Source: Methylobacterium sp. C25 (GTDB taxonomy: Bacteria > Pseudomonadota > Alphaproteobacteria > Rhizobiales > Beijerinckiaceae). From it: a DNA stretch of 64,000 nucleotides. Below, in pieces: positions 1 to 64,000 of the stretch. The stretch spans positions 1 to 64,000 of the forward strand of contig NZ_JAAUVI010000006.1 in NCBI RefSeq assembly GCF_021352225.1, in the 5' to 3' direction. Each line of letters begins with the position of its first letter. Within the stretch, counting starts at the first letter, position 1. The position numbers and the translations under genes were made by a program. The notes under the pieces were generated by a model that ran no database searches, was not told the origin of the DNA, and saw only the letters and a program-made list of their open reading frames with translations.

Positions 1-1
1 A

Positions 2-76
2 TCCGGGGCCGTCAGGGTCTACGAGGATCCCGCCGATCTGCTCAAGCACCTGGACGAGGTCGGAGGCAGGCGTTGA
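2..76 (+). CDS. C-terminal tail of an unidentified protein (partial)
   Basis: An open frame enters from the left edge and stops at TGA 74-76, giving 24 residues that end in DLLKHLDEVGGRR. The acidic and leucine-rich helix would suit the C-terminus of a HAD-type hydrolase, but this is too little to assign a family. No function is proposed. Confidence 0.5.
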   Translation, partial: SGAVRVYEDPADLLKHLDEVGGRR

Positions 77-591
77 GAAAGTCTTCCGTGAAGTTGAAAA
101 CAGTAAGGAGATCGGTGGATACTTCCCCACACGCGGACCTAAACCAACGCCACACTGCTATCGACTGCGTTTGACATTCCGCTTTGGCACCATGAAAATC
201 CGACACGAGATCCTTGGGGCTGCAGAAACCGCAGAAGGAATGTCTGCTTTTGAGGGTGGCGCGATCGCCTGTGAACGGCGAGGTTGGGTTGAAAGCGGCG
301 TTGCTGGAAAGGGTTGATTGTCGCCAGTCCGCTTTCAGGAGGCAAAGCCTAAGAAGCGGTCGTTCCCCTGACCATCACAGCTCAGCAGCTTCGCGTCCAA
401 CCTCCTAGTAGAAGCCGCTTTTCGACGTTTCTCGGAGCAGCCGTTCCTCTTGCCACGGTCTCGGCCGCTTCGCCCCTCCTCCGGCGATCCCAATCTGCGC
501 CAGCCATGATGTGCGCGGGCAGATCAGGCGGGCCGCGGCCCATTGCAAGCCTTGGAACTCCCGATTCGAGGTGAGGTTGCCGAGGATCAGC
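77..591. repeat. Spacer with intergenic-repeat-like sequence
   Basis: No convincing gene lies between the left-edge tail and the formate dehydrogenase-like gene. Positions about 235-375 carry scattered direct and inverted copies of a GTC(C/T)GCTTT / AAGCGG core, for example GTCTGCTTTTG, GAAAGCGGCG, GTCCGCTTTCAGG and AAGCGGTCGTTCC. This pattern resembles degenerate non-coding repeats common between genes in Rhizobiales genomes. A comparable stretch lies at about 15570-15770. Short open frames here have no ribosome binding site or protein-like composition. Confidence 0.35.
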
Positions 592-604
592 GAGGAGCCA
601 GCCT

Positions 605-2908
605 GTGAGCAACGTCGAAATCGAGCCCTACGACGATCCAGCGGGCGGCTGGGGCTCGGCCCGCTCGCTCGTCGAGATTCTGACCCGCGAACAGATCCCT
701 ATCACGGGCGCGGCTCTGCTGTTGAAGCAGAACAAGCCGGGCGGCTTCATGTGCGTGTCCTGCGCTTGGCCAAAGCCGGCGAAGCCCGCGACCTTCGAGT
801 ATTGCGAGAACGGCGCCAAGGCAACGGCTTGGGAGCAGACTCGCAAGCGCGTCGGTCCCGACTTCTTCGCGAAGCATACGGTCGCCGAGTTGCTGACTTG
901 GACGGATTACGATCTGGAGGCGCAAGGCCGGCTTACACATCCCCTGCGCTACGATCCGGCGAGCGACTGCTACGCCCCGATCTCATGGGAAGACGCGTTT
1001 GCGGAGATCGGCCGCGAATTGTGCGGCTTCGATCCGAAATCCGTCGTCTATTATTCGTCCGGCCGCGCTTCGCTGGAAACCTCGTACATGTATGGGCTGT
1101 TCGCGCGGCTCTACGGCAACAACAACCTGCCCGACTCCTCCAACATGTGCCACGAGCCGACCTCGACGGGGTTGAAGGCGTCGATCGGCGTGCCGGTGGG
1201 CACCACAGTGCTGGAGGATTTCGAGAGCACGGACTGCATCCTGTTTTTCGGCCAGAATGTCGGCTCGAACGCACCGCGGATGCTGCATCCGCTGCAGGAT
1301 GCTCGGCGGCGCAAGGTTCCTATCATCACCTTCAACCCGCTGCGCGAGCGTGGACTGGAGCGCTTCACCGACCCGCAATCGCCCGTGGAGATGCTGACCA
1401 AGTCGTCCACGCGGATCTCGACGCAGTATCATCAGGTAAAGGCGGGAGGCGACATCGCGGCGATCACCGGAATGTGCAAGGCCCTTCTTGCGACCGATCG
1501 GGAGATGCAGGCGGAGGGGCGGCCGCGCGTGCTCGACGCCGTGTTCATCGCCGAGCACACCTACGGCTTCGAGGATTTCGTCGGCTTCTGCGATCGCCAG
1601 GACTGGGCAGTGCTCGAAAAACGATCGGGGCTAACGCGCGAGGCGCTTGAAGCCGCCGCCGCCGTTTACGGACGTGCTGAGCGGGTCATCGGCATCTACG
1701 GCATGGGGCTGACCCAGCATCGTAAGGGCACCGAAACGGTTCAGATGCTCGTGAACCTCATGCTGCTGCGCGGGAATATCGGCAAGCCGGGGGCGGGGCT
1801 CTGCCCGGTCCGCGGTCATTCCAACGTGCAGGGCCAGCGCACCGTCGGCATCGCCGAGAAACCGGAGCTGGTGCCCCTCGACAGACTCGCCGACCTCTAC
1901 GGCTTCGAGCCGCCGCGCGATAAGGGTCTGAACACGGTCGAGGCCTGCGAGGGCATCATCGCTGGAAGCGTGAAGGCCTTCATTGGCCTCGGCGGCAATT
2001 TCGTGCGCGCGGTTCCTGATACGGAGCGGATGGAGGAAGCTTGGCGCAGCATGCGTCTGACCGTGCAGATCTCGACCAAGCTCAATCGGTCTCACCTCGT
2101 CAACGGCGCGGTCGCCTACATCCTGCCCTGCCTCGGACGGATCGAGATTGACGAGCAGGCGGCTGGTCCGCAGGCGGTCTCGATGGAAGATTCAACCTCC
2201 TGCTTCCACGGTTCCATCGGCGTCACCAAACCGGTGAGCGATCACGTGCGCTCAGAGCCCTGGATCGTCGCGGGCATCGCCAAGGCGACCCTGCCGCCGA
2301 ACCCCAAGGTCAACTGGGATTCCTGGGTCGGCGACTACGCCAAGGTGCGCGACGCCATCGAGGCGACCTATCCGATGGTGTTCAAGGATTTCAACGCGCG
2401 TCTGTTCGAGCCGGGCGGCACCCACAAGCCGCTCGCCGCGCGCGAGCGTCGCTGGGATACCGAAACGGGCAAGGCCAATTTCGTCGTGCCTCAGGGCCTC
2501 GACGAGGATCCTGACATGCCGGCCCGGCACGCAGACGTGCTCGACCTGATCACGCTACGCTCGAACGACCAGTTCAACACCACAGTCTACGGCTATCACG
2601 ATCGCTTTCGCGGGGTGAAAGGCACCCGGCAGGTGCTGTTCATGAACGAGGTCGACATCGCCCGGCTCGACCTCGCGGACGGCGATACCGTCGACGTCGT
2701 CACGGAGTCCAACGACCAGTATGTGCGAGCCGTGAAGGGGCTCAGAGTGGTCAAATACAGCATCCCGGAGGGCAATTGCGGGGGCTACTATCCCGAGTTG
2801 AACGTGCTCATCCCGCTCTCGCATCATGACGAGCAGGCTAAGACGCCAGCGGCGAAGGCGATCCCTGTCCGCATCGCCAAGGCAGGACCGAGGCCGATGC
2901 CAAAATGA
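605..2908 (+). CDS. FdhF/YdeP-family molybdopterin oxidoreductase (formate dehydrogenase-like alpha subunit)
   Basis: This 767-residue protein belongs to the DMSO-reductase superfamily, FdhF/YdeP branch, which includes the Fdh4A-type formate dehydrogenase of Methylobacterium. It would oxidise formate to CO2 or a related substrate using molybdopterin. Cys50, Cys53 and Cys67 form the short N-terminal cysteine set of this branch rather than a full four-cysteine cluster. Cys182 in SNMCHEPTS is in the place of the metal-ligating residue. The C-terminal third is a molydopterin dinucleotide-binding beta-barrel (LRSNDQFNTT). GTG 605 is chosen because GAGGAG at 592-597 stands seven bases upstream. No beta subunit or fdhD follows; an IS remnant does, so the gene seems to stand alone. 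The exact substrate is inferred from family only. Confidence 0.85.
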   Translation: MSNVEIEPYDDPAGGWGSARSLVEILTREQIPITGAALLLKQNKPGGFMCVSCAWPKPAKPATFEYCENGAKATAWEQTRKRVGPDFFAKHTVAELLTWTDYDLEAQGRLTHPLRYDPASDCYAPISWEDAFAEIGRELCGFDPKSVVYYSSGRASLETSYMYGLFARLYGNNNLPDSSNMCHEPTSTGLKASIGVPVGTTVLEDFESTDCILFFGQNVGSNAPRMLHPLQDARRRKVPIITFNPLRERGLERFTDPQSPVEMLTKSSTRISTQYHQVKAGGDIAAITGMCKALLATDREMQAEGRPRVLDAVFIAEHTYGFEDFVGFCDRQDWAVLEKRSGLTREALEAAAAVYGRAERVIGIYGMGLTQHRKGTETVQMLVNLMLLRGNIGKPGAGLCPVRGHSNVQGQRTVGIAEKPELVPLDRLADLYGFEPPRDKGLNTVEACEGIIAGSVKAFIGLGGNFVRAVPDTERMEEAWRSMRLTVQISTKLNRSHLVNGAVAYILPCLGRIEIDEQAAGPQAVSMEDSTSCFHGSIGVTKPVSDHVRSEPWIVAGIAKATLPPNPKVNWDSWVGDYAKVRDAIEATYPMVFKDFNARLFEPGGTHKPLAARERRWDTETGKANFVVPQGLDEDPDMPARHADVLDLITLRSNDQFNTTVYGYHDRFRGVKGTRQVLFMNEVDIARLDLADGDTVDVVTESNDQYVRAVKGLRVVKYSIPEGNCGGYYPELNVLIPLSHHDEQAKTPAAKAIPVRIAKAGPRPMPK

Positions 2909-3120
2909 CCATTCGCAGCAATGAGCGCTGACCGCAGATCTCTATTTCGTGCAACGCGTTACGATCGTTAATGAGGCGGAGCAATGGGATCGGCAATCTG
3001 TTCGCCAATCTAGGAAAATTGCTTGCGGCCGGCTTCAGCCGGCTGCTTCGCGGCCATTGTTCGCTGTACGATGTCCTAAGCTTAGGTCCGCGTTCGGGAA
3101 ACTTACGCACTGCGCGGGAC
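2909..3120. other. Spacer without a recognisable gene
   Basis: About 210 bases between the formate dehydrogenase-like gene and the IS remnant. Open frames cross it on both strands, but none has a ribosome binding site or protein-like sequence. Nothing else was recognised. Confidence 0.4.
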
Positions 3121-3124
3121 GACC

Positions 3125-3155
3125 TAGTTGGGTCGAGGCCGTGTCAAAACGCGTT
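3125..3155. repeat. Possible terminal inverted repeat of the IS remnant
   Basis: The stretch GGTCGAGGCCGTGTCAAAAC just downstream of the transposase remnant reads like the end of an IS1182/IS5-type element. The matching left end was not found, in keeping with a truncated element. Assignment is by resemblance only. Confidence 0.25.
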
Positions 3156-3211
3156 GAGGGTGGCCGCCAGCGCCGATCTACAGGATGATGACGGTGGCGG
3201 GGTGGGCCTCT

Positions 3212-3540
3212 TCAGGCTCGTATGGCCTGGATGAGTTCGGCTGCTCCGAACAGGCGGATCATCCGCTTCACGTTGTAGGCGAGGATCGCGAGGCTCATTT
3301 CGGTTCTTACGCCTTTCAGGCCCTTCGTCAGGAAGGGCGTGCTGCCCATCCAAGCCTTCAGCGTTCCGAAGACGTGCTCGACCGTTGCTCGTCGTACCGC
3401 CATGGCATCAGGCATGGCATCGAGCCGCTTCTGCATGGCCTCCAGCACCGCCTCGTGCCTCCATCGCTTCAAGCGCTTGACCTTCTCGGGCTTGCAGAGC
3501 GCACGCACCGCGCAGGCATGACAGGCTGTCCGACTGTCTG
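3212..3540 (-). pseudogene. IS1182-family transposase, C-terminal remnant
   Basis: The intact part (3212-3508) encodes the C-terminal domain of a DDE transposase: VEHVFGTLKAWMG contains the third acidic residue, followed by the usual tail EMSLAILAYNVKRMIRLFG. The same frame continues upstream into a cysteine-rich stretch (CHACAVRALC) that matches the C-x2-C region of IS1182 transposases, then loses homology. The N-terminal two thirds, including the first two catalytic acids, are missing. It is therefore a dead element and marks past insertion next to the formate dehydrogenase-like gene. Confidence 0.8.
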
Positions 3541-3655
3541 TCGCGCTATCACGGCAGCCTGACCGCTCACGATGTGCGACAACTGGTTCTTCAGATCCGT
3601 CATCACCGGGTGAGTCTCATCAAGCATCGCGCGTTGATGGGCGCAGCGGGCATCG

Positions 3656-3910
3656 ATGTCTGATATAACGCCCTATACTGTGACCGGCTTAAATGGTCAT
3701 AATCGTATTACATACAGATGTCCCACTGCCGAATGGGCTCTCAAGAAGTTGAGAGATTTTCTACATGCTGAATATGCGGAAATCGTGGTCACGGACCCGG
3801 CTAAAAATATTTTAAACGAGGCCGATCTTGCGGCCCTTGTCGATATTAATGCTGCCGGCGGCGCTGCTGTGAACATTGATGCGCCAAAGGCGCCAACTCT
3901 AGCTAGCTAA
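3656..3910 (+). CDS. Small hypothetical protein (84 aa)
   Basis: Unrecognised soluble protein with a well-balanced composition and a plausible alpha/beta pattern: YTVTGLNGHNRITYRCP as paired strands, then WALKKLRDFLHAEYAEIVVTD as a helix and strand, and an Ala/Gly-rich tail. It starts directly after the IS remnant. The local base composition is more AT-rich than the flanking metabolic genes, which suggests acquired DNA. No function is proposed. Confidence 0.55.
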   Translation: MSDITPYTVTGLNGHNRITYRCPTAEWALKKLRDFLHAEYAEIVVTDPAKNILNEADLAALVDINAAGGAAVNIDAPKAPTLAS

Positions 3911-3966
3911 AGCGAAAATATTAAGTTCGATCAAAAATTTCCGAGTAACAGCCTGGGATCGTTTAA

Positions 3967-4271
3967 GTGGATATCAAGGACATCGGTCATAGCGCCGCTA
4001 GCTCAAGTCTCGACACGGCGGAGCGTGCCTATCGCGCTATTGTGGCTTATCCGGACGGTGAGTCGATCGACGGCGCCAACGTCTCAGTCATTATGGTGCT
4101 CTGGAACACCTGTGCGGTGCGCTAACGGATGACGCCGCCGTCATGCCGAGTGAGACATGCGACGCCGCCGGCGTGCGCTACGGCTTTACCTATGCCGAAG
4201 CCGCTGCTGACTTTCGGGCAAATCGTGGACCGTGGATGCACCGGATCCAGTCGTTAATGGGCGGCGGATAA
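3967..4271 (+). pseudogene. Possible frameshifted small hypothetical gene
   Basis: Two short frames run into each other. The first starts at GTG 3967 and stops at 4125 (52 residues, with AYRAIVAYPDGESIDGAN). The second runs through 4080-4271 (ALEHLCGALTDDAAVMPS, then YGFTYAEAAADFRANRG). Both are protein-like, and a single indel near 4080-4100 would join them into one protein of about 100 residues. The alternative is two separate tiny genes, the second starting at ATG 4143. Unrecognised either way. Confidence 0.3.
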
Positions 4272-4449
4272 TGCCGTGAGCCAGCGTATGTGACTACTGC
4301 TCTCCGCAACACGGCGCCTTTTAAGCCTGCCATCTAACACCTGAAGTGCGAGCGGGCTCCCGAATGCCCGGAGAGCGGCTGGTGACATGCGCAGACCAAA
4401 CGCTTCATGCGGAATGCGTCAACGATCCTACACCACGACATGAAGGTTA

Positions 4450-4683
4450 CTAGGCAATCTTCTTCCAATCGCGATCAGAGAGCCGCCAAGGCCGATCCCT
4501 GGCATAGGAAGCTGGACGCCCGTTTTGGCCTATGGTTCGAGCGAGCATCACTTGGTTGCCGAGAGCCGTGATCTCGATCGTCGTCGTTCCGAAGCCGTCG
4601 CTACCGGCCAGCTGTGTTCCGACGCCCCAGCCATGTTCGCGACAGATATCGGCAGCGTGGCGTCGATCATTGTGCGTGCCCAT
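4450..4683 (-). CDS. Small hypothetical protein (77 aa)
   Basis: Start is taken at the internal ATG (MGTHNDRRHAAD) because the upstream extension is not protein-like. The body (CREHGWGVGTQLAG, then IEITALGNQVMLAR and RPWRLSDRDWKKIA) has regular strand and helix alternation and resembles small uncharacterised proteins in Methylobacterium. No motif allows a function. It stands alone between two accessory genes. Confidence 0.55.
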   Translation of the reverse strand: MGTHNDRRHAADICREHGWGVGTQLAGSDGFGTTTIEITALGNQVMLARTIGQNGRPASYARDRPWRLSDRDWKKIA

Positions 4684-4796
4684 GCACGTCCTTCTTAAAG
4701 GCCCGACGCATAAAAATGCTATGAGCAACTGAATGCTGCAGAGCAGCGCTCTTCTGACGCGCAGTCCCTACCTGAAGCACCGGACATTGAAGCGAT

Positions 4797-5186
4797 TTAC
4801 CCGATACGCTTGGCATTCCAGCTTCCACTGCAAGCAACAAATCCGCCACTAGTGCGCCAAGTCCCGCTACCGCTGCCTTGGCGTTTGAGATTGCCCGAGA
4901 TTGGCAATTTATTCGAACCCTTGGTGATCGTAGCCTGTACCATCCCGCTTGCCGAAACGCCGCCGGCGATGTCGACATTTTCGCCGGGAACCGAGGCGTT
5001 GCGTCCTTTGACCTGCACTTGATAGGTGGTGGAGGCTGGGCACGGCCCGTCGTTGGTGACGGCTGTAATGGTCCATGAGCCGTCAAATTGATCCGGTACG
5101 CGCACTTTCCGCGCTGCCGCATCGGCTGCGTGTTGCGCGACTAGGAAATAAGCAATGCTCATGATCCAGCGTGAAATAAAAACCAT
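4797..5186 (-). CDS. Secreted hypothetical protein (129 aa)
   Basis: The N-terminus has a hydrophobic signal-like segment (WIMSIAYFLVAQHAADAAA), probably cleaved after the alanine run. The mature part is a small beta-rich domain: FDGSWTITAVTNDGPCP, repeated Gly-rich strands, then SGTWRTSGGFVACSGSWNAKR. Its two cysteines could pair. Secreted proteins with a similar FDG-x-W ... GSGTW ... CSG-x-W layout are common in Rhizobiales and have no known function. It lies upstream of, and divergent from, the catalase gene. Confidence 0.7.
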   Translation of the reverse strand: MVFISRWIMSIAYFLVAQHAADAAARKVRVPDQFDGSWTITAVTNDGPCPASTTYQVQVKGRNASVPGENVDIAGGVSASGMVQATITKGSNKLPISGNLKRQGSGSGTWRTSGGFVACSGSWNAKRIG

Positions 5187-5423
5187 TCGGGCTCCCTCGC
5201 TCAGCCGTTCCAGCCCAACCTAGCCGTGGAGGTACGCGCAGAACGTCCAAATAGTTTCGTTCGGTATGGTACCCTAAATATTTTGCGCGCCGCTGATACA
5301 CCAATCGATTCAACCTTTTTCGGCTTCGAGAACTAGATGCGACGTTATGGCTATCTAAAACTAATTCAACTTAAGCCTAGCTGGCGGCCATAGGTTCGAT
5401 CATCGAACCGAACGAGGTTCCTA

Positions 5424-7511
5424 ATGACCGACAGCACCGTCCGCACCACCGGAAACGGCGGGGAAACCCATCAAACAACCGATGCCGATCACCCGGTGCT
5501 GACGACCAATCATGGTACGCCTGTCTCCGACAACCAAAACCAGCTCAAGGCTGGCCCGCGCGGGCCGGTGCTTCTTGAAGACGAAGTCTATCGCGAGAAA
5601 ATCAATCACTTCGACCACGAACGCATCCCGGAGCGGATCGTGCACGCCCGCGGCTCCGCTGCGCATGGCTATTTCGAGTGCACCGAGAGCCTCGCAGATA
5701 TCACCGTGGCCGACCTGTTCCAGCGCAAGGGACAGCGAACCGAGGTGTTCACCCGCTTCTCGACCGTTGCGGGAGGGGCGGGCTCGATCGATACCCCCCG
5801 GGACGTTCGCGGCTTCGCTGTCAAATTCTACACGCGAGAAGGCAACTGGGATCTCGTCGGCAACAACATCCCGGTGTTCTTCATCCAGGACGCAATCAAA
5901 TTTCCAGACCTAATCCATGCTGCCAAAATGGAGGCCGACCGCGGCTACCCGCAGGCGGCAACTGCTCACGACACGTTCTGGGACTTCATCAGCCTGATGC
6001 CGGAGTCGACCCACATGATCATGTGGGCCATGTCGGACCGAACGCTGCCGCGCACCTTCGCCAACATGGAGGGCTTTGGTGTCCACACCTTCCGTCTCAT
6101 CAATCAGGAAGGGAAAAGCACCTTCGTTAAGTTCCACTGGAAGCCAAAAGCTGGTCTAGCCTCAACCATATGGGACGAAACGGTGAAAATCTCAGGGGCG
6201 GACCCGGACTTCCAACGCCGTGATTTGTTCGAGCGGATCGGCCGCGGCGATTATCCGACATGGGAACTCGGCGTGCAGCTTTTCGACGAGGCCTTCGCCA
6301 ACAGTCAGCCCTATGATGTACTCGACGCGACCAAGATCATCCCCGAAGAGGTGCTCCCAGTTAAGATTGTCGGGCGCATGGTGCTTGATCGCTACCCGGA
6401 TAATTACTTCGCAGAAACCGAACAGGCAGCCTTCGTTCCCAGCCACGTGGTGCCCGGCATTGGCTTCTCGAACGATCCGCTGCTTCAGGGCCGCCTGTTC
6501 AGCTACACGGATACACAGCTATCGCGCTTGGGATCGGTCAATTTCCACCAGCTTCCCATCAACGCCGCGAAGGGGCGCGCCTCGGCGGTGGGCTGCCCGT
6601 TCATAAACCAGCAGCGAGACGGCCATATGCAAATGGCTGCCCCGAAGGGACGCGCCAACTACGAACCCAATAGCCTTGCTCGAGCAGGCGAGCTGGGCGG
6701 CGCTCGCGAGGACCCATCCAAGGGCTATGTGACCTTCCCATCAGACGAGGAAGGGCAGAAGCGCCGTGTCCGACCAGAGAGCTTCGCCGACCATTACAGC
6801 CAAGCGAGGCTGTTCTTCCGTTCGATGGACCCAGCCGAGCAGGCACATATCGCTTCTGCGCTGGTCTTCGAACTGTCCAAGGTCAGCTTGGAGCATATCC
6901 GGGTGGCGATGCTTGCCAACCTACGTAATGTCGACGAGGAACTGGCAACGCGTGTTGCCGATGGGCTGGCAATGGAATTGCCCCCTCCCTCCCCGACTGC
7001 CGCGCCGGTCCTGGACATGGAGCCGTCGCCAGCCTTGCGCATCATCCGTGGTCCGCTGGAGCGGCATACGCTGGAAGGGCGCACCATTGGCATCCTGATC
7101 GCGGATGGGACCGATGCCGGGGAGTTGAAGAAGGTGATGGCTGCCGTAACGCAGGCGGGCGGCCATTCGATCACGATCGCACCGAAGGTCGGCGCAGTGC
7201 CGCTGTCGGACGGTTCGAAGCTGAAGGCTGACGCTCAGCTGTTCGGTCAGCCGTCTGTGACCGTGGACGCATGTGCCGTTATCCTATCGGACGACGCGTG
7301 TAAGAACCTCCTCAAAGAGGGAGCGGCTGTGCAATGGGTCATGGATGCTTTCGGCCATTTGAAAGCGATAGGACACAACGCCGGCGCTCAACCGCTTCTC
7401 GACAAAGCTGGTGTCGAGCTTGACGAAGGCGTGGTGGATCTCGGCGCTTTCGCGAAGGCTGCAACAAAGCGCTATTGGGACCGTGAGCCCAAGGTTCGTA
7501 CGCTCGCTTAG
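5424..7511 (+). CDS. katE: Large-subunit monofunctional catalase (HPII type)
   Basis: Splits hydrogen peroxide to water and oxygen. At 695 residues it belongs to the large-subunit clade, with the extra C-terminal flavodoxin/DJ-1-like domain (from about residue 545, [20 protein letters not shown]). The catalytic His74 sits in RIVHARG, the distal Asn is in the [17 protein letters not shown] stretch near residue 150, and the haem-ligating Tyr is in RLFSYTDT near residue 361. The gene is monocistronic: a hypothetical gene diverges upstream and a hairpin follows 16 bases after the stop. No recognisable OxyR or sigma site was identified. No truncation is visible. Confidence 0.96.
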
Positions 7512-7526
7512 GTCGTAGGTGCTACT

Positions 7527-7557
7527 CGGACGGTCGCTGCCTTCAGGCGGCCGTCCG
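7527..7557 (+). terminator. Hairpin after katE
   Basis: CGGACGG (7527-7533) pairs with CCGTCCG (7551-7557), with a second short stem GCCT/AGGC inside. An AT-rich stretch GAATTATTTAC follows, as expected for a weak intrinsic terminator. The next 280 bases up to 7838 show no gene. Confidence 0.55.
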
Positions 7558-7837
7558 AATTATTTACAATGCGAAGCCGCAAGTACATTCACAGACGTCT
7601 CCAAGCTAATTTCTACCATACCCGAAATAGCGAGGTCATCAGGTCGCACGGATACAGCTTCGTGCCCCATGGGAGATCTGTAACCGGTTCATGCACGGTT
7701 TAGCGATTTTTGGACGATCCGCTGAAACGTGGTCAGAGCGACGACGGACGCCGCCTTCGCCAAGCTGCCGCTGCGGCCGCGATTGACGGAACCGCCTTTC
7801 ACTCGGCTAGTTCCAGCGTAGGACGTGGAGACTAAAC

Positions 7838-8152
7838 ATGTGCTCGACAGGAAGCACGACTGCTTGCTTTTTTGCGATTGCCTTGCTGATGGGTCTCGGC
7901 TGCGTGACTATTCCGTCACAAGCCTGCGATCGTGATATCCGTCCCAACGACGACATTATTGGACCGAGTGTGGGTCGTAACGCGTTTACGGCAATTCCAT
8001 CTGGTCTTGCTGAGATCGGTGCGGGCTGGGCCAAAACAATGGCAAACGCCTACGCGGACCCGCGTTTGGATGATCGAGACTATTTCGATCACTATCGACG
8101 GCCGTACACCAGATCGGCCCGTCTCCCATTCCGGCGCGATTCTTGGCGTTAA
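7838..8152 (+). CDS. Secreted small hypothetical protein (104 aa)
   Basis: Residues 8-29 (TTACFFAIALLMGLGCVTIPSQA) form a signal peptide, possibly a lipoprotein type because of the Cys after Gly. The mature part is short and charged (RRPYTRSARLPFRRDSWR at the end) with no known domain. A GGAG lies about nine bases before the ATG. No relationship to the neighbouring genes is evident and no function is proposed. Confidence 0.55.
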   Translation: MCSTGSTTACFFAIALLMGLGCVTIPSQACDRDIRPNDDIIGPSVGRNAFTAIPSGLAEIGAGWAKTMANAYADPRLDDRDYFDHYRRPYTRSARLPFRRDSWR

Positions 8153-8241
8153 GCTTCGAACTAGAAGGCCGATCGTAAGACGAGCTCGCGGAAGCGGAAG
8201 AGCTTGACCGTCGAACAGGCAGACGCGGCGGCCGCTTCAAG

Positions 8242-8790
8242 GTGTCTAAGCATCTGCATGCCGAGTTAGCCGCTGGCTTCCTGCGGTTCGGTTCCGATCT
8301 CGGTCTTAGGCCGGCAAAGTGGCAGACGGCCGATGTCGACGACGGGCGCATGTATCTGCATAAGGCCGAGCATACGCATGGCCAGAGTTGTGGGCCCGAA
8401 CGCATCCTCGAACTCGACTCCTATCCCGCCGAGTATTGCTAGAAGCTGAAGGCCTTCCCGGACAAGTTCCGGTCGGTGGTGGCCGCCAACGATAATTATT
8501 GGGATCTTGTCGCGGCAAGCGTGAACCGTGCGCTGCGTGCAGTTGGCAACGCCACCGGGAGTGGATCGCTGAAGGCCTTTCCGTTCGTCCCCTACACGCT
8601 TCACCACGTCGTAACCGCGCGCGCGAAAGGTGCCGTCGCTTGTCGGGGTATGGACGTCCTCATGACCCGCCGCGCCAAAGCCGCCGGCATCGACGTCGTG
8701 AAGCCACGATCGGTCCCACCTACCGCGAACGCGGCAAGCCGGTCGTTGTGCATGTCCGCTGGTCCGGCAAAGGGCCGAGGAACGTCTTGA
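8242..8790 (+). pseudogene. Decayed unidentified gene (stop plus frameshift)
   Basis: One frame gives protein-like sequence from 8242 (HLHAELAAGFLRFGSDLG) to an in-frame TAG at 8440-8442 and then continues in the same frame (KAFPDKFRSVVAANDNYWDL, SVNRALRAVGN). Near 8700 the sensible reading moves to another frame (YRERGKPVVVHVRWSGKGPR and NVLIGREDGKRVVRPF). I do not recognise the family. One stop and at least one frameshift suggest a gene of roughly 200 residues in decay. Confidence 0.4.
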
Positions 8791-8869
8791 TCGGACGAGA
8801 AGACGGTAAGCGCGTTGTCCGGCCGTTCAGAGGGCGGCGGAAGCCGCTCGGCCGCCTTAGGTCTACGCC

Positions 8870-8980
8870 ATGGCCGAGCCCCGCGAACCAACGTGGTCTG
8901 TCGTCCTACGAGCCATGGGTCTCTGGGCGGGCGCCGCCTTCGTGGTCTGGGTGAGCGGATGGCTGGGCGATTGGTGGTAG
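8870..8980 (+). CDS. Possible 36-residue single-span membrane protein
   Basis: ATG 8870 opens a frame with a polar start (MAEPREPTW) and one hydrophobic segment (AMGLWAGAAFVVWVSGWLG) ending in DWW. The pattern is typical of bacterial small membrane proteins. There is no strong ribosome binding site, and it lies between decayed genes, so it could be chance. Confidence 0.35.
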   Translation: MAEPREPTWSVVLRAMGLWAGAAFVVWVSGWLGDWW

Positions 8981-9019
8981 TGGTCGGGGATCGCTGATTC
9001 TCCGACCGCTCCCCGGGCT

Positions 9020-9267
9020 ATGGCCGCAGCCCGCACGCATCTGCAAAGCATTGTCGGCGGTGTCGCCTAGTTCGAGCGGGAGATGATGCTGGAGAGGCAG
9101 CGCGCGGGCATCGCCAAGGCTGAGGCAGAGGGCGCCTACAAGGGCCGCAAGCCAACTGCACGGGCTAAGGCGGTGGAGGTGAAGGGATCGGCATGGCTGC
9201 AATCGCCACCAAGCTCGGCATCGGCAAGGGCAGCGTGCATCGGGCATTGAACCCGAAGGCTCCGTGA
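9020..9267 (+). pseudogene. Serine recombinase (resolvase) C-terminal remnant, broken
   Basis: The sequence around the end of the resolvase catalytic domain is clear: HLQSIVGGVA, an in-frame TAG at 9068-9070 where family members usually have Gln or Glu, then FEREMMLERQRAGIAKAEAE and GAYKGRKPTARAKAVEV. After about 9185 the frame changes, and the DNA-binding helix-turn-helix (MAAIATKLGIGKGSVHRAL) reads to TGA 9265-9267. One nonsense codon, one frameshift and the missing catalytic domain make this a dead fragment of a Tn3-type resolvase or invertase. Confidence 0.8.
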
Positions 9268-9277
9268 GCCCATCCCA

Positions 9278-9481
9278 GTGTCAGCCTTGAACGGCGAGGA
9301 CGCCTACCGGGGCCGCAAGCCCAGCTTCACGCGGGACCAGTTCGTGGCCGTGCGGGATGCCCTGGACAAGGACTTTGGCGTCAGTGCCATCGCGACGCCC
9401 ACGGGGCTGACCCGGCAGACGGTCTACAAGATCGAGGTGAACCCGGCGGAGGCCGAGGCGGCGCTGGCTCGGTGGTCTTGA
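9278..9481 (+). pseudogene. Second serine recombinase C-terminal fragment
   Basis: An open frame of 67 residues begins inside the same linker motif (EDAYRGRKPSFTRDQF) and ends with a helix-turn-helix (VSAIATPTGLTRQTVYKI). It matches the C-terminal DNA-binding domain of resolvases but lacks the N-terminal catalytic domain and its active-site serine. It follows the first fragment by ten bases and differs from it in sequence, so it comes from a different recombinase rather than from a simple duplication. It could still bind DNA if made; more probably it is a remnant. Confidence 0.7.
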
Positions 9482-9633
9482 TAGCCGCGGCACCTGGCGA
9501 GACCTTGGCCACAGAAACAATTAGGTACGTAACGGCGTGCATTTGCGCACCTTTATGGACGAACAATTCCTCCGTCTCGCTTGTTGTTACTTCATCTCAG
9601 ACAGCGGCCGGATTTGGCCACGGAGTCCATGAC

Positions 9634-10023
9634 ATGAAGAAAATCGCGATTGCCGCAACGGCGCTCATAGGCGCCCTGGCTTTCCTACCTGCTTCTGCCG
9701 ACGCTCGCGGCTTCGGAGGTGGTGGCGGCTTCCATGGCGGGGGCGGCGGCTTCGGAGGAGGACGTGGTTTCGGGGGAGGACGCGGCTTCGGTGGCCCTGG
9801 CTTCGCCGGTAGAGGTTTCGCCGGCCGTGGCTTTGCAGGCGGGTATGGTCGCGGTCGCGGCTACTACGGCCGGGGGTTAGGCTACGGGCTGGCAGGCGCC
9901 GGGCTGGGCCTGGGCGTCGGATACGGCCTCAGCGGCTACTACGGCGATGGGTGCGGCTACGGGTATGGCTACAGCGCCTATGGCTCGCCGTACTGCGGCA
10001 GCTATTACGGCTACGGGTACTGA
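9634..10023 (+). CDS. Secreted glycine/tyrosine-rich protein (129 aa)
   Basis: Start is ATG 9634, which opens a clear signal peptide (KKIAIAATALIGALAFLPAS, cleaved near ADA). The mature protein is almost only Gly, Phe, Arg, Tyr: GGGFHGGGGGFGGG and GRGFAGRGFAGGY repeats, then a Tyr-rich tail with three Cys (YGDGCGYGYGY, YCGSYYGYGY). Such low-complexity exported proteins occur widely in Rhizobiales, and their role is unknown; a cell-envelope or matrix role is a guess. It is a single gene with its own terminator. Confidence 0.8.
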   Translation: MKKIAIAATALIGALAFLPASADARGFGGGGGFHGGGGGFGGGRGFGGGRGFGGPGFAGRGFAGRGFAGGYGRGRGYYGRGLGYGLAGAGLGLGVGYGLSGYYGDGCGYGYGYSAYGSPYCGSYYGYGY

Positions 10024-10060
10024 GCAGTAATTCGGCCAATCGCGACAACGAATATGACGC

Positions 10061-10093
10061 CCTCGGTTGCCTCAGCAGCCGGGGGATTTTTTT
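10061..10093 (+). terminator. Rho-independent terminator after the Gly-rich gene
   Basis: Stem CCTCGGTTGC / GCAGCCGGGG (ten pairs, two of them G-T) with loop CTCA, followed by A and seven T. It lies 37 bases after the stop codon. Confidence 0.85.
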
Positions 10094-10143
10094 GTCGCGC
10101 ACGGCTGATGATTGGCGGGGGCAGTGTCTATGCGGCGAAAATG

Positions 10144-10377
10144 CTAACGGCTGAGGGGCAGCTCACGCACCTCACCAGGGACGAGGTCTAGTATCTCAGC
10201 CTCAAAACGCGAAAGCACACCCGTTATGCGGTCCACCTGCCACTCAGGCGGCATCGTGTCGGCAACCGTCCGCAAGGCTTCGTCGTCGCAATCGGCGTAC
10301 GTCCCAAAGAGCTTGATAAGTTTTGCCTGATCGGGGCGCGCGCTCGGCACCCACACGCTGACTTGATAGGGAGTCAT
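10144..10377 (-). CDS. Small hypothetical protein (77 aa)
   Basis: Start is placed at the ATG giving MTPYQVSVWVP because GGAG lies about nine bases upstream; an ATG at 10395 would add six residues. The sequence (SARPDQAKLIKLFGTYADCDDEALRTVAD, read in pieces, then EWQVDRITGVLSRFEAEI) is regular alpha/beta and looks like a real cytoplasmic protein. The family is not recognised. It converges on the Gly-rich gene. Confidence 0.6.
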   Translation of the reverse strand: MTPYQVSVWVPSARPDQAKLIKLFGTYADCDDEALRTVADTMPPEWQVDRITGVLSRFEAEILDLVPGEVRELPLSR

Positions 10378-10598
10378 GCCGGTCTCCAACTCCAATAGAC
10401 ATTACATATGATGTATTCCGGGTCGGCTTCTTGGGTTCACCAAACTATGATGGGAAAACGATCGAAAAATTTCCTAATCAACTGCCGATTTGCTGCTCAA
10501 TCATCAATTTGGGAACAAGCGTAGGACGATCTGCTTTCCCGGCACGACTGGCTTCGGAAATTATAACGGAGTCGGCACATGCGAAAGCTGGATTGGAA

Positions 10599-10874
10599 AT
10601 GACGATGAACTATCGAATGATGACCGCGGCGGTTGCAATCGCACTCAGCCTCGGCGTTGCCTCCGCGGCGTCAGCTCAGGGGGCGGGCGGCAGCGGCGGT
10701 GGTGCCATGGGTGGTGGCGGCATGAGTGGCGGCATGCAGCAAGGTGGCCAGATGGGCCAGGGTGGCATGGGTATGGAACAGGGCGGCATGCGCCAAGGCG
10801 GCATGCAAAAGGGCATGCGCTCTAAGAAGATGATGAAGAAAAAGAGAATGATGAAGCGCAGCCGCGCGATGTGA
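10599..10874 (+). CDS. Secreted glycine/methionine-rich protein (91 aa)
   Basis: ATG 10599 follows GGA by a few bases and opens a signal peptide (MMTAAVAIALSLGVASAASAQ). The mature part consists of Gly-Met-Gln repeats (GGGMSGGMQQGGQMGQGGMG) and a very basic tail of Lys, Met and Arg (KKMMKKKRMMKRSR). The Met-rich repeat could bind copper or other soft metals, as in other Met-rich periplasmic proteins, but no metal gene is nearby. Function unknown. Confidence 0.7.
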   Translation: MTMNYRMMTAAVAIALSLGVASAASAQGAGGSGGGAMGGGGMSGGMQQGGQMGQGGMGMEQGGMRQGGMQKGMRSKKMMKKKRMMKRSRAM

Positions 10875-10976
10875 GCTGAGACAACTCAAGGAGGGTGGCG
10901 TCCGCGCGATGCCGCCCTCTCATCGAGACCGCTACCGGAGTTCAGGCTTAGCGGGCAATCAGCGAGATTTCCTCTA

Positions 10977-11228
10977 TCAGCCCAGTCGAACGCCCAGCTC
11001 CGCCTCGGCCAGCACCTCGGCCTTCACGCTTCGAAGGTAGCCCGTGAGCCGTTTGGCTGCTTCAAGGTCGGCACACTGGACTCAAAGGCTGGAGGACCGC
11101 ACGTCCCTCCCAAGGCTCCTCAGGACGGCCTCGGCAGGCCATGCCGCCTTCCGCTCGGATGAGCTAGCGAGGTGGCGGAGACCGTATGGCGTGCCGATGA
11201 TGATCAGGACGCGTGCTGGGTCTGTCAT
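10977..11228 (-). pseudogene. Small hypothetical gene with one internal TGA
   Basis: Read from ATG 11228, the frame gives ARVLIIIGTPYGLRHLASSS ... AWPAEAVLRSLGRDVRSSSL, a TGA at 11082-11084, and then without any shift QCADLEAAKRLTGYLRSVKA ... LAEAELGVRLG to the stop at 10977. Both halves are strongly protein-like and add up to 83 codons. A single nonsense change is the simplest reading. Recoding is possible in principle, but no selenocysteine machinery or stem-loop was seen here. Family not recognised. Confidence 0.6.
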
Positions 11229-11320
11229 CCTCGGAGGCTAGCCGCGAGAAGCTGGCCCGGGAAGGTCTGGGTCGCTGGCGCGAAGGTCGCACCCATAACC
11301 GCGTATTGCCCCAAATGGGC

Positions 11321-11524
11321 TCAGCCGGTCGGCTTGATGTGCTCGATGAACCTCAGGCCATCCCAAAGCTCGACCGCGTGCTTCTCTGCCATGACCCGAG
11401 CTAAGGATAGAGCGGCGGCGTCGTCGGCTGCGTTGAGCTTGATCGTGTCGAGCACGTGCCCGTCCGAGGCCAGTGCTGTCAGCCGATATTGAGTAAACGC
11501 CGAGTTGCTAATCCGCGTGGTCAT
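11321..11524 (-). CDS. Small protein of the LWDGLRFIEH family, copy 1
   Basis: Start is placed at MTTRISNSAF; the upstream twelve residues of the open frame are not conserved in style. The 67-residue protein has two strands (YRLTALASDGHVLDTIKLNA), a long Ala-rich helix (DDAAALSLARVMAEKH) and the motif VELWDGLRFIEHI. A second copy with the same layout is at about 13031-13269. No function is known to me. It lies beside DUF6894-like genes in both cases. Confidence 0.65.
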   Translation of the reverse strand: MTTRISNSAFTQYRLTALASDGHVLDTIKLNAADDAAALSLARVMAEKHAVELWDGLRFIEHIKPTG

Positions 11525-11698
11525 GGACCGGGCACCCTTCGCTGCGCCTAGAGATGCCACCCCGCGCTAAGCGGAGGTGGTTGGCGGCAGTCAACGACAG
11601 AAACCTAGGCCGAGAGCGCCGCCCCGGAAGGTCGCCGACGCGCTCGGTCTGATAGCGCACAGCAGCCCGCGACCTCGGCGAGGGCCGGGCCGTGTTGG
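11525..11698. other. Short spacer, nothing recognised
   Basis: GC-rich spacer between two leftward small genes. Open frames here are chance overlaps. No promoter or hairpin was recognised. Confidence 0.4.
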
Positions 11699-12052
11699 CT
11701 AGGCAGTCACAGACTTCAGCAAACCCTGGCCGCCCCTCGCCACAACTCGGCCTGTTCGACTAGCCTGGAGGCGGTCTGATGCGCGGACGAAGGCCGCAAA
11801 GTTTTGAGCGTCGTCTTCTGCGAGGCCGCCTATGAGAACCGTTGCGCCGCTGTAGAGCGTGAGGTTGCGCTCGTTGCGAACAAGCACCGTATAGGCCTGC
11901 TGATCTCCGTCCTTGGGGATCTCATCTCGCGCAATCTGCGGTAGCGTTTCCATCGCCATCTGTCGGATGACTTTAGCGTCGGCGCATTCGTCGCCGACAT
12001 CGTCCCGGATCAGCGAATGGTCGTCGTGAATGTCGAAGCAGTAGCGGGACAT
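11699..12052 (-). CDS. DUF6894-like protein, copy 1 (117 aa)
   Basis: The N-terminus MSRYCFDIHDDHSLIRDDVG matches the MPRY-F-D-(I/L)-H-D-G opening that defines this small alphaproteobacterial family. A helix with two conserved parts follows (KVIRQMAMETLPQIARDEIP), then strands YTVLVRNERNLTLYSGATVL. The C-terminal 35 residues (ASDRLQASRTGRVVARGG) go beyond the usual family length of about 80. A purine-rich GGGGA lies upstream of the ATG. Its role is unknown; paralogues flank it on both strands. Confidence 0.7.
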   Translation of the reverse strand: MSRYCFDIHDDHSLIRDDVGDECADAKVIRQMAMETLPQIARDEIPKDGDQQAYTVLVRNERNLTLYSGATVLIGGLAEDDAQNFAAFVRASDRLQASRTGRVVARGGQGLLKSVTA

Positions 12053-12117
12053 GGGCTACCCGGATCCCCTTGATCCGATTCCAACCCACTGCCAGCGTCG
12101 AAGTTCTGTCACCAAGT

Positions 12118-12381
12118 TTACAGTTGGGCGATCTCCTTAGAGAAGGCCTCCGGCACCACAACATCGAAAACGAGCCGGGCAGTCATGACGACGTTGTCGG
12201 GACCGTCTCGAACGACCACGATGACGGCGCCCCCCTTCTCACTCAAAGTCTTGGGAGAAACGACGTAGTTACTGGCCGCGAGAACTGCCTCACCCTGTGC
12301 GGTTTCAAGGTCGGGAAGCTCCAGCCCCTCGTTATCAATGGCGTCCATGCCATCGTGTATGTCGAAGAAGTAGCGAGGCAT
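12118..12381 (-). CDS. DUF6894-like protein, copy 2 (87 aa)
   Basis: ATG 12381 is preferred because GGGGAG stands just before it and because family members begin MPRYFFDIHDG, as here. The helix (LETAQGEAVLAASNYVV) and the strand pair (AVIVVVRDGPDNVVMTARLVFDV, read in parts) follow the family pattern. It lies 65 bases upstream of copy 1 in the same direction and is probably co-transcribed with it. Function unknown. Confidence 0.75.
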   Translation of the reverse strand: MPRYFFDIHDGMDAIDNEGLELPDLETAQGEAVLAASNYVVSPKTLSEKGGAVIVVVRDGPDNVVMTARLVFDVVVPEAFSKEIAQL

Positions 12382-12754
12382 GACACCGCTCCCCTGAGGC
12401 TCGGCGGGAGCACGAAGAGCTCTCAATCAACGGCGCCGGGTAATTACCGATGATGTCTCGGCATAGACGCAGACAATCAGCTTTTGTACAACATATATTG
12501 GTTTTTAATATAGTGCGTAACTCACAACGGCGCGAGTGAGCTTGCCGTTTAATTCCGCACGCTTGCTCTGCCGACCTCATAGCTGCGGTACACTTTTGCG
12601 GTTCTTCTCCAGCGCATTCCATTTTCGCCAGCAAGGATCCCGTCATGACCGACACCGGATCGACGGCGCGTTACGTTCGGCCCGGTGACCCAAAGCCGCT
12701 CGGAACAATCACTCTCCACTCACGTACGGCTTTCTCACCATTTGAGGAGCCGCA

Positions 12755-12962
12755 GTGACTCGCTACACCTTTGACGTGGTCGATGACGGTCCCGTGGAAT
12801 GGGACGACGAAGGCATCGTGTTTGCCGACCATGCCGAGATCGAGCGTCACGTTCGCGCTGATCATCGAAGCTCAAAAACGGCAGGTCGATCGCGGCAGCC
12901 TGGACGGGCTCACCACCGTCTTTGTGCATCGTGTCGGTGGTGGGGGCAGCTTCGGCGACTGA
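12755..12962 (+). pseudogene. DUF6894-like protein, copy 3 (frameshifted)
   Basis: The GTG-started frame reads VTRYTFDVVDDGPVEWDDEG and ADHAEIERHVR, very close to copy 4. After about 12862 the matching sequence moves by one frame (LIIEAQKRQVDRGSLDGL, then TTVFVHRVGGGG) and ends at TGA 12960-12962. Aligned to copy 4 (VRQLIDAARARQKARGS), about two bases are missing at the junction. The gene is broken, and the break seems recent since both halves are still well preserved. Confidence 0.65.
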
Positions 12963-12985
12963 GAGATGCTTGCGCTCCCGCCTAA

Positions 12986-13269
12986 CAGTCGAGGAGCAAG
13001 CCATACCTAGCGCGTCATATTTTCTTAGGACGCGGCCTTTCTATCGGGTGCTTTTGCTCCGGTCGGATGGGACTGTCGTCAATGTTCGATCGTTGCGAGC
13101 TGCTGATGACGAGCATGCAAAAAGCCAGGTCAAAGCGATGGTAAACGGTCACGCCATCGACCTGTGGGATGGCCTGCGATTCATTGAGCATTTTGCTGTT
13201 GAGGGCGAGTTTCCTAGCAATCTGTCGCAGGAACAATCAGTCTTTGCGGAAGTATTGATTCAGTCATAG
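12986..13269 (+). CDS. Small protein of the LWDGLRFIEH family, copy 2
   Basis: The recognisable protein covers FYRVLLLRSDGTVVNVRSLR, a helix EHAKSQVKAMVNGHAI and DLWDGLRFIEHF, and aligns along its length to copy 1. It has a C-terminal extension of about 25 residues (FPSNLSQEQSVFAEVLIQS). The start is uncertain. GAGGAG at about 12991-12996 suggests initiation shortly after it, but the next in-frame codons are not standard starts, and the open frame reaches back to 12922. It follows the broken copy 3 directly. Confidence 0.55.
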
Positions 13270-13318
13270 CCGCGCGGCCGCCTTGCGTTTTCGGCTATTT
13301 GAATTTGCCGATGGAGCC

Positions 13319-13585
13319 TTGCCGCATTATATTTTTGACGTTCACGATGATGGCCCCACAGAGTGGGGCGATGAGGTGTATAGCTACGAGACACGAGATG
13401 ATATTGCATGCCAGGTCCGGCAGCTCATTGATGCTGCCCGTGCCCGTCAGAAAGCACGCGGGAGCCACAACGTTCTGACGTCGGTGTTCGTACACCAGGA
13501 TGGCACTAAGATTGTTCTGATTGCCTATGCGAGACCGGGCCAGCAGGTGCAGCTCGAATGGACGCCGACTCAAGGTGCGCCCTAG
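13319..13585 (+). CDS. DUF6894-like protein, copy 4 (88 aa)
   Basis: Homology begins at LPHYIFDVHDDGPTEWGDEV, so the TTG at 13319 corresponds to the usual family start; an upstream TTG at 13283 would add twelve residues. The helix region (IACQVRQLIDAARARQKARG) and strands (NVLTSVFVHQDGTKIVLIAY) are intact. It is the closest relative of the frameshifted copy 3, 360 bases upstream, so the pair probably arose by local duplication. Function unknown. Confidence 0.65.
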   Translation: MPHYIFDVHDDGPTEWGDEVYSYETRDDIACQVRQLIDAARARQKARGSHNVLTSVFVHQDGTKIVLIAYARPGQQVQLEWTPTQGAP

Positions 13586-13772
13586 CGCGCCAAGCATCGC
13601 GATCGGCACGTGTCTCGATTAGTTCGGCCTGTACCTCATTGATGCGGGCATGCAGTTCGCCACCATCGACGGCAATTTCAACGAGCATGTCCTGCGCCTG
13701 AGCAAGCTGCGCGCGCAATTCGGCGACCTCGGTTGCAAGCGCCACGATGAGGGAAGCCGTGTCATCGCTCAT
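13506..13772 (-). CDS. Small coiled-coil protein (88 aa)
   Basis: Begins MSDDTASLIVALATEVAELR and continues as one long heptad-like helix (AQLAQAQDMLVEIAVDGGEL, INEVQAELIETRADRDAW), followed by a disordered tail. The start gives a clean protein; an ATG at 13814 would add a poorly structured leader. It overlaps the end of DUF6894 copy 4 on the opposite strand by about 80 bases, so one of the two ends may be annotated too long. Function unknown. Confidence 0.5.
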   Translation of the reverse strand: MSDDTASLIVALATEVAELRAQLAQAQDMLVEIAVDGGELHARINEVQAELIETRADRDAWRARAHLESASIRAAPAGPVSHRQSEQS

Positions 13773-13835
13773 CCTAGATCCCGAACCTGCAAGGGCGGCG
13801 TAGATAGCAGCCACGGTTGGGGTTGGGCACGCTTT

Positions 13836-14042
13836 ATGTTGGGGTCTGAAAAAACGTTCCCGACGATTGCTAAAAAGAGAGGGTGTCCTCGAGGCTTCAA
13901 ATCAATCCTCGACTCGCTCGATAAGCTTACCCTCGCGGTGTTTCGCCGCGTGCTGATGGCACAGACCATTCTCTCTGGCATAGCTTGTGCAGCGACTCTT
14001 TATCACTTTTACCTGAGTGATCTTGACTCCGTTCCTGATTAG
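13836..14042 (+). CDS. Possible small membrane-anchored protein (68 aa)
   Basis: ATG 13836 opens a basic N-terminal half (TIAKKRGCPRGFKSILDSLD) followed by a hydrophobic stretch (AQTILSGIACAATLYHFYLS). The pattern is of a single-span or peripheral membrane peptide. There is no good ribosome binding site, and an equally long frame exists on the other strand, so support is weak. Confidence 0.3.
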   Translation: MLGSEKTFPTIAKKRGCPRGFKSILDSLDKLTLAVFRRVLMAQTILSGIACAATLYHFYLSDLDSVPD

Positions 14043-14226
14043 GGCCGGCTGCTTCCTGGTGAGTATGGCTTGGCACTGAGGCGAAAGGAGATGTTTCATT
14101 CGCAAAGTTTAGGGCGCGAAGCAGCTGGTGGAAATGAGCCTATCGATCTTAAGTTTGTTAACAAGTAGACTAAGAAACCGATGTTGATCTGGCGAGATGG
14201 CTCAGTTCATCTTTGCATGGACGGCC

Positions 14227-14463
14227 ATGCCTCGATATTACTTTGAAATTCACGATGGTGATTGGGGTGAAGTCGATACGGAGGGAGCAGACCACCCCAC
14301 CGAAAAGCACGCGGGCGAAGAGGCCATCGGCACCCTTACGCATCTTGCAAAGGACAAGCTCCCGAGTCGGGACGAGCGCGATTTCACGGCCGATGTCCGG
14401 GACGAAAGCGGTCGTCTTATCGTTCACGGCAAGCTTTCATTCCGAGGTGTTTGGGCGAAATGA
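14227..14463 (+). CDS. DUF6894-like protein, copy 5 (78 aa)
   Basis: The most typical member of the set: MPRYYFEIHDGDWGEVDTEG, a helix (KHAGEEAIGTLTHLAKDKLP) and the strands FTADVRDESGRLIVHGKLSF. The ATG at 14227 is chosen over the longer frame because it coincides with the conserved family start. A GC-rich hairpin begins eleven bases after the stop. Intact and of normal family length; the function of the family is unknown. Confidence 0.8.
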   Translation: MPRYYFEIHDGDWGEVDTEGADHPTEKHAGEEAIGTLTHLAKDKLPSRDERDFTADVRDESGRLIVHGKLSFRGVWAK

Positions 14464-14474
14464 ACTCATGAAAA

Positions 14475-14500
14475 AGCCCGCTCGGCGAACCGGGCGGGCT
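14475..14500 (-). terminator. Strong GC hairpin after DUF6894 copy 5
   Basis: AGCCCGCTCGG / CCGGGCGGGCT pairs over eleven positions around loop CGAA. On the plus strand it is followed by GAGTTCTT; on the minus strand by TTTTT, so it best fits a leftward or bidirectional terminator. Confidence 0.6.
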
Positions 14501-14655
14501 GAGTTCTTGGGAGATCATGCCGACAGGATCAAGGCAGAAGCAGTCGGCACGGCTTGCGACGATGGGTGCGCCACATCTCGATCGTTCGCAGCTTCTGCGC
14601 TATTGCGCCACAACGTATGTCGGGAAATTTGCGCCCTGCAATAAGCTAAGCACAA

Positions 14656-14803
14656 CAAAAGCCGCCGTGAACTAGGAGGAACACGGACGGCCTCTGAGGT
14701 CGGGCGGAGCAGCACTGCAGACACCCGAGTTGGTGAAACCGGGGGTACGGGCGATTGTTCAGAAGCAACAAAGCCCGCCCATGTGAGCCAATGGGACGGG
14801 CCT
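14656..14803 (-). terminator. Two further GC hairpins in tandem
   Basis: One hairpin lies near 14656-14691 (GCCGCCGTG / CACGGACGGC) and one at 14773-14803 (GCCCGCCCAT / ATGGGACGGGC, one mismatch). Both are flanked by A-runs on the plus strand, so the minus-strand transcript would end in short U-tracts. Together with the hairpin at 14475 they form a series of three in 330 bases. No leftward gene that would need them is obvious. Confidence 0.4.
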
Positions 14804-14990
14804 TGAAGCCGAGGCTATGCTGTGTGGGGCTTGCCTCAGACCGCACGATACGGCCGGAGGCCTCAAATGGTTTCAGTCGGGTCCGGCGCGAACCGCTACA
14901 CAGGGCGCCGACATCAACTGCGTCCCGGCAACGAGAAAGCTCCGTACCGATCTGGCGGCTTGGTCGTTTCGCGGCGCCAGACGTTAGCCG

Positions 14991-15239
14991 ATGATGACGT
15001 ATCGACTGATCGGTGTTGCGCTAGGCTCCTACGAAATCCATTTGCGGGGCGAGCCGGTTGGAAACCTCACTCGCACGGCTGGCACACGGCATCGGCCCGT
15101 GATCTGGCGAGCACGCCTCACCGAACGGCAGGCCATCTCAAACCACCCGCGGCCCTTCACGCGATCAGAGCACGAGTTTCGGACCTTCGCTGCCGCGCAA
15201 GCTTGGCTGGGACCGGAAACGACTGCCGCCAAAACCTAA
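14991..15239 (+). CDS. Small hypothetical protein (82 aa)
   Basis: The sequence alternates regular strands (YEIHLRGEPVGNLTRTAG, VIWRARLTERQAIS) and ends with a helix (HEFRTFAAAQAWLG), typical of a small folded domain. Similar short proteins, in which a Y-E-(I/V) strand is followed by G-x-P-V-G and the protein ends in A-x-x-WLG, occur in Methylobacterium without assigned function. Start is the first of two consecutive ATG codons. Confidence 0.55.
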   Translation: MMTYRLIGVALGSYEIHLRGEPVGNLTRTAGTRHRPVIWRARLTERQAISNHPRPFTRSEHEFRTFAAAQAWLGPETTAAKT

Positions 15240-16305
15240 GCGATCGGCTTCACCGGGCCGGCTGGGGTTAGATCAAATCCAGAAACACGAAGCCGCTACG
15301 AGGCCGCGTCGCCCGCCGGTCGTCTCAACACGGCGCGGGTGACGGCGGGTCGAGCGGTTTTCCTGCCCCACAGGCCGCTCGACCCGTCTGGAGCTTCGCC
15401 TCTACCGTCTTACACGGCCTGCTCGAGTCTCAGAAGAATTCTGGAAACACGCGGCAGCTACGATTGTGAACCGTCTGAATCTTCTCGATCTGCCGGCAAC
15501 GGACCGGGCGATCCCCCGCCCCCCAAGCGTCGCTCGGCCCGTCAATCCTCGATCCGTTCCGATCAGCCCCGATGTCCGCTTCTGAACCGCCGACCAACGG
15601 CTTGGAATGACCGGGTTGGGCGCAGCGCTGCCGGAGCACAGGCAGAACCGAGGTCTGCTTTCGGGAACTGCGCGGCCACGCGTAAACGGCCGGCATGGAT
15701 CGATACCCGCCCCAAGGTCGACGTCCGCTTCCAAGTAAGGGGGGCCTAAAGCTTCCAGTCCGCTGTCAGCCGACCTCCATCATCCAGAAACAGCCGGACT
15801 GCGGCTAAAAATTTATCTAATTATTTCAATGATGTAGGTGTTCGCAGTTTTATTCTGATTGGCGCGCCATTTTTCCCAAGCCGTTGCTTGGGTTGAACTT
15901 CTTCCACCCGAAGCCAAGCCGCGTACTCTCCTTAGAGTGCGCCCAAGCGCCCAGAGCCTAAGGGCCGAGGCGGAACTGGGCCCGGGTTTGGACTAGGAGC
16001 CAGCAGCGGGACGAGATTCTTGCGGTCGCGCAAGAGACGACGCGCAAAATTTCGCGGTCACAATCGCGGTACAGCCAGGCCGGTACAGTTGCCCCGGCGG
16101 TTGCGAGCGTTATGTCGGCTCGTGCACGCCGCACCGATCAGTCAACACAGCTCATCCGCGCGCTAGCTGTCTCGCCGTATAGCTTGGCAGTTTAACATTG
16201 TTGTATCAGTTCTAATCTTGGCAATCTGGTTGATGCGCCGGATACAAGAGGCCTAGTCTTGCGCGGCAAGCGAATCGACATTGCAAATTGTTCGGGAGAA
16301 ACGTC
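15240..16305. other. Long spacer with repeat-like segment and probable promoter region
   Basis: No gene was recognised in about 1.07 kb. Positions about 15570-15770 carry GTCCGCTT cores (15574, 15723 and a variant near 15759) like those at 235-375. The 15790-15850 stretch is locally AT-rich. The region just before the aldehyde dehydrogenase (16180-16290) contains AT-rich segments (TTAACATTGTTGTATCAG) that may hold its promoter. The long open frames on both strands have arginine/proline-rich, non-protein-like translations. Confidence 0.4.
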
Positions 16306-17838
16306 ATGAACATTCGTGCCGACATTCCCTCTTCGTCGCCCACACTGCCGCCCGAGTTACGCGCCTGGCTCGGCAAGGAGCGCCACCTTCTCATCGACGG
16401 GAAGTGGGTTCCCGCTCGATCTGGCAAGACGTTTGAGGTGACCGATCCGGCAACGGGCGAGGTCATCGCCAAGGTCGCCGAGGGCGACAAAGCCGATGTC
16501 GACCTCGCTGTGAAGGCAGCCCGCCGCGCCTTCGAAAGCGGGCCGTGGTCGAAGATGAGCCCGTCTGCCCGCGGGCGCCTGCTACATAAAATCGGCGACC
16601 TGATTTTGGAGCATGCGGACGAACTCGCTGCACTGGAAGCGATCGATAACGGCAAGCCGAAGAATGTCGCCAAGGCCGCGGACGTGACACTCTCGGCCGA
16701 CATGTTTCACTACATGTCAGGATGGGCGACGAAGATTGAGGGCAAGTCGATACCGATCTCGGCGCTAGCCGCGCCCGGCTCCGACTTCTTCTCGGTGACG
16801 CGTCCCGAACCCATTGGGGTCGTCGGCCAGATCATCCCGTGGAACTTTCCGCTGCTGATGGCGGCCTGGAAGCTTGCCCCAGCGCTGACCACCGGATGCA
16901 CCGTCGTGCTCAAGATTGCGGAGGAGACCCCGCTCTCGGCGCTGCGCCTCGGCGAGTTGCTTCTCGAAGCTGGCTTACCGGACGGCGTCGTCAACATCAT
17001 CGCCGGCTTCGGTGAGACTGCAGGAGCGGCACTCGCTGGCCACCCTGATGTCAACAAGGTTGCGTTCACTGGCTCGACCGAGGTTGGCAAGCTCATCGTG
17101 AAGGCCGCCTCGCACGACCTCAAACGCGTCTCTTTGGAACTCGGCGGCAAGTCGCCGAACATCATTCTACCAGACGCTGACCTGTCGCTCGCCATTCCGG
17201 GCGCCAATGCTGCGATCTTCTTCAATCACGGTCAGTGTTGCAACGCGGGTTCGCGCCTCTTCGTGCATCGCTCGATCTTCGACAAAGTTGTCGATGGCAT
17301 TGCCGCGGAGGCCAGCAAGATCAAGCTCGGCCATGGCCTGTCGGAAGGCACCGAGATGGGCCCGCTGGTCTCGTCGGTTCAGTACGAACGGGTGAATGGC
17401 TACATCGCTGCCGGCCGCGACGAGGGCGCCAAGGAGATCGTGTGCGGTGGCGACGTACCGAATGGCAAGGGTTACTTCGTAGCCCCGCGCATCCTTACGG
17501 ACGTCAACCCAAGCATGAAGGTGGTGCGCGAAGAAATTTTCGGCCCAGTCCTCGTCGCCACGCCTTTTGACGAGATTGACGATGCGTTGATCGCCGAGGC
17601 TAACAATTCCGTCTACGGCCTCGCCGCCGGCGTCTGGGGCAAAGACACCGGCCGCGCTCAACAAGTCGCCCACAAGCTCCGAGCCGGAACGGTTTGGGTC
17701 AACTGCTATCACGTGTTCGATGCGGCTTTGCCCTTCGGCGGATATAAACAGTCCGGCTGGGGCCGAGAAATGGGTCAGGCCGTGCTCTCGAACTACCTGG
17801 AGACCAAGGCGATCACGACCCGACTTGGCTCAAACTAG
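16306..17838 (+). CDS. NAD(P)-dependent aldehyde dehydrogenase
   Basis: Oxidises an aldehyde to its acid with NAD(P)+. The 510-residue protein has the whole ALDH fold: cofactor segment IIPWNFPLLMAAWKLAPAL, FTGSTEVGK, general base Glu in LELGGKSPN, and the catalytic Cys near residue 311 in GQCCNAGSR. It most resembles the betaine/phenylacetaldehyde dehydrogenase group, which also serves in ethanol-derived acetaldehyde oxidation. ATG 16306 is chosen because GGGAG lies upstream; an in-frame ATG at 16288 would add six residues. It is a single gene with its own terminator. Substrate not determinable. Confidence 0.92.
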   Translation: MNIRADIPSSSPTLPPELRAWLGKERHLLIDGKWVPARSGKTFEVTDPATGEVIAKVAEGDKADVDLAVKAARRAFESGPWSKMSPSARGRLLHKIGDLILEHADELAALEAIDNGKPKNVAKAADVTLSADMFHYMSGWATKIEGKSIPISALAAPGSDFFSVTRPEPIGVVGQIIPWNFPLLMAAWKLAPALTTGCTVVLKIAEETPLSALRLGELLLEAGLPDGVVNIIAGFGETAGAALAGHPDVNKVAFTGSTEVGKLIVKAASHDLKRVSLELGGKSPNIILPDADLSLAIPGANAAIFFNHGQCCNAGSRLFVHRSIFDKVVDGIAAEASKIKLGHGLSEGTEMGPLVSSVQYERVNGYIAAGRDEGAKEIVCGGDVPNGKGYFVAPRILTDVNPSMKVVREEIFGPVLVATPFDEIDDALIAEANNSVYGLAAGVWGKDTGRAQQVAHKLRAGTVWVNCYHVFDAALPFGGYKQSGWGREMGQAVLSNYLETKAITTRLGSN

Positions 17839-17874
17839 GCTGCGGCCAGTTTCGGTGGCTTAACGTTCTCGATA

Positions 17875-17918
17875 ACCCGGCCGCGCAGCGAAACCCGCTG
17901 GCGGCCGGGTGCCTTTTC
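17875..17918 (+). terminator. Terminator between the two aldehyde dehydrogenase genes
   Basis: A perfect ten-base stem ACCCGGCCGC / GCGGCCGGGT encloses a second stem CAGCG/CGCTG and is followed by GCCTTTTC. It lies between two convergent genes and can serve the upstream one. Confidence 0.85.
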
Positions 17919-17969
17919 ATCGTCTGGGCACCGCCTCAGCCGCCCCGGCGCATCTCGGACAAACCGCGA

Positions 17970-19451
17970 TCATCCAACGGCCGAGCACCAGTATTTCGTC
18001 TCGGTGTATTCCTCGATGCCGTATTTCGATCCTTCGCGCCCCATCCCGGACTGCTTCACGCCGCCGAAGGGTGCGACTTCATTCGAGATGATACCGGTGT
18101 TGTGGCCCACAATCCCGTATTCGAGCGCTTCCGCGACCCGCCAGGCCCGGCGGCCATTCTCGGTGTAGAAGTACGAGGCGAGCCCGAACTCGGTGTCGTT
18201 TGCCATCCGCACGACCTCCTCTTCCGTCTCGAACCGGAAAAGCGGCGCGACAGGGCCGAAGGTCTCCTCGTGAGCGATCCGCATGGATTGAGTGACGCCG
18301 ACGAGGACGGTCGGCTCGTAGAACAGGGTGCCGGCGTCGCTGCGACGTCCGCCGACGAGAGATTTCGCTCCCTCGGCGAGCGCATCGGCGACATGTCCCT
18401 CGACCTTGCGGATCGCGGCCTCGTCGATCAGCGGCCCAATCAGCACGCCCTCCTGGGTCCCGGCGCCGACCTTTAGCCCGGCGACGCGGTCCGCGAGCTT
18501 GCGTGCGAACGCGTCGTAGACGCGCGATTGGACGTAGATCCGGTTGGCGCAGACGCAGGTTTGTCCGGCATTGCGATATTTGGAGGCGATGGCGCCCTCG
18601 ACCGCCGCATCGAGATCCGCGTCGTCAAAGACGATGAAGGGCGCATTCCCGCCGAGTTCCAGAGACAGCCGCTTGATCGTGGGTGCGCACTGCGCCATCA
18701 GCAGCCGCCCGACCTTCGTCGAACCCGTGAACGAGAGCTTGCGGACGCGGTCGCTCCCGGTCAGCACGCCGCCGATGACCTCGGCAGGCCCCGTGACGAC
18801 CTGGAGCACCCCAGCAGGAATGCCAGCCTGCACGGCGAGATCAGCAATCGCCAACGCCGTCAGCGGCGTCTGGTCGGCCGGTTTGACGATGATCGTACAG
18901 CCCGCTGCGAGAGCCGGGGCCGCCTTGCGGGTGATCATCGCCGCCGGGAAGTTCCACGGCGTGATGGCCGCGCAGACGCCGACCGGTTGCTTCAACACGA
19001 GGATGCGCTTGTCGGCCTGCGGCGAGGGGATAATGTCCCCGTTGACCCGCTTGGCCTCCTCCGCGAACCACTCGATGAAGGATGCCGCGTAGAAGACCTC
19101 ACCGCGGGCTTCAGCCAGGGGCTTGCCCTGTTCGGCGGTCATGATCGCAGCGAGGTCGTCGGCGTTGGCGACGATCAGGTCGCGCCAGGCCCGCAGCTTC
19201 ACGAATCGTTCGCTCGCGGCAGTCTTCGACCAGCTCCTGAAGGCTCGGTCGGCCGCATCGAGGGCGGTCTCGATGTCATTGGCCACCAGTGACGGGACGC
19301 GCCCTACGACAGAGCCGTCGGCAGGATTGGTCACGACGATCAAGTCGCGCTCCTGCGATGCGTGCCACTGCCCGTCGATGAGGCAGGCTTCCCGCAGCAG
19401 GCTGGGGGCATTCAGGTTCAACGCCACTTTCAACTCGCTTGTCTTGTTCAA
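17970..19451 (-). CDS. Aldehyde dehydrogenase, succinate-semialdehyde dehydrogenase (GabD) type
   Basis: A 493-residue ALDH of the GabD group: ITPWNFPAAMITRKAAPALA, FTGSTKVGR, LELGGNAPFIVFDDAD and a catalytic Cys near residue 297 in NAGQTCVCANR. Members oxidise succinate semialdehyde or similar omega-semialdehydes. The start is uncertain: TTG 19451 lies inside the operator-like repeat, and a GTG eight codons later is an alternative. It is divergent from an iclR gene whose product probably controls it. It could handle a semialdehyde from the neighbouring sugar-acid locus, but nothing in the sequence proves that. Confidence 0.88.
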   Translation of the reverse strand: MNKTSELKVALNLNAPSLLREACLIDGQWHASQERDLIVVTNPADGSVVGRVPSLVANDIETALDAADRAFRSWSKTAASERFVKLRAWRDLIVANADDLAAIMTAEQGKPLAEARGEVFYAASFIEWFAEEAKRVNGDIIPSPQADKRILVLKQPVGVCAAITPWNFPAAMITRKAAPALAAGCTIIVKPADQTPLTALAIADLAVQAGIPAGVLQVVTGPAEVIGGVLTGSDRVRKLSFTGSTKVGRLLMAQCAPTIKRLSLELGGNAPFIVFDDADLDAAVEGAIASKYRNAGQTCVCANRIYVQSRVYDAFARKLADRVAGLKVGAGTQEGVLIGPLIDEAAIRKVEGHVADALAEGAKSLVGGRRSDAGTLFYEPTVLVGVTQSMRIAHEETFGPVAPLFRFETEEEVVRMANDTEFGLASYFYTENGRRAWRVAEALEYGIVGHNTGIISNEVAPFGGVKQSGMGREGSKYGIEEYTETKYWCSAVG

Positions 19452-19480
19452 CTAATTGAACTAAATTTTTCTAATTGAAC
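19446..19480. promoter_or_regulatory. Operator-like repeats between the aldehyde dehydrogenase and iclR
   Basis: GTTCAACTAATTGAAC (19446-19461) is a palindrome of two GTTCAA half-sites with a four-base spacer. The right half, CTAATTGAAC, recurs exactly 19 bases downstream (19471-19480). A further CAATTGAG follows at about 19491. In the 34-base gap between divergent genes these are the best candidates for IclR binding. Confidence 0.65.
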
Positions 19481-19485
19481 GTACC

Positions 19486-20301
19486 TTGTCTCAATTGAGT
19501 GAGTCAACGCGACTTATGGACGACGATGCGCATCCATCAGGCGGCGAGAGCGTGCCGGCTCTGCGCCGCGCCGTGCGGATTCTCGACTTCGTCGGCGCGG
19601 CGGAGACCGAGCCTAGCTCGGCGGATCTCGCGCGGGCGGTCGGCATTCCGAAGAGCACGGCTCACGGGCTGCTCGCAGCAATGGTCGATCTCGGGCTGCT
19701 CACGCGGTCTAACGAGGGCTCGTTCCGCCTAGGGCCTCATCCGATGCGCTGGGCGAACGGCTTCCTGGCGCGGCAGGACATCGTCTCGGAGTTCCAGCGC
19801 CACTTCATGGAGAGCATGGATCTCGCAGAGCACACCGTCACGCTCACGGTTCTGGATGGCCGGGAGGTCGTCTATCTGGCGTGCCGTAACAGCGATAAGC
19901 CGCTCGGCTTCACATTCCGGATCGGGATGCGGCTGCCTGCCGAGTTCACAGCGACCGGCAAGGCACAGTTGGAGGGGTTGTCAAACCTCGAGCTGGAACG
20001 CCTTCTCGAAAAGGGCTGGCCGAAGCCCATGACGCGGACCAGCATCAGCGGGCTCGCGCAGCTCCAGACCGAACTCATCGAGATTCGCGAGCGCGGCTAC
20101 TCCATCGACAATGGGCAGATCCGCGAGGGGATGATCTGCCTCGGCGCGGCGATCCTGGACTACTCGAACAAGCCGGTCGGCGGTGTCGCCATCAGCCTGA
20201 TGGAGAGCGAGGCGCTTCCAGAGGTGCTCGAGCGCCTGGGAAGGCTGCTGCGAAGGTCGGCCGACACCATTTCCAGGCGGCTCGGCGCGAACCCGGCTTG
20301 A
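19486..20301 (+). CDS. IclR-family transcriptional regulator
   Basis: A 271-residue protein with an N-terminal winged helix (PALRRAVRILDFVGAAETE, then LARAVGIPKSTAHGLLAAMV) and a C-terminal IclR effector domain (FRIGMRLPAEFTATGKAQLE; REGMICLGAAILDYSNKPVG). It would bind the repeats just upstream and regulate the divergent aldehyde dehydrogenase and itself. TTG 19486 is the track-independent longest start; ATG 19516 (MDDDAHPSGG) is a good alternative, since the residues before it are not conserved. The effector is unknown. Confidence 0.9.
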   Translation: MSQLSESTRLMDDDAHPSGGESVPALRRAVRILDFVGAAETEPSSADLARAVGIPKSTAHGLLAAMVDLGLLTRSNEGSFRLGPHPMRWANGFLARQDIVSEFQRHFMESMDLAEHTVTLTVLDGREVVYLACRNSDKPLGFTFRIGMRLPAEFTATGKAQLEGLSNLELERLLEKGWPKPMTRTSISGLAQLQTELIEIRERGYSIDNGQIREGMICLGAAILDYSNKPVGGVAISLMESEALPEVLERLGRLLRRSADTISRRLGANPA

Positions 20302-20582
20302 GCGGTTCGGCAATGGCCGGCGTTCGAGATGATCCGATTACGCCGAGCACTTCCGACGTTCACTGGGGGGCAATGCCCGGCTCGACCGGGAGTGCTCGAG
20401 TGCAGCCCAGCTGGCGCTCGAGCTATGACCTCCAAAGCCAATCGTTAACTCATCCCCGCATGAGCCATGCTCTTCGCGCATACAAGCGACGCCGATAATC
20501 TTATTGCTGCAACGCGGGATCGAGAGCATTTTATATTGCGTCGCAATAATCGGCGCCCCGGCGCCATGAGGCTTTCGCTGCC

Positions 20583-20720
20583 ATGAACGTTGCTGCTGCT
20601 CTCCAGGCCGCCTCTGTCCCGACTTCGCGCAAGGCCGGCAATGGCTTCTTTGCCGAAATGATCGCCGCTTGGCTCGCCCACCACCGCCGCGTCTTCGAGG
20701 CTGGTGGCTTCCGCCACTGA
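20583..20720 (+). CDS. Very small hypothetical protein (45 aa)
   Basis: ATG 20583 opens a short frame, MNVAAALQAASVPTSRKAG, NGFFAEMIAAWLAHHRRVFE, ending GGFRH. The amphipathic helix with Trp, His and Arg looks like a genuine small protein of Rhizobiales type. It sits alone between iclR and the end of the DapA-like gene, which runs toward it. No function is proposed. Confidence 0.45.
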   Translation: MNVAAALQAASVPTSRKAGNGFFAEMIAAWLAHHRRVFEAGGFRH

Positions 20721-20785
20721 CGCGGTAGTCGAGCTCACGGTCCGACCCGCTTCGAATTGGCGGATCGGATCACTGGCAACGCGAT

Positions 20786-21724
20786 TCAAGCCGGCAGGCG
20801 TGCCCGCGGGTCCACCCGCGCAATGCGTGACAACAGGTAGTCGACCTCCGTCTTCGCCTGCGCGGTCAGCCCCATCGAGGGCTTGCGCTGGGCGTCCGAC
20901 GTGAAGATTCCACGGCGCTTGAACACATACTTGCGAACCGCCAGTCCCAGCGGGCCCTGCTGCTGCTCGTAGCGCAGATAGGGCAAGTGGGCATCGAACA
21001 GATCGTGCGCCTCGTCGCGACGGCCGGCCGCGTTCAGCCTCACCACATCCACCAGCATTTCCGGGAAGGCGTAGCCGGTATTGGCACCGTCGGCCCCGCG
21101 CTCGACCTCGAAATCGAGGAAGAGGCCGCCATTGCCGACGAGGATCGCGATGTGGCGCATCGAGCCGTCGCGCTCGAAACCGCGCAGGGCCGTGATCTTT
21201 TCGAGCCCAGGCCAATCCTCGTGCTTCAGCATCACGCAGGACTCGTTTTCGCTGACGATCCGGCGGATCACGGCCGGTGTCATCTGCACCGAGAAGGTCA
21301 GCGGATAGTCCTGGAGGATGAAGGGCACGTCCGGACCGATTGCCTCTACCGCATTGCGGTAGTAGCCGACGATCTGGTCGTCCGTGCGCAAGGTGTTCGG
21401 CGGCGCGATCATCACGCCGGCCGCCCCGATCTCCATCACCTCGCGGGCGAGTGAGCGCATGGCGGCGAAGCCCGGCGCCGAGACGCCGACCACCACCGGC
21501 AACCTGGTGCGGCCGATGACGCGCCGCGCAATGGCGACGCCCTCGGCGTGATCGAGCTTTGGGGCCTCGCCGAGTTGCCCGAGGATGGTGATGCCGTCGA
21601 CCTCGGCGCCGACGAAGAAGTCGGTCATGCGGTCGAGGGATGCCTCGTCGACGCGGCCATCGTCGAGGAAGGGCGTCGGCGCGATCGGGACGACGCCGCT
21701 TATGTCGCTGGTCAGGGCTGGCAT
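20786..21724 (-). CDS. DapA/NAL-family lyase (putative 2-keto-3-deoxy acid aldolase or dehydratase)
   Basis: A 312-residue TIM-barrel Schiff-base enzyme. Family landmarks are the N-terminal VPIAPTPFLDDGRVDEASLD, the GQLGEAPKL loop (in place of GTTGE) and Lys in CVMLKHEDWPG, which would form the Schiff base; QDYPLTF takes the place of the usual YNxP tyrosine loop. In a cluster with an IlvD-type dehydratase it would act on a 2-keto-3-deoxy sugar acid. ATG 21724 is chosen because GGAGGAG precedes it; the longer frame begins at 21766. It is the last gene of the nine-gene leftward operon. Confidence 0.85.
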   Translation of the reverse strand: MPALTSDISGVVPIAPTPFLDDGRVDEASLDRMTDFFVGAEVDGITILGQLGEAPKLDHAEGVAIARRVIGRTRLPVVVGVSAPGFAAMRSLAREVMEIGAAGVMIAPPNTLRTDDQIVGYYRNAVEAIGPDVPFILQDYPLTFSVQMTPAVIRRIVSENESCVMLKHEDWPGLEKITALRGFERDGSMRHIAILVGNGGLFLDFEVERGADGANTGYAFPEMLVDVVRLNAAGRRDEAHDLFDAHLPYLRYEQQQGPLGLAVRKYVFKRRGIFTSDAQRKPSMGLTAQAKTEVDYLLSRIARVDPRARLPA

Positions 21725-21740
21725 GGGTGAGCTCCTCCGC

Positions 21741-22526
21741 TCAGATGCTGGGGATGAGGCCGCCATCGACGCGGATCACCGAGCCGGTGAGGTAGGACGC
21801 ACGCGCACTCGCCAGGAAGGCGACGGTGCTGCCGTATTCCTCGGGATCGCCATAGCGGCCGAGCGGGATCGAGCCCGTGCTCTCGGTCTGCACCTCTTCC
21901 ACGGTGCGGCCTTCGCGTTTGGCCTTGGCCTCGTCGAGGGCGACGATGCGCTTGGTGGCGATGCGGCCGGGCAGGACGATGTTGGCGGTGATGCCGTCGC
22001 GGCCGACCTCGCGTGCCAGCGTCTTGGACCAGCCGACGAGGGAGAGGCGCAGCGCGTTCGAGACGGCGAGGTTCGGGATCGGCGCGACCACGCCCGAGGA
22101 GGTACTGGTGATGATCCGGCCCCATTTCTTCTCGCGCATGCCGGGCAGAACGCGGTCGGTCAGCGCGATCACCGAGAGCACCATCGCCTGGAAGTGCTTG
22201 CTCCAGAGCTCGGTCGGCTGGCCCGAGGCCGGGGTGGGCGGCGGCCCGCCGGTGTTGTTGACGAGCACGTCGACGGTGCCGAAGCGCTTCTCGATGGCCG
22301 CGACATGGGTTTCGATCTGCGAGAGATCGGCGAGGTCCCATTGCAGGGTGAGGCCCTCGGCCCCGGCGGCCTCGACGTCCTTCAGGGTCGCGTCGAGGGA
22401 GGCCTGATCGATGTCGCCGAGGGCGAGCCGCGCACCCTCCGCCGCCAGCGCGACGGCGATGGCGCGGCCGAGACCACCGCCTGCTCCGAGTACCAGGGCG
22501 GTCTTGCCGCGTAATCCGAGATCCAT
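21741..22526 (-). CDS. SDR-family protein lacking the usual catalytic tyrosine
   Basis: A 261-residue Rossmann protein: VLGAGGGLGRAIAVAL is the nucleotide loop and VLVNNTGGPPP the NNAG-like strand, with DGGLIPSI at the C-terminus. The substrate strand reads TSTSSGVVAPIPN, and where YxxxK is expected it has LAVSNALRLSLVGWSK, so the catalytic Tyr is absent while other parts are conserved. Such a branch with LALSN-type sequence is known among BKR-like SDRs. GAGG lies before the ATG. Its place between the RraA-like and DapA-like genes suggests oxidation or reduction of a sugar-acid intermediate, which is not proven. Confidence 0.82.
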   Translation of the reverse strand: MDLGLRGKTALVLGAGGGLGRAIAVALAAEGARLALGDIDQASLDATLKDVEAAGAEGLTLQWDLADLSQIETHVAAIEKRFGTVDVLVNNTGGPPPTPASGQPTELWSKHFQAMVLSVIALTDRVLPGMREKKWGRIITSTSSGVVAPIPNLAVSNALRLSLVGWSKTLAREVGRDGITANIVLPGRIATKRIVALDEAKAKREGRTVEEVQTESTGSIPLGRYGDPEEYGSTVAFLASARASYLTGSVIRVDGGLIPSI

Positions 22527-22577
22527 CTCACATCCTCTTCGTCTGCTGGTCGTGCGTCTTGCGGCGGGCGCTCCGCC

Positions 22578-23273
22578 TCAGCCCTTCTCGCGCTCGTAGC
22601 GGGCGCGGGTCTCGTCGTTCGGCGGGTAGAGCCCGGGCAGCGGCACGCCCTTCTCGACCTCGCGCATGATCCAGGCTTCGAGCTTCTCCTGCTCCACGGC
22701 GAGATCGGCGACCTCGGCTGCGAGGGCGGCCGGGATCACCACGGCGCCGTCGCCGTCGGCCACGATGATGTCGTCCGGGAAAACCGCGACGCCGCCGCAG
22801 CCGATCGGCTCCTGCCAGCCCACGAAATGGAGCGAGGCGACCGAGGGCGGCGCGGCGATGCCGTCGCACCAGACCGGCAGCTTGCTGTCGACCACGCCCT
22901 GCGCATCGCGCACGACGCCGTCCGTGACCAGCGCCGCGACGCCGCGCTTGTGCATGCGCGCGCAGAGGATGTCGCCGTAGACGCCGGCCTCGCGGATGCC
23001 GCGGGCATCGATCACGGCGACGCAGCCCTGCGGCATCGCCTCGATGGCGGCGCGCGTGGAGCGCGGCGAGGACCAGGAGGCCGGCGTCGCGACGTCCTCG
23101 CGTCCCGGCACGAAGCGCATGGTGAAGGCGCGGCCGACGACGCGCGGCGTGCCGGGCGTCAGCGGCCGCGTTCCCGCCATCCAGACTCGACGGAGGCCCT
23201 TCTTCAGCAGGATCGTCGTCAGCGAGGCGGTGGTCACGCCACGCAGGCGCTGGATGAGGTCGGCATCGTCCAT
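22578..23273 (-). CDS. RraA-like / HMG-CHA aldolase-fold protein
   Basis: This 231-residue protein has the RraA/dimethylmenaquinone methyltransferase-like fold, whose true activities include metal-dependent 4-hydroxy-4-methyl-2-oxoglutarate aldolase and decarboxylase. Typical parts are CVAVIDARGIREAGVYGDIL, RGVAALVTDGVVRDAQGV and DDIIVADGDGAVVIPAALA. The Arg and Asp in VVRD are the expected catalytic and metal residues. In sugar-acid clusters, members act on keto acids or are of unknown function. An AGGAG lies before ATG 23273. It is fifty-one bases upstream of the SDR gene, in one operon. Confidence 0.82.
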   Translation of the reverse strand: MDDADLIQRLRGVTTASLTTILLKKGLRRVWMAGTRPLTPGTPRVVGRAFTMRFVPGREDVATPASWSSPRSTRAAIEAMPQGCVAVIDARGIREAGVYGDILCARMHKRGVAALVTDGVVRDAQGVVDSKLPVWCDGIAAPPSVASLHFVGWQEPIGCGGVAVFPDDIIVADGDGAVVIPAALAAEVADLAVEQEKLEAWIMREVEKGVPLPGLYPPNDETRARYEREKG

Positions 23274-23295
23274 GGAGGTCTCCTGTTCTCAGCCG

Positions 23296-25011
23296 TCAGG
23301 CTTGGTCGGGGCGGCGCATGAAGGCGAAGTCGCAGCCCTCATCCGCCTGAAGCACGGTATCGTGGTAGAGCCGGGCATAGCCGCGCGCCGCCCAGTCCGG
23401 TGTCGCATGGGTGCTTGCCGGGGCCTGTTCGGCACGGCGCCGTTCGAGCTCGGCCTCGTCGACGAGCAGGTCGATGCGGCGGCCCGGCGTGTCGAGACGG
23501 ATGCGGTCGCCCGTGCGCACCAGCCCGAGCGGTCCGCCATCGGCGGATTCGGGCGTGACGTGCAGCACGATGGTGCCGAAGGCCGTGCCGGACATGCGGG
23601 CGTCCGAGATGCGCACCATGTCCTTCACGCCGGTGGCCAGGATCTTCTTCGGGATCGGCAGGTAGCCGGCCTCGGGCATGCCGGGGGCGCCCTTCGGGCC
23701 GGCATTCTGCAGGACGAGGATGTCGTCCGGGCTCACGTCGAGATCCGGGTCGTCGACCCGCGCGGCCATGTCGGGGATCGAGGTGAAGACCACCGCACGG
23801 CCCTCGTGCTGGAGCAGCGCCGGGCTCGCGGCGCTGTGCTTGATCACCGCGCCGCGCGGGGCAAGGTTGCCGCGCAGGATCGCCATGGCGCCCACTGGCT
23901 TGATCGGATCCTCGGCGGAGCGGATCACCGTCTGGCCTGGGACATCCTCGGCCTGTCCCACGATGTCCCGCAGCGTCCCACCCGCGACGGTGGGCTGGTC
24001 GAGGTCGATCAGGTCACCGAGGCGCTTCATCAGCTGCGGCATGCCGCCGGCGTGATGGAAGTGCTCCATATAGTGCTGGCCCGACGGTTTCAGGTCGATC
24101 AGCACCGGCACCTCGCGGCCGAGCTTGTCGAAGGCGTCGAGGTCGATCCGGTGCGGCGTGCGGGTGGCGATGGCGGTGAGGTGGATCAGCCCGTTGGTCG
24201 AGCCGCCGATGGCCTGGAGCACGGTGAGCGCGTTGCGGAAGGCGCCGGGCGTCAGCAACTCGCTCGGGCGCGGGCCGCCGGATACCGCCATCTCGGCAGC
24301 GCGCCGGCCGCTCGCCTCGGCGAGGCGGACGCGCTCGGCATGGGGTGCGGGGATGGTGCCGCTCATCGGCAGAGCCAGGCCCATCGCCTCGGTGATGCAG
24401 GCCATGGTGCTGGCGGTGCCCATCACCATGCAGGTGCCGACGGAGGGGGCGAGACGTCCGTTGACCACCTCGATCTCAGCCTCGTCGATCTCCCCGGCGC
24501 GGTGCGAACTCCAGAGCCGGCGGCAATCGGTGCAGGCGCCCAGAACCTCGCCGCGGTGATGGCCGACCACCATCGGACCGGTGGGTATCACGATGGTCGG
24601 GCGGTCGGCGCTCGCGGCCGCCATGATCTGCGCCGGCAGGTTCTTGTCGCAGCCGCCGATCACGATGACCGCATCCATCGGCTGGGCGCGGATCATCTCC
24701 TCGGTGTCCATCGCCATGAGGTTGCGCAGGAACATCGAGGTCGGATGGGCGAAGCTCTCGTGGATCGAGATGGTCGGGAAGACCATCGGCAATCCGCCGG
24801 CGAGCATCACGCCCCGCTTGGCCGCCTCGATCAGCGCCGGCACGTTGCCGTGGCAGGGGTTGTAGTCGCTGGAGGTGTCGGTGATGCCGACGATCGGCCG
24901 GTCGAGGGCATCGTCGGAATAGCCCGCCGCCTTGATGAAGGCCTTGCGCAGGAACAGCGAGAAGCCCGCATCCCCGTAGCTCGTCAGGCCTTTGCGAAGT
25001 CCCGTACTCAT
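23296..25011 (-). CDS. IlvD/Edd-family sugar-acid dehydratase
   Basis: A 571-residue Fe-S dehydratase. DTSSDYNPCHGNVPALIE, GGCDKNLPAQIMAA and GTCMVMGTASTMACI carry the three cysteines of the cluster in this family, and ARMSGTAFGTIVLHV is the C-terminal signature. The sequence style (KGLTSYGD start, HLTAIATRT) is that of L-arabinonate, D-xylonate or L-fuconate dehydratases rather than amino-acid IlvD. It would remove water from a sugar acid to give a 2-keto-3-deoxy acid. The second ATG (MSTGLRKGL) is taken as start. The gene lies between the RraA-like protein and an MFS porter. Confidence 0.9.
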   Translation of the reverse strand: MSTGLRKGLTSYGDAGFSLFLRKAFIKAAGYSDDALDRPIVGITDTSSDYNPCHGNVPALIEAAKRGVMLAGGLPMVFPTISIHESFAHPTSMFLRNLMAMDTEEMIRAQPMDAVIVIGGCDKNLPAQIMAAASADRPTIVIPTGPMVVGHHRGEVLGACTDCRRLWSSHRAGEIDEAEIEVVNGRLAPSVGTCMVMGTASTMACITEAMGLALPMSGTIPAPHAERVRLAEASGRRAAEMAVSGGPRPSELLTPGAFRNALTVLQAIGGSTNGLIHLTAIATRTPHRIDLDAFDKLGREVPVLIDLKPSGQHYMEHFHHAGGMPQLMKRLGDLIDLDQPTVAGGTLRDIVGQAEDVPGQTVIRSAEDPIKPVGAMAILRGNLAPRGAVIKHSAASPALLQHEGRAVVFTSIPDMAARVDDPDLDVSPDDILVLQNAGPKGAPGMPEAGYLPIPKKILATGVKDMVRISDARMSGTAFGTIVLHVTPESADGGPLGLVRTGDRIRLDTPGRRIDLLVDEAELERRRAEQAPASTHATPDWAARGYARLYHDTVLQADEGCDFAFMRRPDQA

Positions 25012-25073
25012 GACCCGTCTCATCGTGCGTGAGGGAAGGCGAGGGCGCTCGGGAGCGCCCTCGGGGGGCCGAC

Positions 25074-26402
25074 TCAGGCGCCCTGCTTGCTCAGGGTGCC
25101 CCGTGGCTCGCGGGCGTCAGCAAAGCGCTGGTTGACCACGAGGATCGTCGTGATCGCCCCGGCAAGCGCCATGCCTCCTAGGAAGTAGAGGCCGGCCTCG
25201 AAGCTGCCCGTCGCTTGGCGGACCCAGCCGACGATCGAGGGCGCGACGAAGCCGCCGAGATTGCCGATGCAGTTGATCACCGCGATGCCGGCCGCCGCGG
25301 CGCTGCCGGTGAGGAACAGCGAAGGCAGCGCCCAGAATGGGGCCTTGGCGCCATAGAGTCCGACCGCGGCGAGCGACATGAAGGCCACCGCCCAGAGCGA
25401 TCCCGTCAGGAAGCCCGCGCCGACCATGCCGATCGCGGTGAAGATCAGCGCCGTGACGAGCGTCAGCCGGCGGTCGTTGTACCGGTCCGAGACATAGCCG
25501 AAGACCAGGCCGCCGATCGTGCCGAATACGTAGGGCACCGCGGTCATCAGGCCGGACTGCATGTCTGTGAGGCCAGTGCTCTTCAGGATCTGCGGGAGGA
25601 AGAAGGCCAGACCCAGATTGGCGCCCGTATTGGCGAAGTAGATGAAGGATAAAGCCGCCATGCGCGGATCGGTGAAAGCAGTCTTGAGGCTGCTGCCATG
25701 GGTCGCCGCCACGCTCCGCTTCTCCTCATCGAGGATCGATTGCAGTTTGTCGCGGTCGGCCGGAGCGAGCCAGGTGGCGTCCTTCGGGCGATCCGGGATC
25801 ATGAACAGAAACAGGATGCCAAAGACGCTCGTCGGCAGGCCTTCGAGGATGAAGAGCCACTGCCAGCCCTTGAGCCCCATCAGGCCGTCGAGCTGGAGGA
25901 TCGCAGTCGAGAGCGGCGCACCGATGGCGAGCGAGACCGGGATCGCGACAGAGAAGGCGCCGAACATCCGGGCGCGGTATTCCTTCGGGAACCAGTAGGT
26001 CATGTAGAGGATGACGCCGGGGTAAAAACCGGCCTCCGCCGCGCCGAGCAGCAGGCGCATGGCGAGGAAGCTCTTCTCCCCCTGCACAAAGATCATCGCG
26101 GCCGAGATCAGGCCCCAGCTGATCATGATGCGCGCGATCCAGCGCCGCGCGCCGACCTTTTCCATAATCAGGTTGCTCGGCACTTCCGCGAAGAAGTAGC
26201 CGATGAAGAACACGCCGGCCCCAAAGCCGAACACCGCCGGTCCGATACCGAGATCGGCATTCATCTTCAACGCCGCGAAGCCGACGTTGATGCGGTCAAT
26301 ATAGGCCATGACGTAGCCGATGAAGAGCAGCGGCATCAGTCTGACGAAGGCTTGCTTGAAGATGCGGTCCAGACTCGCTTTCTCGATGTCGGCGTCGCCC
26401 AT
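25074..26402 (-). CDS. MFS transporter, anion:cation symporter (ACS) type, first copy
   Basis: A 442-residue major facilitator with the ACS-family N-terminal mark (GYVMAYIDRINVGFAALKMN) and the loop motif between helices 2 and 3 (AEVPSNLIMEKVGARRWIAR). Members import organic anions such as sugar acids, tartrate or phthalate with protons. ATG 26402 follows GGAGGACACC, a strong ribosome binding site; the longer frame at 26414 is less likely. It lies within the operon between the dehydratase and the lactonase, so a sugar acid is the probable substrate. Confidence 0.9.
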   Translation of the reverse strand: MGDADIEKASLDRIFKQAFVRLMPLLFIGYVMAYIDRINVGFAALKMNADLGIGPAVFGFGAGVFFIGYFFAEVPSNLIMEKVGARRWIARIMISWGLISAAMIFVQGEKSFLAMRLLLGAAEAGFYPGVILYMTYWFPKEYRARMFGAFSVAIPVSLAIGAPLSTAILQLDGLMGLKGWQWLFILEGLPTSVFGILFLFMIPDRPKDATWLAPADRDKLQSILDEEKRSVAATHGSSLKTAFTDPRMAALSFIYFANTGANLGLAFFLPQILKSTGLTDMQSGLMTAVPYVFGTIGGLVFGYVSDRYNDRRLTLVTALIFTAIGMVGAGFLTGSLWAVAFMSLAAVGLYGAKAPFWALPSLFLTGSAAAAGIAVINCIGNLGGFVAPSIVGWVRQATGSFEAGLYFLGGMALAGAITTILVVNQRFADAREPRGTLSKQGA

Positions 26403-26481
26403 GGTGTCCTCCAAGATCTTGTCGTTGTTTCTGTTTGGTCCGGCGGGATGGCGTCCCGCTCAAATCGAAAGGTCGTGCGCT

Positions 26482-27651
26482 TCACCCCGTCGTTGCGGAG
26501 AAAGCGATGGTGACCGGGCTCGGCGTCTTCACCGTCTGGCCGGTGGCATTGAGGGCGCCGCTGGACGGGTCGGCGCGAAGCTGCACGAGCGTGTCGCCCT
26601 GCTCGTTCGCCGCGTAGAAGAAGGCCTGCTCGGAATCGAAGGCGATGAAGCGCGGGTCGCGCCCCTGCGTCGGCTCCCAGCCTTTCGGGGCGAGCAGCCC
26701 GGTGGACGGATCGGCGGAAAAGATCGCCACGTCGTCGCTGCCCCGGTTCGAGCAGTAGACGGAGCGGCCATCCCGCGAGACGGCGATCTCGGCGGCGGTG
26801 CTGGCGCCGAAGAAGGTGCTCGGCAGCGTTGTGATCACCTGCCGGGGCTGGAGCTTTCCGCCCGCGGCATCCCAGCCATAGGTCGTGGCGGTGCTGTCGA
26901 GCTCGTTCAGCACCCAGGCGACGGGCAGCTTCGGGTGGAAGCCGAGATGGCGTGGTCCGGCGCCCGGACGGCTGTCGACCGATCCCGCTGGAGTCAGGCG
27001 GCCAGCGGCAGCGTCCCAGCCGAAGACGAAGACGCGGTCGAGGCCCTTGTCTGGCACGATCACGAAGCGGCCGGACGGGTCGAACACCACGTGATGCGGG
27101 TGGGAGGCTGTCTGCTCGACGCGGTGCGGACCGGGCGTGCCCTCCAGCGGGAGGAGTTGATGCTGGTCGCTCAGTCCTCCGTCTGGCCTGATGCCGAGCA
27201 CCGCGACGCTGCCGCTCGAATAATTCGCGACGATGAGGAAACGGTTCGACGGGTCGATGGCGAGGTGGACGCCGTTCTTGCCGCCCGTCGCCGCCCGGTT
27301 GAGGACGGTCAGCTTGCCGGTCGATGGGTCGACCGTGAAGGCGTCGGCATAGTCGAGATCGCCGTGGACGACGTAGAGGAAACGGCCGTCCCGACTGAGG
27401 ATCAGGAAGGACGGGTTGACGCTGTCGGGCACGCGCTGGGCGTGGGTCCAGGCGTCGGTCTGGGCGTCGATGGCGAAGACGTTGATGCCGTCGCCGCGCG
27501 CCTTGCGCTGCGCGGTGGTGAAGCAGCCGACATAGGCGAAGCGCGGCTTGCCTGTCGCACCCTCCGCGAAGGCCGCCGTTCCTGGCATGAGCGCGGCAAG
27601 CGCCGCCGCGCCTTCGAGCATCGTCCTGCGGCTGATCGTGCCCTGGGTCAT
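26482..27651 (-). CDS. Tat-exported beta-propeller lactonase (YbhE family)
   Basis: A 389-residue seven-bladed propeller of the 6-phosphogluconolactonase/YbhE type. A twin-arginine signal opens it (ISRRTMLEGAAALAALMPGT), so the enzyme should work in the periplasm, unlike the cytoplasmic sugar-phosphate enzyme. Repeats such as NRFLIVANYSSGSVAVLGI, GRFVIVPDKGLDRVFVFGWD and DGRSVYCSNRGSDDVAIF mark the blades. The role inferred is hydrolysis of a sugar-acid lactone, giving the acid that the adjacent MFS porters import. Related proteins can also be muconate-cycloisomerase-like or of unknown function. Confidence 0.85.
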   Translation of the reverse strand: MTQGTISRRTMLEGAAALAALMPGTAAFAEGATGKPRFAYVGCFTTAQRKARGDGINVFAIDAQTDAWTHAQRVPDSVNPSFLILSRDGRFLYVVHGDLDYADAFTVDPSTGKLTVLNRAATGGKNGVHLAIDPSNRFLIVANYSSGSVAVLGIRPDGGLSDQHQLLPLEGTPGPHRVEQTASHPHHVVFDPSGRFVIVPDKGLDRVFVFGWDAAAGRLTPAGSVDSRPGAGPRHLGFHPKLPVAWVLNELDSTATTYGWDAAGGKLQPRQVITTLPSTFFGASTAAEIAVSRDGRSVYCSNRGSDDVAIFSADPSTGLLAPKGWEPTQGRDPRFIAFDSEQAFFYAANEQGDTLVQLRADPSSGALNATGQTVKTPSPVTIAFSATTG

Positions 27652-27680
27652 GCTCGGTCTGCCTCCCGTGCCGGTGACAA

Positions 27681-29030
27681 TCAGGCGGTGGTCGGGCTGG
27701 CGGCCGGAAGAGCCCGATCAGCCTGAGGCGCCGCTTTTGGGGCGCCGCCGAAGGGCTCGATGGTTCCGACCACGAAGATGTAGTTGAGGGCGCCGAGGAT
27801 GCAGACGCCGCCGGCCAGCAGCAGCGGCCCGAGGAAGGAGCCGCCGGAGAGCCAGAGCATCAGGCCGGTGACGCTGGTGATGCCGACGCCCGCGAGGTTC
27901 GAGGCGAAGTTCTGGATGCCGCCGATCGAGGCGACATGGGCCTTCGAGGGCGCCACGTCGGCCGGCACGCACCAGATCACAGCCGCGGTGAAGGCGAGCG
28001 CGGCATAGGTGATCGAGAACAGGACCAGCATCAGCGCGATGCTGTCGGTGAAGGCCGCGAAGGCGATCACCGAGGAGGTCAGCATCCCGCCGGCGAGGCA
28101 GATCTTTCGCGAGGCGGTGAGCGAGAAGCCGCGATGAAAAAGATGGTCGGTCATCCAGCCGCCGAGCACGCTGCCGGGCAGGCTCATCAGGGCCGGGATC
28201 GCGCCGAGCGTGCCGAGCTGGCCCAGCGAAAAGCCCTTCGCGCTGACCAGGTAGGTCGGGAACCACGTGATGAAGAAGTACTTCACGAAGTTCATGCAGA
28301 AGAAGCCGATCATCATCCCCCACATCGTCCGGTACTTGAACAGGGACGACCACGGCACGTGCTCGGCGGGGGCCTTGTCGGTCTCGACGCCCTCACGGAG
28401 CGCGGCCAGCTGTTGCGGGGTGATGCTGCGGTCGTTCTCGGGCTCGCGGTAGATCAGCAGCCAGAGCGCCACCCAGACGAGGCCGAGGCCTCCGGTGACG
28501 TAGAACGACATCCGCCAGTCGAAAGCGTGGATCAGCCACGCGACCAGCGGCAGCGCGAGGGCGGTTCCGGCCTGCGGGCCGGCATCGAACAACCCGCTGG
28601 CGAGGCCGCGCTCGCGTTTCGGGAACCAGCCGTAGACGACCTTCACGCAGGCGGGGTTCGACCCGGCCTCGCCGATGCCGAGCATCATGCGCGAGCCGAA
28701 CATCGCCGCGACCGAATTGGCGAAGCCCGTGACGACAGTGAAGACCGACCACCAGGCGGCGGAGAGCGCGAGGCCGATCTTGGCGCCGATCTTGTCGGTG
28801 AACCAGCCGGCCGGGAGCTGGCCGAAGGCATAGGTCCAGAAGAAGGCGCCGAGGATGAGCCCCATCTCGCCGTCGTTGAAGCCGAGCTCCTTCTTGATGT
28901 GAGGAGCGGCGATGGCGAGGTTGATGCGGTCGATGTAGCTGATCCCGAGGATCAGGAAGCAGAGCAGGATCATCACCCAGCGGATCGCGGGCAGCTTGAC
29001 CGTATCTTTCGTGGTCTCGGTGATCGGCAT
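27681..29030 (-). CDS. MFS transporter, ACS type, second copy
   Basis: A 449-residue major facilitator: FLILGISYIDRINLAIAAPH, GQLPAGWFTDKIGAKIGLAL and the helix-4 region (RMMLGIGEAGSNPACVKVVY) match the ACS/glucarate-hexuronate branch. The start at ATG 29030 opens the protein as MPITETTKD; the open frame extends far upstream only because the neighbouring gene is also G+C-rich. No strong ribosome binding site is visible. It differs well from the first MFS of the operon, so two related substrates (for example acid and lactone, or two epimers) seem likely. Confidence 0.9.
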   Translation of the reverse strand: MPITETTKDTVKLPAIRWVMILLCFLILGISYIDRINLAIAAPHIKKELGFNDGEMGLILGAFFWTYAFGQLPAGWFTDKIGAKIGLALSAAWWSVFTVVTGFANSVAAMFGSRMMLGIGEAGSNPACVKVVYGWFPKRERGLASGLFDAGPQAGTALALPLVAWLIHAFDWRMSFYVTGGLGLVWVALWLLIYREPENDRSITPQQLAALREGVETDKAPAEHVPWSSLFKYRTMWGMMIGFFCMNFVKYFFITWFPTYLVSAKGFSLGQLGTLGAIPALMSLPGSVLGGWMTDHLFHRGFSLTASRKICLAGGMLTSSVIAFAAFTDSIALMLVLFSITYAALAFTAAVIWCVPADVAPSKAHVASIGGIQNFASNLAGVGITSVTGLMLWLSGGSFLGPLLLAGGVCILGALNYIFVVGTIEPFGGAPKAAPQADRALPAASPTTA

Positions 29031-29104
29031 GGTTTCGCGGGACTGTCTTCGTCGGGCTGTGCCCCCGGTGGCGGGGGATGGGTGAAGGAGCGCTGGCTCG
29101 GGCG

Positions 29105-29809
29105 TCAGGAGGCGGGTTCGAGCCCGCTCGCCCGGTAGGCCTCGGCCGCTTCCGGGGCGGTGAGGACGGAGAGGAAGCGGCGCGCTTCCTCGGGCGCCTT
29201 GGCCTCGCGCAGGATCGCCGCACAGAAGGTGGTCTCCTCCTGGGCGCCGTCCGGATAGGGGCCGACCACCTCGATGCCCGGCACGACCATCAGCTCGGAG
29301 ATCTGCTGGACGGCGATGTCGGCCTCGTCCGAGACGAGCTTCGTCGCGGTGAAGCCCTGGGGGATGATCGTCGCCTTGGCATTGACCGCATCGGCAATGC
29401 CGAGACGCGGCAACAGCCCGGCGAAGTAGATGCCGCTCGCGCCCGAGCGCGAATAGGCGACGGAGCGCGCGCCAGTCAGGGTGTCCTTGAAGGCCTCCAG
29501 CGTATCGATGCGCGGATGCGGCGCGCCGGCCTTGACTGCCACGCCGTAGCGCGAGCGGCAGACGTCGACCCGGCTTCCCGGAAGGATCAGCCCCTCGGCT
29601 TCCAGCGTATCCATGGCGCCGGAGAGCACCAGCACCACGTCCGGCCGCGCGCCCTCGGCGAGCTTGCCCTGGATGACCGTGGTCGGCCCCCACAGGATGT
29701 CGAGCCTGCCTCCTTCCGCCTCGAAGGCCGGGATCAGGCTCGCATCGAAGGCGCCCTTCACCACCAGCGCGAACATGGCCTGCACGGTCTTGGTCGTAGC
29801 CTCAGCCAT
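29105..29809 (-). CDS. Orphan periplasmic-binding-protein-like domain without signal peptide
   Basis: The 234-residue protein looks like the ModA-type extracellular solute-binding fold: GAFDASLIPAFEAEGG, GARPDVVLVLSGAMDTLEAE, SVAYSRSGASGIYFAGLLPR, EADIAVQQISELM. It starts MAEATTKTVQAMFALVVKG with no hydrophobic signal, and no ABC permease or ATPase is near, so it is unlikely to serve transport. A cytoplasmic ligand-binding role, or reuse of the fold as an isomerase or sensor, is possible. It lies between lldD and an MFS gene in the operon. Confidence 0.75.
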   Translation of the reverse strand: MAEATTKTVQAMFALVVKGAFDASLIPAFEAEGGRLDILWGPTTVIQGKLAEGARPDVVLVLSGAMDTLEAEGLILPGSRVDVCRSRYGVAVKAGAPHPRIDTLEAFKDTLTGARSVAYSRSGASGIYFAGLLPRLGIADAVNAKATIIPQGFTATKLVSDEADIAVQQISELMVVPGIEVVGPYPDGAQEETTFCAAILREAKAPEEARRFLSVLTAPEAAEAYRASGLEPAS

Positions 29810-29844
29810 GCTGCGATCCGCTCTCTGGATGATGGATGGGCCGC

Positions 29845-31182
29845 TCAGACACGGCGCTCGACCTTGCGAAGAATCTCGGGGCCGAGCTCGTCGAGCCGGT
29901 TGGCGCCGAGGAAGGCCATGTCGCGAAGGATCTCGTCCTTCAGGATGCCGATGGCGTGCGACACGCAGGGCGCTCCGCCGAGGGCCGCCGCGAACATGAA
30001 GGGGCGCCCGAGGAGCACGAAGTCGGCGCCGAGCGCCACGGCCTTGAGCACGTCGGTGCCCCGGCGGATGCCGCTGTCGACGATGACCTTCATCGATCCC
30101 TTGTTGGCGGCGATCTCGGGCAGCACGTCGAGGGGTGCTATGGCGTGGTCGAGCTGGCGCCCGCCATGGGTGGACAGGATCACGCCGTCCGCACCGCACG
30201 AGCGGGCGATCTCGACATCGGCCGGGTTGAGCAGACCCTTGACCAGCAGGTTGCCCTTCCAGCGGCGGCGGATCGCTTCGAGATTGGTCCAGGAGAGCTT
30301 GTCCCGCGCGATCGTGTTGCGCACCGCGCCCTGGGACATCATCGGCGGCCCGCGCTCGGCCTCGGTGTTCTCGAAATGCGGGACGCCGTGCTTGATGAAG
30401 GTCTGAGCCACCACGCCGAGCGCCCAGCGCGGATGCGTGACGCTCTGCCAGAGCACCTTCGGCGTAACCTTGATCGGCATCGAGAAGCCGCTGCGGGTGT
30501 TGTGCTCGCGGTTGCCGAGCGTCGGCGTGTCGGCAGTGACGACGAAGGTCTCGTAGCCGGTGCGCTCGACGCGATCGATCAGGCGGTCGATGCGGTTCTG
30601 GTCTCCCGGCAGGTAGCCCTGGTACCAGGCGTCGCGGTTCTGGGCGTGGACGTCCTCGAGCTTGATCAGCGACGACGCGCTCAGGATCATCGGGATGTTC
30701 GCCGCACCGGCAGCCTCGGCCAGAACGAGGTCGCCGCGATAGGCGATGAAGGCCGAGCCGCCGAGCGGGCCAATGCCGAAGGGCGCCGCGTAGATCTTGC
30801 CGAACAGCTCCGTCGCGCAGCTTCGCGCGGAGGTGTCGACCATCGCTCGCGGCAGGAAGGCGTAGTCGGAATAGGCGGCAGCGCTGCGGCGCATCGCCGT
30901 GCCGGTTTCGACGCCACCAGCGACGTATTGAAAGATCATGTGCGGCAAGCGCCGCTTGGCGTGCCGCTCGAAATCGTCGAGCGCCAGCAGGTCGCGGAAG
31001 GCGCGCGGCGTGGTGCTCGCGGCGCGCTTCAGGCTGGTGACGAGCGGCTCGGCCGGTTGGGCCGCGGCGGGCGTCTGGCCATCCGCCTTCACGGCGATGC
31101 CGGTATCCACGTCGATCGCGGCCGCATACTCGACCGGAGACGGTGCGTCGCGATCGGCATCTTGGCGCGCAAGCGCAGCCAT
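29845..31182 (-). CDS. lldD: FMN-dependent alpha-hydroxy-acid dehydrogenase/oxidase
   Basis: A 445-residue member of the L-lactate dehydrogenase/glycolate oxidase family. The core begins after an 80-residue leader rich in Ala. Landmarks are RRLPHMIFQYVAGGVETGTA, the FMN loop PIGPLGGS-like stretch (FGIGPLGGSAFIAYRGD), and the active-site His in STHGGRQLDHAIAP, then GIRRGTDVLKAVALGADFVLLGRP. It would oxidise a 2-hydroxy acid to the 2-keto acid, passing electrons to quinone or oxygen. As first gene of the LacI-controlled operon its substrate is more probably a sugar acid than lactate; the symbol gives the family only. Confidence 0.88.
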   Translation of the reverse strand: MAALARQDADRDAPSPVEYAAAIDVDTGIAVKADGQTPAAAQPAEPLVTSLKRAASTTPRAFRDLLALDDFERHAKRRLPHMIFQYVAGGVETGTAMRRSAAAYSDYAFLPRAMVDTSARSCATELFGKIYAAPFGIGPLGGSAFIAYRGDLVLAEAAGAANIPMILSASSLIKLEDVHAQNRDAWYQGYLPGDQNRIDRLIDRVERTGYETFVVTADTPTLGNREHNTRSGFSMPIKVTPKVLWQSVTHPRWALGVVAQTFIKHGVPHFENTEAERGPPMMSQGAVRNTIARDKLSWTNLEAIRRRWKGNLLVKGLLNPADVEIARSCGADGVILSTHGGRQLDHAIAPLDVLPEIAANKGSMKVIVDSGIRRGTDVLKAVALGADFVLLGRPFMFAAALGGAPCVSHAIGILKDEILRDMAFLGANRLDELGPEILRKVERRV

Positions 31183-31261
31183 CCCGTTCCTCCCGGCCGT
31201 GGGGCCCTGCGGTGTCTCCTGAGGCCTGGAAGCGTGCTCGCTGCCTGCCCGGGACGCCCTT

Positions 31262-31279
31262 CTTGAAAGCGATTACAAG
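31262..31279. promoter_or_regulatory. LacI operator candidate 1 (between lldD and lacI)
   Basis: CTTGAAAGCGATTACAAG is an imperfect palindrome of the form CTTGnAAnCGnTTnCAAG, with the CG centre typical of LacI-family sites. It lies 80 bases upstream of lldD and 126 bases upstream of lacI. A closely related site stands before the rightward operon. Confidence 0.75.
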
Positions 31280-31404
31280 TGACAGCGCGGGCAAGTCGAT
31301 GTCAATATATTTCTCCCGGCGCACCGAATCCGCCGGGTGGCTTGCGCGCTGCGCGAGTGAAATGTGAACTAGCGCGCCGCTTGGTCCGACGAGGTCTTCA
31401 GAGT

Positions 31405-32448
31405 GTGACGAAACCGCATATCAGCCAGGAGCCGTTGCGGTTTCCGGTGACGAAGGACGTCGCCGAGCGTGCCGGAGTGTCCACGGCCACCGTGTCGCGG
31501 GTCCTCAACGGCACCGCCCGTGTCCGAGCCGACAAGCACGAAGCCGTGATGAAGGCCGCCGAGGAGCTCGGCTTCGTCGCCAACGGCGCGGCCCGCGCCT
31601 TGTCGATGCGCCGTTTCATGGCGGTGGGCGCCGTCGTCCCGAACATCGAGAACGAGGCCTTCATCCGCCTTCTGTCGAGCTTCCAGGAGCGCCTTCGGCA
31701 GGAGGGTTACACGCTGATCGCGGCCAATTCCGGCTATGACATCGACAACGTGCTGCGCGAGGCGACCTTCCTGATCGAGCGCGGAATCGACGGGCTGATG
31801 CTCGTCGGCGACATCCACCATCCCCTGCTGCACGCGCGCATCGAGCGGCAGAAAATCCCAATGGTCCAGGCCTTTACGCTCTCGACCGAGCGCGCCTGCA
31901 TCGGTTTCGACAACGCCACCTCGGCGGCCCGCGCCGCCAATTACCTGCTCGATCTCGGCCATATCCGGATCGGCGTGATCTCCGGCCTGCGCAAGGACAA
32001 CGACCGTGGCGGCGCCCGCGTCGACGGCATCCGGAAGGCGCTGGCGGCGCGCGGCCTCACCATGCTGCCGGAGCACGACGTCGAGATTTCCTACGGCATC
32101 GGCGGCGGCCGCGACGGGTTCCGCCAGATGCTGGCCTCCGGCGTGGAACCGCCCACCGCGATCATCTGCGGCACCGACCAGATCGCCTTCGGCGCGATGA
32201 TCGAGGCGCGCTCGCGCGGGCTCGACATCCCCGGCGACCTCTCGGTCATCGGCCACAACGACTCGGATTTCGCAGCCTTCCTGTCCCCGCCGCTGACCAC
32301 GATCAACGTGCATTCCGCCGCCATCGGCCGCGCGGCGGGCGACCATCTCGTCGCCCGCATGGCCGGTCGGCCCTCCGTCCGGCTCACCGAGATCGACGCG
32401 GAGCTGATCGCCCGCGGCAGCACGGCCCCGCCGCGCCGGCGCACCTGA
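31405..32448 (+). CDS. LacI-family transcriptional regulator
   Basis: A 347-residue regulator. The helix-turn-helix and hinge are textbook: VTKDVAERAGVSTATVSRVL, then a hinge helix region (FVANGAARALSMRR). The sugar-binding domain follows (AVGAVVPNIENEAFIRLLSS, CGTDQIAFGAMIEARSRGLD, VIGHNDSDFAAFLSPPLTTI). GTG 31405 (VTKPHISQEP) is chosen as nearest start before the DNA-binding domain; the frame extends to 31279 without homology. It sits between two oppositely directed catabolic operons with matching operators, so it is the likely repressor of both. Confidence 0.9.
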   Translation: MTKPHISQEPLRFPVTKDVAERAGVSTATVSRVLNGTARVRADKHEAVMKAAEELGFVANGAARALSMRRFMAVGAVVPNIENEAFIRLLSSFQERLRQEGYTLIAANSGYDIDNVLREATFLIERGIDGLMLVGDIHHPLLHARIERQKIPMVQAFTLSTERACIGFDNATSAARAANYLLDLGHIRIGVISGLRKDNDRGGARVDGIRKALAARGLTMLPEHDVEISYGIGGGRDGFRQMLASGVEPPTAIICGTDQIAFGAMIEARSRGLDIPGDLSVIGHNDSDFAAFLSPPLTTINVHSAAIGRAAGDHLVARMAGRPSVRLTEIDAELIARGSTAPPRRRT

Positions 32449-32488
32449 TCCTCCAACGACGGGACAACCTGCGATATCTTGCGTATAG

Positions 32489-32506
32489 TCTGAAATCGCT
32501 TACAAG
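32489..32506. promoter_or_regulatory. LacI operator candidate 2 (before the rightward operon)
   Basis: TCTGAAATCGCTTACAAG shares 14 of 18 positions with the site at 31262-31279, including TGAAA-n-CG-n-TTACAAG. It ends 27 bases before the start of the racemase-like gene, a place where repressor binding would block transcription. Confidence 0.75.
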
Positions 32507-32533
32507 GTTGCCCGCTCTCAGAACGGTCCCGTC

Positions 32534-33214
32534 ATGGCTCCTCGTATCGTCCTCCTCCATGCGACCCCGGTCGCGATGCAGCCGATCCAGACGGCGATGG
32601 CCGAGAACTGGCCCGAGGCCGAGCCGATCAACCTTCTCGACGACGGCCTGTCGATCGACCGTGCCAAGGACGGCGACGGCCCGATCACGGAGGCGATGAT
32701 CGAGCGCTTCGTCGCCTTCGGCCGCTACGGCCACGCCCACGGCGCTGACGGCATCCTGATCACCTGCTCCGCCTTCGGCCCGGCCATCGAGCGCCTCGCG
32801 GACGTGCTGCCGATCCCGGTGGTGAAGCCGAACGAGGCGATGTTCGAGGGGGCCATCGCGAAAGGCGGCAAGGTCGGCATGCTCGCCACCTTCGGCCCCT
32901 CCGTCGGCACCATGACCGACGAGTTCGACGAGTTCGTCGCCGGCTCCGAGAAGAAGGCGAGCCTGCGCACCATCGTCGTGGAAGGCGCGATCGACCGCCT
33001 CCGCAAGGGCGACGCCGAGACCCATAACCGCCTCGTGGCGGAGCGCGCGCCGGACTTCGCCGATTGCGACGCGATCATGCTCGCGCATTTCTCGACCTCG
33101 CGCGCCGCCGAGGCCGTGCGCAAGGCGGTCTCGGTGCCGGTACTGACGGCGCCGCATGCCGCCGTCGACCGGATGCGTGCCCTGATCGAGGGCCGGGCGG
33201 GCGGCAGGGGCTGA
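32534..33214 (+). CDS. Asp/Glu/hydantoin racemase-superfamily protein with one catalytic cysteine
   Basis: This 226-residue protein has the Asp/Glu racemase fold: RIVLLHATPVAMQPIQTAM, ADGILITCSAFGPAIERLAD and KGGKVGMLATFGPSVGTM. The first catalytic Cys is in LITCSAFG. The second Cys, expected in the mirror domain, is missing; the corresponding strand reads AIMLAHFSTSRAAE. One-cysteine members include arylmalonate decarboxylase and some isomerases, so true racemisation is doubtful. It is the first gene of the rightward operon, overlapping nothing and two bases from the kinase start. Confidence 0.8.
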   Translation: MAPRIVLLHATPVAMQPIQTAMAENWPEAEPINLLDDGLSIDRAKDGDGPITEAMIERFVAFGRYGHAHGADGILITCSAFGPAIERLADVLPIPVVKPNEAMFEGAIAKGGKVGMLATFGPSVGTMTDEFDEFVAGSEKKASLRTIVVEGAIDRLRKGDAETHNRLVAERAPDFADCDAIMLAHFSTSRAAEAVRKAVSVPVLTAPHAAVDRMRALIEGRAGGRG

Positions 33215-33216
33215 CC

Positions 33217-34491
33217 ATGCTGCTCGGGGTCATCGCGGACGATTTCACCGGCGCCAGCGACATCGCCGCCACCATCGCCAAGGGGCTGGAGGGTGAAGGC
33301 GGCCTGCGCACGGCGCAGTTCCTCGGCATCCCGACCGCTCCCGCTGCGGCCCGGGTCGAAGCCGGTATCGTCTCGCTCAAGAGCCGCTCGATCCCCGCCG
33401 ACGAGGCCGTGGCGCAGTCGCTCGCCGCGCTCGACTGGCTGCGAGCCCAGGGCGCCCGGCAGATCGTGTTCAAGTACTGCTCGACCTTCGATTCGACGCC
33501 GGCCGGCAATATCGGCCCCGTCGCCGAGGCCCTGGCCGAGCGGCTCGGCTCCAAGGGCGTCGTGGTGTGCCCGGCCTTTCCGGGCGCGGGCCGCACGATC
33601 TATCTCGGCCATCTCTTCGTGAACGACCGGCTGCTCAGCGAGTCGGGCATGGAGAAGCACCCGCTCACGCCGATGACCGATCCCGACATCCGCCGGGTGC
33701 TCGCGGCGCAGTCGCGCGGTCCCGTCGGGCACGTTGCGCAGCCGGTCGTGGCCGCCGGTTCGCAGGCGATCGCCGAGGCGCTCGCGGCGGCGGCGGGGCG
33801 CGGCGAGATCCTCGTCGTGGTTGACGCGATCGGCAACGACGACCTCACCACGATCGGCGCGGCGATCGCCGACGCAGCCCTCGTCACCGGCGGCTCCGGG
33901 ATCGCGCGCGGCCTGCCGCACAACTTCATCGCGCGGGGCGAGGCCTCGGGCAGCGGCGCCGGGGCGCCTGCCGTCGACGGCCCGGAGGCGATCCTCGCCG
34001 GGAGCTGCTCGCGGGCGACGCGCGGCCAGATCGCCCATCACCGCGAGCGTCATCCCGTCGAGATGATCTCGGTGGATGCGGTCATGGACGGCAGCTTCGA
34101 AAGCGAGGCGGTGCTGCGCTTCGTCCTCGACAATGCCGGCAAGGCCCCCCTGGTCTATTCCTCGGCCGACCCGGAGGACATCGCTGCCGCCCAGGCCCGA
34201 TACGGCCGCGAGGCCGTGGCCGAGGCCCTCGACGGCATCTTCGGACAGCTCGCGAAGAACCTCGTGGAGCGGGGCCTGCGCCGGCTCGTCGTCGCGGGCG
34301 GCGAGACCTCCGGCGCGGTGGTCGGCGCGCTCGGCCTCTCCGCGCTGACGGTCGGCCGCGAGATCGATCCCGGCGTCCCGGTCCTCGTCTCGGAAGAAGC
34401 GCCGCGGCTCGGCCTCGCGCTCAAGTCCGGCAATTTCGGCGCCGTCGATTTCTTCGACAAGGCGCTCGCCCATATCGCAGGAACGGCATGA
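33217..34491 (+). CDS. otnK: Four-carbon acid sugar kinase (3-oxo-tetronate kinase type)
   Basis: A 424-residue DUF1537/DUF1357-type kinase. The N-terminal domain begins GVIADDFTGASDIAATIAKG, the family hallmark with Asp in DDFTGA, and continues with KYCSTFDSTPAGNIGPV. The C-terminal nucleotide domain shows VVAGGETSGAVVGALG and LKSGNFGAVDFF. Known OtnK proteins phosphorylate 3-oxo-tetronates at C4. ATG 33217 lies two bases after the racemase stop; the upstream open frame is chance. The next gene overlaps its stop (ATGA), showing tight coupling. Confidence 0.9.
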   Translation: MLLGVIADDFTGASDIAATIAKGLEGEGGLRTAQFLGIPTAPAAARVEAGIVSLKSRSIPADEAVAQSLAALDWLRAQGARQIVFKYCSTFDSTPAGNIGPVAEALAERLGSKGVVVCPAFPGAGRTIYLGHLFVNDRLLSESGMEKHPLTPMTDPDIRRVLAAQSRGPVGHVAQPVVAAGSQAIAEALAAAAGRGEILVVVDAIGNDDLTTIGAAIADAALVTGGSGIARGLPHNFIARGEASGSGAGAPAVDGPEAILAGSCSRATRGQIAHHRERHPVEMISVDAVMDGSFESEAVLRFVLDNAGKAPLVYSSADPEDIAAAQARYGREAVAEALDGIFGQLAKNLVERGLRRLVVAGGETSGAVVGALGLSALTVGREIDPGVPVLVSEEAPRLGLALKSGNFGAVDFFDKALAHIAGTA

Positions 34492-35117
34492 CGGAAGCGG
34501 CCCTTCGCGACGACCTCGCCCGGCTCTGCAAGTCGCTGTTCGACCGGGGTTTTTCTGTCGGCTCGGCCGGGAACGTCAGCGTGCGGCTCGACGACGGCTA
34601 TCTGATCACGCCGACCAATTCCTGCCTCGGCTTTCTCGACCCGGCTCGGATCAGCCGGCTCGATCGCGACGGCAACCACGTCGGCGGCGACAAGCCCTCG
34701 AAGGAAGTCTTCCTGCATCGCGCCTTCTACGAGACGCGGCCCGCGGCCGGCGCGGTGGTGCATCTGCACTCGACCTACGCCACCGCCCTGTCCTGTCTCG
34801 CCGATACCGACCCGGAGGACTGCATCCCCCCGCTCACGCCCTATGTCGTGATGCGCGTCGGGCGCGTGCCTCTGGTGCCGTATTTCCGACCCGGCGACGC
34901 CAGGGGCGGCGAGTTGATCCGGGCGCTCGACGGCCGGCACGCGGCCGTGCTGCTCGCCAATCACGGCCCGATCGTCAGCGGCAAGGATCTGACCAGCGCG
35001 GTCTACGCCGCGGAAGAGCTGGAGGAGACGGCGCGGCTCCTCGTCACCCTGCGCGGCCAAAAACTGCGGATGCTCGACGAATCCCAGGTCGCGGAGCTTC
35101 GGGCCGCCTTCGGCTGA
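34488..35117 (+). CDS. otnC: Class II aldolase/adducin-family decarboxylase (OtnC type)
   Basis: A 209-residue zinc enzyme of the fuculose-phosphate aldolase fold. Metal ligands are the HxH in AVVHLHSTYATAL and the His in LLANHGPIVSG; the catalytic Glu is in KPSKEVFLHRAFYE. OtnC members decarboxylate 3-oxo-tetronate 4-phosphate to dihydroxyacetone phosphate. Its start overlaps the kinase stop by four bases (ATGA), so the two are translationally coupled, as expected for successive steps. Aldol cleavage of a related phosphate is the alternative. Confidence 0.9.
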   Translation: MTEAALRDDLARLCKSLFDRGFSVGSAGNVSVRLDDGYLITPTNSCLGFLDPARISRLDRDGNHVGGDKPSKEVFLHRAFYETRPAAGAVVHLHSTYATALSCLADTDPEDCIPPLTPYVVMRVGRVPLVPYFRPGDARGGELIRALDGRHAAVLLANHGPIVSGKDLTSAVYAAEELEETARLLVTLRGQKLRMLDESQVAELRAAFG

Positions 35118-35143
35118 GCCGCATTCCCCACGAGGACGTATCG

Positions 35144-35947
35144 ATGCCGATCCATCTCGGTCCCTACGCCGACCGTCTCAGCGCCCATCTCGGCTTCCTC
35201 TACACCGAGCATCCCTTGCCTGAGCGCTTCGCGGCAGCGGCGCGTGACGGCTTTCGGATCATGGAGCATCCGAACCTCTTCGCAACGCCAGCGAAAAATG
35301 TCGCGGGCTGGATGCGGGATTCCGGCCTCACCCTCGTCCAGACGAGCTTCCCGGCGGGCGATCCGTCCCGCGGCGAAAAGGGCTTTGCCGCGTTGCCCGA
35401 TCGGGCCCAGGCGTTTCGCGAAAGCATCGAGCCGACGCTCGACTATGTCGAGGAGATCGGCGGCTGCCGCTTCGTCCACGCCATGGCGGGTGTGCGCCCG
35501 GCCGGCGTGGCGGAGGAACGGCTTCTCGACACCTACCGCGAGAGCCTCGGCCTGGCGGCCGATGCGGCTGCGAAGCGCGGCATGGAGATCATGATCGAGC
35601 CGATCGGCCCCGGCTCGATCGCCAATTACGTCGTCGACGATCCGCTGGTCGCGGTCCGGCTGATCCGCGAGGTCGGACGGCCGAACGTGAAGCTGCTCTT
35701 CGACGCCTATCACTGCCATTGCCTCGGCCACGATCCGGCGGCGTTGATCCGCGAACACGCTGCCCTGATCGCCCATGTGCAGATCGCCGACGATCCCGGC
35801 CGTCACGAGCCCGGCACCGGCACCATCGCCTTCGACCCGATCTTCGAGGCGCTCGCCGCTGTCGGCTACGCCGGCAGCGTCGGCTGCGAGTACCACCCGG
35901 CCACCACCACCGAAGAGGGACTCGGCTGGATCAAGGGAGCCGCCTGA
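35144..35947 (+). CDS. otnI: Hydroxypyruvate isomerase-like TIM barrel (2-oxo-tetronate isomerase type)
   Basis: A 267-residue AP-endonuclease-2/xylose isomerase-like barrel. Landmarks: LSAHLGFLYTEHPLPERFAA at the N-terminus, the Glu ligands in IMIEPIGPGSIANYVVDDPL and CEYHPATTTEEGLGWI, and LLFDAYHCHCLGHD with metal-binding His and Asp. OtnI converts 2-oxo-tetronate to 3-oxo-tetronate, feeding the kinase. With the two upstream genes it makes a complete OtnI-K-C set; only the tetronate dehydrogenase is missing from the operon itself. GAGGAC lies just upstream of the ATG. Confidence 0.88.
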   Translation: MPIHLGPYADRLSAHLGFLYTEHPLPERFAAAARDGFRIMEHPNLFATPAKNVAGWMRDSGLTLVQTSFPAGDPSRGEKGFAALPDRAQAFRESIEPTLDYVEEIGGCRFVHAMAGVRPAGVAEERLLDTYRESLGLAADAAAKRGMEIMIEPIGPGSIANYVVDDPLVAVRLIREVGRPNVKLLFDAYHCHCLGHDPAALIREHAALIAHVQIADDPGRHEPGTGTIAFDPIFEALAAVGYAGSVGCEYHPATTTEEGLGWIKGAA

Positions 35948-35980
35948 ACGGCTCACCCATAAAACGACAGAGAGGAGATC

Positions 35981-36940
35981 ATGACGCACGCCCACCAAAG
36001 CCGGCGCAACATCCTCGGCGGCGCGGCGGCCGCGGCTCTCGGTGCCACGGTCGGGATCGGCCCCCATCGGGCTGCCGCCCAGCACAACGTGCGTTACTCC
36101 ACCGGAAGCGAGGCCGCAAAGATCCGCGTCCCGGCCAACGCCACCGATTGCCATTTCCACATCTACGACAGCCGCTTCGCGCCCGCCGCCGGCGGCCTCG
36201 CCGCGCCGGACGCGACCCCGGACGACTATCGCGCCCTGCAGAAGCGCCTCGGCACCACCCGCGGCGTGGTCATCCAGCCCTCGCTCTACGGGATCGACAA
36301 TCGCCCGACGCTGGAGGGCATGGCCGCGCTCGGCCCGAACTTCCGCGCCGTCGCCGTGGTGAAACCGTCGGTCACCGATGCCGAACTCCAGCGCATGCAC
36401 GACCTCGGCGTGCGCGGCATCCGCTTCAACCTCGCCCAGGCCGGTACGACGACGCTCGACATGCTGGAGCCCCTGTCCCAGCGTGTCGACGCCCTCGGCT
36501 GGCACTGTCAGGTCAACATGCCGGGCGACAAGATCGTGGCCGCCGCCGACACCTTCCTCAAGATCCGCGGCCGGCTGGTCTTCGACCATCTCGCGCATTG
36601 CCCGGAGCCGGCCGGCGCCGAGAGCGACACCTTCAAGTTGATCCACCGGCTGCTCGACCAGGGCAACACCTGGGTGAAGCTGTCGGGCTTCTACAACGAC
36701 ACCAAGGTCGGGCCGCCGAGCTATTCGGATTCCGTCGCCGTGGCGCGCGCCTACGTTGCCGCCGCTTCGAACCGGGTCGTCTGGGGCAGCGACTGGCCGC
36801 ACCCGACCGAGAGCCAGAGCAACAAGCCCGACGATGCCCTGATGATCGACCTGCTCCCGACCTATGCGCCGGACGAGGCTGCGCTGAAACGCATCCTGGT
36901 CGACAACCCGGCCGAGCTCTACGGCTTCCCGAAAGCCTGA
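35981..36940 (+). CDS. Tat-exported amidohydrolase (lactone hydrolase-like, COG3618 type)
   Basis: A 319-residue metal-dependent hydrolase with a twin-arginine leader (QSRRNILGGAAAAALGATVG). The barrel begins ATDCHFHIYD, with the HxH metal pair, and shows VFDHLAHCPEP and the Asp ligand in VVWGSDWPHPTE near the C-terminus. The family covers L-fuconolactonase, sulfomuconolactone hydrolase and 2-pyrone-4,6-dicarboxylate lactonase. In this locus a periplasmic sugar-lactone hydrolase is the likely role, making it the second exported lactonase besides the beta-propeller. An AGGAGA precedes the ATG. Confidence 0.85.
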   Translation: MTHAHQSRRNILGGAAAAALGATVGIGPHRAAAQHNVRYSTGSEAAKIRVPANATDCHFHIYDSRFAPAAGGLAAPDATPDDYRALQKRLGTTRGVVIQPSLYGIDNRPTLEGMAALGPNFRAVAVVKPSVTDAELQRMHDLGVRGIRFNLAQAGTTTLDMLEPLSQRVDALGWHCQVNMPGDKIVAAADTFLKIRGRLVFDHLAHCPEPAGAESDTFKLIHRLLDQGNTWVKLSGFYNDTKVGPPSYSDSVAVARAYVAAASNRVVWGSDWPHPTESQSNKPDDALMIDLLPTYAPDEAALKRILVDNPAELYGFPKA

Positions 36941-36983
36941 GGAGAGCCAGGCGTCCCGCTGCCGGGCGACGGCAAGGGGCGCC

Positions 36984-37904
36984 TCACCCGTCGAGGGCGT
37001 TCTCGATCTCGGCATAGGCAGCCCTCTGGTCTGCCGGCTCGATCCCGTTCAGCCTCTCCTTCAGACCGAGGCCTTCCTTCCAGCGAAGGCGCGCAACGAT
37101 CGCTCGCGCCATGATCGGGTCGATCCCGGCCTCGGCCACGGCGTCAGCGGACATCTCCAACTCCTCCGCCCGACGCTTGGCGTGGATCGTCCCCGAAGGG
37201 ATCAACGATTCCACCGTCTCGATCCACGGTCGCCCCAGCGTCTTGCAGGCAGAGGCAAGCACGGCTTCGTCGATGCCGTAATGGCGGGCGGCCGGCATCA
37301 TCTCGTCGGTCAGCGCCTCGATTCCCTTGATCAGCACCGAGCGCAGAATCTTGATGCCCGATGACGTGCCGAGCCTGTCACCGACGAAGCGGATCTGCAT
37401 GCCATACGGTGTCAGCGCATCACGCATCCGTTCCCCTGACGGCCCGCTGACGAGGATCGGGAGTGCGTGCCCGCTCTTCGGCGTGCCCTCGATCGCGCCG
37501 TCGCCGAGGAGCGCACCGCCTGCTGCCAGCCGTTCCGCGACGCCGAGCTTGATTGTCGGCGTCGCGGAGGCGAGGTCGACGAAGCTGTGCCGGCCATCGA
37601 GGCATCCAGCGAAAGCCGCGGCACTCTCCAGCGACGCCGAGCCCGGCGTCACACTGACGATCATGTCGGCCGCCTCCGCCAGCTCTTCGTTCGAGCGAGC
37701 CAGAGTGACGCCCACCTCCTGCGCCCGGCTTTGGATGAGGGCGGCATAGGGCCCATCGAAGGCATATTTGTCGTAGGCTGTGACCGCCTGAAGGCCCGCG
37801 GCTCGCAAGCCGCGTCCCAGCGTGCTTCCGATTTCACCGTAGCCGACGAGGCCGAGACGAAGGACGTGCGGTATGGTCATGATTTCGCGCGACGGATCAG
37901 TCAT
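36984..37904 (-). CDS. NAD(P)-binding dehydrogenase with DUF1932 domain
   Basis: A 306-residue protein of the 6-phosphogluconate/3-hydroxyisobutyrate dehydrogenase type. The N-terminal Rossmann loop is LRLGLVGYGEIGSTLGRGLR; GDGAIEGTPKSGHALPILVS and KILRSVLIKGIEALTDEM are the central and helical parts, the Lys in the latter being the usual catalytic position. The C-terminal helices are of DUF1932 type. It faces the rightward Otn operon tail to tail and could supply the missing tetronate dehydrogenase step, but no operator like the LacI site was seen before it. ATG 37880 is an alternative start. Confidence 0.82.
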   Translation of the reverse strand: MTDPSREIMTIPHVLRLGLVGYGEIGSTLGRGLRAAGLQAVTAYDKYAFDGPYAALIQSRAQEVGVTLARSNEELAEAADMIVSVTPGSASLESAAAFAGCLDGRHSFVDLASATPTIKLGVAERLAAGGALLGDGAIEGTPKSGHALPILVSGPSGERMRDALTPYGMQIRFVGDRLGTSSGIKILRSVLIKGIEALTDEMMPAARHYGIDEAVLASACKTLGRPWIETVESLIPSGTIHAKRRAEELEMSADAVAEAGIDPIMARAIVARLRWKEGLGLKERLNGIEPADQRAAYAEIENALDG

Positions 37905-38103
37905 TCGGAGGCCAGATCGGGAAATATCGACACAGATGATCTTTGCCGATCAAGAGCAGGGCGATAGCCAGATGAGAGGCTTCTGAAGGCGTTGCCCTCG
38001 ATCGTTGGCACCGAAGTGTGACCGAACACCGTCACAGGCCCGTTCGAGCCGATCGTGCCGCATGGTCTATCACTCAAGCGTGAGCGCGATCATCGGACGC
38101 CGC

Positions 38104-39954
38104 CTAATCCGGAACGTGCGCGGCAGAGGCATAAGCATCGCGGGCGCGGACGCAGCCAATCAACTTCCGGCTATCAATCGAGTCGATCACAGCCACGGTG
38201 GCCCGATCGTCCTTCCGGAAAAGATCGAGAATCTCAGCCAGACTCGCGAATTCGGATACGTTGACCGGTGGATTGCAAATGAGGTCCGTGGCGACGACGG
38301 GCAGGCTTCGTTCGACCGATGCGATCTCCACGAGGTCCGGGTCAATCAGACCGATAAAGCGACCGTCACGCCCTTTGACTGCTGTGCCGCGACTTCCCGC
38401 GACCGATACGGCGCGCAGGACTTCTTCGATGCCCGCCTCTGCATCGAGCGTCTGTTTAGGTGGTCTGACAAGCGATCGGATGGAGAGCGCGGAGAAACGC
38501 GAGACGTCCCGACCGCCTTCGATCCCCAATCCTCTGAGCTGGAAGCGCCACGTCGCGAACGAGTATCCGAATAGGCGGCCCGTTAGAAACGATGCGACGA
38601 TCGCCCCGACCGCCACGGCTGCTGTTGCATCGAGGCTCGCTCCCGTTTCGAGGACGAGGAAGATCATCGCAAGGGGACTACCGATGATGCTAGCTCCTGC
38701 AGAAGCCATTCCGATCGCAATGCAAAGCGAGGAATCCAACTGGGGCAGGCTCGGAACGAGGCTCGAACCGTAAGCGACAACGCTTCCGGTCAGTGCGCCG
38801 ATCAGGAGCGAGGCACTGAACAAGCCGCCTCGAAAACCGACGCCGAGGCTGATCGAAGCCGCGCCGATCTTCGCGAAGAGGAGCCCGAGTGCCGCCGTAC
38901 CGACGATCCGTCCACCGACTGTGTCCACGATCCCCGCATGGCCACTGCCCAGGACACCTGGGGCGGCGACCGCCAGTCCCGCCAGAACCGCAGCACCCGC
39001 AGCGAAGCGCGACAGCGGGCTTTTCAGGAGGCGCCGAAGCCCTCTCTCGCATTCCGATGTCAGCACCATCGTTGCGATGCCAAGCAGGGCGCAGAGGCTG
39101 CCGACAAGCACGGCGACGAGAAACGAAGTGCCGTCGACCTGAGAGATCGGCGGAAACTGAAAGGTGCTCCCGTGCCCGAGAGCAGCACTCGACATCGCTG
39201 ATCCCGCGACGGCTGCTAGGCCGACAGAAGCCAGCATGCGCGTCGAGTATTCTCCGAGGATCAGCTCGAATGCATAAAGAGCCCCCGCCAAGGGTGCGCC
39301 ATAAGCTGCGCCGATAGCGGCAGCAGCACCCGATCCGACCAGGATGCGCATCTCCGATCGCGGCAACCGTTGCGCTTGGCCGAACAGACTGGCCAGGGTC
39401 GCGCCGACCTGCGTTACGGCCGCTTCGATCCCGACCGATGCGCCCGCTCCAACCGAGGTGAGAATCGGTCCCACAACCGAGATGCCGTCGCGAAGGCCGA
39501 GCAAGCCGCCGCGCATTGCATTCGCTTCGATCGCGTCGACGGGAGGCGCAAGCTTTCGCCGGCGCTCCCTCCGTTCCGCGGCAGCTGAAACGACAACGAT
39601 GACAAGACCGGCCGCTCCGAGGACGCCAGCTGCACGCAGCCCCTCGCGCCATCCCAAGGCGTAAAGCTGGTGCTCTGCATCGAATCCGAGCGTGTGCGTT
39701 TGAAGCCACGCAACGAGAACCTTGACCAGAGCAACGATCAAGCCGGTTACGAGGCCTGTGGGCAGCGCGAGAACGACGAGGCGGATCGATCCCCTCGGTC
39801 GACGCGTGATGCGAACACCACCGAACCCGCCGATCTTCCTCAGTCGCGGCAATCCCAACCGCAGAACGCGCAAGCGATCACGCGCCCGACCAGTGCCTTC
39901 ACTCGCAGCCGTAGGATTGGAGCCAGACCGTGACGATGATGCCTTCGCCTTCAT
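38104..39954 (-). CDS. ClC-family chloride channel/transporter with C-terminal CBS domains
   Basis: A 616-residue membrane protein. A basic N-terminal tail of about 50 residues precedes the channel core: LPTGLVTGLIVALVKVLVAW, VGAGASVGIEAAVTQVGATL and GFRGGLFSASLLIGALTGSV. The second segment corresponds to the G-R-E-G-P filter motif; its gating Glu is kept (GIEAA) but Pro is lost, and the GxFxP motif likewise has Ala for Pro. The usual GSGIP segment is not recognisable, so ion selectivity is uncertain. Two CBS domains follow from about residue 490 (VAGSRGTAVKGRDGRFIGLI, KDDRATVAVIDSIDSRKLIG). It is divergent from gntR. Confidence 0.88.
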   Translation of the reverse strand: MKAKASSSRSGSNPTAASEGTGRARDRLRVLRLGLPRLRKIGGFGGVRITRRPRGSIRLVVLALPTGLVTGLIVALVKVLVAWLQTHTLGFDAEHQLYALGWREGLRAAGVLGAAGLVIVVVSAAAERRERRRKLAPPVDAIEANAMRGGLLGLRDGISVVGPILTSVGAGASVGIEAAVTQVGATLASLFGQAQRLPRSEMRILVGSGAAAAIGAAYGAPLAGALYAFELILGEYSTRMLASVGLAAVAGSAMSSAALGHGSTFQFPPISQVDGTSFLVAVLVGSLCALLGIATMVLTSECERGLRRLLKSPLSRFAAGAAVLAGLAVAAPGVLGSGHAGIVDTVGGRIVGTAALGLLFAKIGAASISLGVGFRGGLFSASLLIGALTGSVVAYGSSLVPSLPQLDSSLCIAIGMASAGASIIGSPLAMIFLVLETGASLDATAAVAVGAIVASFLTGRLFGYSFATWRFQLRGLGIEGGRDVSRFSALSIRSLVRPPKQTLDAEAGIEEVLRAVSVAGSRGTAVKGRDGRFIGLIDPDLVEIASVERSLPVVATDLICNPPVNVSEFASLAEILDLFRKDDRATVAVIDSIDSRKLIGCVRARDAYASAAHVPD

Positions 39955-40017
39955 GCTGAACCGGACAAATCGGGTCGAGGCTCCGGGGTCCTCGGGCTAA
40001 CGAACCAAGAGATTTAG

Positions 40018-40029
40018 AGCTATATAGCT
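40018..40029. promoter_or_regulatory. GntR operator candidate 1
   Basis: AGCTATATAGCT is a perfect twelve-base palindrome 135 bases upstream of the gntR start and near the clc promoter side. The identical sequence recurs before the MFS-aconitase X operon. Confidence 0.75.
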
Positions 40030-40164
40030 ATTGCAATTGGTGTGAGTCTACTGGCTTGGCGCTGCCGTGCTGTCGACCTGCGACGATCGCTGGTACAAGC
40101 TCGAGTTTTAAGGCGCCGGCCTCCTTACTGTCGAAAAGCGTTCAGGCCGCCGAGCATCGGATTT

Positions 40165-40926
40165 ATGGACGACCCACTTGCCGCATTGGCCGACGATTTG
40201 CGCGGCGTCGCCTCTGGCGCAGGCAGCGGGCCGAAGTATCAGCGCCTCGTCGACGGCATTACCCGGCTCGTCGATGCCGGCGCATTGAGATCCGGTGAAA
40301 AGCTCCCGAACGAGATCGACCTGTCCGCGCGGACCGGACTCAGCCTCGGCACCGTTCAGAAAGCCTTGCGCATCCTTTCGGAGCAGCGGATCGTCGATCG
40401 CCGCCATGGTCACGGCACGTTTGTCGCGACCATCGATCAAGATCAGCGTGACCTCTGGTACTTTCGCTTCCTCTCGAACGCCGGTGGCGAGCTCTTGCCG
40501 ATCTCCGCGCGTGCGATCGATCGCCGGATCATCCGCCAACGAGGTCCATGGCATGACTTCTTGGCGGCCGATGAAGTCATCCGAATTCGTCGGTTGCTTG
40601 ACGTCGCCGGGCGTTTTTCGGTGCTGTCGGACTTCTACATCGACGCGGAGCGTTTCCGGGGTGTTCTGGACATCCCAATGCCTGAGTTGCACCGCGTCGT
40701 GCTGCGAAGCCTGCTGAACCAGCGCTTCAACGCACCGACCTATCACGCCTCTCAACGGATCTGGTGTGATCGGCTGCCGGAGAAAGTCTGCCGCCTGCTC
40801 GGCTTGCCAACTGCCTCGTTCGGACTGATGAGCGACGTCATGGGGCGCAGCAATCGCGACCACCCGATCTCGATGCAGCGGATCTATGTCCCGCCGCATG
40901 TGAGCCCGATCGAGATCCGTGGCTAA
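40165..40926 (+). CDS. GntR-family (HutC/UTRA) transcriptional regulator
   Basis: A 253-residue regulator. The winged helix (YQRLVDGITRLVDAGALRSG, LSARTGLSLGTVQKALRIL, VDRRHGHGTFVATI) is followed by a UTRA-like effector domain (ADEVIRIRRLLDVAGRFSVL). ATG 40165 (MDDPLAALADD) is chosen because sequence upstream is not protein-like. Identical palindromes lie before this gene and before the next operon, which indicates self-regulation together with control of the MFS and aconitase X genes. The effector is probably the substrate of AcnX. Confidence 0.88.
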   Translation: MDDPLAALADDLRGVASGAGSGPKYQRLVDGITRLVDAGALRSGEKLPNEIDLSARTGLSLGTVQKALRILSEQRIVDRRHGHGTFVATIDQDQRDLWYFRFLSNAGGELLPISARAIDRRIIRQRGPWHDFLAADEVIRIRRLLDVAGRFSVLSDFYIDAERFRGVLDIPMPELHRVVLRSLLNQRFNAPTYHASQRIWCDRLPEKVCRLLGLPTASFGLMSDVMGRSNRDHPISMQRIYVPPHVSPIEIRG

Positions 40927-41027
40927 CGCAAAGGCTTGCGAACCTCGGGCGGGCACGTCCGGCCACCGATCGGTTTAGACTTATTCCACATCGGGTTGCC
41001 AAACCGGAAGAATCATGCATGATTCAA

Positions 41028-41047
41028 AGCTATATAGCTATCTAGCT
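41028..41047. promoter_or_regulatory. GntR operator candidate 2, with overlapping half copy
   Basis: AGCTATATAGCT (41028-41039) is identical to the site upstream of gntR and overlaps AGCTATCTAGCT (41036-41047), giving three AGCT half-sites eight bases apart. It lies 64 bases before the MFS start. The context is AT-rich and contains TGCATGATTCA, perhaps part of the promoter. Confidence 0.8.
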
Positions 41048-41110
41048 TAAGCGCCCATGTAGGCCTGCCGATCGGCAGTCTACGCCGGCGGTTCGGCATG
41101 GGAGGACGTA

Positions 41111-42415
41111 GTGCGACAGGCTTTTGCCCGCTTCACGACCCCGAAACGGATCTTCCTGCTGATCTGCACGATGTATCTTGTCCTATACATGGATCGGGTG
41201 AACATCGGCACGGCGGCGGGCGCCATTCAGTCAGATCTCAAGCTCTCGAATACTGAACTCGGTCTCGTTTTCTCGGCTTTCGCCTATCCTTATGCGCTCA
41301 TACAGCTTTTCGGCGGGTGGGCTGGTGATCGGTTCGGCCCAAGGGTGACGCTCGCGATCTGCGGCTGCATCTTCTCGGTTGCGACCCTACTCATTGGGTT
41401 TGCCGATAGCCTGATCGGGCTGGTCGCCTGCAGGGTTCTTCTCGGGTTCGGTGAGGCGCCCGCGCTTCCTACCGCGACACGCGCAATCGCGAGCTGGACG
41501 CCCCCGGCACAATGGGGAATGGCGCAAGGCCTGACTCACGCTGCGGCCCGTGTCGGCAACGCGCTCACGCCGCCACTGATCGCCCTCTTGATCGGTTGGT
41601 TCTCGTGGCGCGGTTCATTCTTCTTCGTCGCGACGATCAGCCTCGCCTGGGTGATAACCTGGGTGGCCTACTTCCGCGACGATCCGGCAAAGCATTCGGG
41701 GACGACAGCCGAAGATCTTCGACTGTTGCCCCTGTCCGGCGAGCGGCAGAAGCGAAAGAAGGTCCCCGTCGCGAGGCTGCTCCGGCGGATCTTGCCGGTC
41801 ACGCTGGTGGACTTCTGCTATGCCTGGACACTTTGGGTCTATCTCAACTGGCTGCCGTCCTTCTTCTTAAAGAGCTACGGCCTCGATCTAAAGCAATCGG
41901 CCTTGTTCGCCGGAGGAATTCTCTGTGCCGGCATCGTCGGAGACACGCTCGGTGGCATCTGGAGCGATCGCATCCTTCACCGCACGGGCAATCTTCTGAA
42001 GGCGCGCAGTTACCTGATCGCTGGCGGCCTGATCGGGTCTCTGATCTGTCTTCTGCCAGTGCTCTTTCTCAAGGACATACACGTCGTCGCGGTAGCGTTG
42101 ACCCTCGCCTTCTTCTGCATGGAACTGGTGATCGGTCCCCTCTGGTCGGTACCGATGGACATCGCGCCCCAGTATTCGGGGACGGCAAGCGGTTTCATGA
42201 ATTTCGGCTTCGCCATCGCGGGCATCGTTTCGCCGCTCGCCTTCGGCTTCGTCATCGACCGCACGGGCGACTGGCATCTGCCCTTTGCCATGTCGATCGC
42301 ACTGCTGTTCGTCGGGGCGCTGCTCACGCTCTTCATGCGGCCGGACCGCCCATTCCAAGATGATGAAGAGACCGTTTTGTCGCCACCGGTCGAGGCTTCG
42401 GCGGCGAAGCTTTGA
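41111..42415 (+). CDS. MFS transporter of the aconitase X operon
   Basis: A 434-residue ACS-type major facilitator: YLVLYMDRVNIGTAAGAIQS, QLFGGWAGDRFGPRVTLAIC and RVLLGFGEAPALPTATRAIA follow the family. GTG 41111 is supported by GGGAGGACGTA directly upstream. It is first gene of the operon with the aconitase X subunits 45 bases downstream, so it likely imports the hydroxy-acid that AcnX dehydrates. A sugar acid or hydroxyproline-like anion are both conceivable. Confidence 0.9.
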   Translation: MRQAFARFTTPKRIFLLICTMYLVLYMDRVNIGTAAGAIQSDLKLSNTELGLVFSAFAYPYALIQLFGGWAGDRFGPRVTLAICGCIFSVATLLIGFADSLIGLVACRVLLGFGEAPALPTATRAIASWTPPAQWGMAQGLTHAAARVGNALTPPLIALLIGWFSWRGSFFFVATISLAWVITWVAYFRDDPAKHSGTTAEDLRLLPLSGERQKRKKVPVARLLRRILPVTLVDFCYAWTLWVYLNWLPSFFLKSYGLDLKQSALFAGGILCAGIVGDTLGGIWSDRILHRTGNLLKARSYLIAGGLIGSLICLLPVLFLKDIHVVAVALTLAFFCMELVIGPLWSVPMDIAPQYSGTASGFMNFGFAIAGIVSPLAFGFVIDRTGDWHLPFAMSIALLFVGALLTLFMRPDRPFQDDEETVLSPPVEASAAKL

Positions 42416-42460
42416 AATACCGCACAACCCTAATCATGCCCCCATTGGAGATGCTTAAAG

Positions 42461-43708
42461 ATGCGGTTGACTGAAGAAGAAGAGGCCATGCGGGCAGGGG
42501 CTTTTGGCCCCGTCCGTCGCTGGGCCATTGAGCATCAGATCGCCGTCGGCCAATTCTTCGACGCAGAGGATCTCGTGCCCGTCGGGCAAGCGCACATCAT
42601 GGCGGATACGGAAGCGACCGGCCCGTCCGGTGTCGCTTTCCTGGAGGAGATGGCAAAAAAGCCGGAGGCGGAGCGCCGTGTGCGCATTCCGACCATCACC
42701 GACCCGCGTGGAGTCGATTTCGACGCCTATCGGCGCCTGAAACAGACCGATGACATGGCGTCGCTTGAAGAGCGGCTGATCATGGCGTTCGAGGCACTCG
42801 GCGTGCTGATGACGAACACTTGTATCAACTACCAGACCATCCTGCCGCCCGTGCGAGGAGAACATCTCGCCTTCGGCGACACCGGTGTCGTGATCTACTC
42901 AAACAGCGTGCTGGGCGCCCGAACCAATTTCGAGGGCGGTCCCTCGGCCCTGTCAGCGGGACTGACGGGCCGAACGCCGCGTTATGCATACCATCTGGAG
43001 CAGAACAGGGTCGGCACGCGCCATTTCGCCCTCGAGCACCAGCCCGCATCGCTCAGCGATTGGGGTGCGCTCGGCGGTATCGTCGGCCGGGCAACCAACA
43101 GCTATTGGGAAGTTCCCGTTGTTTCGAACTGCGTGCGTGCGCCGAATTCCGACGAGCTCAAGCATTTCGGTGCAGCGCTGGCGAGCTTCGGATCGGTTGC
43201 GCTCTTCCATATGCCGGGCGTGACCCCGGAGGCGCCGACATTGTCAGACGCCTTTCATGGGGGGCCGATTCCGTCGGCCGAGGCGATCACGCAATCAGAT
43301 TTCGAGACCTTCTATGAGGGTTACGCTGCGCGAGGCGACAAAGTCGACGTCGTCGTTTTCTCGGCGCCGCAACTCTCGCTTCTCGAGCTTGAGCAGGTCG
43401 CCTCGCATCTCGACGGGAAGCGCGTTCACCGCGACACCACGCTCCTGGCAGTGACCTCGCCCGAAATCAAATTCGCGGCGGATCGGATGGGCCTCACGGC
43501 CCGTATCGAGGCCTCGGGTGCTTTGCTGCTCTCGGGTGTCTGCTTCTATCAGAGCTATGCGCGTGAGATGGCCGAGGCCAACGGTTGGAAGCGCCTCATG
43601 TCGAATTCAGCCAAGCTCGTGAACATCATCGGCGGGTACGGGTACAAGCCGACGCTCGCCAGCATGGAAGCCTGTGTTGCCAGTGCCGTAGCCGGGAGGG
43701 TCCTCTGA
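42461..43708 (+). CDS. acnX large: Aconitase X, large (catalytic) subunit
   Basis: This 415-residue protein matches the AcnX catalytic subunit, an Fe-S hydro-lyase related to aconitase. Family marks: the start MRLTEEEEAMRAG, LMTNTCINYQTILPPVRGEH with a cluster Cys, the substrate loop YSNSVLGARTNFEGGPSALS, GRTPRYAYHLEQNR, and SGALLLSGVCFYQSYA near the end. Known AcnX enzymes dehydrate cis-3-hydroxy-L-proline or mevalonate 5-phosphate. No proline reductase or mevalonate gene is nearby, so the substrate here is open. Stop and next start overlap (TGATG). Confidence 0.9.
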   Translation: MRLTEEEEAMRAGAFGPVRRWAIEHQIAVGQFFDAEDLVPVGQAHIMADTEATGPSGVAFLEEMAKKPEAERRVRIPTITDPRGVDFDAYRRLKQTDDMASLEERLIMAFEALGVLMTNTCINYQTILPPVRGEHLAFGDTGVVIYSNSVLGARTNFEGGPSALSAGLTGRTPRYAYHLEQNRVGTRHFALEHQPASLSDWGALGGIVGRATNSYWEVPVVSNCVRAPNSDELKHFGAALASFGSVALFHMPGVTPEAPTLSDAFHGGPIPSAEAITQSDFETFYEGYAARGDKVDVVVFSAPQLSLLELEQVASHLDGKRVHRDTTLLAVTSPEIKFAADRMGLTARIEASGALLLSGVCFYQSYAREMAEANGWKRLMSNSAKLVNIIGGYGYKPTLASMEACVASAVAGRVL

Positions 43709-44121
43709 TGCCAATCGTACTTCGCTGTCATCGCGGTCTCGGACCCGCTGTCGAGGGAACCGCCCTCGTCGCCGACGACAACTTTAGCGCCCGCTACGAC
43801 CTCGATCGCAAAACCGGCGTCTTTTCACGACCTGCCCACAAGCTGTTCGGCGAAAGTTACGTCGACAAGATACTCGTCCTGAAAACGGCGAAAGGCGGCG
43901 TCGCCTCGGCATGGATGCTGCGGGAGATGCAGCAGTTGAAGATCACGCCGCTTGCGCTCGTCTTCAATACCGTCAATCCGATCCTCGCTCAGGGCGCGGC
44001 TTTCGGGGATCTCACGATGGTCGACCGCTTTGTGGACGGCGATATCACGACCCTCATCAAGACCGGTGACAAGGTCAGGATCGAGCCGGACGAGGGTGTC
44101 CTCACAATCCTCGATGAGTGA
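43708..44121 (+). CDS. acnX small: Aconitase X, small (swivel) subunit
   Basis: A 137-residue swivel-domain protein: VLRCHRGLGPAVEGTALVAD, then SRPAHKLFGESYVDKILVLK, KGGVASAWMLREMQ and FVDGDITTLIKTGDKVRIEP. These match the small subunit of two-part AcnX enzymes, with the Ser in the GVAS segment near the active site. ATG 43708 shares one base with the stop of the large subunit gene, so translation is coupled. It belongs to the GntR-linked operon and would act only as a complex with the large subunit. Confidence 0.9.
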   Translation: MPIVLRCHRGLGPAVEGTALVADDNFSARYDLDRKTGVFSRPAHKLFGESYVDKILVLKTAKGGVASAWMLREMQQLKITPLALVFNTVNPILAQGAAFGDLTMVDRFVDGDITTLIKTGDKVRIEPDEGVLTILDE

Positions 44122-44347
44122 TCCGGTGGTGGTCGTCGGATCTGCACTGCCGAGGGATTGAAGCCAGCCATCAGTCCCGGCGCTGAGCCTCGCCGGATTT
44201 CGACGGCTGCCCCATTGCGACCATTCAGGCTGTTCGCGAAGGCCAGAGCGACGGCCAGAAACGAGATGCTGCCTCGGGCATCCGCGTCGACCGCTGGGGG
44301 GCCGGAAGCCGCCATCGGCACATCCGCTTTTCAGACGCGGGAAAGCA

Positions 44348-46429
44348 TCACTTCCGCAGCGCCACGCCCTTCGTGGTGAAGCGCGGGGCGCCGGGATGAC
44401 GCATGGGTCGCTGCCGGCCTCCCGCCTTGCCCGCACCCGGACCCGCGCCCGTTCCCGGCGGCTGCGAGAACGGCACGAGTTGGTCCGGCCTCGGCCCGAT
44501 GAGGTCCGCGCGGCCCATCGCCTTCAGAGCCTCGCGCAAGACAGGCCAGTTCTCGGGGTCGTGGTAGCGCAGGAAGGCCTTGTGAAGCCGGCGCTGGCGC
44601 AGGCCCTTGATCGCATCGACCTGCTCGCTGCCGCCGCGCCGGACGCCGCGCAGCGGGTTCAGCTCGGTGTGATACATCGCCGTCGCGGTCGCCATCGGCG
44701 AGGGCAGGAAGGTCTGCACCTGGTCGGCGCGGTAGTCGTTCTTCTTGAGCCAGAGCGCGAGGTTCATCATGTCCTCGTCGGTCGTGCCCGGATGCGCCGC
44801 GATGAAATACGGGATCAGGTAGTATTTCTTGCCGGCCTTCTTCGCGGCCGCCTCGAACATCTCCTTGAAGCGGTCGTAGGTTCCGATTCCTGGCTTCATC
44901 ATCAGGTCGAGGGGCCCGCGCTCGGTATGCTCGGGCGCGATCTTCAGGCGGCCGCCGACATGGTGGGTGACGAGTTCCTCGACATATTCGGGGCTCCTCA
45001 CCGCGAGGTCGTAGCGCACGCCGGAGGCGACCATCACCTTCTTGACGCCCTTCACCTCGCGGACCTTGCGGTAGAGCCGGATCAGGTCGTCGTGTGAGGT
45101 GTTCAGGTTCGGGCAGATGTCCGGGAAGACGCAGGAGGGCAGCCGGCAGGCCGCCTCGATCTTCGGGTCCTTGCAGGCCATCCGGTACATGTTGGCGGTG
45201 GGCCCGCCGACATCGGAGATCACGCCGGTGAAGCCCGGCGTCTTGTCGCGGATCCGCTCGATCTCGCGCAGGATCGAGCCCTCCGAGCGGTTCTGGATGA
45301 CGCGACCCTCGTGCTCGGTGATGGAGCAGAAGGTGCAGCCGCCGAAGCAGCCGCGCATGATCGTCACCGAAAACTTGATCATGTCCCAGGCGGGAATCTT
45401 GGCGTCGCCGTAGGACGGATGCGGCGCGCGGGCGTAGGGCAGGTCGTAGACCGCATCCATCTCGTCGCTGGAGAGCGGGATGGGCGGCGGGTTCAGCCAG
45501 AGGTCGCGGTCGCCGTGGCGCTGGACGAGCGGGCGCGCATTGCCGGGATTGGCCTCCCGGTGCAGCACGCGCGAGGCGCGGGCATAGGCCTCCTTGTCGT
45601 CCCTGACCTCGTCGTAGGCGGGGAGCCGGATCACGGTGTCGCCGGGGCGTCGGTTGGCGGCCTCGTCGGCAGACTCGAGATCGTCGGCCGGCAGCTCGGT
45701 GTAGGTCTCGGGCACGCGGCGAAACAGGGCGACGCCGCGGATGGAATCGAGCTCGCGCGGCGTCTCGCCGGCGGCCATGCGGTTCGCCACCTCGACCACG
45801 GCGCGCTCGGCATTGCCGTAGATCAGCAGATCCGCCTTGGCATCCGCCAGGATCGAGCGGCGCACCTTGTCGGACCAGTAATCGTAATGGGCGATGCGGC
45901 GCAAAGAGGCCTCGATGCCGCCGAGCACGATCGGCACATCCTTGAACGCTTCGCGGCAGCGCTGGGTGTAGACGATGGTGCAGCGGTCCGGGCGCCGGCC
46001 ACCCTCACCGCCGGCCGTATAGGCATCGTCATGGCGCAGCCGCCGGTCGGCCGTGTAGCGGTTCACCATCGAATCGAGATTGCCGCCGGTCACGCCGAAG
46101 AACAGCTTCGGCCGGCCCAGCGCCTTGAACGGCTCCGCCGACTGCCAATCGGGCTGCGCGATGATACCGACTCGGAACCCCTGCGCTTCGAGCAGCCGGC
46201 CGATGATCGCCATGCCGAAGCTCGGATGATCGACATAGGCGTCGCCCGTCACCAGGACGATGTCGCAGGCATCCCAGCCGAGCGCCGCCATCTCGGCGCG
46301 GCTCATCGGCAGGAACGGCGCCGCCTTTCTGGAAGACTGCATTGTGCAGGCGAGGGGCGCCGAGAATCGCTCGGCAGACGTTTGGATTTCCATGGGGCCT
46401 TGCATAGGCCGCCCGGGCCGCGATCTCAA
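44348..46429 (-). CDS. ygiQ: YgiQ-family radical SAM protein
   Basis: A 693-residue radical SAM protein. The [4Fe-4S] motif CxxxCxxC is CFGGCTFCS in [20 protein letters not shown]. The N-terminal domain is cobalamin-binding-like ([31 protein letters not shown]), and the C-terminal DUF3362-type tail ends in a Gly/Pro-rich stretch. The family is widely conserved but its substrate is not established. ATG 46429 gives a leader; ATG 46393 ([10 protein letters not shown]) may be the true start. The gene seems unrelated to the flanking operons. Confidence 0.92.
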
Positions 46430-46929
46430 CGAACGGCAAGCGGGGAGTTAGTCGCCGCCTCGTTCCCGGGCCCCAAAAATCTCCTCGCCCGGTTCCGCCC
46501 GCTTGCCGCGGCCCAACCGCAAGATCGGAGCGAGCTTCGCCAGATCGCCGCCCGACTACCTGGATTGCAGGCCCAGGGCTCTCTTTCGCGCTCAAATCCC
46601 AAGCCACATTGCGTCATCAGTGGGTTGGCTCGGCCCTGACGAGGCCCTCTGGCAAAGCCTAATCGGCTTGGCCCAGCCCGCCAGACCTATGAGCCCATAA
46701 AGAGATTCAATTATCGGTCGCTGATCCCCTGGTCCATCCTCAGACCAGTGATGCGAAGCTAGAGACGAGTGCGGCAAGCATATCTTCGATCGACATGCAA
46801 ATACATCGTCCGATTATTAGAAGACGGTTGTCTGCCTGACGTAACGGCTCATCGCATCCCCCGTTCTGTGGCGTGTCTCGGCGGCTCGTCATGGGCGCAC
46901 GATACACGGCTGTATTGGGAGGAAACCAG
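46430..46929. other. Spacer upstream of the methanesulfonate monooxygenase genes
   Basis: Five hundred bases separate ygiQ from msmA. No gene was recognised. The part from 46780 to 46850 is relatively AT-rich (CATCGTCCGATTATTAGAAG) and is the natural place for the msm promoter. No palindromic operator stands out. Confidence 0.4.
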
Positions 46930-48177
46930 ATGCCCGCTAGAAACCACAGTCAGTGGACCGCAAAACCACCCCTGCAGAGCAGCGAGTGGATCGATAGTCG
47001 GATTTATACTGAAGAGGCCATCTTCGAGGAGGAGATGGAGAAGATCTTCAAAAAGACCTGGATCCCCGTCTGCCACGAATCTGAGCTCCCGAAGGCCTAC
47101 GACTTCAGAACGACCAGCATCGCGCGCGAGCCAGTCATCGTCTGCCGTGGCCCAGACAACGTGATCCGCGCGTTCCTGAACGTCTGCCCGCATCGCGGGA
47201 TGATCATCGAACGGCGCCCGTCGGGAAGCTTCTTCGAACCTCAGCCGTCGGGAAATCCCAAGCGGATGACCTGCATGTTCCATGCGTGGCAGTTCGATAT
47301 GAAAGGGAACTGCGTCTACGTCAGCCGCGAGAAGGAGGGATACCAGGATCGTCTTTGCAAAGAGGACGTAGGCCTTCGCCGCCTTCGTTGCGAAGTCAAA
47401 TTCGGTGGGTTCGTCTGGGTGAATCTCGACGACAATCCCCTCTCGCTCGAAGACTGGGCAGGCAAGCCGTTCGAATGCCTCCGCAAGACACTTGAGGCCG
47501 AGCCGCTCGAAGTCTTTCACTACCACAAGGCTATCGTGGAAACCAACTACAAGCTTTGGCACGATACGAATTGTGAATTCTATCACGATTTCATGCACTA
47601 CCATAACCGCGTCACCGGCTTCAACGACGCGTACTTTGCCCGGAAGAACGAGTCCTTCGAGAATGGCCACATCGTCGTCGGGACATTCGAGGTGAACTAT
47701 GATCAGTACGAGGGCTTCGAAAGTCGAGCCGGGCTCTCCTTCCCGCATCTGCCGCCCAATCAATGGTACATGATCGACCTGTTCCCCGGCATGAACTTCA
47801 ACCTGCGCGGTTCCGCCCTCCGGTGCGACACGGTCACCCCGCTCGGTCCGAACAAGCTCATGATCGAGTTCCGCGGATTGGGATTGAAGAGCGACAGTGC
47901 CGAAGACCGGCAGACCCGGATCAACCACCACAACTCCATCTGGGGACCATTCGGTCGAAACCTGCATGAAGACCTCATCGGCGTGCAGGGGCAGGGCACG
48001 ACGATGCGACCGGGTTCGGAGCCTCGCCGAATCCTTCATGGTCGCCAGGAAAACCAAACCATTCACGACGAGAACGGCATGCGCCACTACTATGACGAGT
48101 GGGGCCGCTGGATGAACCGGATGCCGAACGATCCGGAAAAAATCTTCGCAGAACGCGAACTGATCGCTGCGGAGTAG
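46930..48177 (+). CDS. msmA: Methanesulfonate monooxygenase, hydroxylase large subunit
   Basis: The 415-residue Rieske oxygenase alpha subunit would hydroxylate methanesulfonate, releasing formaldehyde and sulfite. The Rieske ligands are Cys86 and His88 (CPHRG) and Cys115 and His118 (CMFHAW), 26 residues apart; other Rieske oxygenases have about 16-18. This C-x-H-x26-C-x2-H spacing and the length are described for MsmA. The catalytic iron site lies in NCEFYHDFMHYH (Glu216, His219, His223/225). ATG 46930 follows GGGAGG; the frame upstream to 46873 is not conserved in style. A desulfonating dioxygenase for another sulfonate is the alternative. Confidence 0.85.
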   Translation: MPARNHSQWTAKPPLQSSEWIDSRIYTEEAIFEEEMEKIFKKTWIPVCHESELPKAYDFRTTSIAREPVIVCRGPDNVIRAFLNVCPHRGMIIERRPSGSFFEPQPSGNPKRMTCMFHAWQFDMKGNCVYVSREKEGYQDRLCKEDVGLRRLRCEVKFGGFVWVNLDDNPLSLEDWAGKPFECLRKTLEAEPLEVFHYHKAIVETNYKLWHDTNCEFYHDFMHYHNRVTGFNDAYFARKNESFENGHIVVGTFEVNYDQYEGFESRAGLSFPHLPPNQWYMIDLFPGMNFNLRGSALRCDTVTPLGPNKLMIEFRGLGLKSDSAEDRQTRINHHNSIWGPFGRNLHEDLIGVQGQGTTMRPGSEPRRILHGRQENQTIHDENGMRHYYDEWGRWMNRMPNDPEKIFAERELIAAE

Positions 48178-48268
48178 CGAGACGTTCTTGGGCGGCAGTT
48201 CAGTTCGATCCGCCGCCCAGACGACCCGAAGATAATCAACACACAAACAATTCTGGGAGGGTACCGCC

Positions 48269-48751
48269 ATGGACGCGGCAAGCGCCGTCCGCGAGGCAAT
48301 TGGCCGAGCAACCGTCTATCTCGACGACCAGCGCTGGAACGACTGGCTCGATCTCTGCGCCGACGATTTTCATTACGCAATCAAGTCCTTCAGCCCCGAA
48401 ATCAACTACGACATGACCTACTTGCAAGGCAGTCGCAGAGACATGGAGAGCTTGATTAAGCTCCTTCCCAAGCACAACACCGATCATTCCCCCCTCAGCC
48501 GTCACACCAATGTTTGCACCATCGATGTCGATGCTGATGGCAAGAATGCCTCTGCCGTCAGTTCCGTCGCCGTCTATCAGCACCTCCTCGACGGCACCAA
48601 CTCCCATGTCGACTCAGGGGAGAGCCGGCTGTTCCTTGTCGGAAAGTATATCGACAAGTTTCGGATCGAAGAGGGACGTCCGATTTTTGTTAGTCGCGAA
48701 GTGCGTCTTCAAAATAGGCGCCTCGACAAAGGATCGCACTGGCCGATCTAG
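48269..48751 (+). CDS. msmB: Methanesulfonate monooxygenase, hydroxylase small subunit
   Basis: A 160-residue protein of the ring-hydroxylating oxygenase beta-subunit fold (NTF2-like): IGRATVYLDDQRWNDWLDLC, DDFHYAIKSFSPEINYDMTY, and GKYIDKFRIEEGRPIFVSRE. These subunits stabilise the alpha-beta hexamer. It follows msmA by 91 bases with GGGAGGGTACC before the ATG. It is somewhat shorter than the MsmB described from other methylotrophs as I recall it (about 180 residues). Confidence 0.82.
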   Translation: MDAASAVREAIGRATVYLDDQRWNDWLDLCADDFHYAIKSFSPEINYDMTYLQGSRRDMESLIKLLPKHNTDHSPLSRHTNVCTIDVDADGKNASAVSSVAVYQHLLDGTNSHVDSGESRLFLVGKYIDKFRIEEGRPIFVSREVRLQNRRLDKGSHWPI

Positions 48752-48868
48752 CAGATACGATCATATGTTCTTGGGCAATTGGCCGGAACAAGTATTCCAG
48801 TTTTGCTCGCTATCTGCTTTGGAATGCTGAAGCAGGATTGGAACCACTTGCGTTCCCGCGGAGGAAAC

Positions 48869-49234
48869 ATGAGTTGGAAGTATCTGTGTGAAGTCTCCGA
48901 TGTGGAGACGAATTCCGTCAAGCTGATCGATGTCGATGGCGTCTCCGTGCTTGTTGCGAACTATGGCGGCGGCTTTAGGGCCATGCCGCCGATCTGCCCG
49001 CATATGGAGGAGCCGCTTGCCGAGTCGGGGGTCATCGCGAACTGCATCCTAACCTGCACCAAGCATCTTTGGGCCTGGGATCTCCGGAACCTGTCGATGA
49101 TCGGCGAGACGGAGAGAGATCTGAAGACCTACGAAGTCAAGCAGGAAGGAGACAAGGTTCTCGCCCTCATCGACGGAGAGTTGACCTACGACTTCGACGA
49201 GGAGGGCGACGATGACGACGATTTCTTCAAATAG
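48869..49234 (+). CDS. msmC: Rieske-type ferredoxin of the oxygenase
   Basis: A 121-residue Rieske ferredoxin that passes electrons from reductase to hydroxylase. The ligands are CPHMEEP and CTKHLW, with 17 residues between, the normal spacing. The start MSWKYLCEVSD is supported by GGAGG immediately upstream; the frame extends further but without homology. The tail is very acidic (DFDEEGDDDDDFFK). The end overlaps the reductase gene by 23 bases, implying coupled translation. Confidence 0.86.
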   Translation: MSWKYLCEVSDVETNSVKLIDVDGVSVLVANYGGGFRAMPPICPHMEEPLAESGVIANCILTCTKHLWAWDLRNLSMIGETERDLKTYEVKQEGDKVLALIDGELTYDFDEEGDDDDDFFK

Positions 49235-50357
49235 AACCGGAACGTCCTCATCGAACCTCCGCACGGACGAGGACGTGATTGATCAGGTGGTACGGCCCTC
49301 GAACGACACCTGCCTCGTTGAGGTGCAGTCCAAAGCGGGCCTGACCGCCTTCGCATGCAGCAAGAACGAAAGCCTGCTGTTGGCCGGCCTTCGGCAGGGT
49401 CTGACATTGCCCTACGAGTGCGCCTCTGGAACCTGCGGATCCTGTCGCGCTCGGCTGGATTCCGGGGACGTCGCGAATTGCTGGCCGGATGCTCCGGGGC
49501 ACATGAAGATCAAGCCCGCCAAGGGTGACATCCTGATGTGTCAAAGCCGCCCGCTCGGAGATTGCTCGCTTCGGGTGCCTGCCAACGTCGTGGAGGGCTT
49601 CGCCCGCTATGAACTTCCAACACACCACAACGGACGGATTGAGCGGCTCGACAGGCTGACTTCGGACGTCATCCACTTCGATGTCGTTCTCGCCGAGCCG
49701 ATGTCGTTCGACGCAGGCCAGTTCGTCCTGCTGCAGATCCCCGGCCTCGAAGGTATGCGCGCATACTCGATGGTGAATTACGAGCGCAGAACCCGTCGCC
49801 TATCCCTGGTGGTCAAACGCAAGCCAGGGGGCGGCTTCGGGGACTGGCTCTTCGAGCGCGCAGCTGCGGCAGACAAGATCGACGTATTCGGCCCCCTGGG
49901 CAGCGCAACGTTCCACCCGGATGAAGGTCATGATCTCCTGATGGTCGCCGGCGGCTCCGGTATCGCTGGAATGATGTCCATTCTCGAGAGAGCGACCAAC
50001 GAGGGTCATTTCGAGAGCCACAGGGGCCATGTCTTTTTCGGGGTACGAACGGTCGACGACTGCTTCTACCTCGATAAGTTCAGCCGGTACGTGGACAGGG
50101 CCCGCGGCAATCTCGAGGTGACGATCGCATTGTCGGACGCACCACCGCAGGGTCCGGTGGAGGGCGCCCATCCGGACATCCGTTTTGCAACCGGACTGGT
50201 GCACGAGGTCTGCGGCCGGGACATGCAGGGCCGATTCAGCGACAGAATGATGTCGTACCTCGCTGGGCCGCCGCCGATGGTCGATGGGGCTCTCCGGACT
50301 CTCATCGGCACCGGAAAGGTTACCCCCGATCGCATCCGCTACGACAAGTTCGGGTAA
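49212..50357 (+). CDS. msmD: Oxygenase reductase (plant-type 2Fe-2S, FAD, NADH)
   Basis: A 381-residue reductase supplying electrons from NADH. Domain order: a plant-type [2Fe-2S] domain (YECASGTCGSCRARLDSG, last Cys in MCQSRPLGDC), an FAD domain (RAYSMVNYERRTRRLS) and an NAD domain (LLMVAGGSGIAGMMSILERA, then MSYLAGPPPMVDGALRTL). GAGGAGGGCG lies just before ATG 49212 within the end of msmC, which fixes the start. It completes the four-part msmABCD set. Confidence 0.88.
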   Translation: MTTISSNRTGTSSSNLRTDEDVIDQVVRPSNDTCLVEVQSKAGLTAFACSKNESLLLAGLRQGLTLPYECASGTCGSCRARLDSGDVANCWPDAPGHMKIKPAKGDILMCQSRPLGDCSLRVPANVVEGFARYELPTHHNGRIERLDRLTSDVIHFDVVLAEPMSFDAGQFVLLQIPGLEGMRAYSMVNYERRTRRLSLVVKRKPGGGFGDWLFERAAAADKIDVFGPLGSATFHPDEGHDLLMVAGGSGIAGMMSILERATNEGHFESHRGHVFFGVRTVDDCFYLDKFSRYVDRARGNLEVTIALSDAPPQGPVEGAHPDIRFATGLVHEVCGRDMQGRFSDRMMSYLAGPPPMVDGALRTLIGTGKVTPDRIRYDKFG

Positions 50358-50363
50358 GCCGGC

Positions 50364-51131
50364 ATGCTTTCCGCAGTCGTCACTCCTCTCGCGGTCAATC
50401 TGGTCCTGGTCGGCACGCTGTCGGGCCTCATGATCGGCTGCGTCGGCATCGGTGGCGTCATCATCGTGCCCATTCTCTCGCTTGCCTTCGGCGTTCCCGT
50501 AGGAACGGCGGCGGCGGCAGCCATGGTGGGCTATATCGGTACCGGATTGGCCGGAACACTCGCGTTCGGCCGCAATGGATCGATCGACAACAAGCTGGCC
50601 GGCCTTCTCTGCGCTGGCGCAATACCCGGAGCTTTAGCCGGAGCATGGATCGTTCGGGCAGCAGACCCGTTCGTCGTGCAAGTCGTGATAGCGTGCCTTG
50701 CGGGCATTGCGGGCATTCATAACCTTCTCAGAAGTCGAGTGAATTTTCCCGCGAGCCCAGAGGTTGTGCTCGGGGCTGCTGCCTCGCTGCTGGTCGGATG
50801 CATGGTCGGCCTGATCTCGAGCGTGACTGGAACCGGAGGGCCGCTTGTCCTGGTGCCCCTTCTCATGTGGCTGGGCTTCCCCGTGCTCGGAGCGGTCGGC
50901 CTCGGCCAGGCAATCCAGATCCCGGTAGCGATCACAGCGACGGGAGGCGCGATGCTCTTCGGCTCTCTCGATTACACAATTGCGATCGCGCTCACTGCTG
51001 GCCTCGTCGTCGGTTGTCCGGCAGGTGCCTGGATCTCACACCACGTCGAGCAGAAGACCCTCAGGACCGTTGCCGCAACCGTCCTTCTAGGGACGAGTGG
51101 AATCATGGCCACGACCCTGGCGTTCCACTAA
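50364..51131 (+). CDS. TSUP (TauE/SafE) family membrane protein, probable sulfite or sulfonate exporter
   Basis: A 255-residue membrane protein made of two repeats: VGTLSGLMIGCVGIGGVIIV with PILSLAFGVPVGTAAAAAMV, and later VGLISSVTGTGGPLVLVPLL. The G-x-G-G-x-(I/L)-x-x-P pattern is the TauE/SafE signature; TauE and CuyZ export sulfite or sulfoacetate in sulfonate-degrading bacteria. It starts six bases after the msmD stop and is surely in the same operon. Export of the sulfite made by the oxygenase, for oxidation by the periplasmic SorAB encoded downstream, is the inference. Confidence 0.85.
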   Translation: MLSAVVTPLAVNLVLVGTLSGLMIGCVGIGGVIIVPILSLAFGVPVGTAAAAAMVGYIGTGLAGTLAFGRNGSIDNKLAGLLCAGAIPGALAGAWIVRAADPFVVQVVIACLAGIAGIHNLLRSRVNFPASPEVVLGAAASLLVGCMVGLISSVTGTGGPLVLVPLLMWLGFPVLGAVGLGQAIQIPVAITATGGAMLFGSLDYTIAIALTAGLVVGCPAGAWISHHVEQKTLRTVAATVLLGTSGIMATTLAFH

Positions 51132-51288
51132 GGCGTGGCGATGCCATGCGTTTCGGGCATTTGGGCATGGGATCTCATGCCATGGGCAGCTTTACTTTCC
51201 GCTTCGTCTCATGAAGAAATATGTTGCACGCGCTGAGTGGCGAAAGTGAAAACGCGCCAGTGCGCCAGCATTATAGAGCGGAGCTCGG

Positions 51289-52299
51289 ATGTTCCTGCGT
51301 CAGTTCAATTATCTACTTGCCGTTGTAGATGAAGAACACTTTGGTCGAGCGGCCGAAAAGTGCCATGTCACTCAACCTAGCCTCTCGGTCGGCATCAAAC
51401 AGCTTGAGATGGAGCTCGGAGCACCGATCTTTCTCCGCGGACGTGGGCAACGTTTCCATGGATTGACAACCGAAGGTCAGATCATCGCGAAATGGGCACG
51501 CAAAGTTGTAGGACATTGCGATGCAATGCTCGACGAGATCGCGGAGATGCGGGCCAACCTCTCGGGGCGGCTGAGAATGGGCGCCATGCCCTCGATGTCG
51601 CCGGTCCTTCCGGTGCTCCTGCAACTGGTACGACAAAAGCATCCTAACGTCGTGATGGATGTGCGCTTCATCGGAAACGACGCGATGAAGATCGGCTTAA
51701 ATAATTTTACTCTGGACGCAGCGCTGACATACCTCGATGAAGCTGAGTTTGGACGCCGGAATACCATCAAGATCTATACGGAAAAGATTTGCATCCTTGT
51801 CCCGGACACGGAACAATATGCCGACAGAACGACAATGAGCTGGGATGAGGCCTCGAAGCTTCCTTTGGCTATGCTGCGGCCGTCCATGCATGAACGACGG
51901 TTCGTGGATAGCGTATTTGCCAAGGTCGGCTTGGTCCCCGAGCCCAAATTGGAATCCGAGTCGATCCTGCATTTGATGTTCCAAGTTCAATTCGGTGGGC
52001 TCTGCACGATCATTCCCGAGCATTTCACGCGGATGCCGGGCCTCCACCCTGGAACCAAAGCTCTCGATCTCGTCGACCCGATCGTAAGTCAGGACGTCGG
52101 ATTGTACTGGTCCGAAGGAGAGCTTCTCACGCCGATCGCAAGTGCTCTGGTTGCTGCGGTGAAGAACCTCAACAAGCGCGGAGGCCTCGATCAGATTTTA
52201 AGCCGAACGTCCAATGTCGCCGCTCCCGACTGGGACGCCACGCTGCCACCGCTTGCCTGCCCGACTTTTGCAGTGCCGCAGAAGGCCGAACGAATCTGA
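51289..52299 (+). CDS. LysR-family transcriptional regulator
   Basis: A 336-residue LysR regulator. The N-terminal helix-turn-helix reads FNYLLAVVDEEHFGRAAEKC, HVTQPSLSVGIKQLEMELGA and FLRGRGQRFHGLT; the effector domain begins about residue 95 (GRLRMGAMPSMSPVLPVLLQ). It lies 157 bases after the TSUP gene in the same direction and probably controls the msm genes. A typical T-n11-A site was not identified with confidence. Confidence 0.9.
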   Translation: MFLRQFNYLLAVVDEEHFGRAAEKCHVTQPSLSVGIKQLEMELGAPIFLRGRGQRFHGLTTEGQIIAKWARKVVGHCDAMLDEIAEMRANLSGRLRMGAMPSMSPVLPVLLQLVRQKHPNVVMDVRFIGNDAMKIGLNNFTLDAALTYLDEAEFGRRNTIKIYTEKICILVPDTEQYADRTTMSWDEASKLPLAMLRPSMHERRFVDSVFAKVGLVPEPKLESESILHLMFQVQFGGLCTIIPEHFTRMPGLHPGTKALDLVDPIVSQDVGLYWSEGELLTPIASALVAAVKNLNKRGGLDQILSRTSNVAAPDWDATLPPLACPTFAVPQKAERI

Positions 52300-52435
52300 T
52301 CGGCTCAGGCCATCCCGGCGAAGATCTGTTGCGAGAACGAATACGAGCCGGGCTCGAGATCGAGGCCCGGCTCGCTAGCGAACGGATCGAGATGCTGGAC
52401 GGACGCTGCCGTCTCGGCCATCGATCAATGCGACT

Positions 52436-53176
52436 TCAATGACCGCGGACGAACGTATCGAGTTGGCCGGCTCCGGCACTCCCGAAGATGTGCGAGGCAG
52501 CAATGACGTCTTCGCGCGGTCGCTCCTGACTGTCGCGCCCACGAACGTAGAAGTATGGCTCGTCCAAGACCGATCCAACGGGCGCGAACCCCACGACGTG
52601 CCCCGAGCACAGCAACTCCATGCTGAGATCCTCGGGCCGAACGAGGACCTTTCGGTCGCCATTGCCGTCTGAGCCTTTGTCGGCGCTCTGAAGTGCGCGA
52701 GCCGCGCGCGACATCCATTCGGCGAGGAGCACCAACTCATCTGAATATTGCTCGGGACTGAACTCCTGGCCGTCGCCGGAGAGAAGCTGGGAAGCATCGT
52801 AGGGGAGCTTCTTCGTGAACCTTGAGCGATCAACTCCCCGATGAAGCAACTCGATCAGCAACCATGCCTCGGCATGCGCCGGCGAATGCTCTTCCGCCGA
52901 AAACGCGTGATTGGACGGCTTTCCATGCTCGAGAAACTGGAGAGTCATCTCCGCAACCCGAAGTTCGAGTTCCAGGCCGTCTATGAGACCGTGGGTCGTG
53001 ATGGCACGTCGTTCGTCGCACCACCGCAGCCGGATGGGCTCCTTCCTTCCGGCATCAGGCCCGTAGCTGTTTTCGACGCGGGCCACCCATTGCAGGAGGC
53101 TATGGACCTGATGCTGCGCCTCGTTGAATTTCTGGATGTCGGGTACGTCTAGGTGGGAAAGATTGTGCTCGGCCAT
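52436..53176 (-). CDS. Unrecognised protein linked to an amidohydrolase
   Basis: A 246-residue soluble protein with Trp-rich helices and no motif that I recognise: FNEAQHQVHSLLQWVARVEN, LELELRVAEMTLQFLEHGKP, HAEAWLLIELLHRGVD, YSDELVLLAEWMSRAARALQ and a C-terminal beta part (VLVRPEDLSMELLCSGHVVG). It is co-directional with the amidohydrolase 90 bases upstream and seems to be co-transcribed. Since it lies within the sulfonate region, a linked accessory function is possible. Function unknown. Confidence 0.6.
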   Translation of the reverse strand: MAEHNLSHLDVPDIQKFNEAQHQVHSLLQWVARVENSYGPDAGRKEPIRLRWCDERRAITTHGLIDGLELELRVAEMTLQFLEHGKPSNHAFSAEEHSPAHAEAWLLIELLHRGVDRSRFTKKLPYDASQLLSGDGQEFSPEQYSDELVLLAEWMSRAARALQSADKGSDGNGDRKVLVRPEDLSMELLCSGHVVGFAPVGSVLDEPYFYVRGRDSQERPREDVIAASHIFGSAGAGQLDTFVRGH

Positions 53177-53266
53177 GATGTCGACTGCCTATCCAACGCG
53201 ATGGGCGCGCTCCCCGAAGCCTGGAATCACAGCAACAAGGCGCGCGCCGAGTTCACGGACGAAGGT

Positions 53267-54142
53267 TCATTTCTCGAAACTGACGCCGAAGATCCGGCCG
53301 GCATTCAGGTAGGTCGCAGCCGCGAAAGCGTCCGCCGAGAGCCCGAGATTGCGGAAGTCGTCGACCCCCTGGCGCATCGGCCGGAACGGATAGGAACTGC
53401 CGAACAGGAACTGATCCTTCATGAAGCCGTTCGCGGCTTCGACGTACAGCTTTCCGCCTGGGGCAAACGTGTACATATCCGGCGATACGAAGACGTTCTC
53501 GTTTCGGAACGCGACCGTAACAATATCGTGCACACGCGGATAGAAGCCGTGGGAACAGACAAGCTTAAGGCGAGGAAATGTCTTCGCGACGACGTCTACT
53601 GCGAATGGATCATTGAACGCCAGGTTGGGAGTCGTCGGGCCTGACATGATGAAGGCAGGCACCTCCAGGGTCTGACAGAGTTCGTAGAGCGGCATCAGAC
53701 GGTCGTCATTCGCCTTGAGGTGCTCCTTGTAGAAGCCGGCATCGAGATTCAGCCCTTTCAGGCCAAGCTGTCGGATGGCCCGTGTTGCCTCCTCGAGCGC
53801 CCCCTCCGGGCCGAGTTCGATCGGATCGACGGAAGCGACACCCAACAGTCGTTTCGGAGCGGCGGAAGCGACCTCAGCCAGGGCGTCGTTGGTCACCCGT
53901 ACGCCGGGCACACTCCGGGCCACCATCACGGCTGCAGAGATGCCCGCTTCGTCCATCTCGGCAATGAAACCAGCTGCATCGCGGGCCCTCGTGAAATGAT
54001 CGATGTCCCGGCTTCCAACGCGCTTGTTGAGCCACCGAACGACATCGTATTCGGGCGTGTTCGGTGTCGATCCGAAAAACTTGTGCAGGAAAGCGGGTCG
54101 GCTCCGCATGTCGACGATAGGCTGATTGCCTCCAACTGCCAT
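53267..54142 (-). CDS. Amidohydrolase-2-type protein with missing metal ligands
   Basis: A 291-residue TIM-barrel protein close to COG2159: AGFIAEMDEAGISAAVMVAR, LGLKGLNLDAGFYKEHL, KLVCSHGFYPRVHDIVTVA, DQFLFGSSYPFRPM. In active members the first strand has D-x-H-x-H and the last F-G-S-D-x-P. Here they read VDMRSRPAF and FGSSYPF, so two His and one Asp ligand are absent, while HGFYP is retained. It may be a decarboxylase-like enzyme without metal or a non-catalytic protein. Ribosome binding site GGGAGG precedes the ATG. Confidence 0.8.
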   Translation of the reverse strand: MAVGGNQPIVDMRSRPAFLHKFFGSTPNTPEYDVVRWLNKRVGSRDIDHFTRARDAAGFIAEMDEAGISAAVMVARSVPGVRVTNDALAEVASAAPKRLLGVASVDPIELGPEGALEEATRAIRQLGLKGLNLDAGFYKEHLKANDDRLMPLYELCQTLEVPAFIMSGPTTPNLAFNDPFAVDVVAKTFPRLKLVCSHGFYPRVHDIVTVAFRNENVFVSPDMYTFAPGGKLYVEAANGFMKDQFLFGSSYPFRPMRQGVDDFRNLGLSADAFAAATYLNAGRIFGVSFEK

Positions 54143-54716
54143 TTCTTTTCCTCCCGGTTCGTCTTCGTAGTTGGGGTCTGCGGGCGACGAGGCGCTACCG
54201 CCGCAACGATCGAATGGCTAAGCGGACTGCTGCCAGACCAATGCCCCCAGGACGAAAGCAGTCTGTCCGCGCGCAGAACGCGAAAATATTAGAAAATTCG
54301 GATCGGCCCATAGCCCGATCCTAATTCACCGGCGCGCAAGCGCACGGCAGAGTCCCATGCGCCGCGTGATGGCGATCAGTCGAGGCAACGCCACGGCCAG
54401 TTAATAGGCCACTCCTATCACCATCTTCCAAATAAATATTAGCCGCAGAGACGATTGGCAGCCAATCATTGATGTGGCGACGTCTTTGCGCTGCAACATG
54501 GAGATATGCCGTGAATCTCATGTCTAGTAATCCGAAGATCGCAGAATCGTTCTGATCGGACGATCAAAATCTAGAAGCCATCGGCCGAGGGTCAGGTGTA
54601 CGCCACACCGTAGATTCAAATCTGCAATGGACTTTAGGCTTCGATAAGCGAAGTCGAGGCAAAAAGTCGCCCGACCGAGCGATTAATCCATCAAGACGTA
54701 TTGGGAGGAATTCATC
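54143..54716. other. Divergent control region, no gene recognised
   Basis: About 570 bases between the amidohydrolase and the MFS porter. It is AT-richer than its neighbours and contains stretches such as GAAAATATTAGAAAATTCGG (54280-54300) and AAATAAATATTAGCC (54429-54443). Promoters for both directions should lie here. A 66-codon leftward frame has no ribosome binding site and is probably chance. Confidence 0.4.
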
Positions 54717-56048
54717 ATGTCGTCAGGTGTCGGCGTCATTGTAGAAGGGGCTGTTCCGATCAGCCCCACGACAACGGCAAGCGAAATTCCTTTCGAAGAG
54801 CCTCAAATCACAAAGAAGGCTCGCAATACGATCACGTTGGCGGCAACGCTCGGCTATCTGTTCGACGCCTACGCTATCAATATCTATGGCATGACCCTCG
54901 CGCTGATCGCATTGGATTTCGGCGTCAGCATTCAGACGATGGGCGCCATCGGCTCGGTCTTCATCGCGGGCTACATGCTCGGCAGCTGCGTCTTCGGAAT
55001 GCTCGGGGACAAAATCGGCCGTAGGAAGACACTTGGTTTTTCGATTTTCGCCTATGGCAGCGTCACGGCCCTGACGGGCTTCGCCACGGGCCCGCTTTCA
55101 TTTGCCATCGGACGGTTTCTGACCGGCGTCGGGGGCGGAGGAGAGCTGACCGTGGGCGTTCCCTATGTCGTCGAATCCTGGGACAGCAAGAACCGCGGTC
55201 TGGGCGCCGGGTGGATGTTCGCGGGCTACGCTCTCGGCGTCGTCTATGCGGCCGGAGTTTCTGCCTTGATCCTCGATTGGCTGGGATGGCGTGCGATGTA
55301 TTTCCTCGCAGTTCTGCCTGCAGTGGTGATCCTCTTCGTCCGTCTCCAACTCGAGGAGAGCCCCTCCTACGTCGCCACGATGGCTAAGCTGAAGGAATCC
55401 AGGCGCGAGCGGATTTCGCTCATGGCAGCCATGAAGCAGAACCCGCAGATTCGGCGAAATCTGATCTGGGGTTCCCTGATCTACGTTTCACTCGCCTGCA
55501 TCTACTACGCCGAGACGGTATTCGCGGTGCCATTCATGGTCACGACCCTCAAGATGACCACGACCACTGCTGTGGCAACCCTGGGCTTGTTCAACCTCTC
55601 GATGTTCGTCTTCTCGATCCTCTGCGGCATGGCGTCGGATCGGGTCGGCAGGAGGGTAGCGGGGTCTGTGACGCTACTGGCGCTGAGCGCCGCTCTCTGG
55701 GTCATGTTCTCGACAGCCTCCATCCCCCTGTTCGTTATCGCCGGCATCTTCGCATTCGGCGGTATCGGAGGCTCATGGGCGATCGGCATGGTTCATGTCG
55801 CAGAACTGTTCCCGACCGAGATCCGTGGATCTGGTTACGGCACTGCGGTCGCCATCGGTCGCTTCCCGTCGATCTTCGCTCCTCTGGGCATCGCGTGGCT
55901 CGCTAGCGTGACCGAGGGCGGCATGGGAGACGCGATGAAATATTCGTGCGCCGTCCTCCTTTGCGCGTTGCTCGCCTACGTCTTCGGACCCGAATCCCTG
56001 CGTCGAAACGGCAACGTGGCGCCGGACACCGTTGGCAAAGCTGGCTGA
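54717..56048 (+). CDS. MFS transporter, aromatic acid/metabolite:H+ symporter type, in the sulfonate region
   Basis: A 443-residue major facilitator of sugar-porter-like/AAHS layout: FDAYAINIYGMTLALIALDF at helix 1, FGMLGDKIGRRKTLGFSIFA as the D-R-x-G-R-R loop, RFLTGVGGGGELTVGVPYVV in helix 4 and the repeat SDRVGRRVAGSV. GGGAGG lies before the ATG. Since no ABC-type sulfonate importer is visible nearby, it is a candidate importer for the sulfonate, but family members carry many anions. Confidence 0.88.
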   Translation: MSSGVGVIVEGAVPISPTTTASEIPFEEPQITKKARNTITLAATLGYLFDAYAINIYGMTLALIALDFGVSIQTMGAIGSVFIAGYMLGSCVFGMLGDKIGRRKTLGFSIFAYGSVTALTGFATGPLSFAIGRFLTGVGGGGELTVGVPYVVESWDSKNRGLGAGWMFAGYALGVVYAAGVSALILDWLGWRAMYFLAVLPAVVILFVRLQLEESPSYVATMAKLKESRRERISLMAAMKQNPQIRRNLIWGSLIYVSLACIYYAETVFAVPFMVTTLKMTTTTAVATLGLFNLSMFVFSILCGMASDRVGRRVAGSVTLLALSAALWVMFSTASIPLFVIAGIFAFGGIGGSWAIGMVHVAELFPTEIRGSGYGTAVAIGRFPSIFAPLGIAWLASVTEGGMGDAMKYSCAVLLCALLAYVFGPESLRRNGNVAPDTVGKAG

Positions 56049-56188
56049 CGGATCGAGGTAGCTCTCGTCACCGCTCCGAGGTGTTGTCCTCTCGGTTCGC
56101 CCAGCCTGGCCGTGGATCTCAATCAACCTTGCGACAGGTTAGGGATCCACGGCCTCACTGTGAATAGAGTGCTGGAGAAGGCCCCGTC

Positions 56189-56434
56189 TCAGTACGTGGC
56201 GAGACCGACGCAATACGAGTTCGGGAAGAATGACGCGCCGCCGGAATTGCACAGGCTGCCTAGCATTTGCCAGTTCAAGACTGCACCGATCGCGTAAATC
56301 AGGGTCACCAGAGCGATCGTCAGGATCACGGTCGTGGCGGCGGGATAAGATGTGAAGCGTTGGATCAAGGCCAAGCCGAGCGTGATGGTGAATGCTTCGG
56401 CGATCGCCGCGTACATTAAATCGATCCCACTCAT
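56189..56434 (-). CDS. Small two-span membrane protein (81 aa)
   Basis: A short hydrophobic protein with two membrane segments (AAIAEAFTITLGLALIQRF and TTVILTIALVTLIYAIGAVL) and a C-terminal part with two Cys (SLCNSGGASFFPNSYCVGL). The family is not recognised. It lies between the MFS and sulfite dehydrogenase genes on the opposite strand; no link to sulfur metabolism can be shown. Confidence 0.55.
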   Translation of the reverse strand: MSGIDLMYAAIAEAFTITLGLALIQRFTSYPAATTVILTIALVTLIYAIGAVLNWQMLGSLCNSGGASFFPNSYCVGLATY

Positions 56435-56991
56435 GAAGCAGCCACACCATTGGCGGCCGCGCGTCCGGTCAGCATCAAGGTTTGAAGCGACAGACCAAGC
56501 ATGTGCTTTCTAGCGCAGCTATCAGTCCAACGGCACTGCACAATTGGCATGTCCCCTCCGCCGAACACGCAACGTTGCCACCACACTTCGTACAAACCGA
56601 TAATGTCTGCCTATGACACTGAAGAGAGAATGTATTGGCCGTGAAGACGTTCAACGTCCTAACAAGGATGTGTAGCGCTCACGTTCCGGCGTTTCTCTCA
56701 ACTGATCTGGTGCCGTTTCTTAGATTCGGCACCAGCTTTTAGCGCAAGCGAAGATCGTGCCGAAACTCATATCTCACCTTCTCACAAGCCGAAGGCGAGG
56801 GCCTGCGCGGGCGTCAGATACTTCAGTCGCCTGACAAGATTTTTCAAGAAAAAGGCTCGCATACATGTCGACTATATATTGTTTATTCTAAATATACTTA
56901 CACAATAAGTATGACTCAAATTTCGCGTATCTTTTCCGAAGACTGAAAACATGATGCAGACCCAGCGCTGGTTCTAGAGGGAGATTTGAAA
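56435..56991. other. Spacer upstream of sorA, with a short IS-like remnant
   Basis: No intact gene. On the minus strand 56782-56841 reads NLVRRLKYLTPAQALAFGL and a stop, which resembles the C-terminus of IS481/IS3-type transposases (RRLKTLKGLTPYE); only this tail is left. The region 56860-56940 is strongly AT-rich (ATTGTTTATTCTAAATATAC) and likely holds the sorA promoter. Confidence 0.4.
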
Positions 56992-58197
56992 ATGGGCCTA
57001 GGGAGACGCGACCTGTTGAAGGGTGTCGGGGCGGCGACACTCGCAAGCGCGGGCGTCGGCCTTGGCCGATCCCGAGCAGCAGATGGCGTCTCCCTTCCAT
57101 TCGGGAACGGTGAACGGCCGCTGGTGGCCTATCCGGGGAAGCGTCCCCTTCTCCTGACCACCGCCCGGCCTCCACAGCTTGAGACACCCTTCTCGGTTTT
57201 TGACGAGAGCATCATCACGCCGAACGACGCATTCTTCGTCCGATACCATCTGGCTGGTGTTCCGACCGAGATCGATCCGGAGACCTATTGTCTCGGTATC
57301 AAGGGTCACGTCGATCAGCCTCTTTCCCTCTCGCTCAAAGACATCAAGGCGCTGCCTAGGGCAGAGATCGTCGCGGTAAGCCAGTGCTCCGGCAACTCGC
57401 GAGGCTTCTTCGAGCCACGGGTCGCGGGGGGCCAGTTGGCCAACGGCGCTATGGGATGCGCCCGCTGGACCGGCGTCGCCCTGAAGGACGTTCTCGACAA
57501 GGCCGGCGTCAAGGCGGGGGCTCTCGATGTCGTCTTCGAGGCTCTCGATGGGCCGGTGCTGTCGGAGACGCCCGATTTCGCGAAGGCACTTCGCATCGAT
57601 CATGCCCGCGACGGCGAAGTGATGCTCGCCTGGGCCATGAACGGCGAAGAGCTGCCGTGGTTGAACGGCTATCCGCTCCGACTCGTCGTCCCGGGCTACT
57701 TCGGCACCTATTGGGTCAAACACCTCGAAGCGATCACCGTCCTGGACAAGCCGTTCGACGGCTTCTGGATGAAGACCGCCTACCGCATCCCCGACAACGA
57801 CTGCGCCTGCACCGACCCCGGTCAGGCACCGAAATCGACCGTCCCGATCAATCGGTTCGGTGTTCGTTCCTTCGTGACGAACGTCCTCGACAACACCAAG
57901 GTGAAGGCTGGATCGGTCGACCTGCGCGGAATTGCCTTCAATGGCGGTTCTGGGATCAAGGCGGTCTCGGTCTCGACCGATGACGGGAAGAGCTGGCTCA
58001 CGGCGAAGCTTGGCCAGGATCTTGGCCGTTACGCCTTCCGCCCGTGGACGCTTCAAGTGGATCTGCCGGCGGGCCAGCACGTCATCCGCGTCAAGGCGAC
58101 CGGCAATGATGGCGGCGAGCAACCCATGGAGCCGCGCTGGAATCCGGCCGGCTACATGCGGAACGTCGTCGAAAGCACCCGCGTCACGGCTGCCTGA
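56992..58197 (+). CDS. sorA: Sulfite dehydrogenase, molybdopterin subunit
   Basis: A 401-residue sulfite oxidase-fold enzyme that oxidises sulfite to sulfate in the periplasm. A twin-arginine leader opens it (LGRRDLLKGVGAATLASAGV). The molybdenum-ligating Cys132 is in AVSQCSGNSRGFF, and TPNDAFFVRYHLAG, GYPLRLVVPGYFGTYWVKHL and WMKTAYRIPDND are typical. The C-terminal dimerisation domain carries VSVSTDDGKSWLTAKL. GAGGGAG precedes ATG 56992. The cytochrome gene follows 11 bases after the stop, as in SorAB. It would detoxify and harvest electrons from the sulfite released by the Msm oxygenase. Confidence 0.93.
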   Translation: MGLGRRDLLKGVGAATLASAGVGLGRSRAADGVSLPFGNGERPLVAYPGKRPLLLTTARPPQLETPFSVFDESIITPNDAFFVRYHLAGVPTEIDPETYCLGIKGHVDQPLSLSLKDIKALPRAEIVAVSQCSGNSRGFFEPRVAGGQLANGAMGCARWTGVALKDVLDKAGVKAGALDVVFEALDGPVLSETPDFAKALRIDHARDGEVMLAWAMNGEELPWLNGYPLRLVVPGYFGTYWVKHLEAITVLDKPFDGFWMKTAYRIPDNDCACTDPGQAPKSTVPINRFGVRSFVTNVLDNTKVKAGSVDLRGIAFNGGSGIKAVSVSTDDGKSWLTAKLGQDLGRYAFRPWTLQVDLPAGQHVIRVKATGNDGGEQPMEPRWNPAGYMRNVVESTRVTAA

Positions 58198-58208
58198 AGG
58201 AGAGCGAG

Positions 58209-58532
58209 ATGTCCAAACGGTCAAATCTTGCGGCCGCCGCTCTGTTGGTGGCGTCAATCGGGATCGCCAAGGCCAGCCCACGGACCATCGAAATTCCCGA
58301 ACCGACGGCCGAATTCAAAGCGCCGAAGGATGATGCCCATAGGGCTGGCTTTGATGCAGCAACCGGAAACTGCATGGTTTGCCATTCGGTCGACTACATC
58401 GCGACCCAGCCGCCCAAGAAGGGCGACAAGTTCTGGGAGACCGAAGTTCACAAGATGATCAAGGTCTACAAGGCACAGATCGGCGAGAGCGACGCGAAGA
58501 TCATCGCCGATTATCTCGCCGTGACCTACTGA
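58209..58532 (+). CDS. sorB: Sulfite dehydrogenase cytochrome c subunit
   Basis: A 107-residue monohaem cytochrome c. A signal peptide (RSNLAAAALLVASIGIAKAS) is followed by the haem motif Cys55-x2-Cys58-His59 (NCMVCHSVDY) and a Met in EVHKMIKVYK as the probable sixth ligand. It accepts electrons from SorA and hands them to the respiratory chain. AAGGAGAGCG lies before the ATG. Confidence 0.92.
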   Translation: MSKRSNLAAAALLVASIGIAKASPRTIEIPEPTAEFKAPKDDAHRAGFDAATGNCMVCHSVDYIATQPPKKGDKFWETEVHKMIKVYKAQIGESDAKIIADYLAVTY

Positions 58533-58574
58533 GCATCGGCCAAGGGGCGTCGCAGGAAACCATCGAGACAAGCC

Positions 58575-59660
58575 GTGACGATCAGCCACTCTACTGCCTC
58601 GCCCATCCACGCGCGTGTCTTCGGAGCGCTCGACCTCGGTCGGCCATCGGTCCTGCCGGGCATCCTGCTGTGCCTAGCGATCACAGGCATGTCGATGGTG
58701 GTGCAGGCGTTGGAAGAGCACAGCACCGGGCATCCCTATGTCGAGGCTCTGGTCATCGCGATCCTGATCGGGATCGCGATCCGATCGTTCTGGACGCCGG
58801 GAGAGCGCTACAAGGCCGGTATCGCCTTCAGCGCGAAGCAGGTTCTCGAAGTGGCCGTTGCACTTCTCGGTGCTTCCATCAGCCTAGGGACGATCGTCGC
58901 TTCGGGACCGGCCCTGCTGAGTGGGATCGTCGGCACGGTCGTCCTCGCCATCACGGCGAGCTTCGGTATCTGTCGAGCGCTCGGACTGCCGCCACGGATG
59001 GCAATCCTAGTCGCCTGCGGGAACTCGATCTGCGGAAATTCCGCAATCGCCGCCGTCGCTCCGGTGATCGGCGCCGACAGCAAGGACGTCGCTGCGTCCA
59101 TCGCCTTCACGGCCGTGCTCGGCGTCATCGTCGTCCTTGGACTCCCGCTCTTCATCCCGCTCCTGGGCCTGTCCGAGCATCAATACGGAGTTCTCGCCGG
59201 ACTGACCGTCTACGCCGTCCCACAAGTTCTCGCTGCGACGGTCCCCGTCGGCGTTCTCAGCATGCAGGTCGGAACTTTGGTGAAACTCGTCCGGGTCCTG
59301 ATGCTGGGCCCGGTGGTCGTCGCCTTTTCTCTCATCGGCCCAAGGCTTCCGGTTGAGGGAGCCACGACGAAAGCCCGATCCGGGCGTCTTGGATTCACCA
59401 AGATGGTGCCCTGGTTCATCATCGCGTTTCTCGTCCTGGCGGCGAGCCGCTCGATCGGACTGATCCCGGACGGAGCGTCAAAACCCGTGACGACCTTCGC
59501 CGGCTTTCTGACGATCATCTCGATGGCTGGGTTGGGACTGGGCGTGGATGTCAGAGTCCTTGCAAAGGTCGGCGGCCGCGTGACCTTGGCCGTGACGGGC
59601 TCCCTGCTGGTCCTGCTAGGGATCAGCCTCATCCTGATCCGGGCGCTTGGGATCGCCTAG
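58575..59660 (+). CDS. YeiH-family putative sulfate exporter
   Basis: A 361-residue membrane protein with about ten hydrophobic segments. Family marks: VEALVIAILIGIAIRSFWTP, VAVALLGASISLGTIVASGP, ACGNSICGNSAIAAVAPVIG and the C-terminal TFAGFLTIISMAGLGLGVDV. YeiH proteins are annotated as putative sulfate exporters; in sulfonate degraders they accompany desulfonation genes. GTG 58575 starts 42 bases after sorB, so it is in the sor operon. Export of sulfate or sulfite is inferred. Confidence 0.87.
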   Translation: MTISHSTASPIHARVFGALDLGRPSVLPGILLCLAITGMSMVVQALEEHSTGHPYVEALVIAILIGIAIRSFWTPGERYKAGIAFSAKQVLEVAVALLGASISLGTIVASGPALLSGIVGTVVLAITASFGICRALGLPPRMAILVACGNSICGNSAIAAVAPVIGADSKDVAASIAFTAVLGVIVVLGLPLFIPLLGLSEHQYGVLAGLTVYAVPQVLAATVPVGVLSMQVGTLVKLVRVLMLGPVVVAFSLIGPRLPVEGATTKARSGRLGFTKMVPWFIIAFLVLAASRSIGLIPDGASKPVTTFAGFLTIISMAGLGLGVDVRVLAKVGGRVTLAVTGSLLVLLGISLILIRALGIA

Positions 59661-59760
59661 CGCCCCGCATCGCTCGAAGAAGGCTGCCGCGTCACGCGGC
59701 TCTGCCCCCCTGCACAAGCCGTTACGGAGGAGACGCCACTTCCGGCCTGCAGGACGCGCT

Positions 59761-61167
59761 TCAGTGCGAGACCGATTCCAGGACGCGGCCCCGCGTTTCG
59801 ACACCAAGTATGAGGACCAGCAGCGCCGCGATGAGGAAGCCGCCGGCTCCGACCTGGAAGGCCGTCGCCGGCCCATAATCGCGGACAAGAACCGGGACGA
59901 TCATGGGCCCGAGGATGGCGCCCACTCGGCCGAAAGCGGAGGCGAAGCCCGCCCCCGTCGCCCGAGCCCGAGTCGGATAGAGTTCGGGCGTATAGGCGTA
60001 GAGGCAGCTCCACATGCCGAACATGAAGAACTGCATCACGAAACCGGAAACGAAGAGCCAGGTCTCGTTCGTCGCGTTGCCATAGAGATAGGCGGCCACG
60101 GCGGCGCAGATGAGAAATAGCGCCGTCGTCGCTTTCCGCCCGATGCGCTCCAGAAGAATCGCAGCCGCTGCGAAGCCTGGAATCCCCCCGATCGTGATCA
60201 GCGTCACGAAGCCCACCGAACCGACGATCGAGAATCCTTTGTCCTTGAGCAGCACGGCGATCCAGGAATTGAGCCCGAAGAACCCGATCAAGGCGAAGAA
60301 CCAGAGCCCGAAGGCCATGATGGTTCGAAGCCGGTAGTCCGGGGAGAACAGGGTCGCGATCGGGTTCTGATGCAAGACGTTCGGTGCGCTCGCGACCTGG
60401 ACGACAGGCGGCAACGGTCCATCGATCCGGTTTTGGACCTCGGTCTCGATCTGTCGTGTCACCGCGTCGGCCTCGGCAAGACGGCCTCGGTCGGCAAGCC
60501 AGCGTGGTGATTCGGGCATCGACCGTCGAACGATCAGCACCACGAGGGCGAGCAGGCCAACGGCCACGAAGGCCCACCGCCAGCCGAGTATCGGGAGAAT
60601 GAGGAAACTGAGGGCGCCAGAGAGAACGAAGCCGACGGCCCAGAATCCCTCCATGATGGCGATGTACTTCCCGCGTACGTTTGCAGGCACGATCTCGGAC
60701 ACCATCGCCTGTGCCACCGGCGCTTCGCCGCCGACGCCGACGCCGATGACGAAGCGGCATGCCATCAGCACCGGAAGGCTCCAAGCCGCGGCCGCCGCGA
60801 GGCTCGCCAAACCCCATACGATCATCGTCACCTGAAACACCGCCTTGCGGCCAAAGCGGTCCGAGGCTGTTCCGGCCAGAATGTTGCCCACGAGTTGTCC
60901 CGCGAACGTCATGGCCGCGAGTTGCCCTGCCTGCGTCGGTGTCAGCTCAAAGGCGACCGTGATCGAGCCCAGTAGAAACGTCAGGAGAGCCACGTCGATC
61001 TGGTCGACGAGCCAGGCTGAGGCGATGATCGCGAAGACCTTGCGTTGGTATCCCGTCATCGGCAGCCGTTCGAGCCGCGCTGCAACGTTCTCGATCGAAG
61101 CATCGGCCGGGGAGGGCTCAACCCGAAGCGGGGGGATGATCTGCGCCGATTGATTGATCATGGCCAC
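59761..61167 (-). CDS. MFS transporter, metabolite:H+ symporter type
   Basis: A 468-residue major facilitator: IASAWLVDQIDVALLTFLLG at helix 1, GTASDRFGRKAVFQVTMIVW as loop motif, CRFVIGVGVGGEAPVAQAMV in helix 4 and the C-terminal ELYPTRARATGAGFASAFGR. Starts GTG 61167 or ATG 61161 two codons later. It converges on the sor operon and so need not share its regulation. Substrate unknown; an organic acid or sulfonate is plausible. Confidence 0.88.
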   Translation of the reverse strand: MAMINQSAQIIPPLRVEPSPADASIENVAARLERLPMTGYQRKVFAIIASAWLVDQIDVALLTFLLGSITVAFELTPTQAGQLAAMTFAGQLVGNILAGTASDRFGRKAVFQVTMIVWGLASLAAAAAWSLPVLMACRFVIGVGVGGEAPVAQAMVSEIVPANVRGKYIAIMEGFWAVGFVLSGALSFLILPILGWRWAFVAVGLLALVVLIVRRSMPESPRWLADRGRLAEADAVTRQIETEVQNRIDGPLPPVVQVASAPNVLHQNPIATLFSPDYRLRTIMAFGLWFFALIGFFGLNSWIAVLLKDKGFSIVGSVGFVTLITIGGIPGFAAAAILLERIGRKATTALFLICAAVAAYLYGNATNETWLFVSGFVMQFFMFGMWSCLYAYTPELYPTRARATGAGFASAFGRVGAILGPMIVPVLVRDYGPATAFQVGAGGFLIAALLVLILGVETRGRVLESVSH

Positions 61168-61272
61168 GCCCGACGTCAGATTTCGTCGGTCAGCTTGCCA
61201 CCAGAATTCGCGATCTCGTCAAGCTTCATTTGTTCGTCGAACGATGTCTCGTCTTGGACTTCATCCCGGAAT

Positions 61273-61482
61273 TCAGGCGGCACATCCGCGGCGTCCGACG
61301 ATGATTATGACGGCGACGGCATAGAGGAAGGCATTTTGCGGAGGAAAGAGCCGCATCTGAATCCTTCCGGAGGCGGCAATTGCGGCTGATCCGAGAGCAG
61401 AGGCCCTCTGCCACTTCCTGCGCGGATGAACGGCGAAGCCGGTCTGATCGGGCGGCTTACGCTCGATCTCGGTAGCGATCAT
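61273..61482 (-). CDS. Possible small hypothetical protein (69 aa)
   Basis: The frame reads MIATEIERKPPDQTG, WQRASALGSAAIAASGRIQM and a hydrophobic C-terminal span (NAFLYAVAVIIIVGRRG). It could be a tail-anchored small membrane protein. No ribosome binding site is convincing, and overlapping frames exist on both strands. Confidence 0.3.
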   Translation of the reverse strand: MIATEIERKPPDQTGFAVHPRRKWQRASALGSAAIAASGRIQMRLFPPQNAFLYAVAVIIIVGRRGCAA

Positions 61483-61547
61483 CGTGGCGCTCGCCAGCGC
61501 AGCCGATCAAGCTCGGAAATATTCATGTTTCGTTCGCGTTAGGATTT

Positions 61548-61570
61548 GGGCGGCCCGGATCGGGCCGCCC
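61548..61570 (-). terminator. GC-rich hairpin downstream of nrdJ
   Basis: GGGCGGCCCG and CGGGCCGCCC form a perfect ten-pair stem with loop GAT, 96 bases after the nrdJ stop. No T-run follows on either strand, so it may act as a stem-only terminator or transcript-stabilising structure. Confidence 0.5.
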
Positions 61571-61665
61571 GAAGAACCAATGCCATCGAAACTTACTTGA
61601 GAGCCATTTCGGCAAATAAGCCTCTCAAGCTCGTCTCTCTGAATGGCTAGATCACAGTCGTCACA

Positions 61666-64000
61666 CTATGAGCAGCCGGTCGTGCCGCCGCAGGTGTCAC
61701 ACTTCAGGCAGGTGCCGTTGCGAACCAGCGTGAAGTTCGCGCATTCGGGGCAAGCCTCGCCGACATAGCCCTTCATCTTTGCCTCGGCGCGGCGGTCGGC
61801 GACCGTGCGCTCGGCCTTTTCGGGCTTGGCGAAGGGGAGGGTGTCCGCGATCGTCTCGGCATGGCCTGCTTCGACCGGCTCAGCCTTCAGCGCGGTCGCG
61901 CCACGGGTGGCGTGGATCACGTTGCCGGCCGGAGCGGAGGCGCTGACCGATCCGACGCCCGTGGTCGCGAAGCCGGGACCGCCCTGGATCAGGGTGAGCC
62001 GGTCGGCCGAGCCACGCAGCAGGCCACGCGAGACCACGCTGGAGGCAGCCGGGCCGGGCTTGCCGGCCTCGCGGGTCGTGTCGCCCTCGCCGCCGCCGAG
62101 CGCGGTGCCACCGATCTCGGACGGGTTGACGTGGGCGAGGTCGGTGCGGCCGAGATACGAGATCGCGAGTTCGCGGAAGACGTAGTCGAGCAGCGAGGTC
62201 GCGTTCTTGATCGCGTCGTTGCCCTGCACGAAGCCCGACGGATCGAAGCGCGTGAAGGTGAAGGCCTCGACGTATTCCTCCAGCGGCACGCCGTATTGGA
62301 GGCCGAGGGAGATCGCGATGGCGAAGTTGTTCATCAGGCTTCGGAAGGCAGCGCCCTCCTTGTGCATGTCGATGAAGATCTCGCCCAGCCGCCCGTCGTC
62401 GTATTCGCCGGTGCGCAGGTAGACCTTGTGGCCGCCGACCACGGCCTTCTGGGTGTAGCCCTTGCGGCGGTCGGGCATCTTTTCGCGCGAGCGGATATGC
62501 TCGACGCGCTCGATCACCCGCTCGACGATCTTTTCGGCAACCACGGCAGCCTTGGCGGCGGCCGGGGCCTGAATCACGGCCTCGACGGCATCGTCCTCGT
62601 CGTCGTTGTCGGCGATGAGGGCGGAGTTCAGCGGCTGCGAGAGCTTCGAGCCGTCGCGGTAGAGCGCGTTGGCCTTCAGAGCCAGGGTCCAGGACAGGCG
62701 GTAGGCCGCCTTGCAATCCTCGACGGTGGCGTCGTTGGGCATGTTGATGGTCTTGGAGATCGCACCCGAGATGAAGGGCTGCGCGGCAGCCATCATGCGG
62801 ATGTGGCTCTCGACCGAGAGGTAGCGCTTGCCGGTGCGGCCGCACGGGTTGGCGCAATCGAACACCGCGTAGTGCTCGGGCTTGAGGAAGGGCGCGCCCT
62901 CCAGCGTCATCGCTCCGCAGACGTGAATGTTGGCGGCCTCGATGTCCTTCTTCGAGAAGCCGAGGAAGGGCAGCAGCTCGAAGGTCGGGTCGGCCAGCTT
63001 CTCGGCGGGCACCTTGAGGGTGTCCTTCAGGAAGTCATCGCCGAGCGTCCAGCGGTTGAACACGAACTTGATGTCGAAGGCCGACTTCAGGCCCTTCTCC
63101 ACCGCCGCGATCTTCTCGTCGGTGAAGCCGCGGGTCCGCAGGCTCGCTGGGTTGATCGCAGGGGCCTGGCCCATGGAGCCGTGGCCGACGGCATAGGCCT
63201 CGATCTCGGCGATCTCGCTCTCGCGGTAGCCGAGCGCCCGCAGGGCGTCGGGGGCCGCCTGGTTGATGATCTTGAAGTAGCCGCCGCCGGCGAGCTTCTT
63301 GAACTTCACCAGGGCGAAGTCGGGCTCGATGCCGGTGGTGTCGCAATCCATGACGAGGCCGATCGTGCCGGTCGGCGCGATCACCGTCGCCTGGGCGTTG
63401 CGGTAGCCGTGGGCCTCGCCGAGTTCCAGCGCGCGGTCCCAGGCGGCGCGGGCATGGGCGCCGAGATCGCCCTGCGGGATGTTGGCGTGGTCGAGCGGGA
63501 CGGGCGCGATCGAGAGGAACTCGTAGCCCTTGGCCTCGCCGTGGGCAGCGCGGCGGTGGTTGCGGATCACCCGCAGCATCGCGTCGGCATTGTCCTCATA
63601 GGCTGCGAAGGGGCCGAGCTCGGAGGCCATCTCAGCGGATGTGGCGTAGCTCACGCCGGTCATGATCGCGGTGAGCGCGCCGGCGAGCGCGCGGCCTTCC
63701 TTCGAGTCGTAGGGCAGGCCCATGGTCATGAGCAGGCCACCGATATTGGCGTAGCCGAGACCCAGCGTGCGGTAGCGGTAGGAGAGCTCGGCGATCTCCT
63801 TCGAGGGGAACTGCGCCATCATCACCGAGATCTCGAGCACCACCGTCCAGAGGCGGTTGAGGTGCTCGAAGGCCTCGACGTCGAAGTGTTTGGTGGCGCG
63901 GTCGTACATCGTCAGCAGGTTGGCCGAGGCCAGGTTGCAGGCGGTGTCGTCGAGGAACATGTACTCGGAGCACGGGTTCGAAGCCCGGATCCGGCCGCCC
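61666..64000 (-). CDS. nrdJ: B12-dependent (class II) ribonucleotide reductase, C-terminal part (partial)
   Basis: Reduces ribonucleotides to deoxyribonucleotides using adenosylcobalamin. The frame is open to the window edge; about 778 residues are present and the N-terminus lies outside. The active-site Cys is in [20 protein letters not shown] at the edge; [20 protein letters not shown] and [18 protein letters not shown]-type regions follow. The alphaproteobacterial tail holds GKVYL-like [20 protein letters not shown] and the zinc-finger/redox Cys set CPECANFTL ... [14 protein letters not shown]. It is an ordinary housekeeping gene with no sign of transfer. Confidence 0.96.

Follow-up and report, generated by a model that had tools for sequence, protein, structure and literature searches.

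Positions 46930-50357 of the window (the whole 64,000-nucleotide stretch of Methylobacterium sp. C25 DNA that was analysed) very probably encode the methanesulfonate monooxygenase MsmABCD, with methanesulfonate as the predicted substrate. The msm identity of the oxygenase is well supported, and the enzyme is a further member of a kind already known. What the locus presents is thus the known four-gene methanesulfonate enzyme in Methylobacterium, accompanied by an unusual set of helper genes. Beyond the known enzyme, comparison of related loci at the sequence level indicates that the window cluster is a variant and that msm-type clusters can do without a spacer of 26 residues. Methanesulfonate is described in PMC4433239 as one of the main products formed when dimethylsulfide is oxidised in the atmosphere.

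Genes and relatives of the oxygenase

All four genes lie on the forward strand, and each of them (4/4) gave a Pfam match above the cut-off. The hydroxylase alpha subunit gene msmA (46930..48177, 415 aa) encodes a single CxH (C86-P-H88) and a single CxxH (C115-M-F-H118), with 26 residues between them (115-88-1). It is followed by msmB for the hydroxylase beta subunit (48269..48751, 160 aa; PF00866, 31.0 bits with a cut-off of 27), msmC for a Rieske ferredoxin (48869..49234, 121 aa; PF00355) and msmD for an FAD/2Fe-2S reductase (49212..50357, at most 381 aa; PF00111, PF00175 and PF00970). The start of msmD is uncertain: with a start at 49212, the gene shares 23 bases with msmC, and approximately the first 30 residues of its product have no counterpart in the reductase of Filomicrobium insigne. 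The A-B-C-D order, by which Msm clusters are recognised, was found in the window cluster, and an msmB homologue was detected in 79 of 80 related loci. Translation and the Pfam matches agreed with the initial annotation in the motif residues and their spacing, the length of 415 residues and the order of large subunit, small subunit, ferredoxin and reductase.

Glu216 of MsmA was invariant in an alignment of 31 rows and is presumably the bridging residue; from the motif pattern, we take H219, H223 and D348 to be candidate iron ligands. A bridging glutamate has been established for the Rieske oxygenase CntA (PMC7948474). The AlphaFold model of MsmA (31-row alignment) had a mean pLDDT of 81. Block means over residues 81-110, which cover the spacer, were 51-64, and therefore the structural role of the spacer is not readable from this model.

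Window MsmA was found to be 88% identical to the plasmid copy of Methylobacterium nodulans (NC_011892), the nearest published relative, which a figure legend in PMC5068391 lists as MsmA, and 83% identical to the F. insigne protein. For MsmA of proven methanesulfonate degraders, an amino-acid identity range of 84-99% is given in PMC4433239. The kept loci did not include the proven MsmA proteins of Methylosulfonomonas M2 and Marinosulfonomonas TR3, which makes the link to proven MsmA an indirect one. In a phylogenetic tree, window MsmA was placed within a clade of 49 rows that included Filomicrobium and SAR116 proteins (SH-aLRT 100), every row having spacer 26. After the spacer residues were cut out of the alignment, the protein was again found in a starred set of 30 rows, all with spacer 26. 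Seven rows had been removed before these two trees were built (five duplicates, one short contig and one fragment). In a tree of 37 rows, six alpha subunits of plasmid-borne dioxygenases (an annotated anthranilate dioxygenase and five generic 'aromatic' or Rieske proteins) formed a branch of their own (SH-aLRT 99; the aromatic rows were flagged for long branches), and the window protein lay in the 15-row MsmA branch (SH-aLRT 100). In this small tree, MsmA grouped with accepted MsmA proteins and apart from the six other Rieske dioxygenases; clustering with aromatic dioxygenases, which the initial annotation had named as the outcome that would contradict it, did not occur.

The 26-residue spacer as a marker

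In PMC4433239, CxH-X26-CxxH in the alpha subunit is given as the definition of MsmA, and msmA with the 26-residue spacer is used as an environmental marker for methanesulfonate use. Window MsmA has this motif. Its spacer stands out within the genome, since that of MsmC is 17 and those of the three other Rieske proteins found are 16, 16 and 15. The value is also not due to chance, because, of 80 named homologous loci, 54 have it too, while a spacer of 17 was counted in 25 and the remaining one is a fragment lacking the motif. Second MsmA matches below 200 bits within one locus were left out of the counts, and tblastn matches covering less than 35% of the query were left out of the neighbour-gene counts. 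Spacer 26 was also present outside the 49-row clade (loci L007, L079, L087, L089, L069, L072, L065, L067 and L068), and a single origin of it was not rejected (AU p = 0.77).

The homologues with spacer 17, which are approximately 55% identical to window MsmA, adjoined msmEFGH-like genes in 19 of the 19 loci with at least 8 kb downstream of msmA, when at least three of msmE/F/G/H were required in the fetched stretch. These genes were downstream in 18 loci and upstream in L097. Therefore, spacer 26 was rejected as a necessary msm signature. The spacer-17 clusters (Methylibium, Methyloversatilis and others, mostly betaproteobacterial) likewise contain MsmB/C/D and msmEFGH-like transporters, but differ from the window in the order A-B-D-C, usually followed by E-F-G-H. 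Thus, the part of the initial annotation that regarded the spacer as a signature holds insofar as the spacer recurs and is common to the whole 49-row clade, but its diagnostic value is weaker than proposed, since msm-like clusters with spacer 17 exist. These data suggest that the marker misses mostly betaproteobacterial clusters that contain the other msm genes.

Gene neighbourhood and proposed use of methanesulfonate

A TauE/SafE-family permease, a probable sulfite exporter (50364..51131; PF01925, 121 bits), and a LysR-type regulator (51289..52299; PF03466 and PF00126), matched in 22/80 msm-like loci, are encoded on the forward strand downstream of msmD. On the reverse strand lie hyp246 (52436..53176) and the gene for AmdH2, discussed below. 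Hyp246 is a conserved protein, matched in 13/80 msm-like loci (spacer 26 in all 13); it had no Pfam or NCBIfam match, and comparison of its model (mean pLDDT 83) with PDB folds gave nothing at E<=0.001. The forward strand then encodes an MFS transporter (54717..56048; PF07690), the sulfite dehydrogenase catalytic subunit SorA (56992..58197; NCBIfam NF052245, 679 bits with a cut-off of 600, the scan being taken from 56986) and a probable cytochrome c subunit, SorB (58209..58532), which had no Pfam match and was 63% identical to a cytochrome c-annotated stretch beside the M. nodulans SorA homologue. The last gene of this group encodes a PF03601 (YeiH-type) putative sulfate exporter (58689..59660; 213.5 bits), whose homologues carry the annotations 'putative sulfate exporter' (M. 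nodulans, 31%) and 'YeiH family' (M. bullatum, 76%). The TauE/SafE permease, SorA and the PF03601 exporter bear out the earlier statement that sulfite genes are located downstream.

The msmEFGH genes, whose transporter is a further criterion for Msm, were not found at the window locus, and the best MsmE-like proteins in the rest of the genome were only 32% and 28% identical. The cluster is a variant in that it lacks msmEFGH and has the MFS, SorAB, PF03601 exporter and AmdH2 genes. With the thresholds used, none of msmE-H was found in 14 of the 39 spacer-26 loci with both flanks of at least 5 kb; therefore, msmEFGH is not universal beside msmABCD. Because the ABC transporter MsmEFGH is absent, uptake by the MFS protein is proposed, which probably replaces it as methanesulfonate importer.

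Plasmid pMNOD01 of M. nodulans ORS 2060 (NC_011892) likewise has msmABCD, TauE, SorAB, AmdH2, hyp246 and MFS. However, its MFS, AmdH2 and hyp246 genes are found at the opposite flank of msmA, beside formate dehydrogenase genes, and IS elements are nearby. The msmEFGH-msmABCD clusters described for Filomicrobium and Methylosulfonomonas (PMC4433239, PMC4424283) share with the window the MsmABCD order, the spacer of 26 and nearby genes for sulfite export and for a sulfite dehydrogenase, whereas the window lacks msmEFGH and additionally has MFS, AmdH2, hyp246 and YeiH. SoxCD is found in Filomicrobium Y where the window has SorAB. The F. insigne locus has the layout msmHGFE-msmABCD, which is the published one (PMC4433239).

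According to the proposed pathway, methanesulfonate would enter the cell, probably through the MFS protein. Electrons from NADH would pass via MsmD (the reductase) and MsmC (the ferredoxin) to the MsmA Rieske cluster. They would then cross the subunit interface, with Glu216 as the probable bridge, and reach the mononuclear iron, where CH3SO3- would be hydroxylated. The product would fall apart into formaldehyde, which would be directed to the Fae-dependent C1 pathway, and sulfite, which would be oxidised by SorAB and/or leave with other sulfur anions through TauE and YeiH. The fae gene was found in the genome (260 bits with a cut-off of 118). The strain may thus use methanesulfonate as a carbon source, as initially suggested, a reading qualified by the missing msmEFGH. 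Only 4 of 111 genomes of the genus had msmA at E<=1e-60; so rare a gene is accessory, and this strain may make no use of it.

That the enzyme is instead an aromatic ring-hydroxylating or aryl-sulfonate dioxygenase with a coincidental spacer is extremely improbable. Its Rieske and Ring_hydroxyl_A/B domains are generic, the NCBIfam models that score best are named for phenylpropionate, anthranilate and benzoate dioxygenases, and the MFS protein is similar to aromatic acid symporters (TIGR00895, 171 bits, under its cut-off of 418). However, the scores with the aromatic equivalog models (HcaE, AntA and BenA) were all far under the cut-off, at best 110.8 bits versus 830, the 49-row, spacer-cut and 37-row trees speak against an aromatic reading, and a ring-cleavage Pfam domain was present in 0 of the 16 ORFs scanned between 40 and 60 kb (the frames at 43708, 56139 and 59761 being outside the scan). 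Together with the identity to the M. nodulans copy and the position in the MsmA clade, these scores support the originally proposed methanesulfonate monooxygenase.

It is also very unlikely that this msm-family oxygenase has a different short alkanesulfonate, such as ethanesulfonate, as its main substrate and methanesulfonate as a secondary one. Acylating acetaldehyde dehydrogenase and dmpG occur next to more distant relatives (L007, 51%; the second copy in L079, 43%; L008, 39%), which makes it probable that substrates of two or more carbons are used within the wider family, and the lack of msmEFGH would fit such a specificity. However, all three relatives are outside the 49-row clade, clade members 83-88% identical to window MsmA (L022-L026 and L038) do carry msmEFGH, and acetaldehyde dehydrogenase and dmpG had no match in the close loci L006, L019, L020 and L021. 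A true methanesulfonate monooxygenase serving sulfur supply or detoxification rather than carbon use is unlikely, though here too the missing msmEFGH is in its favour, as is a full SsuD (627 bits) in the same genome, so that sulfonate-sulfur use exists. On the other hand, the genome has fae, and SorA with two probable sulfur-anion exporters fits disposal of excess sulfite, which is expected of carbon use rather than of sulfur scavenging.

AmdH2 and its possible role in the last step of sulfonate cleavage

AmdH2 (53267..54142, reverse strand) is a PF04909-type protein (92.5 bits with a gathering cut-off of 26.4) without the usual metal ligands. PF04909 enzymes of the ACMSD type bind their metal through an HxH motif on strand 1, a second His site further along the chain and an Asp towards the C-terminus. 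The sequence alignment did not reveal this pattern in AmdH2: D-x-R-x-R was read in 48/48 rows (47 different), M166 aligned with the His of LigW2 (4qs5) and of 3nur, and S250 aligned with the Asp of resorcylate decarboxylase 3s4t. The proposal that RxR is a sulfonate-specific anion clamp was weakened, since D-F-R-x-R also occurred in two of four distant PF04909 controls (L172 and L175), which are in non-sulfonate surroundings.

Among the 11 inspected relatives (45-53%) from the AmdH2 search, 10 adjoined SsuD and one was in an msm cluster. AmdH2 is thus common to two unrelated C-S cleavage chemistries: the SsuD/SfnG/MsuE flavin-dependent desulfonation loci share it with the window, whereas their FMNH2-dependent oxygenase chemistry is unrelated to MsmABCD. 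In Methylobacterium genomes without msmA, an MFS-AmdH2 pair was found, in some cases together with SorAB and YeiH and lacking an adjoining oxygenase. These contexts cover all but 8 of 28 further places in the genus and, among the lower plasmid matches, H68, H70, H71 and H76; H65 and the matches of 34-40% in G174, G207 and G211 are outside them. AmdH2 was present within the fetched flanks, many of them short, of 16/80 msm-like loci, including 7/25 with spacer 17 (approximately 50% identity), and in 4/8 msmA genomes of the order sample; with the 16/80 and 4/8 counts, it was rejected as an obligatory msm part.

The final C-S splitting step after sulfonate hydroxylation has been proposed to be non-enzymatic. 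Tentatively, AmdH2 might be a metal-independent enzyme splitting hydroxymethanesulfonate, the 1-hydroxyalkanesulfonate product of MsmABCD and SsuD/MsuD, into formaldehyde and sulfite, although this assignment is somewhat doubtful. A limited search covering few subscription journals found no link of AmdH2 to msm or ssuD in print and, by title, no paper on hydroxymethanesulfonate-splitting enzymes; the word 'amidohydrolase' was not found in the msm papers checked for it. Hydroxymethanesulfonate is a known component of atmospheric particles, and if the assignment is true, the Methylobacterium MFS-AmdH2 pair would be a route for its consumption. Through AmdH2, the spontaneity of the last step of sulfonate cleavage becomes directly testable.

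Motif, gene set and tree position of MsmA

The 415-residue translation of msmA (46930-48177) contains C86-P-H88 and, after exactly 26 residues, C115-M-F-H118. Next to this alpha subunit gene follow, in order, the gene for the beta subunit, one for a Rieske ferredoxin and one for an FAD/2Fe-2S reductase. The motif and operon that the initial annotation described at msmABCD (46930-50357) therefore stand. The genome search found four further Rieske proteins, in which the spacer between CxH and CxxH comprises 15-17 residues.

Among GTDB genomes, 162 candidate loci were confirmed, and the best 80 of these were retained as named msm-like loci; their identity to the window MsmA ranged from 96% (Methylobacterium sp. 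NEAU K) down to 53%. The best plasmid match was M. nodulans pMNOD01 (88% identity, tblastn), and NC_011892 is among the MsmA sequences listed in a figure legend of PMC5068391. After exclusion of five duplicates, one short contig and one fragment (seven in all), a tree of 87 rows was built. It placed the window MsmA in a 49-row clade (SH-aLRT 100) with Filomicrobium, Hyphomicrobium, Methylocella and one SAR116 protein, every member having a spacer of 26. When the spacer was excised from every row, the window MsmA still lay within a starred 30-row set, all with spacer 26. Clustering with aromatic oxygenases was also checked. In a 37-row tree, six plasmid dioxygenase alpha subunits, on very long branches, separated (99) from the 15-row MsmA branch (100) that holds the window MsmA, and all aromatic equivalog models scored this protein far under their cut-offs. 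The assignment as a methanesulfonate monooxygenase is well supported, and the enzyme is of an already known kind; the points of interest are the variant cluster, AmdH2 and the evidence that the spacer is no strict marker.

The Rieske spacer and distant MsmA relatives

The discussion in PMC4433239 regards the 26-residue spacer as a likely signature of the enzyme and ascribes the "MsmA" with spacer 17 in Methylibium and Methyloversatilis to automatic annotation. Spacer-17 homologues, about 55% identical to the window MsmA, accounted for 25 of the 80 loci. Downstream sequence of at least 8 kb was available for 19 spacer-17 loci, and each of the 19 had at least three of the ABC transporter genes msmE, msmF, msmG and msmH within the sequence fetched; these lay downstream of msmA in 18 loci and upstream of it in L097. 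The MsmG-type proteins of these loci were 66-73% identical to F. insigne MsmG. This strong synteny, though not proof, points to methanesulfonate or a close alkanesulfonate as the substrate of spacer-17 clusters despite the short spacer. A single origin of the 26-residue spacer was not rejected by the test.

Four MAGs (L046/L060, L047/L057, L048/L063 and L059/L066) carried two msmA genes apiece, of different lineages, with 76-78% and 65-69% identity to the window MsmA. The fetched stretch of L060 matched msmB, but not msmC, msmD or msmE-H.

MsmA-like proteins were also found on many viral contigs (at least 552 confirmed); the best 80 (L177-L256; 308-379 aa), considered alongside phage HMO-2011, were 53-58% identical. 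None of these 80 kept C86, H88 or C115 or had a CxH..CxxH motif, an absence already mentioned in PMC4433239, and all 80 kept N206, N214, E216, H219, H223, N226, R227 and D348. Because the iron site is fully kept, a working Rieske-less enzyme is predicted.

Acylating acetaldehyde dehydrogenase and dmpG genes adjoined distant MsmA relatives in L007 (P. graminis), L008 (Hydrogenophaga) and the second copy of L079; L007 additionally has a gene for a TSUP transporter, and L008 one for a sulfate exporter. These relatives are candidate monooxygenases of ethanesulfonate or longer substrates feeding acetyl-CoA.

Cluster composition and transport

The sulfite genes reported downstream were confirmed: they encode TauE/SafE, SorA, which exceeds its equivalog cut-off, a protein resembling SorB, and a putative sulfate exporter of family PF03601. 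LysR, hyp246 (52436-53176, minus strand), the PF04909-type protein AmdH2 (53267-54142, minus strand) and an MFS transporter (54717-56048, plus strand) are also encoded there. The order msmABCD-TauE-LysR-hyp246-AmdH2-MFS is identical in M. oxalidis, NEAU K and Microvirga, whereas Filomicrobium insigne has the published divergent msmEFGH instead. The search of the window's genome yielded no close MsmE, the best match being 32% identical. In 39 spacer-26 loci both flanks reached at least 5 kb. Of these, 25 had one or more of msmE-H; in the other 14, an MFS match at 30% identity or more was present in eight and absent in six. A putative replacement of MsmEFGH by the MFS transporter is the natural reading.

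Since fae is present in the genome, formaldehyde has somewhere to go. Within the genus, msmA is accessory, occurring in only 4 of 111 genomes (E<=1e-60).

The conserved hyp246 family was found in 13 of the 80 loci, all 13 with a LysR gene; it had no Pfam or NCBIfam match and a confident predicted model, yet no PDB fold match. At 42461-44121, upstream of the cluster and beside an MFS gene, an aconitase X large subunit gene (PF04412) is followed by a 137-aa frame that may encode the small subunit.

AmdH2 and hydroxymethanesulfonate

AmdH2 occurred in 16 of the 80 msm-like loci, with spacers of 26 and 17 alike; the plasmid cluster of M. nodulans has it too. Neighbourhoods of eleven relatives (45-53% identity) retrieved with AmdH2 as the query were inspected. 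Ten adjoined genes for alkanesulfonate monooxygenases of the SsuD type, frequently accompanied by sfnG, msuE or sfnB (L115, L116, L117, L122, L123, L125-L128 and L170, L125 and L126 being one species; names from NCBIfam and record annotation), and the remaining one, L121, was an msm cluster. The surroundings of four distant relatives used as controls (29-33%) had no sulfonate genes.

Within the genus, AmdH2 was found in 26 of 111 genomes (E<=1e-80), including all four with msmA. Of 28 further places, 20 were inspected: 15 adjoined an MFS gene of a second kind, three were msm clusters (two being L019 and L020 again), one adjoined SsuD and one weak NtaA/SfnB matches. Thirteen of the 15 MFS-AmdH2 places were in genomes without msmA, and three also had SorB or SorAB and a match to the putative sulfate exporter YeiH. 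The same MFS-AmdH2-SorAB-YeiH run was present on an M. bullatum plasmid, where no oxygenase was annotated within the 14.6 kb covered out of 49.7 kb. The AmdH2 tree largely followed context (six changes versus the least possible five).

Metal-dependent PF04909 relatives read D-x-H-x-H where AmdH2 has D-x-R-x-R, a motif found in 48 of 48 rows (47 different). M166 occupies the position of a His in LigW2 and 3nur, and S250 that of an Asp in resorcylate decarboxylase. The NEAU K copy (G1094 C35, locus L019) was 92% identical, and its matched region contains a single in-frame TAG; the ATG-started frame chosen for it starts at the residue corresponding to M12 in the AmdH2 of the window.

Hydroxymethanesulfonate was the sole compound we could name that fits the msm, SsuD and MFS-AmdH2 settings, because either Rieske or flavin chemistry should yield it when methanesulfonate is hydroxylated, and because it is reported in atmospheric particles. 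AmdH2 is a tentative candidate, less likely than not, for the enzyme splitting it into formaldehyde and sulfite. According to the MsuD paper (PMC8234197), the conversion of 1-hydroxyalkanesulfonate to sulfite and aldehyde could be non-enzymatic, as previously proposed, and a dissociation rate of about 43 s-1 reported for hydroxymethanesulfonate at high pH argues against this role of AmdH2. Also against the enzymatic reading, AmdH2 was not seen in most fetched msm-like loci, and R-x-R occurs outside the sulfonate-linked group as well (two of the four controls). On the other side, a constant of about 2 x 10^-4 M is reported for dissociation into formaldehyde and sulfite, and formaldehyde delivery by the reverse reaction is described as slow (PMC6459274); AmdH2 acting as the splitting enzyme would help to drain hydroxymethanesulfonate.
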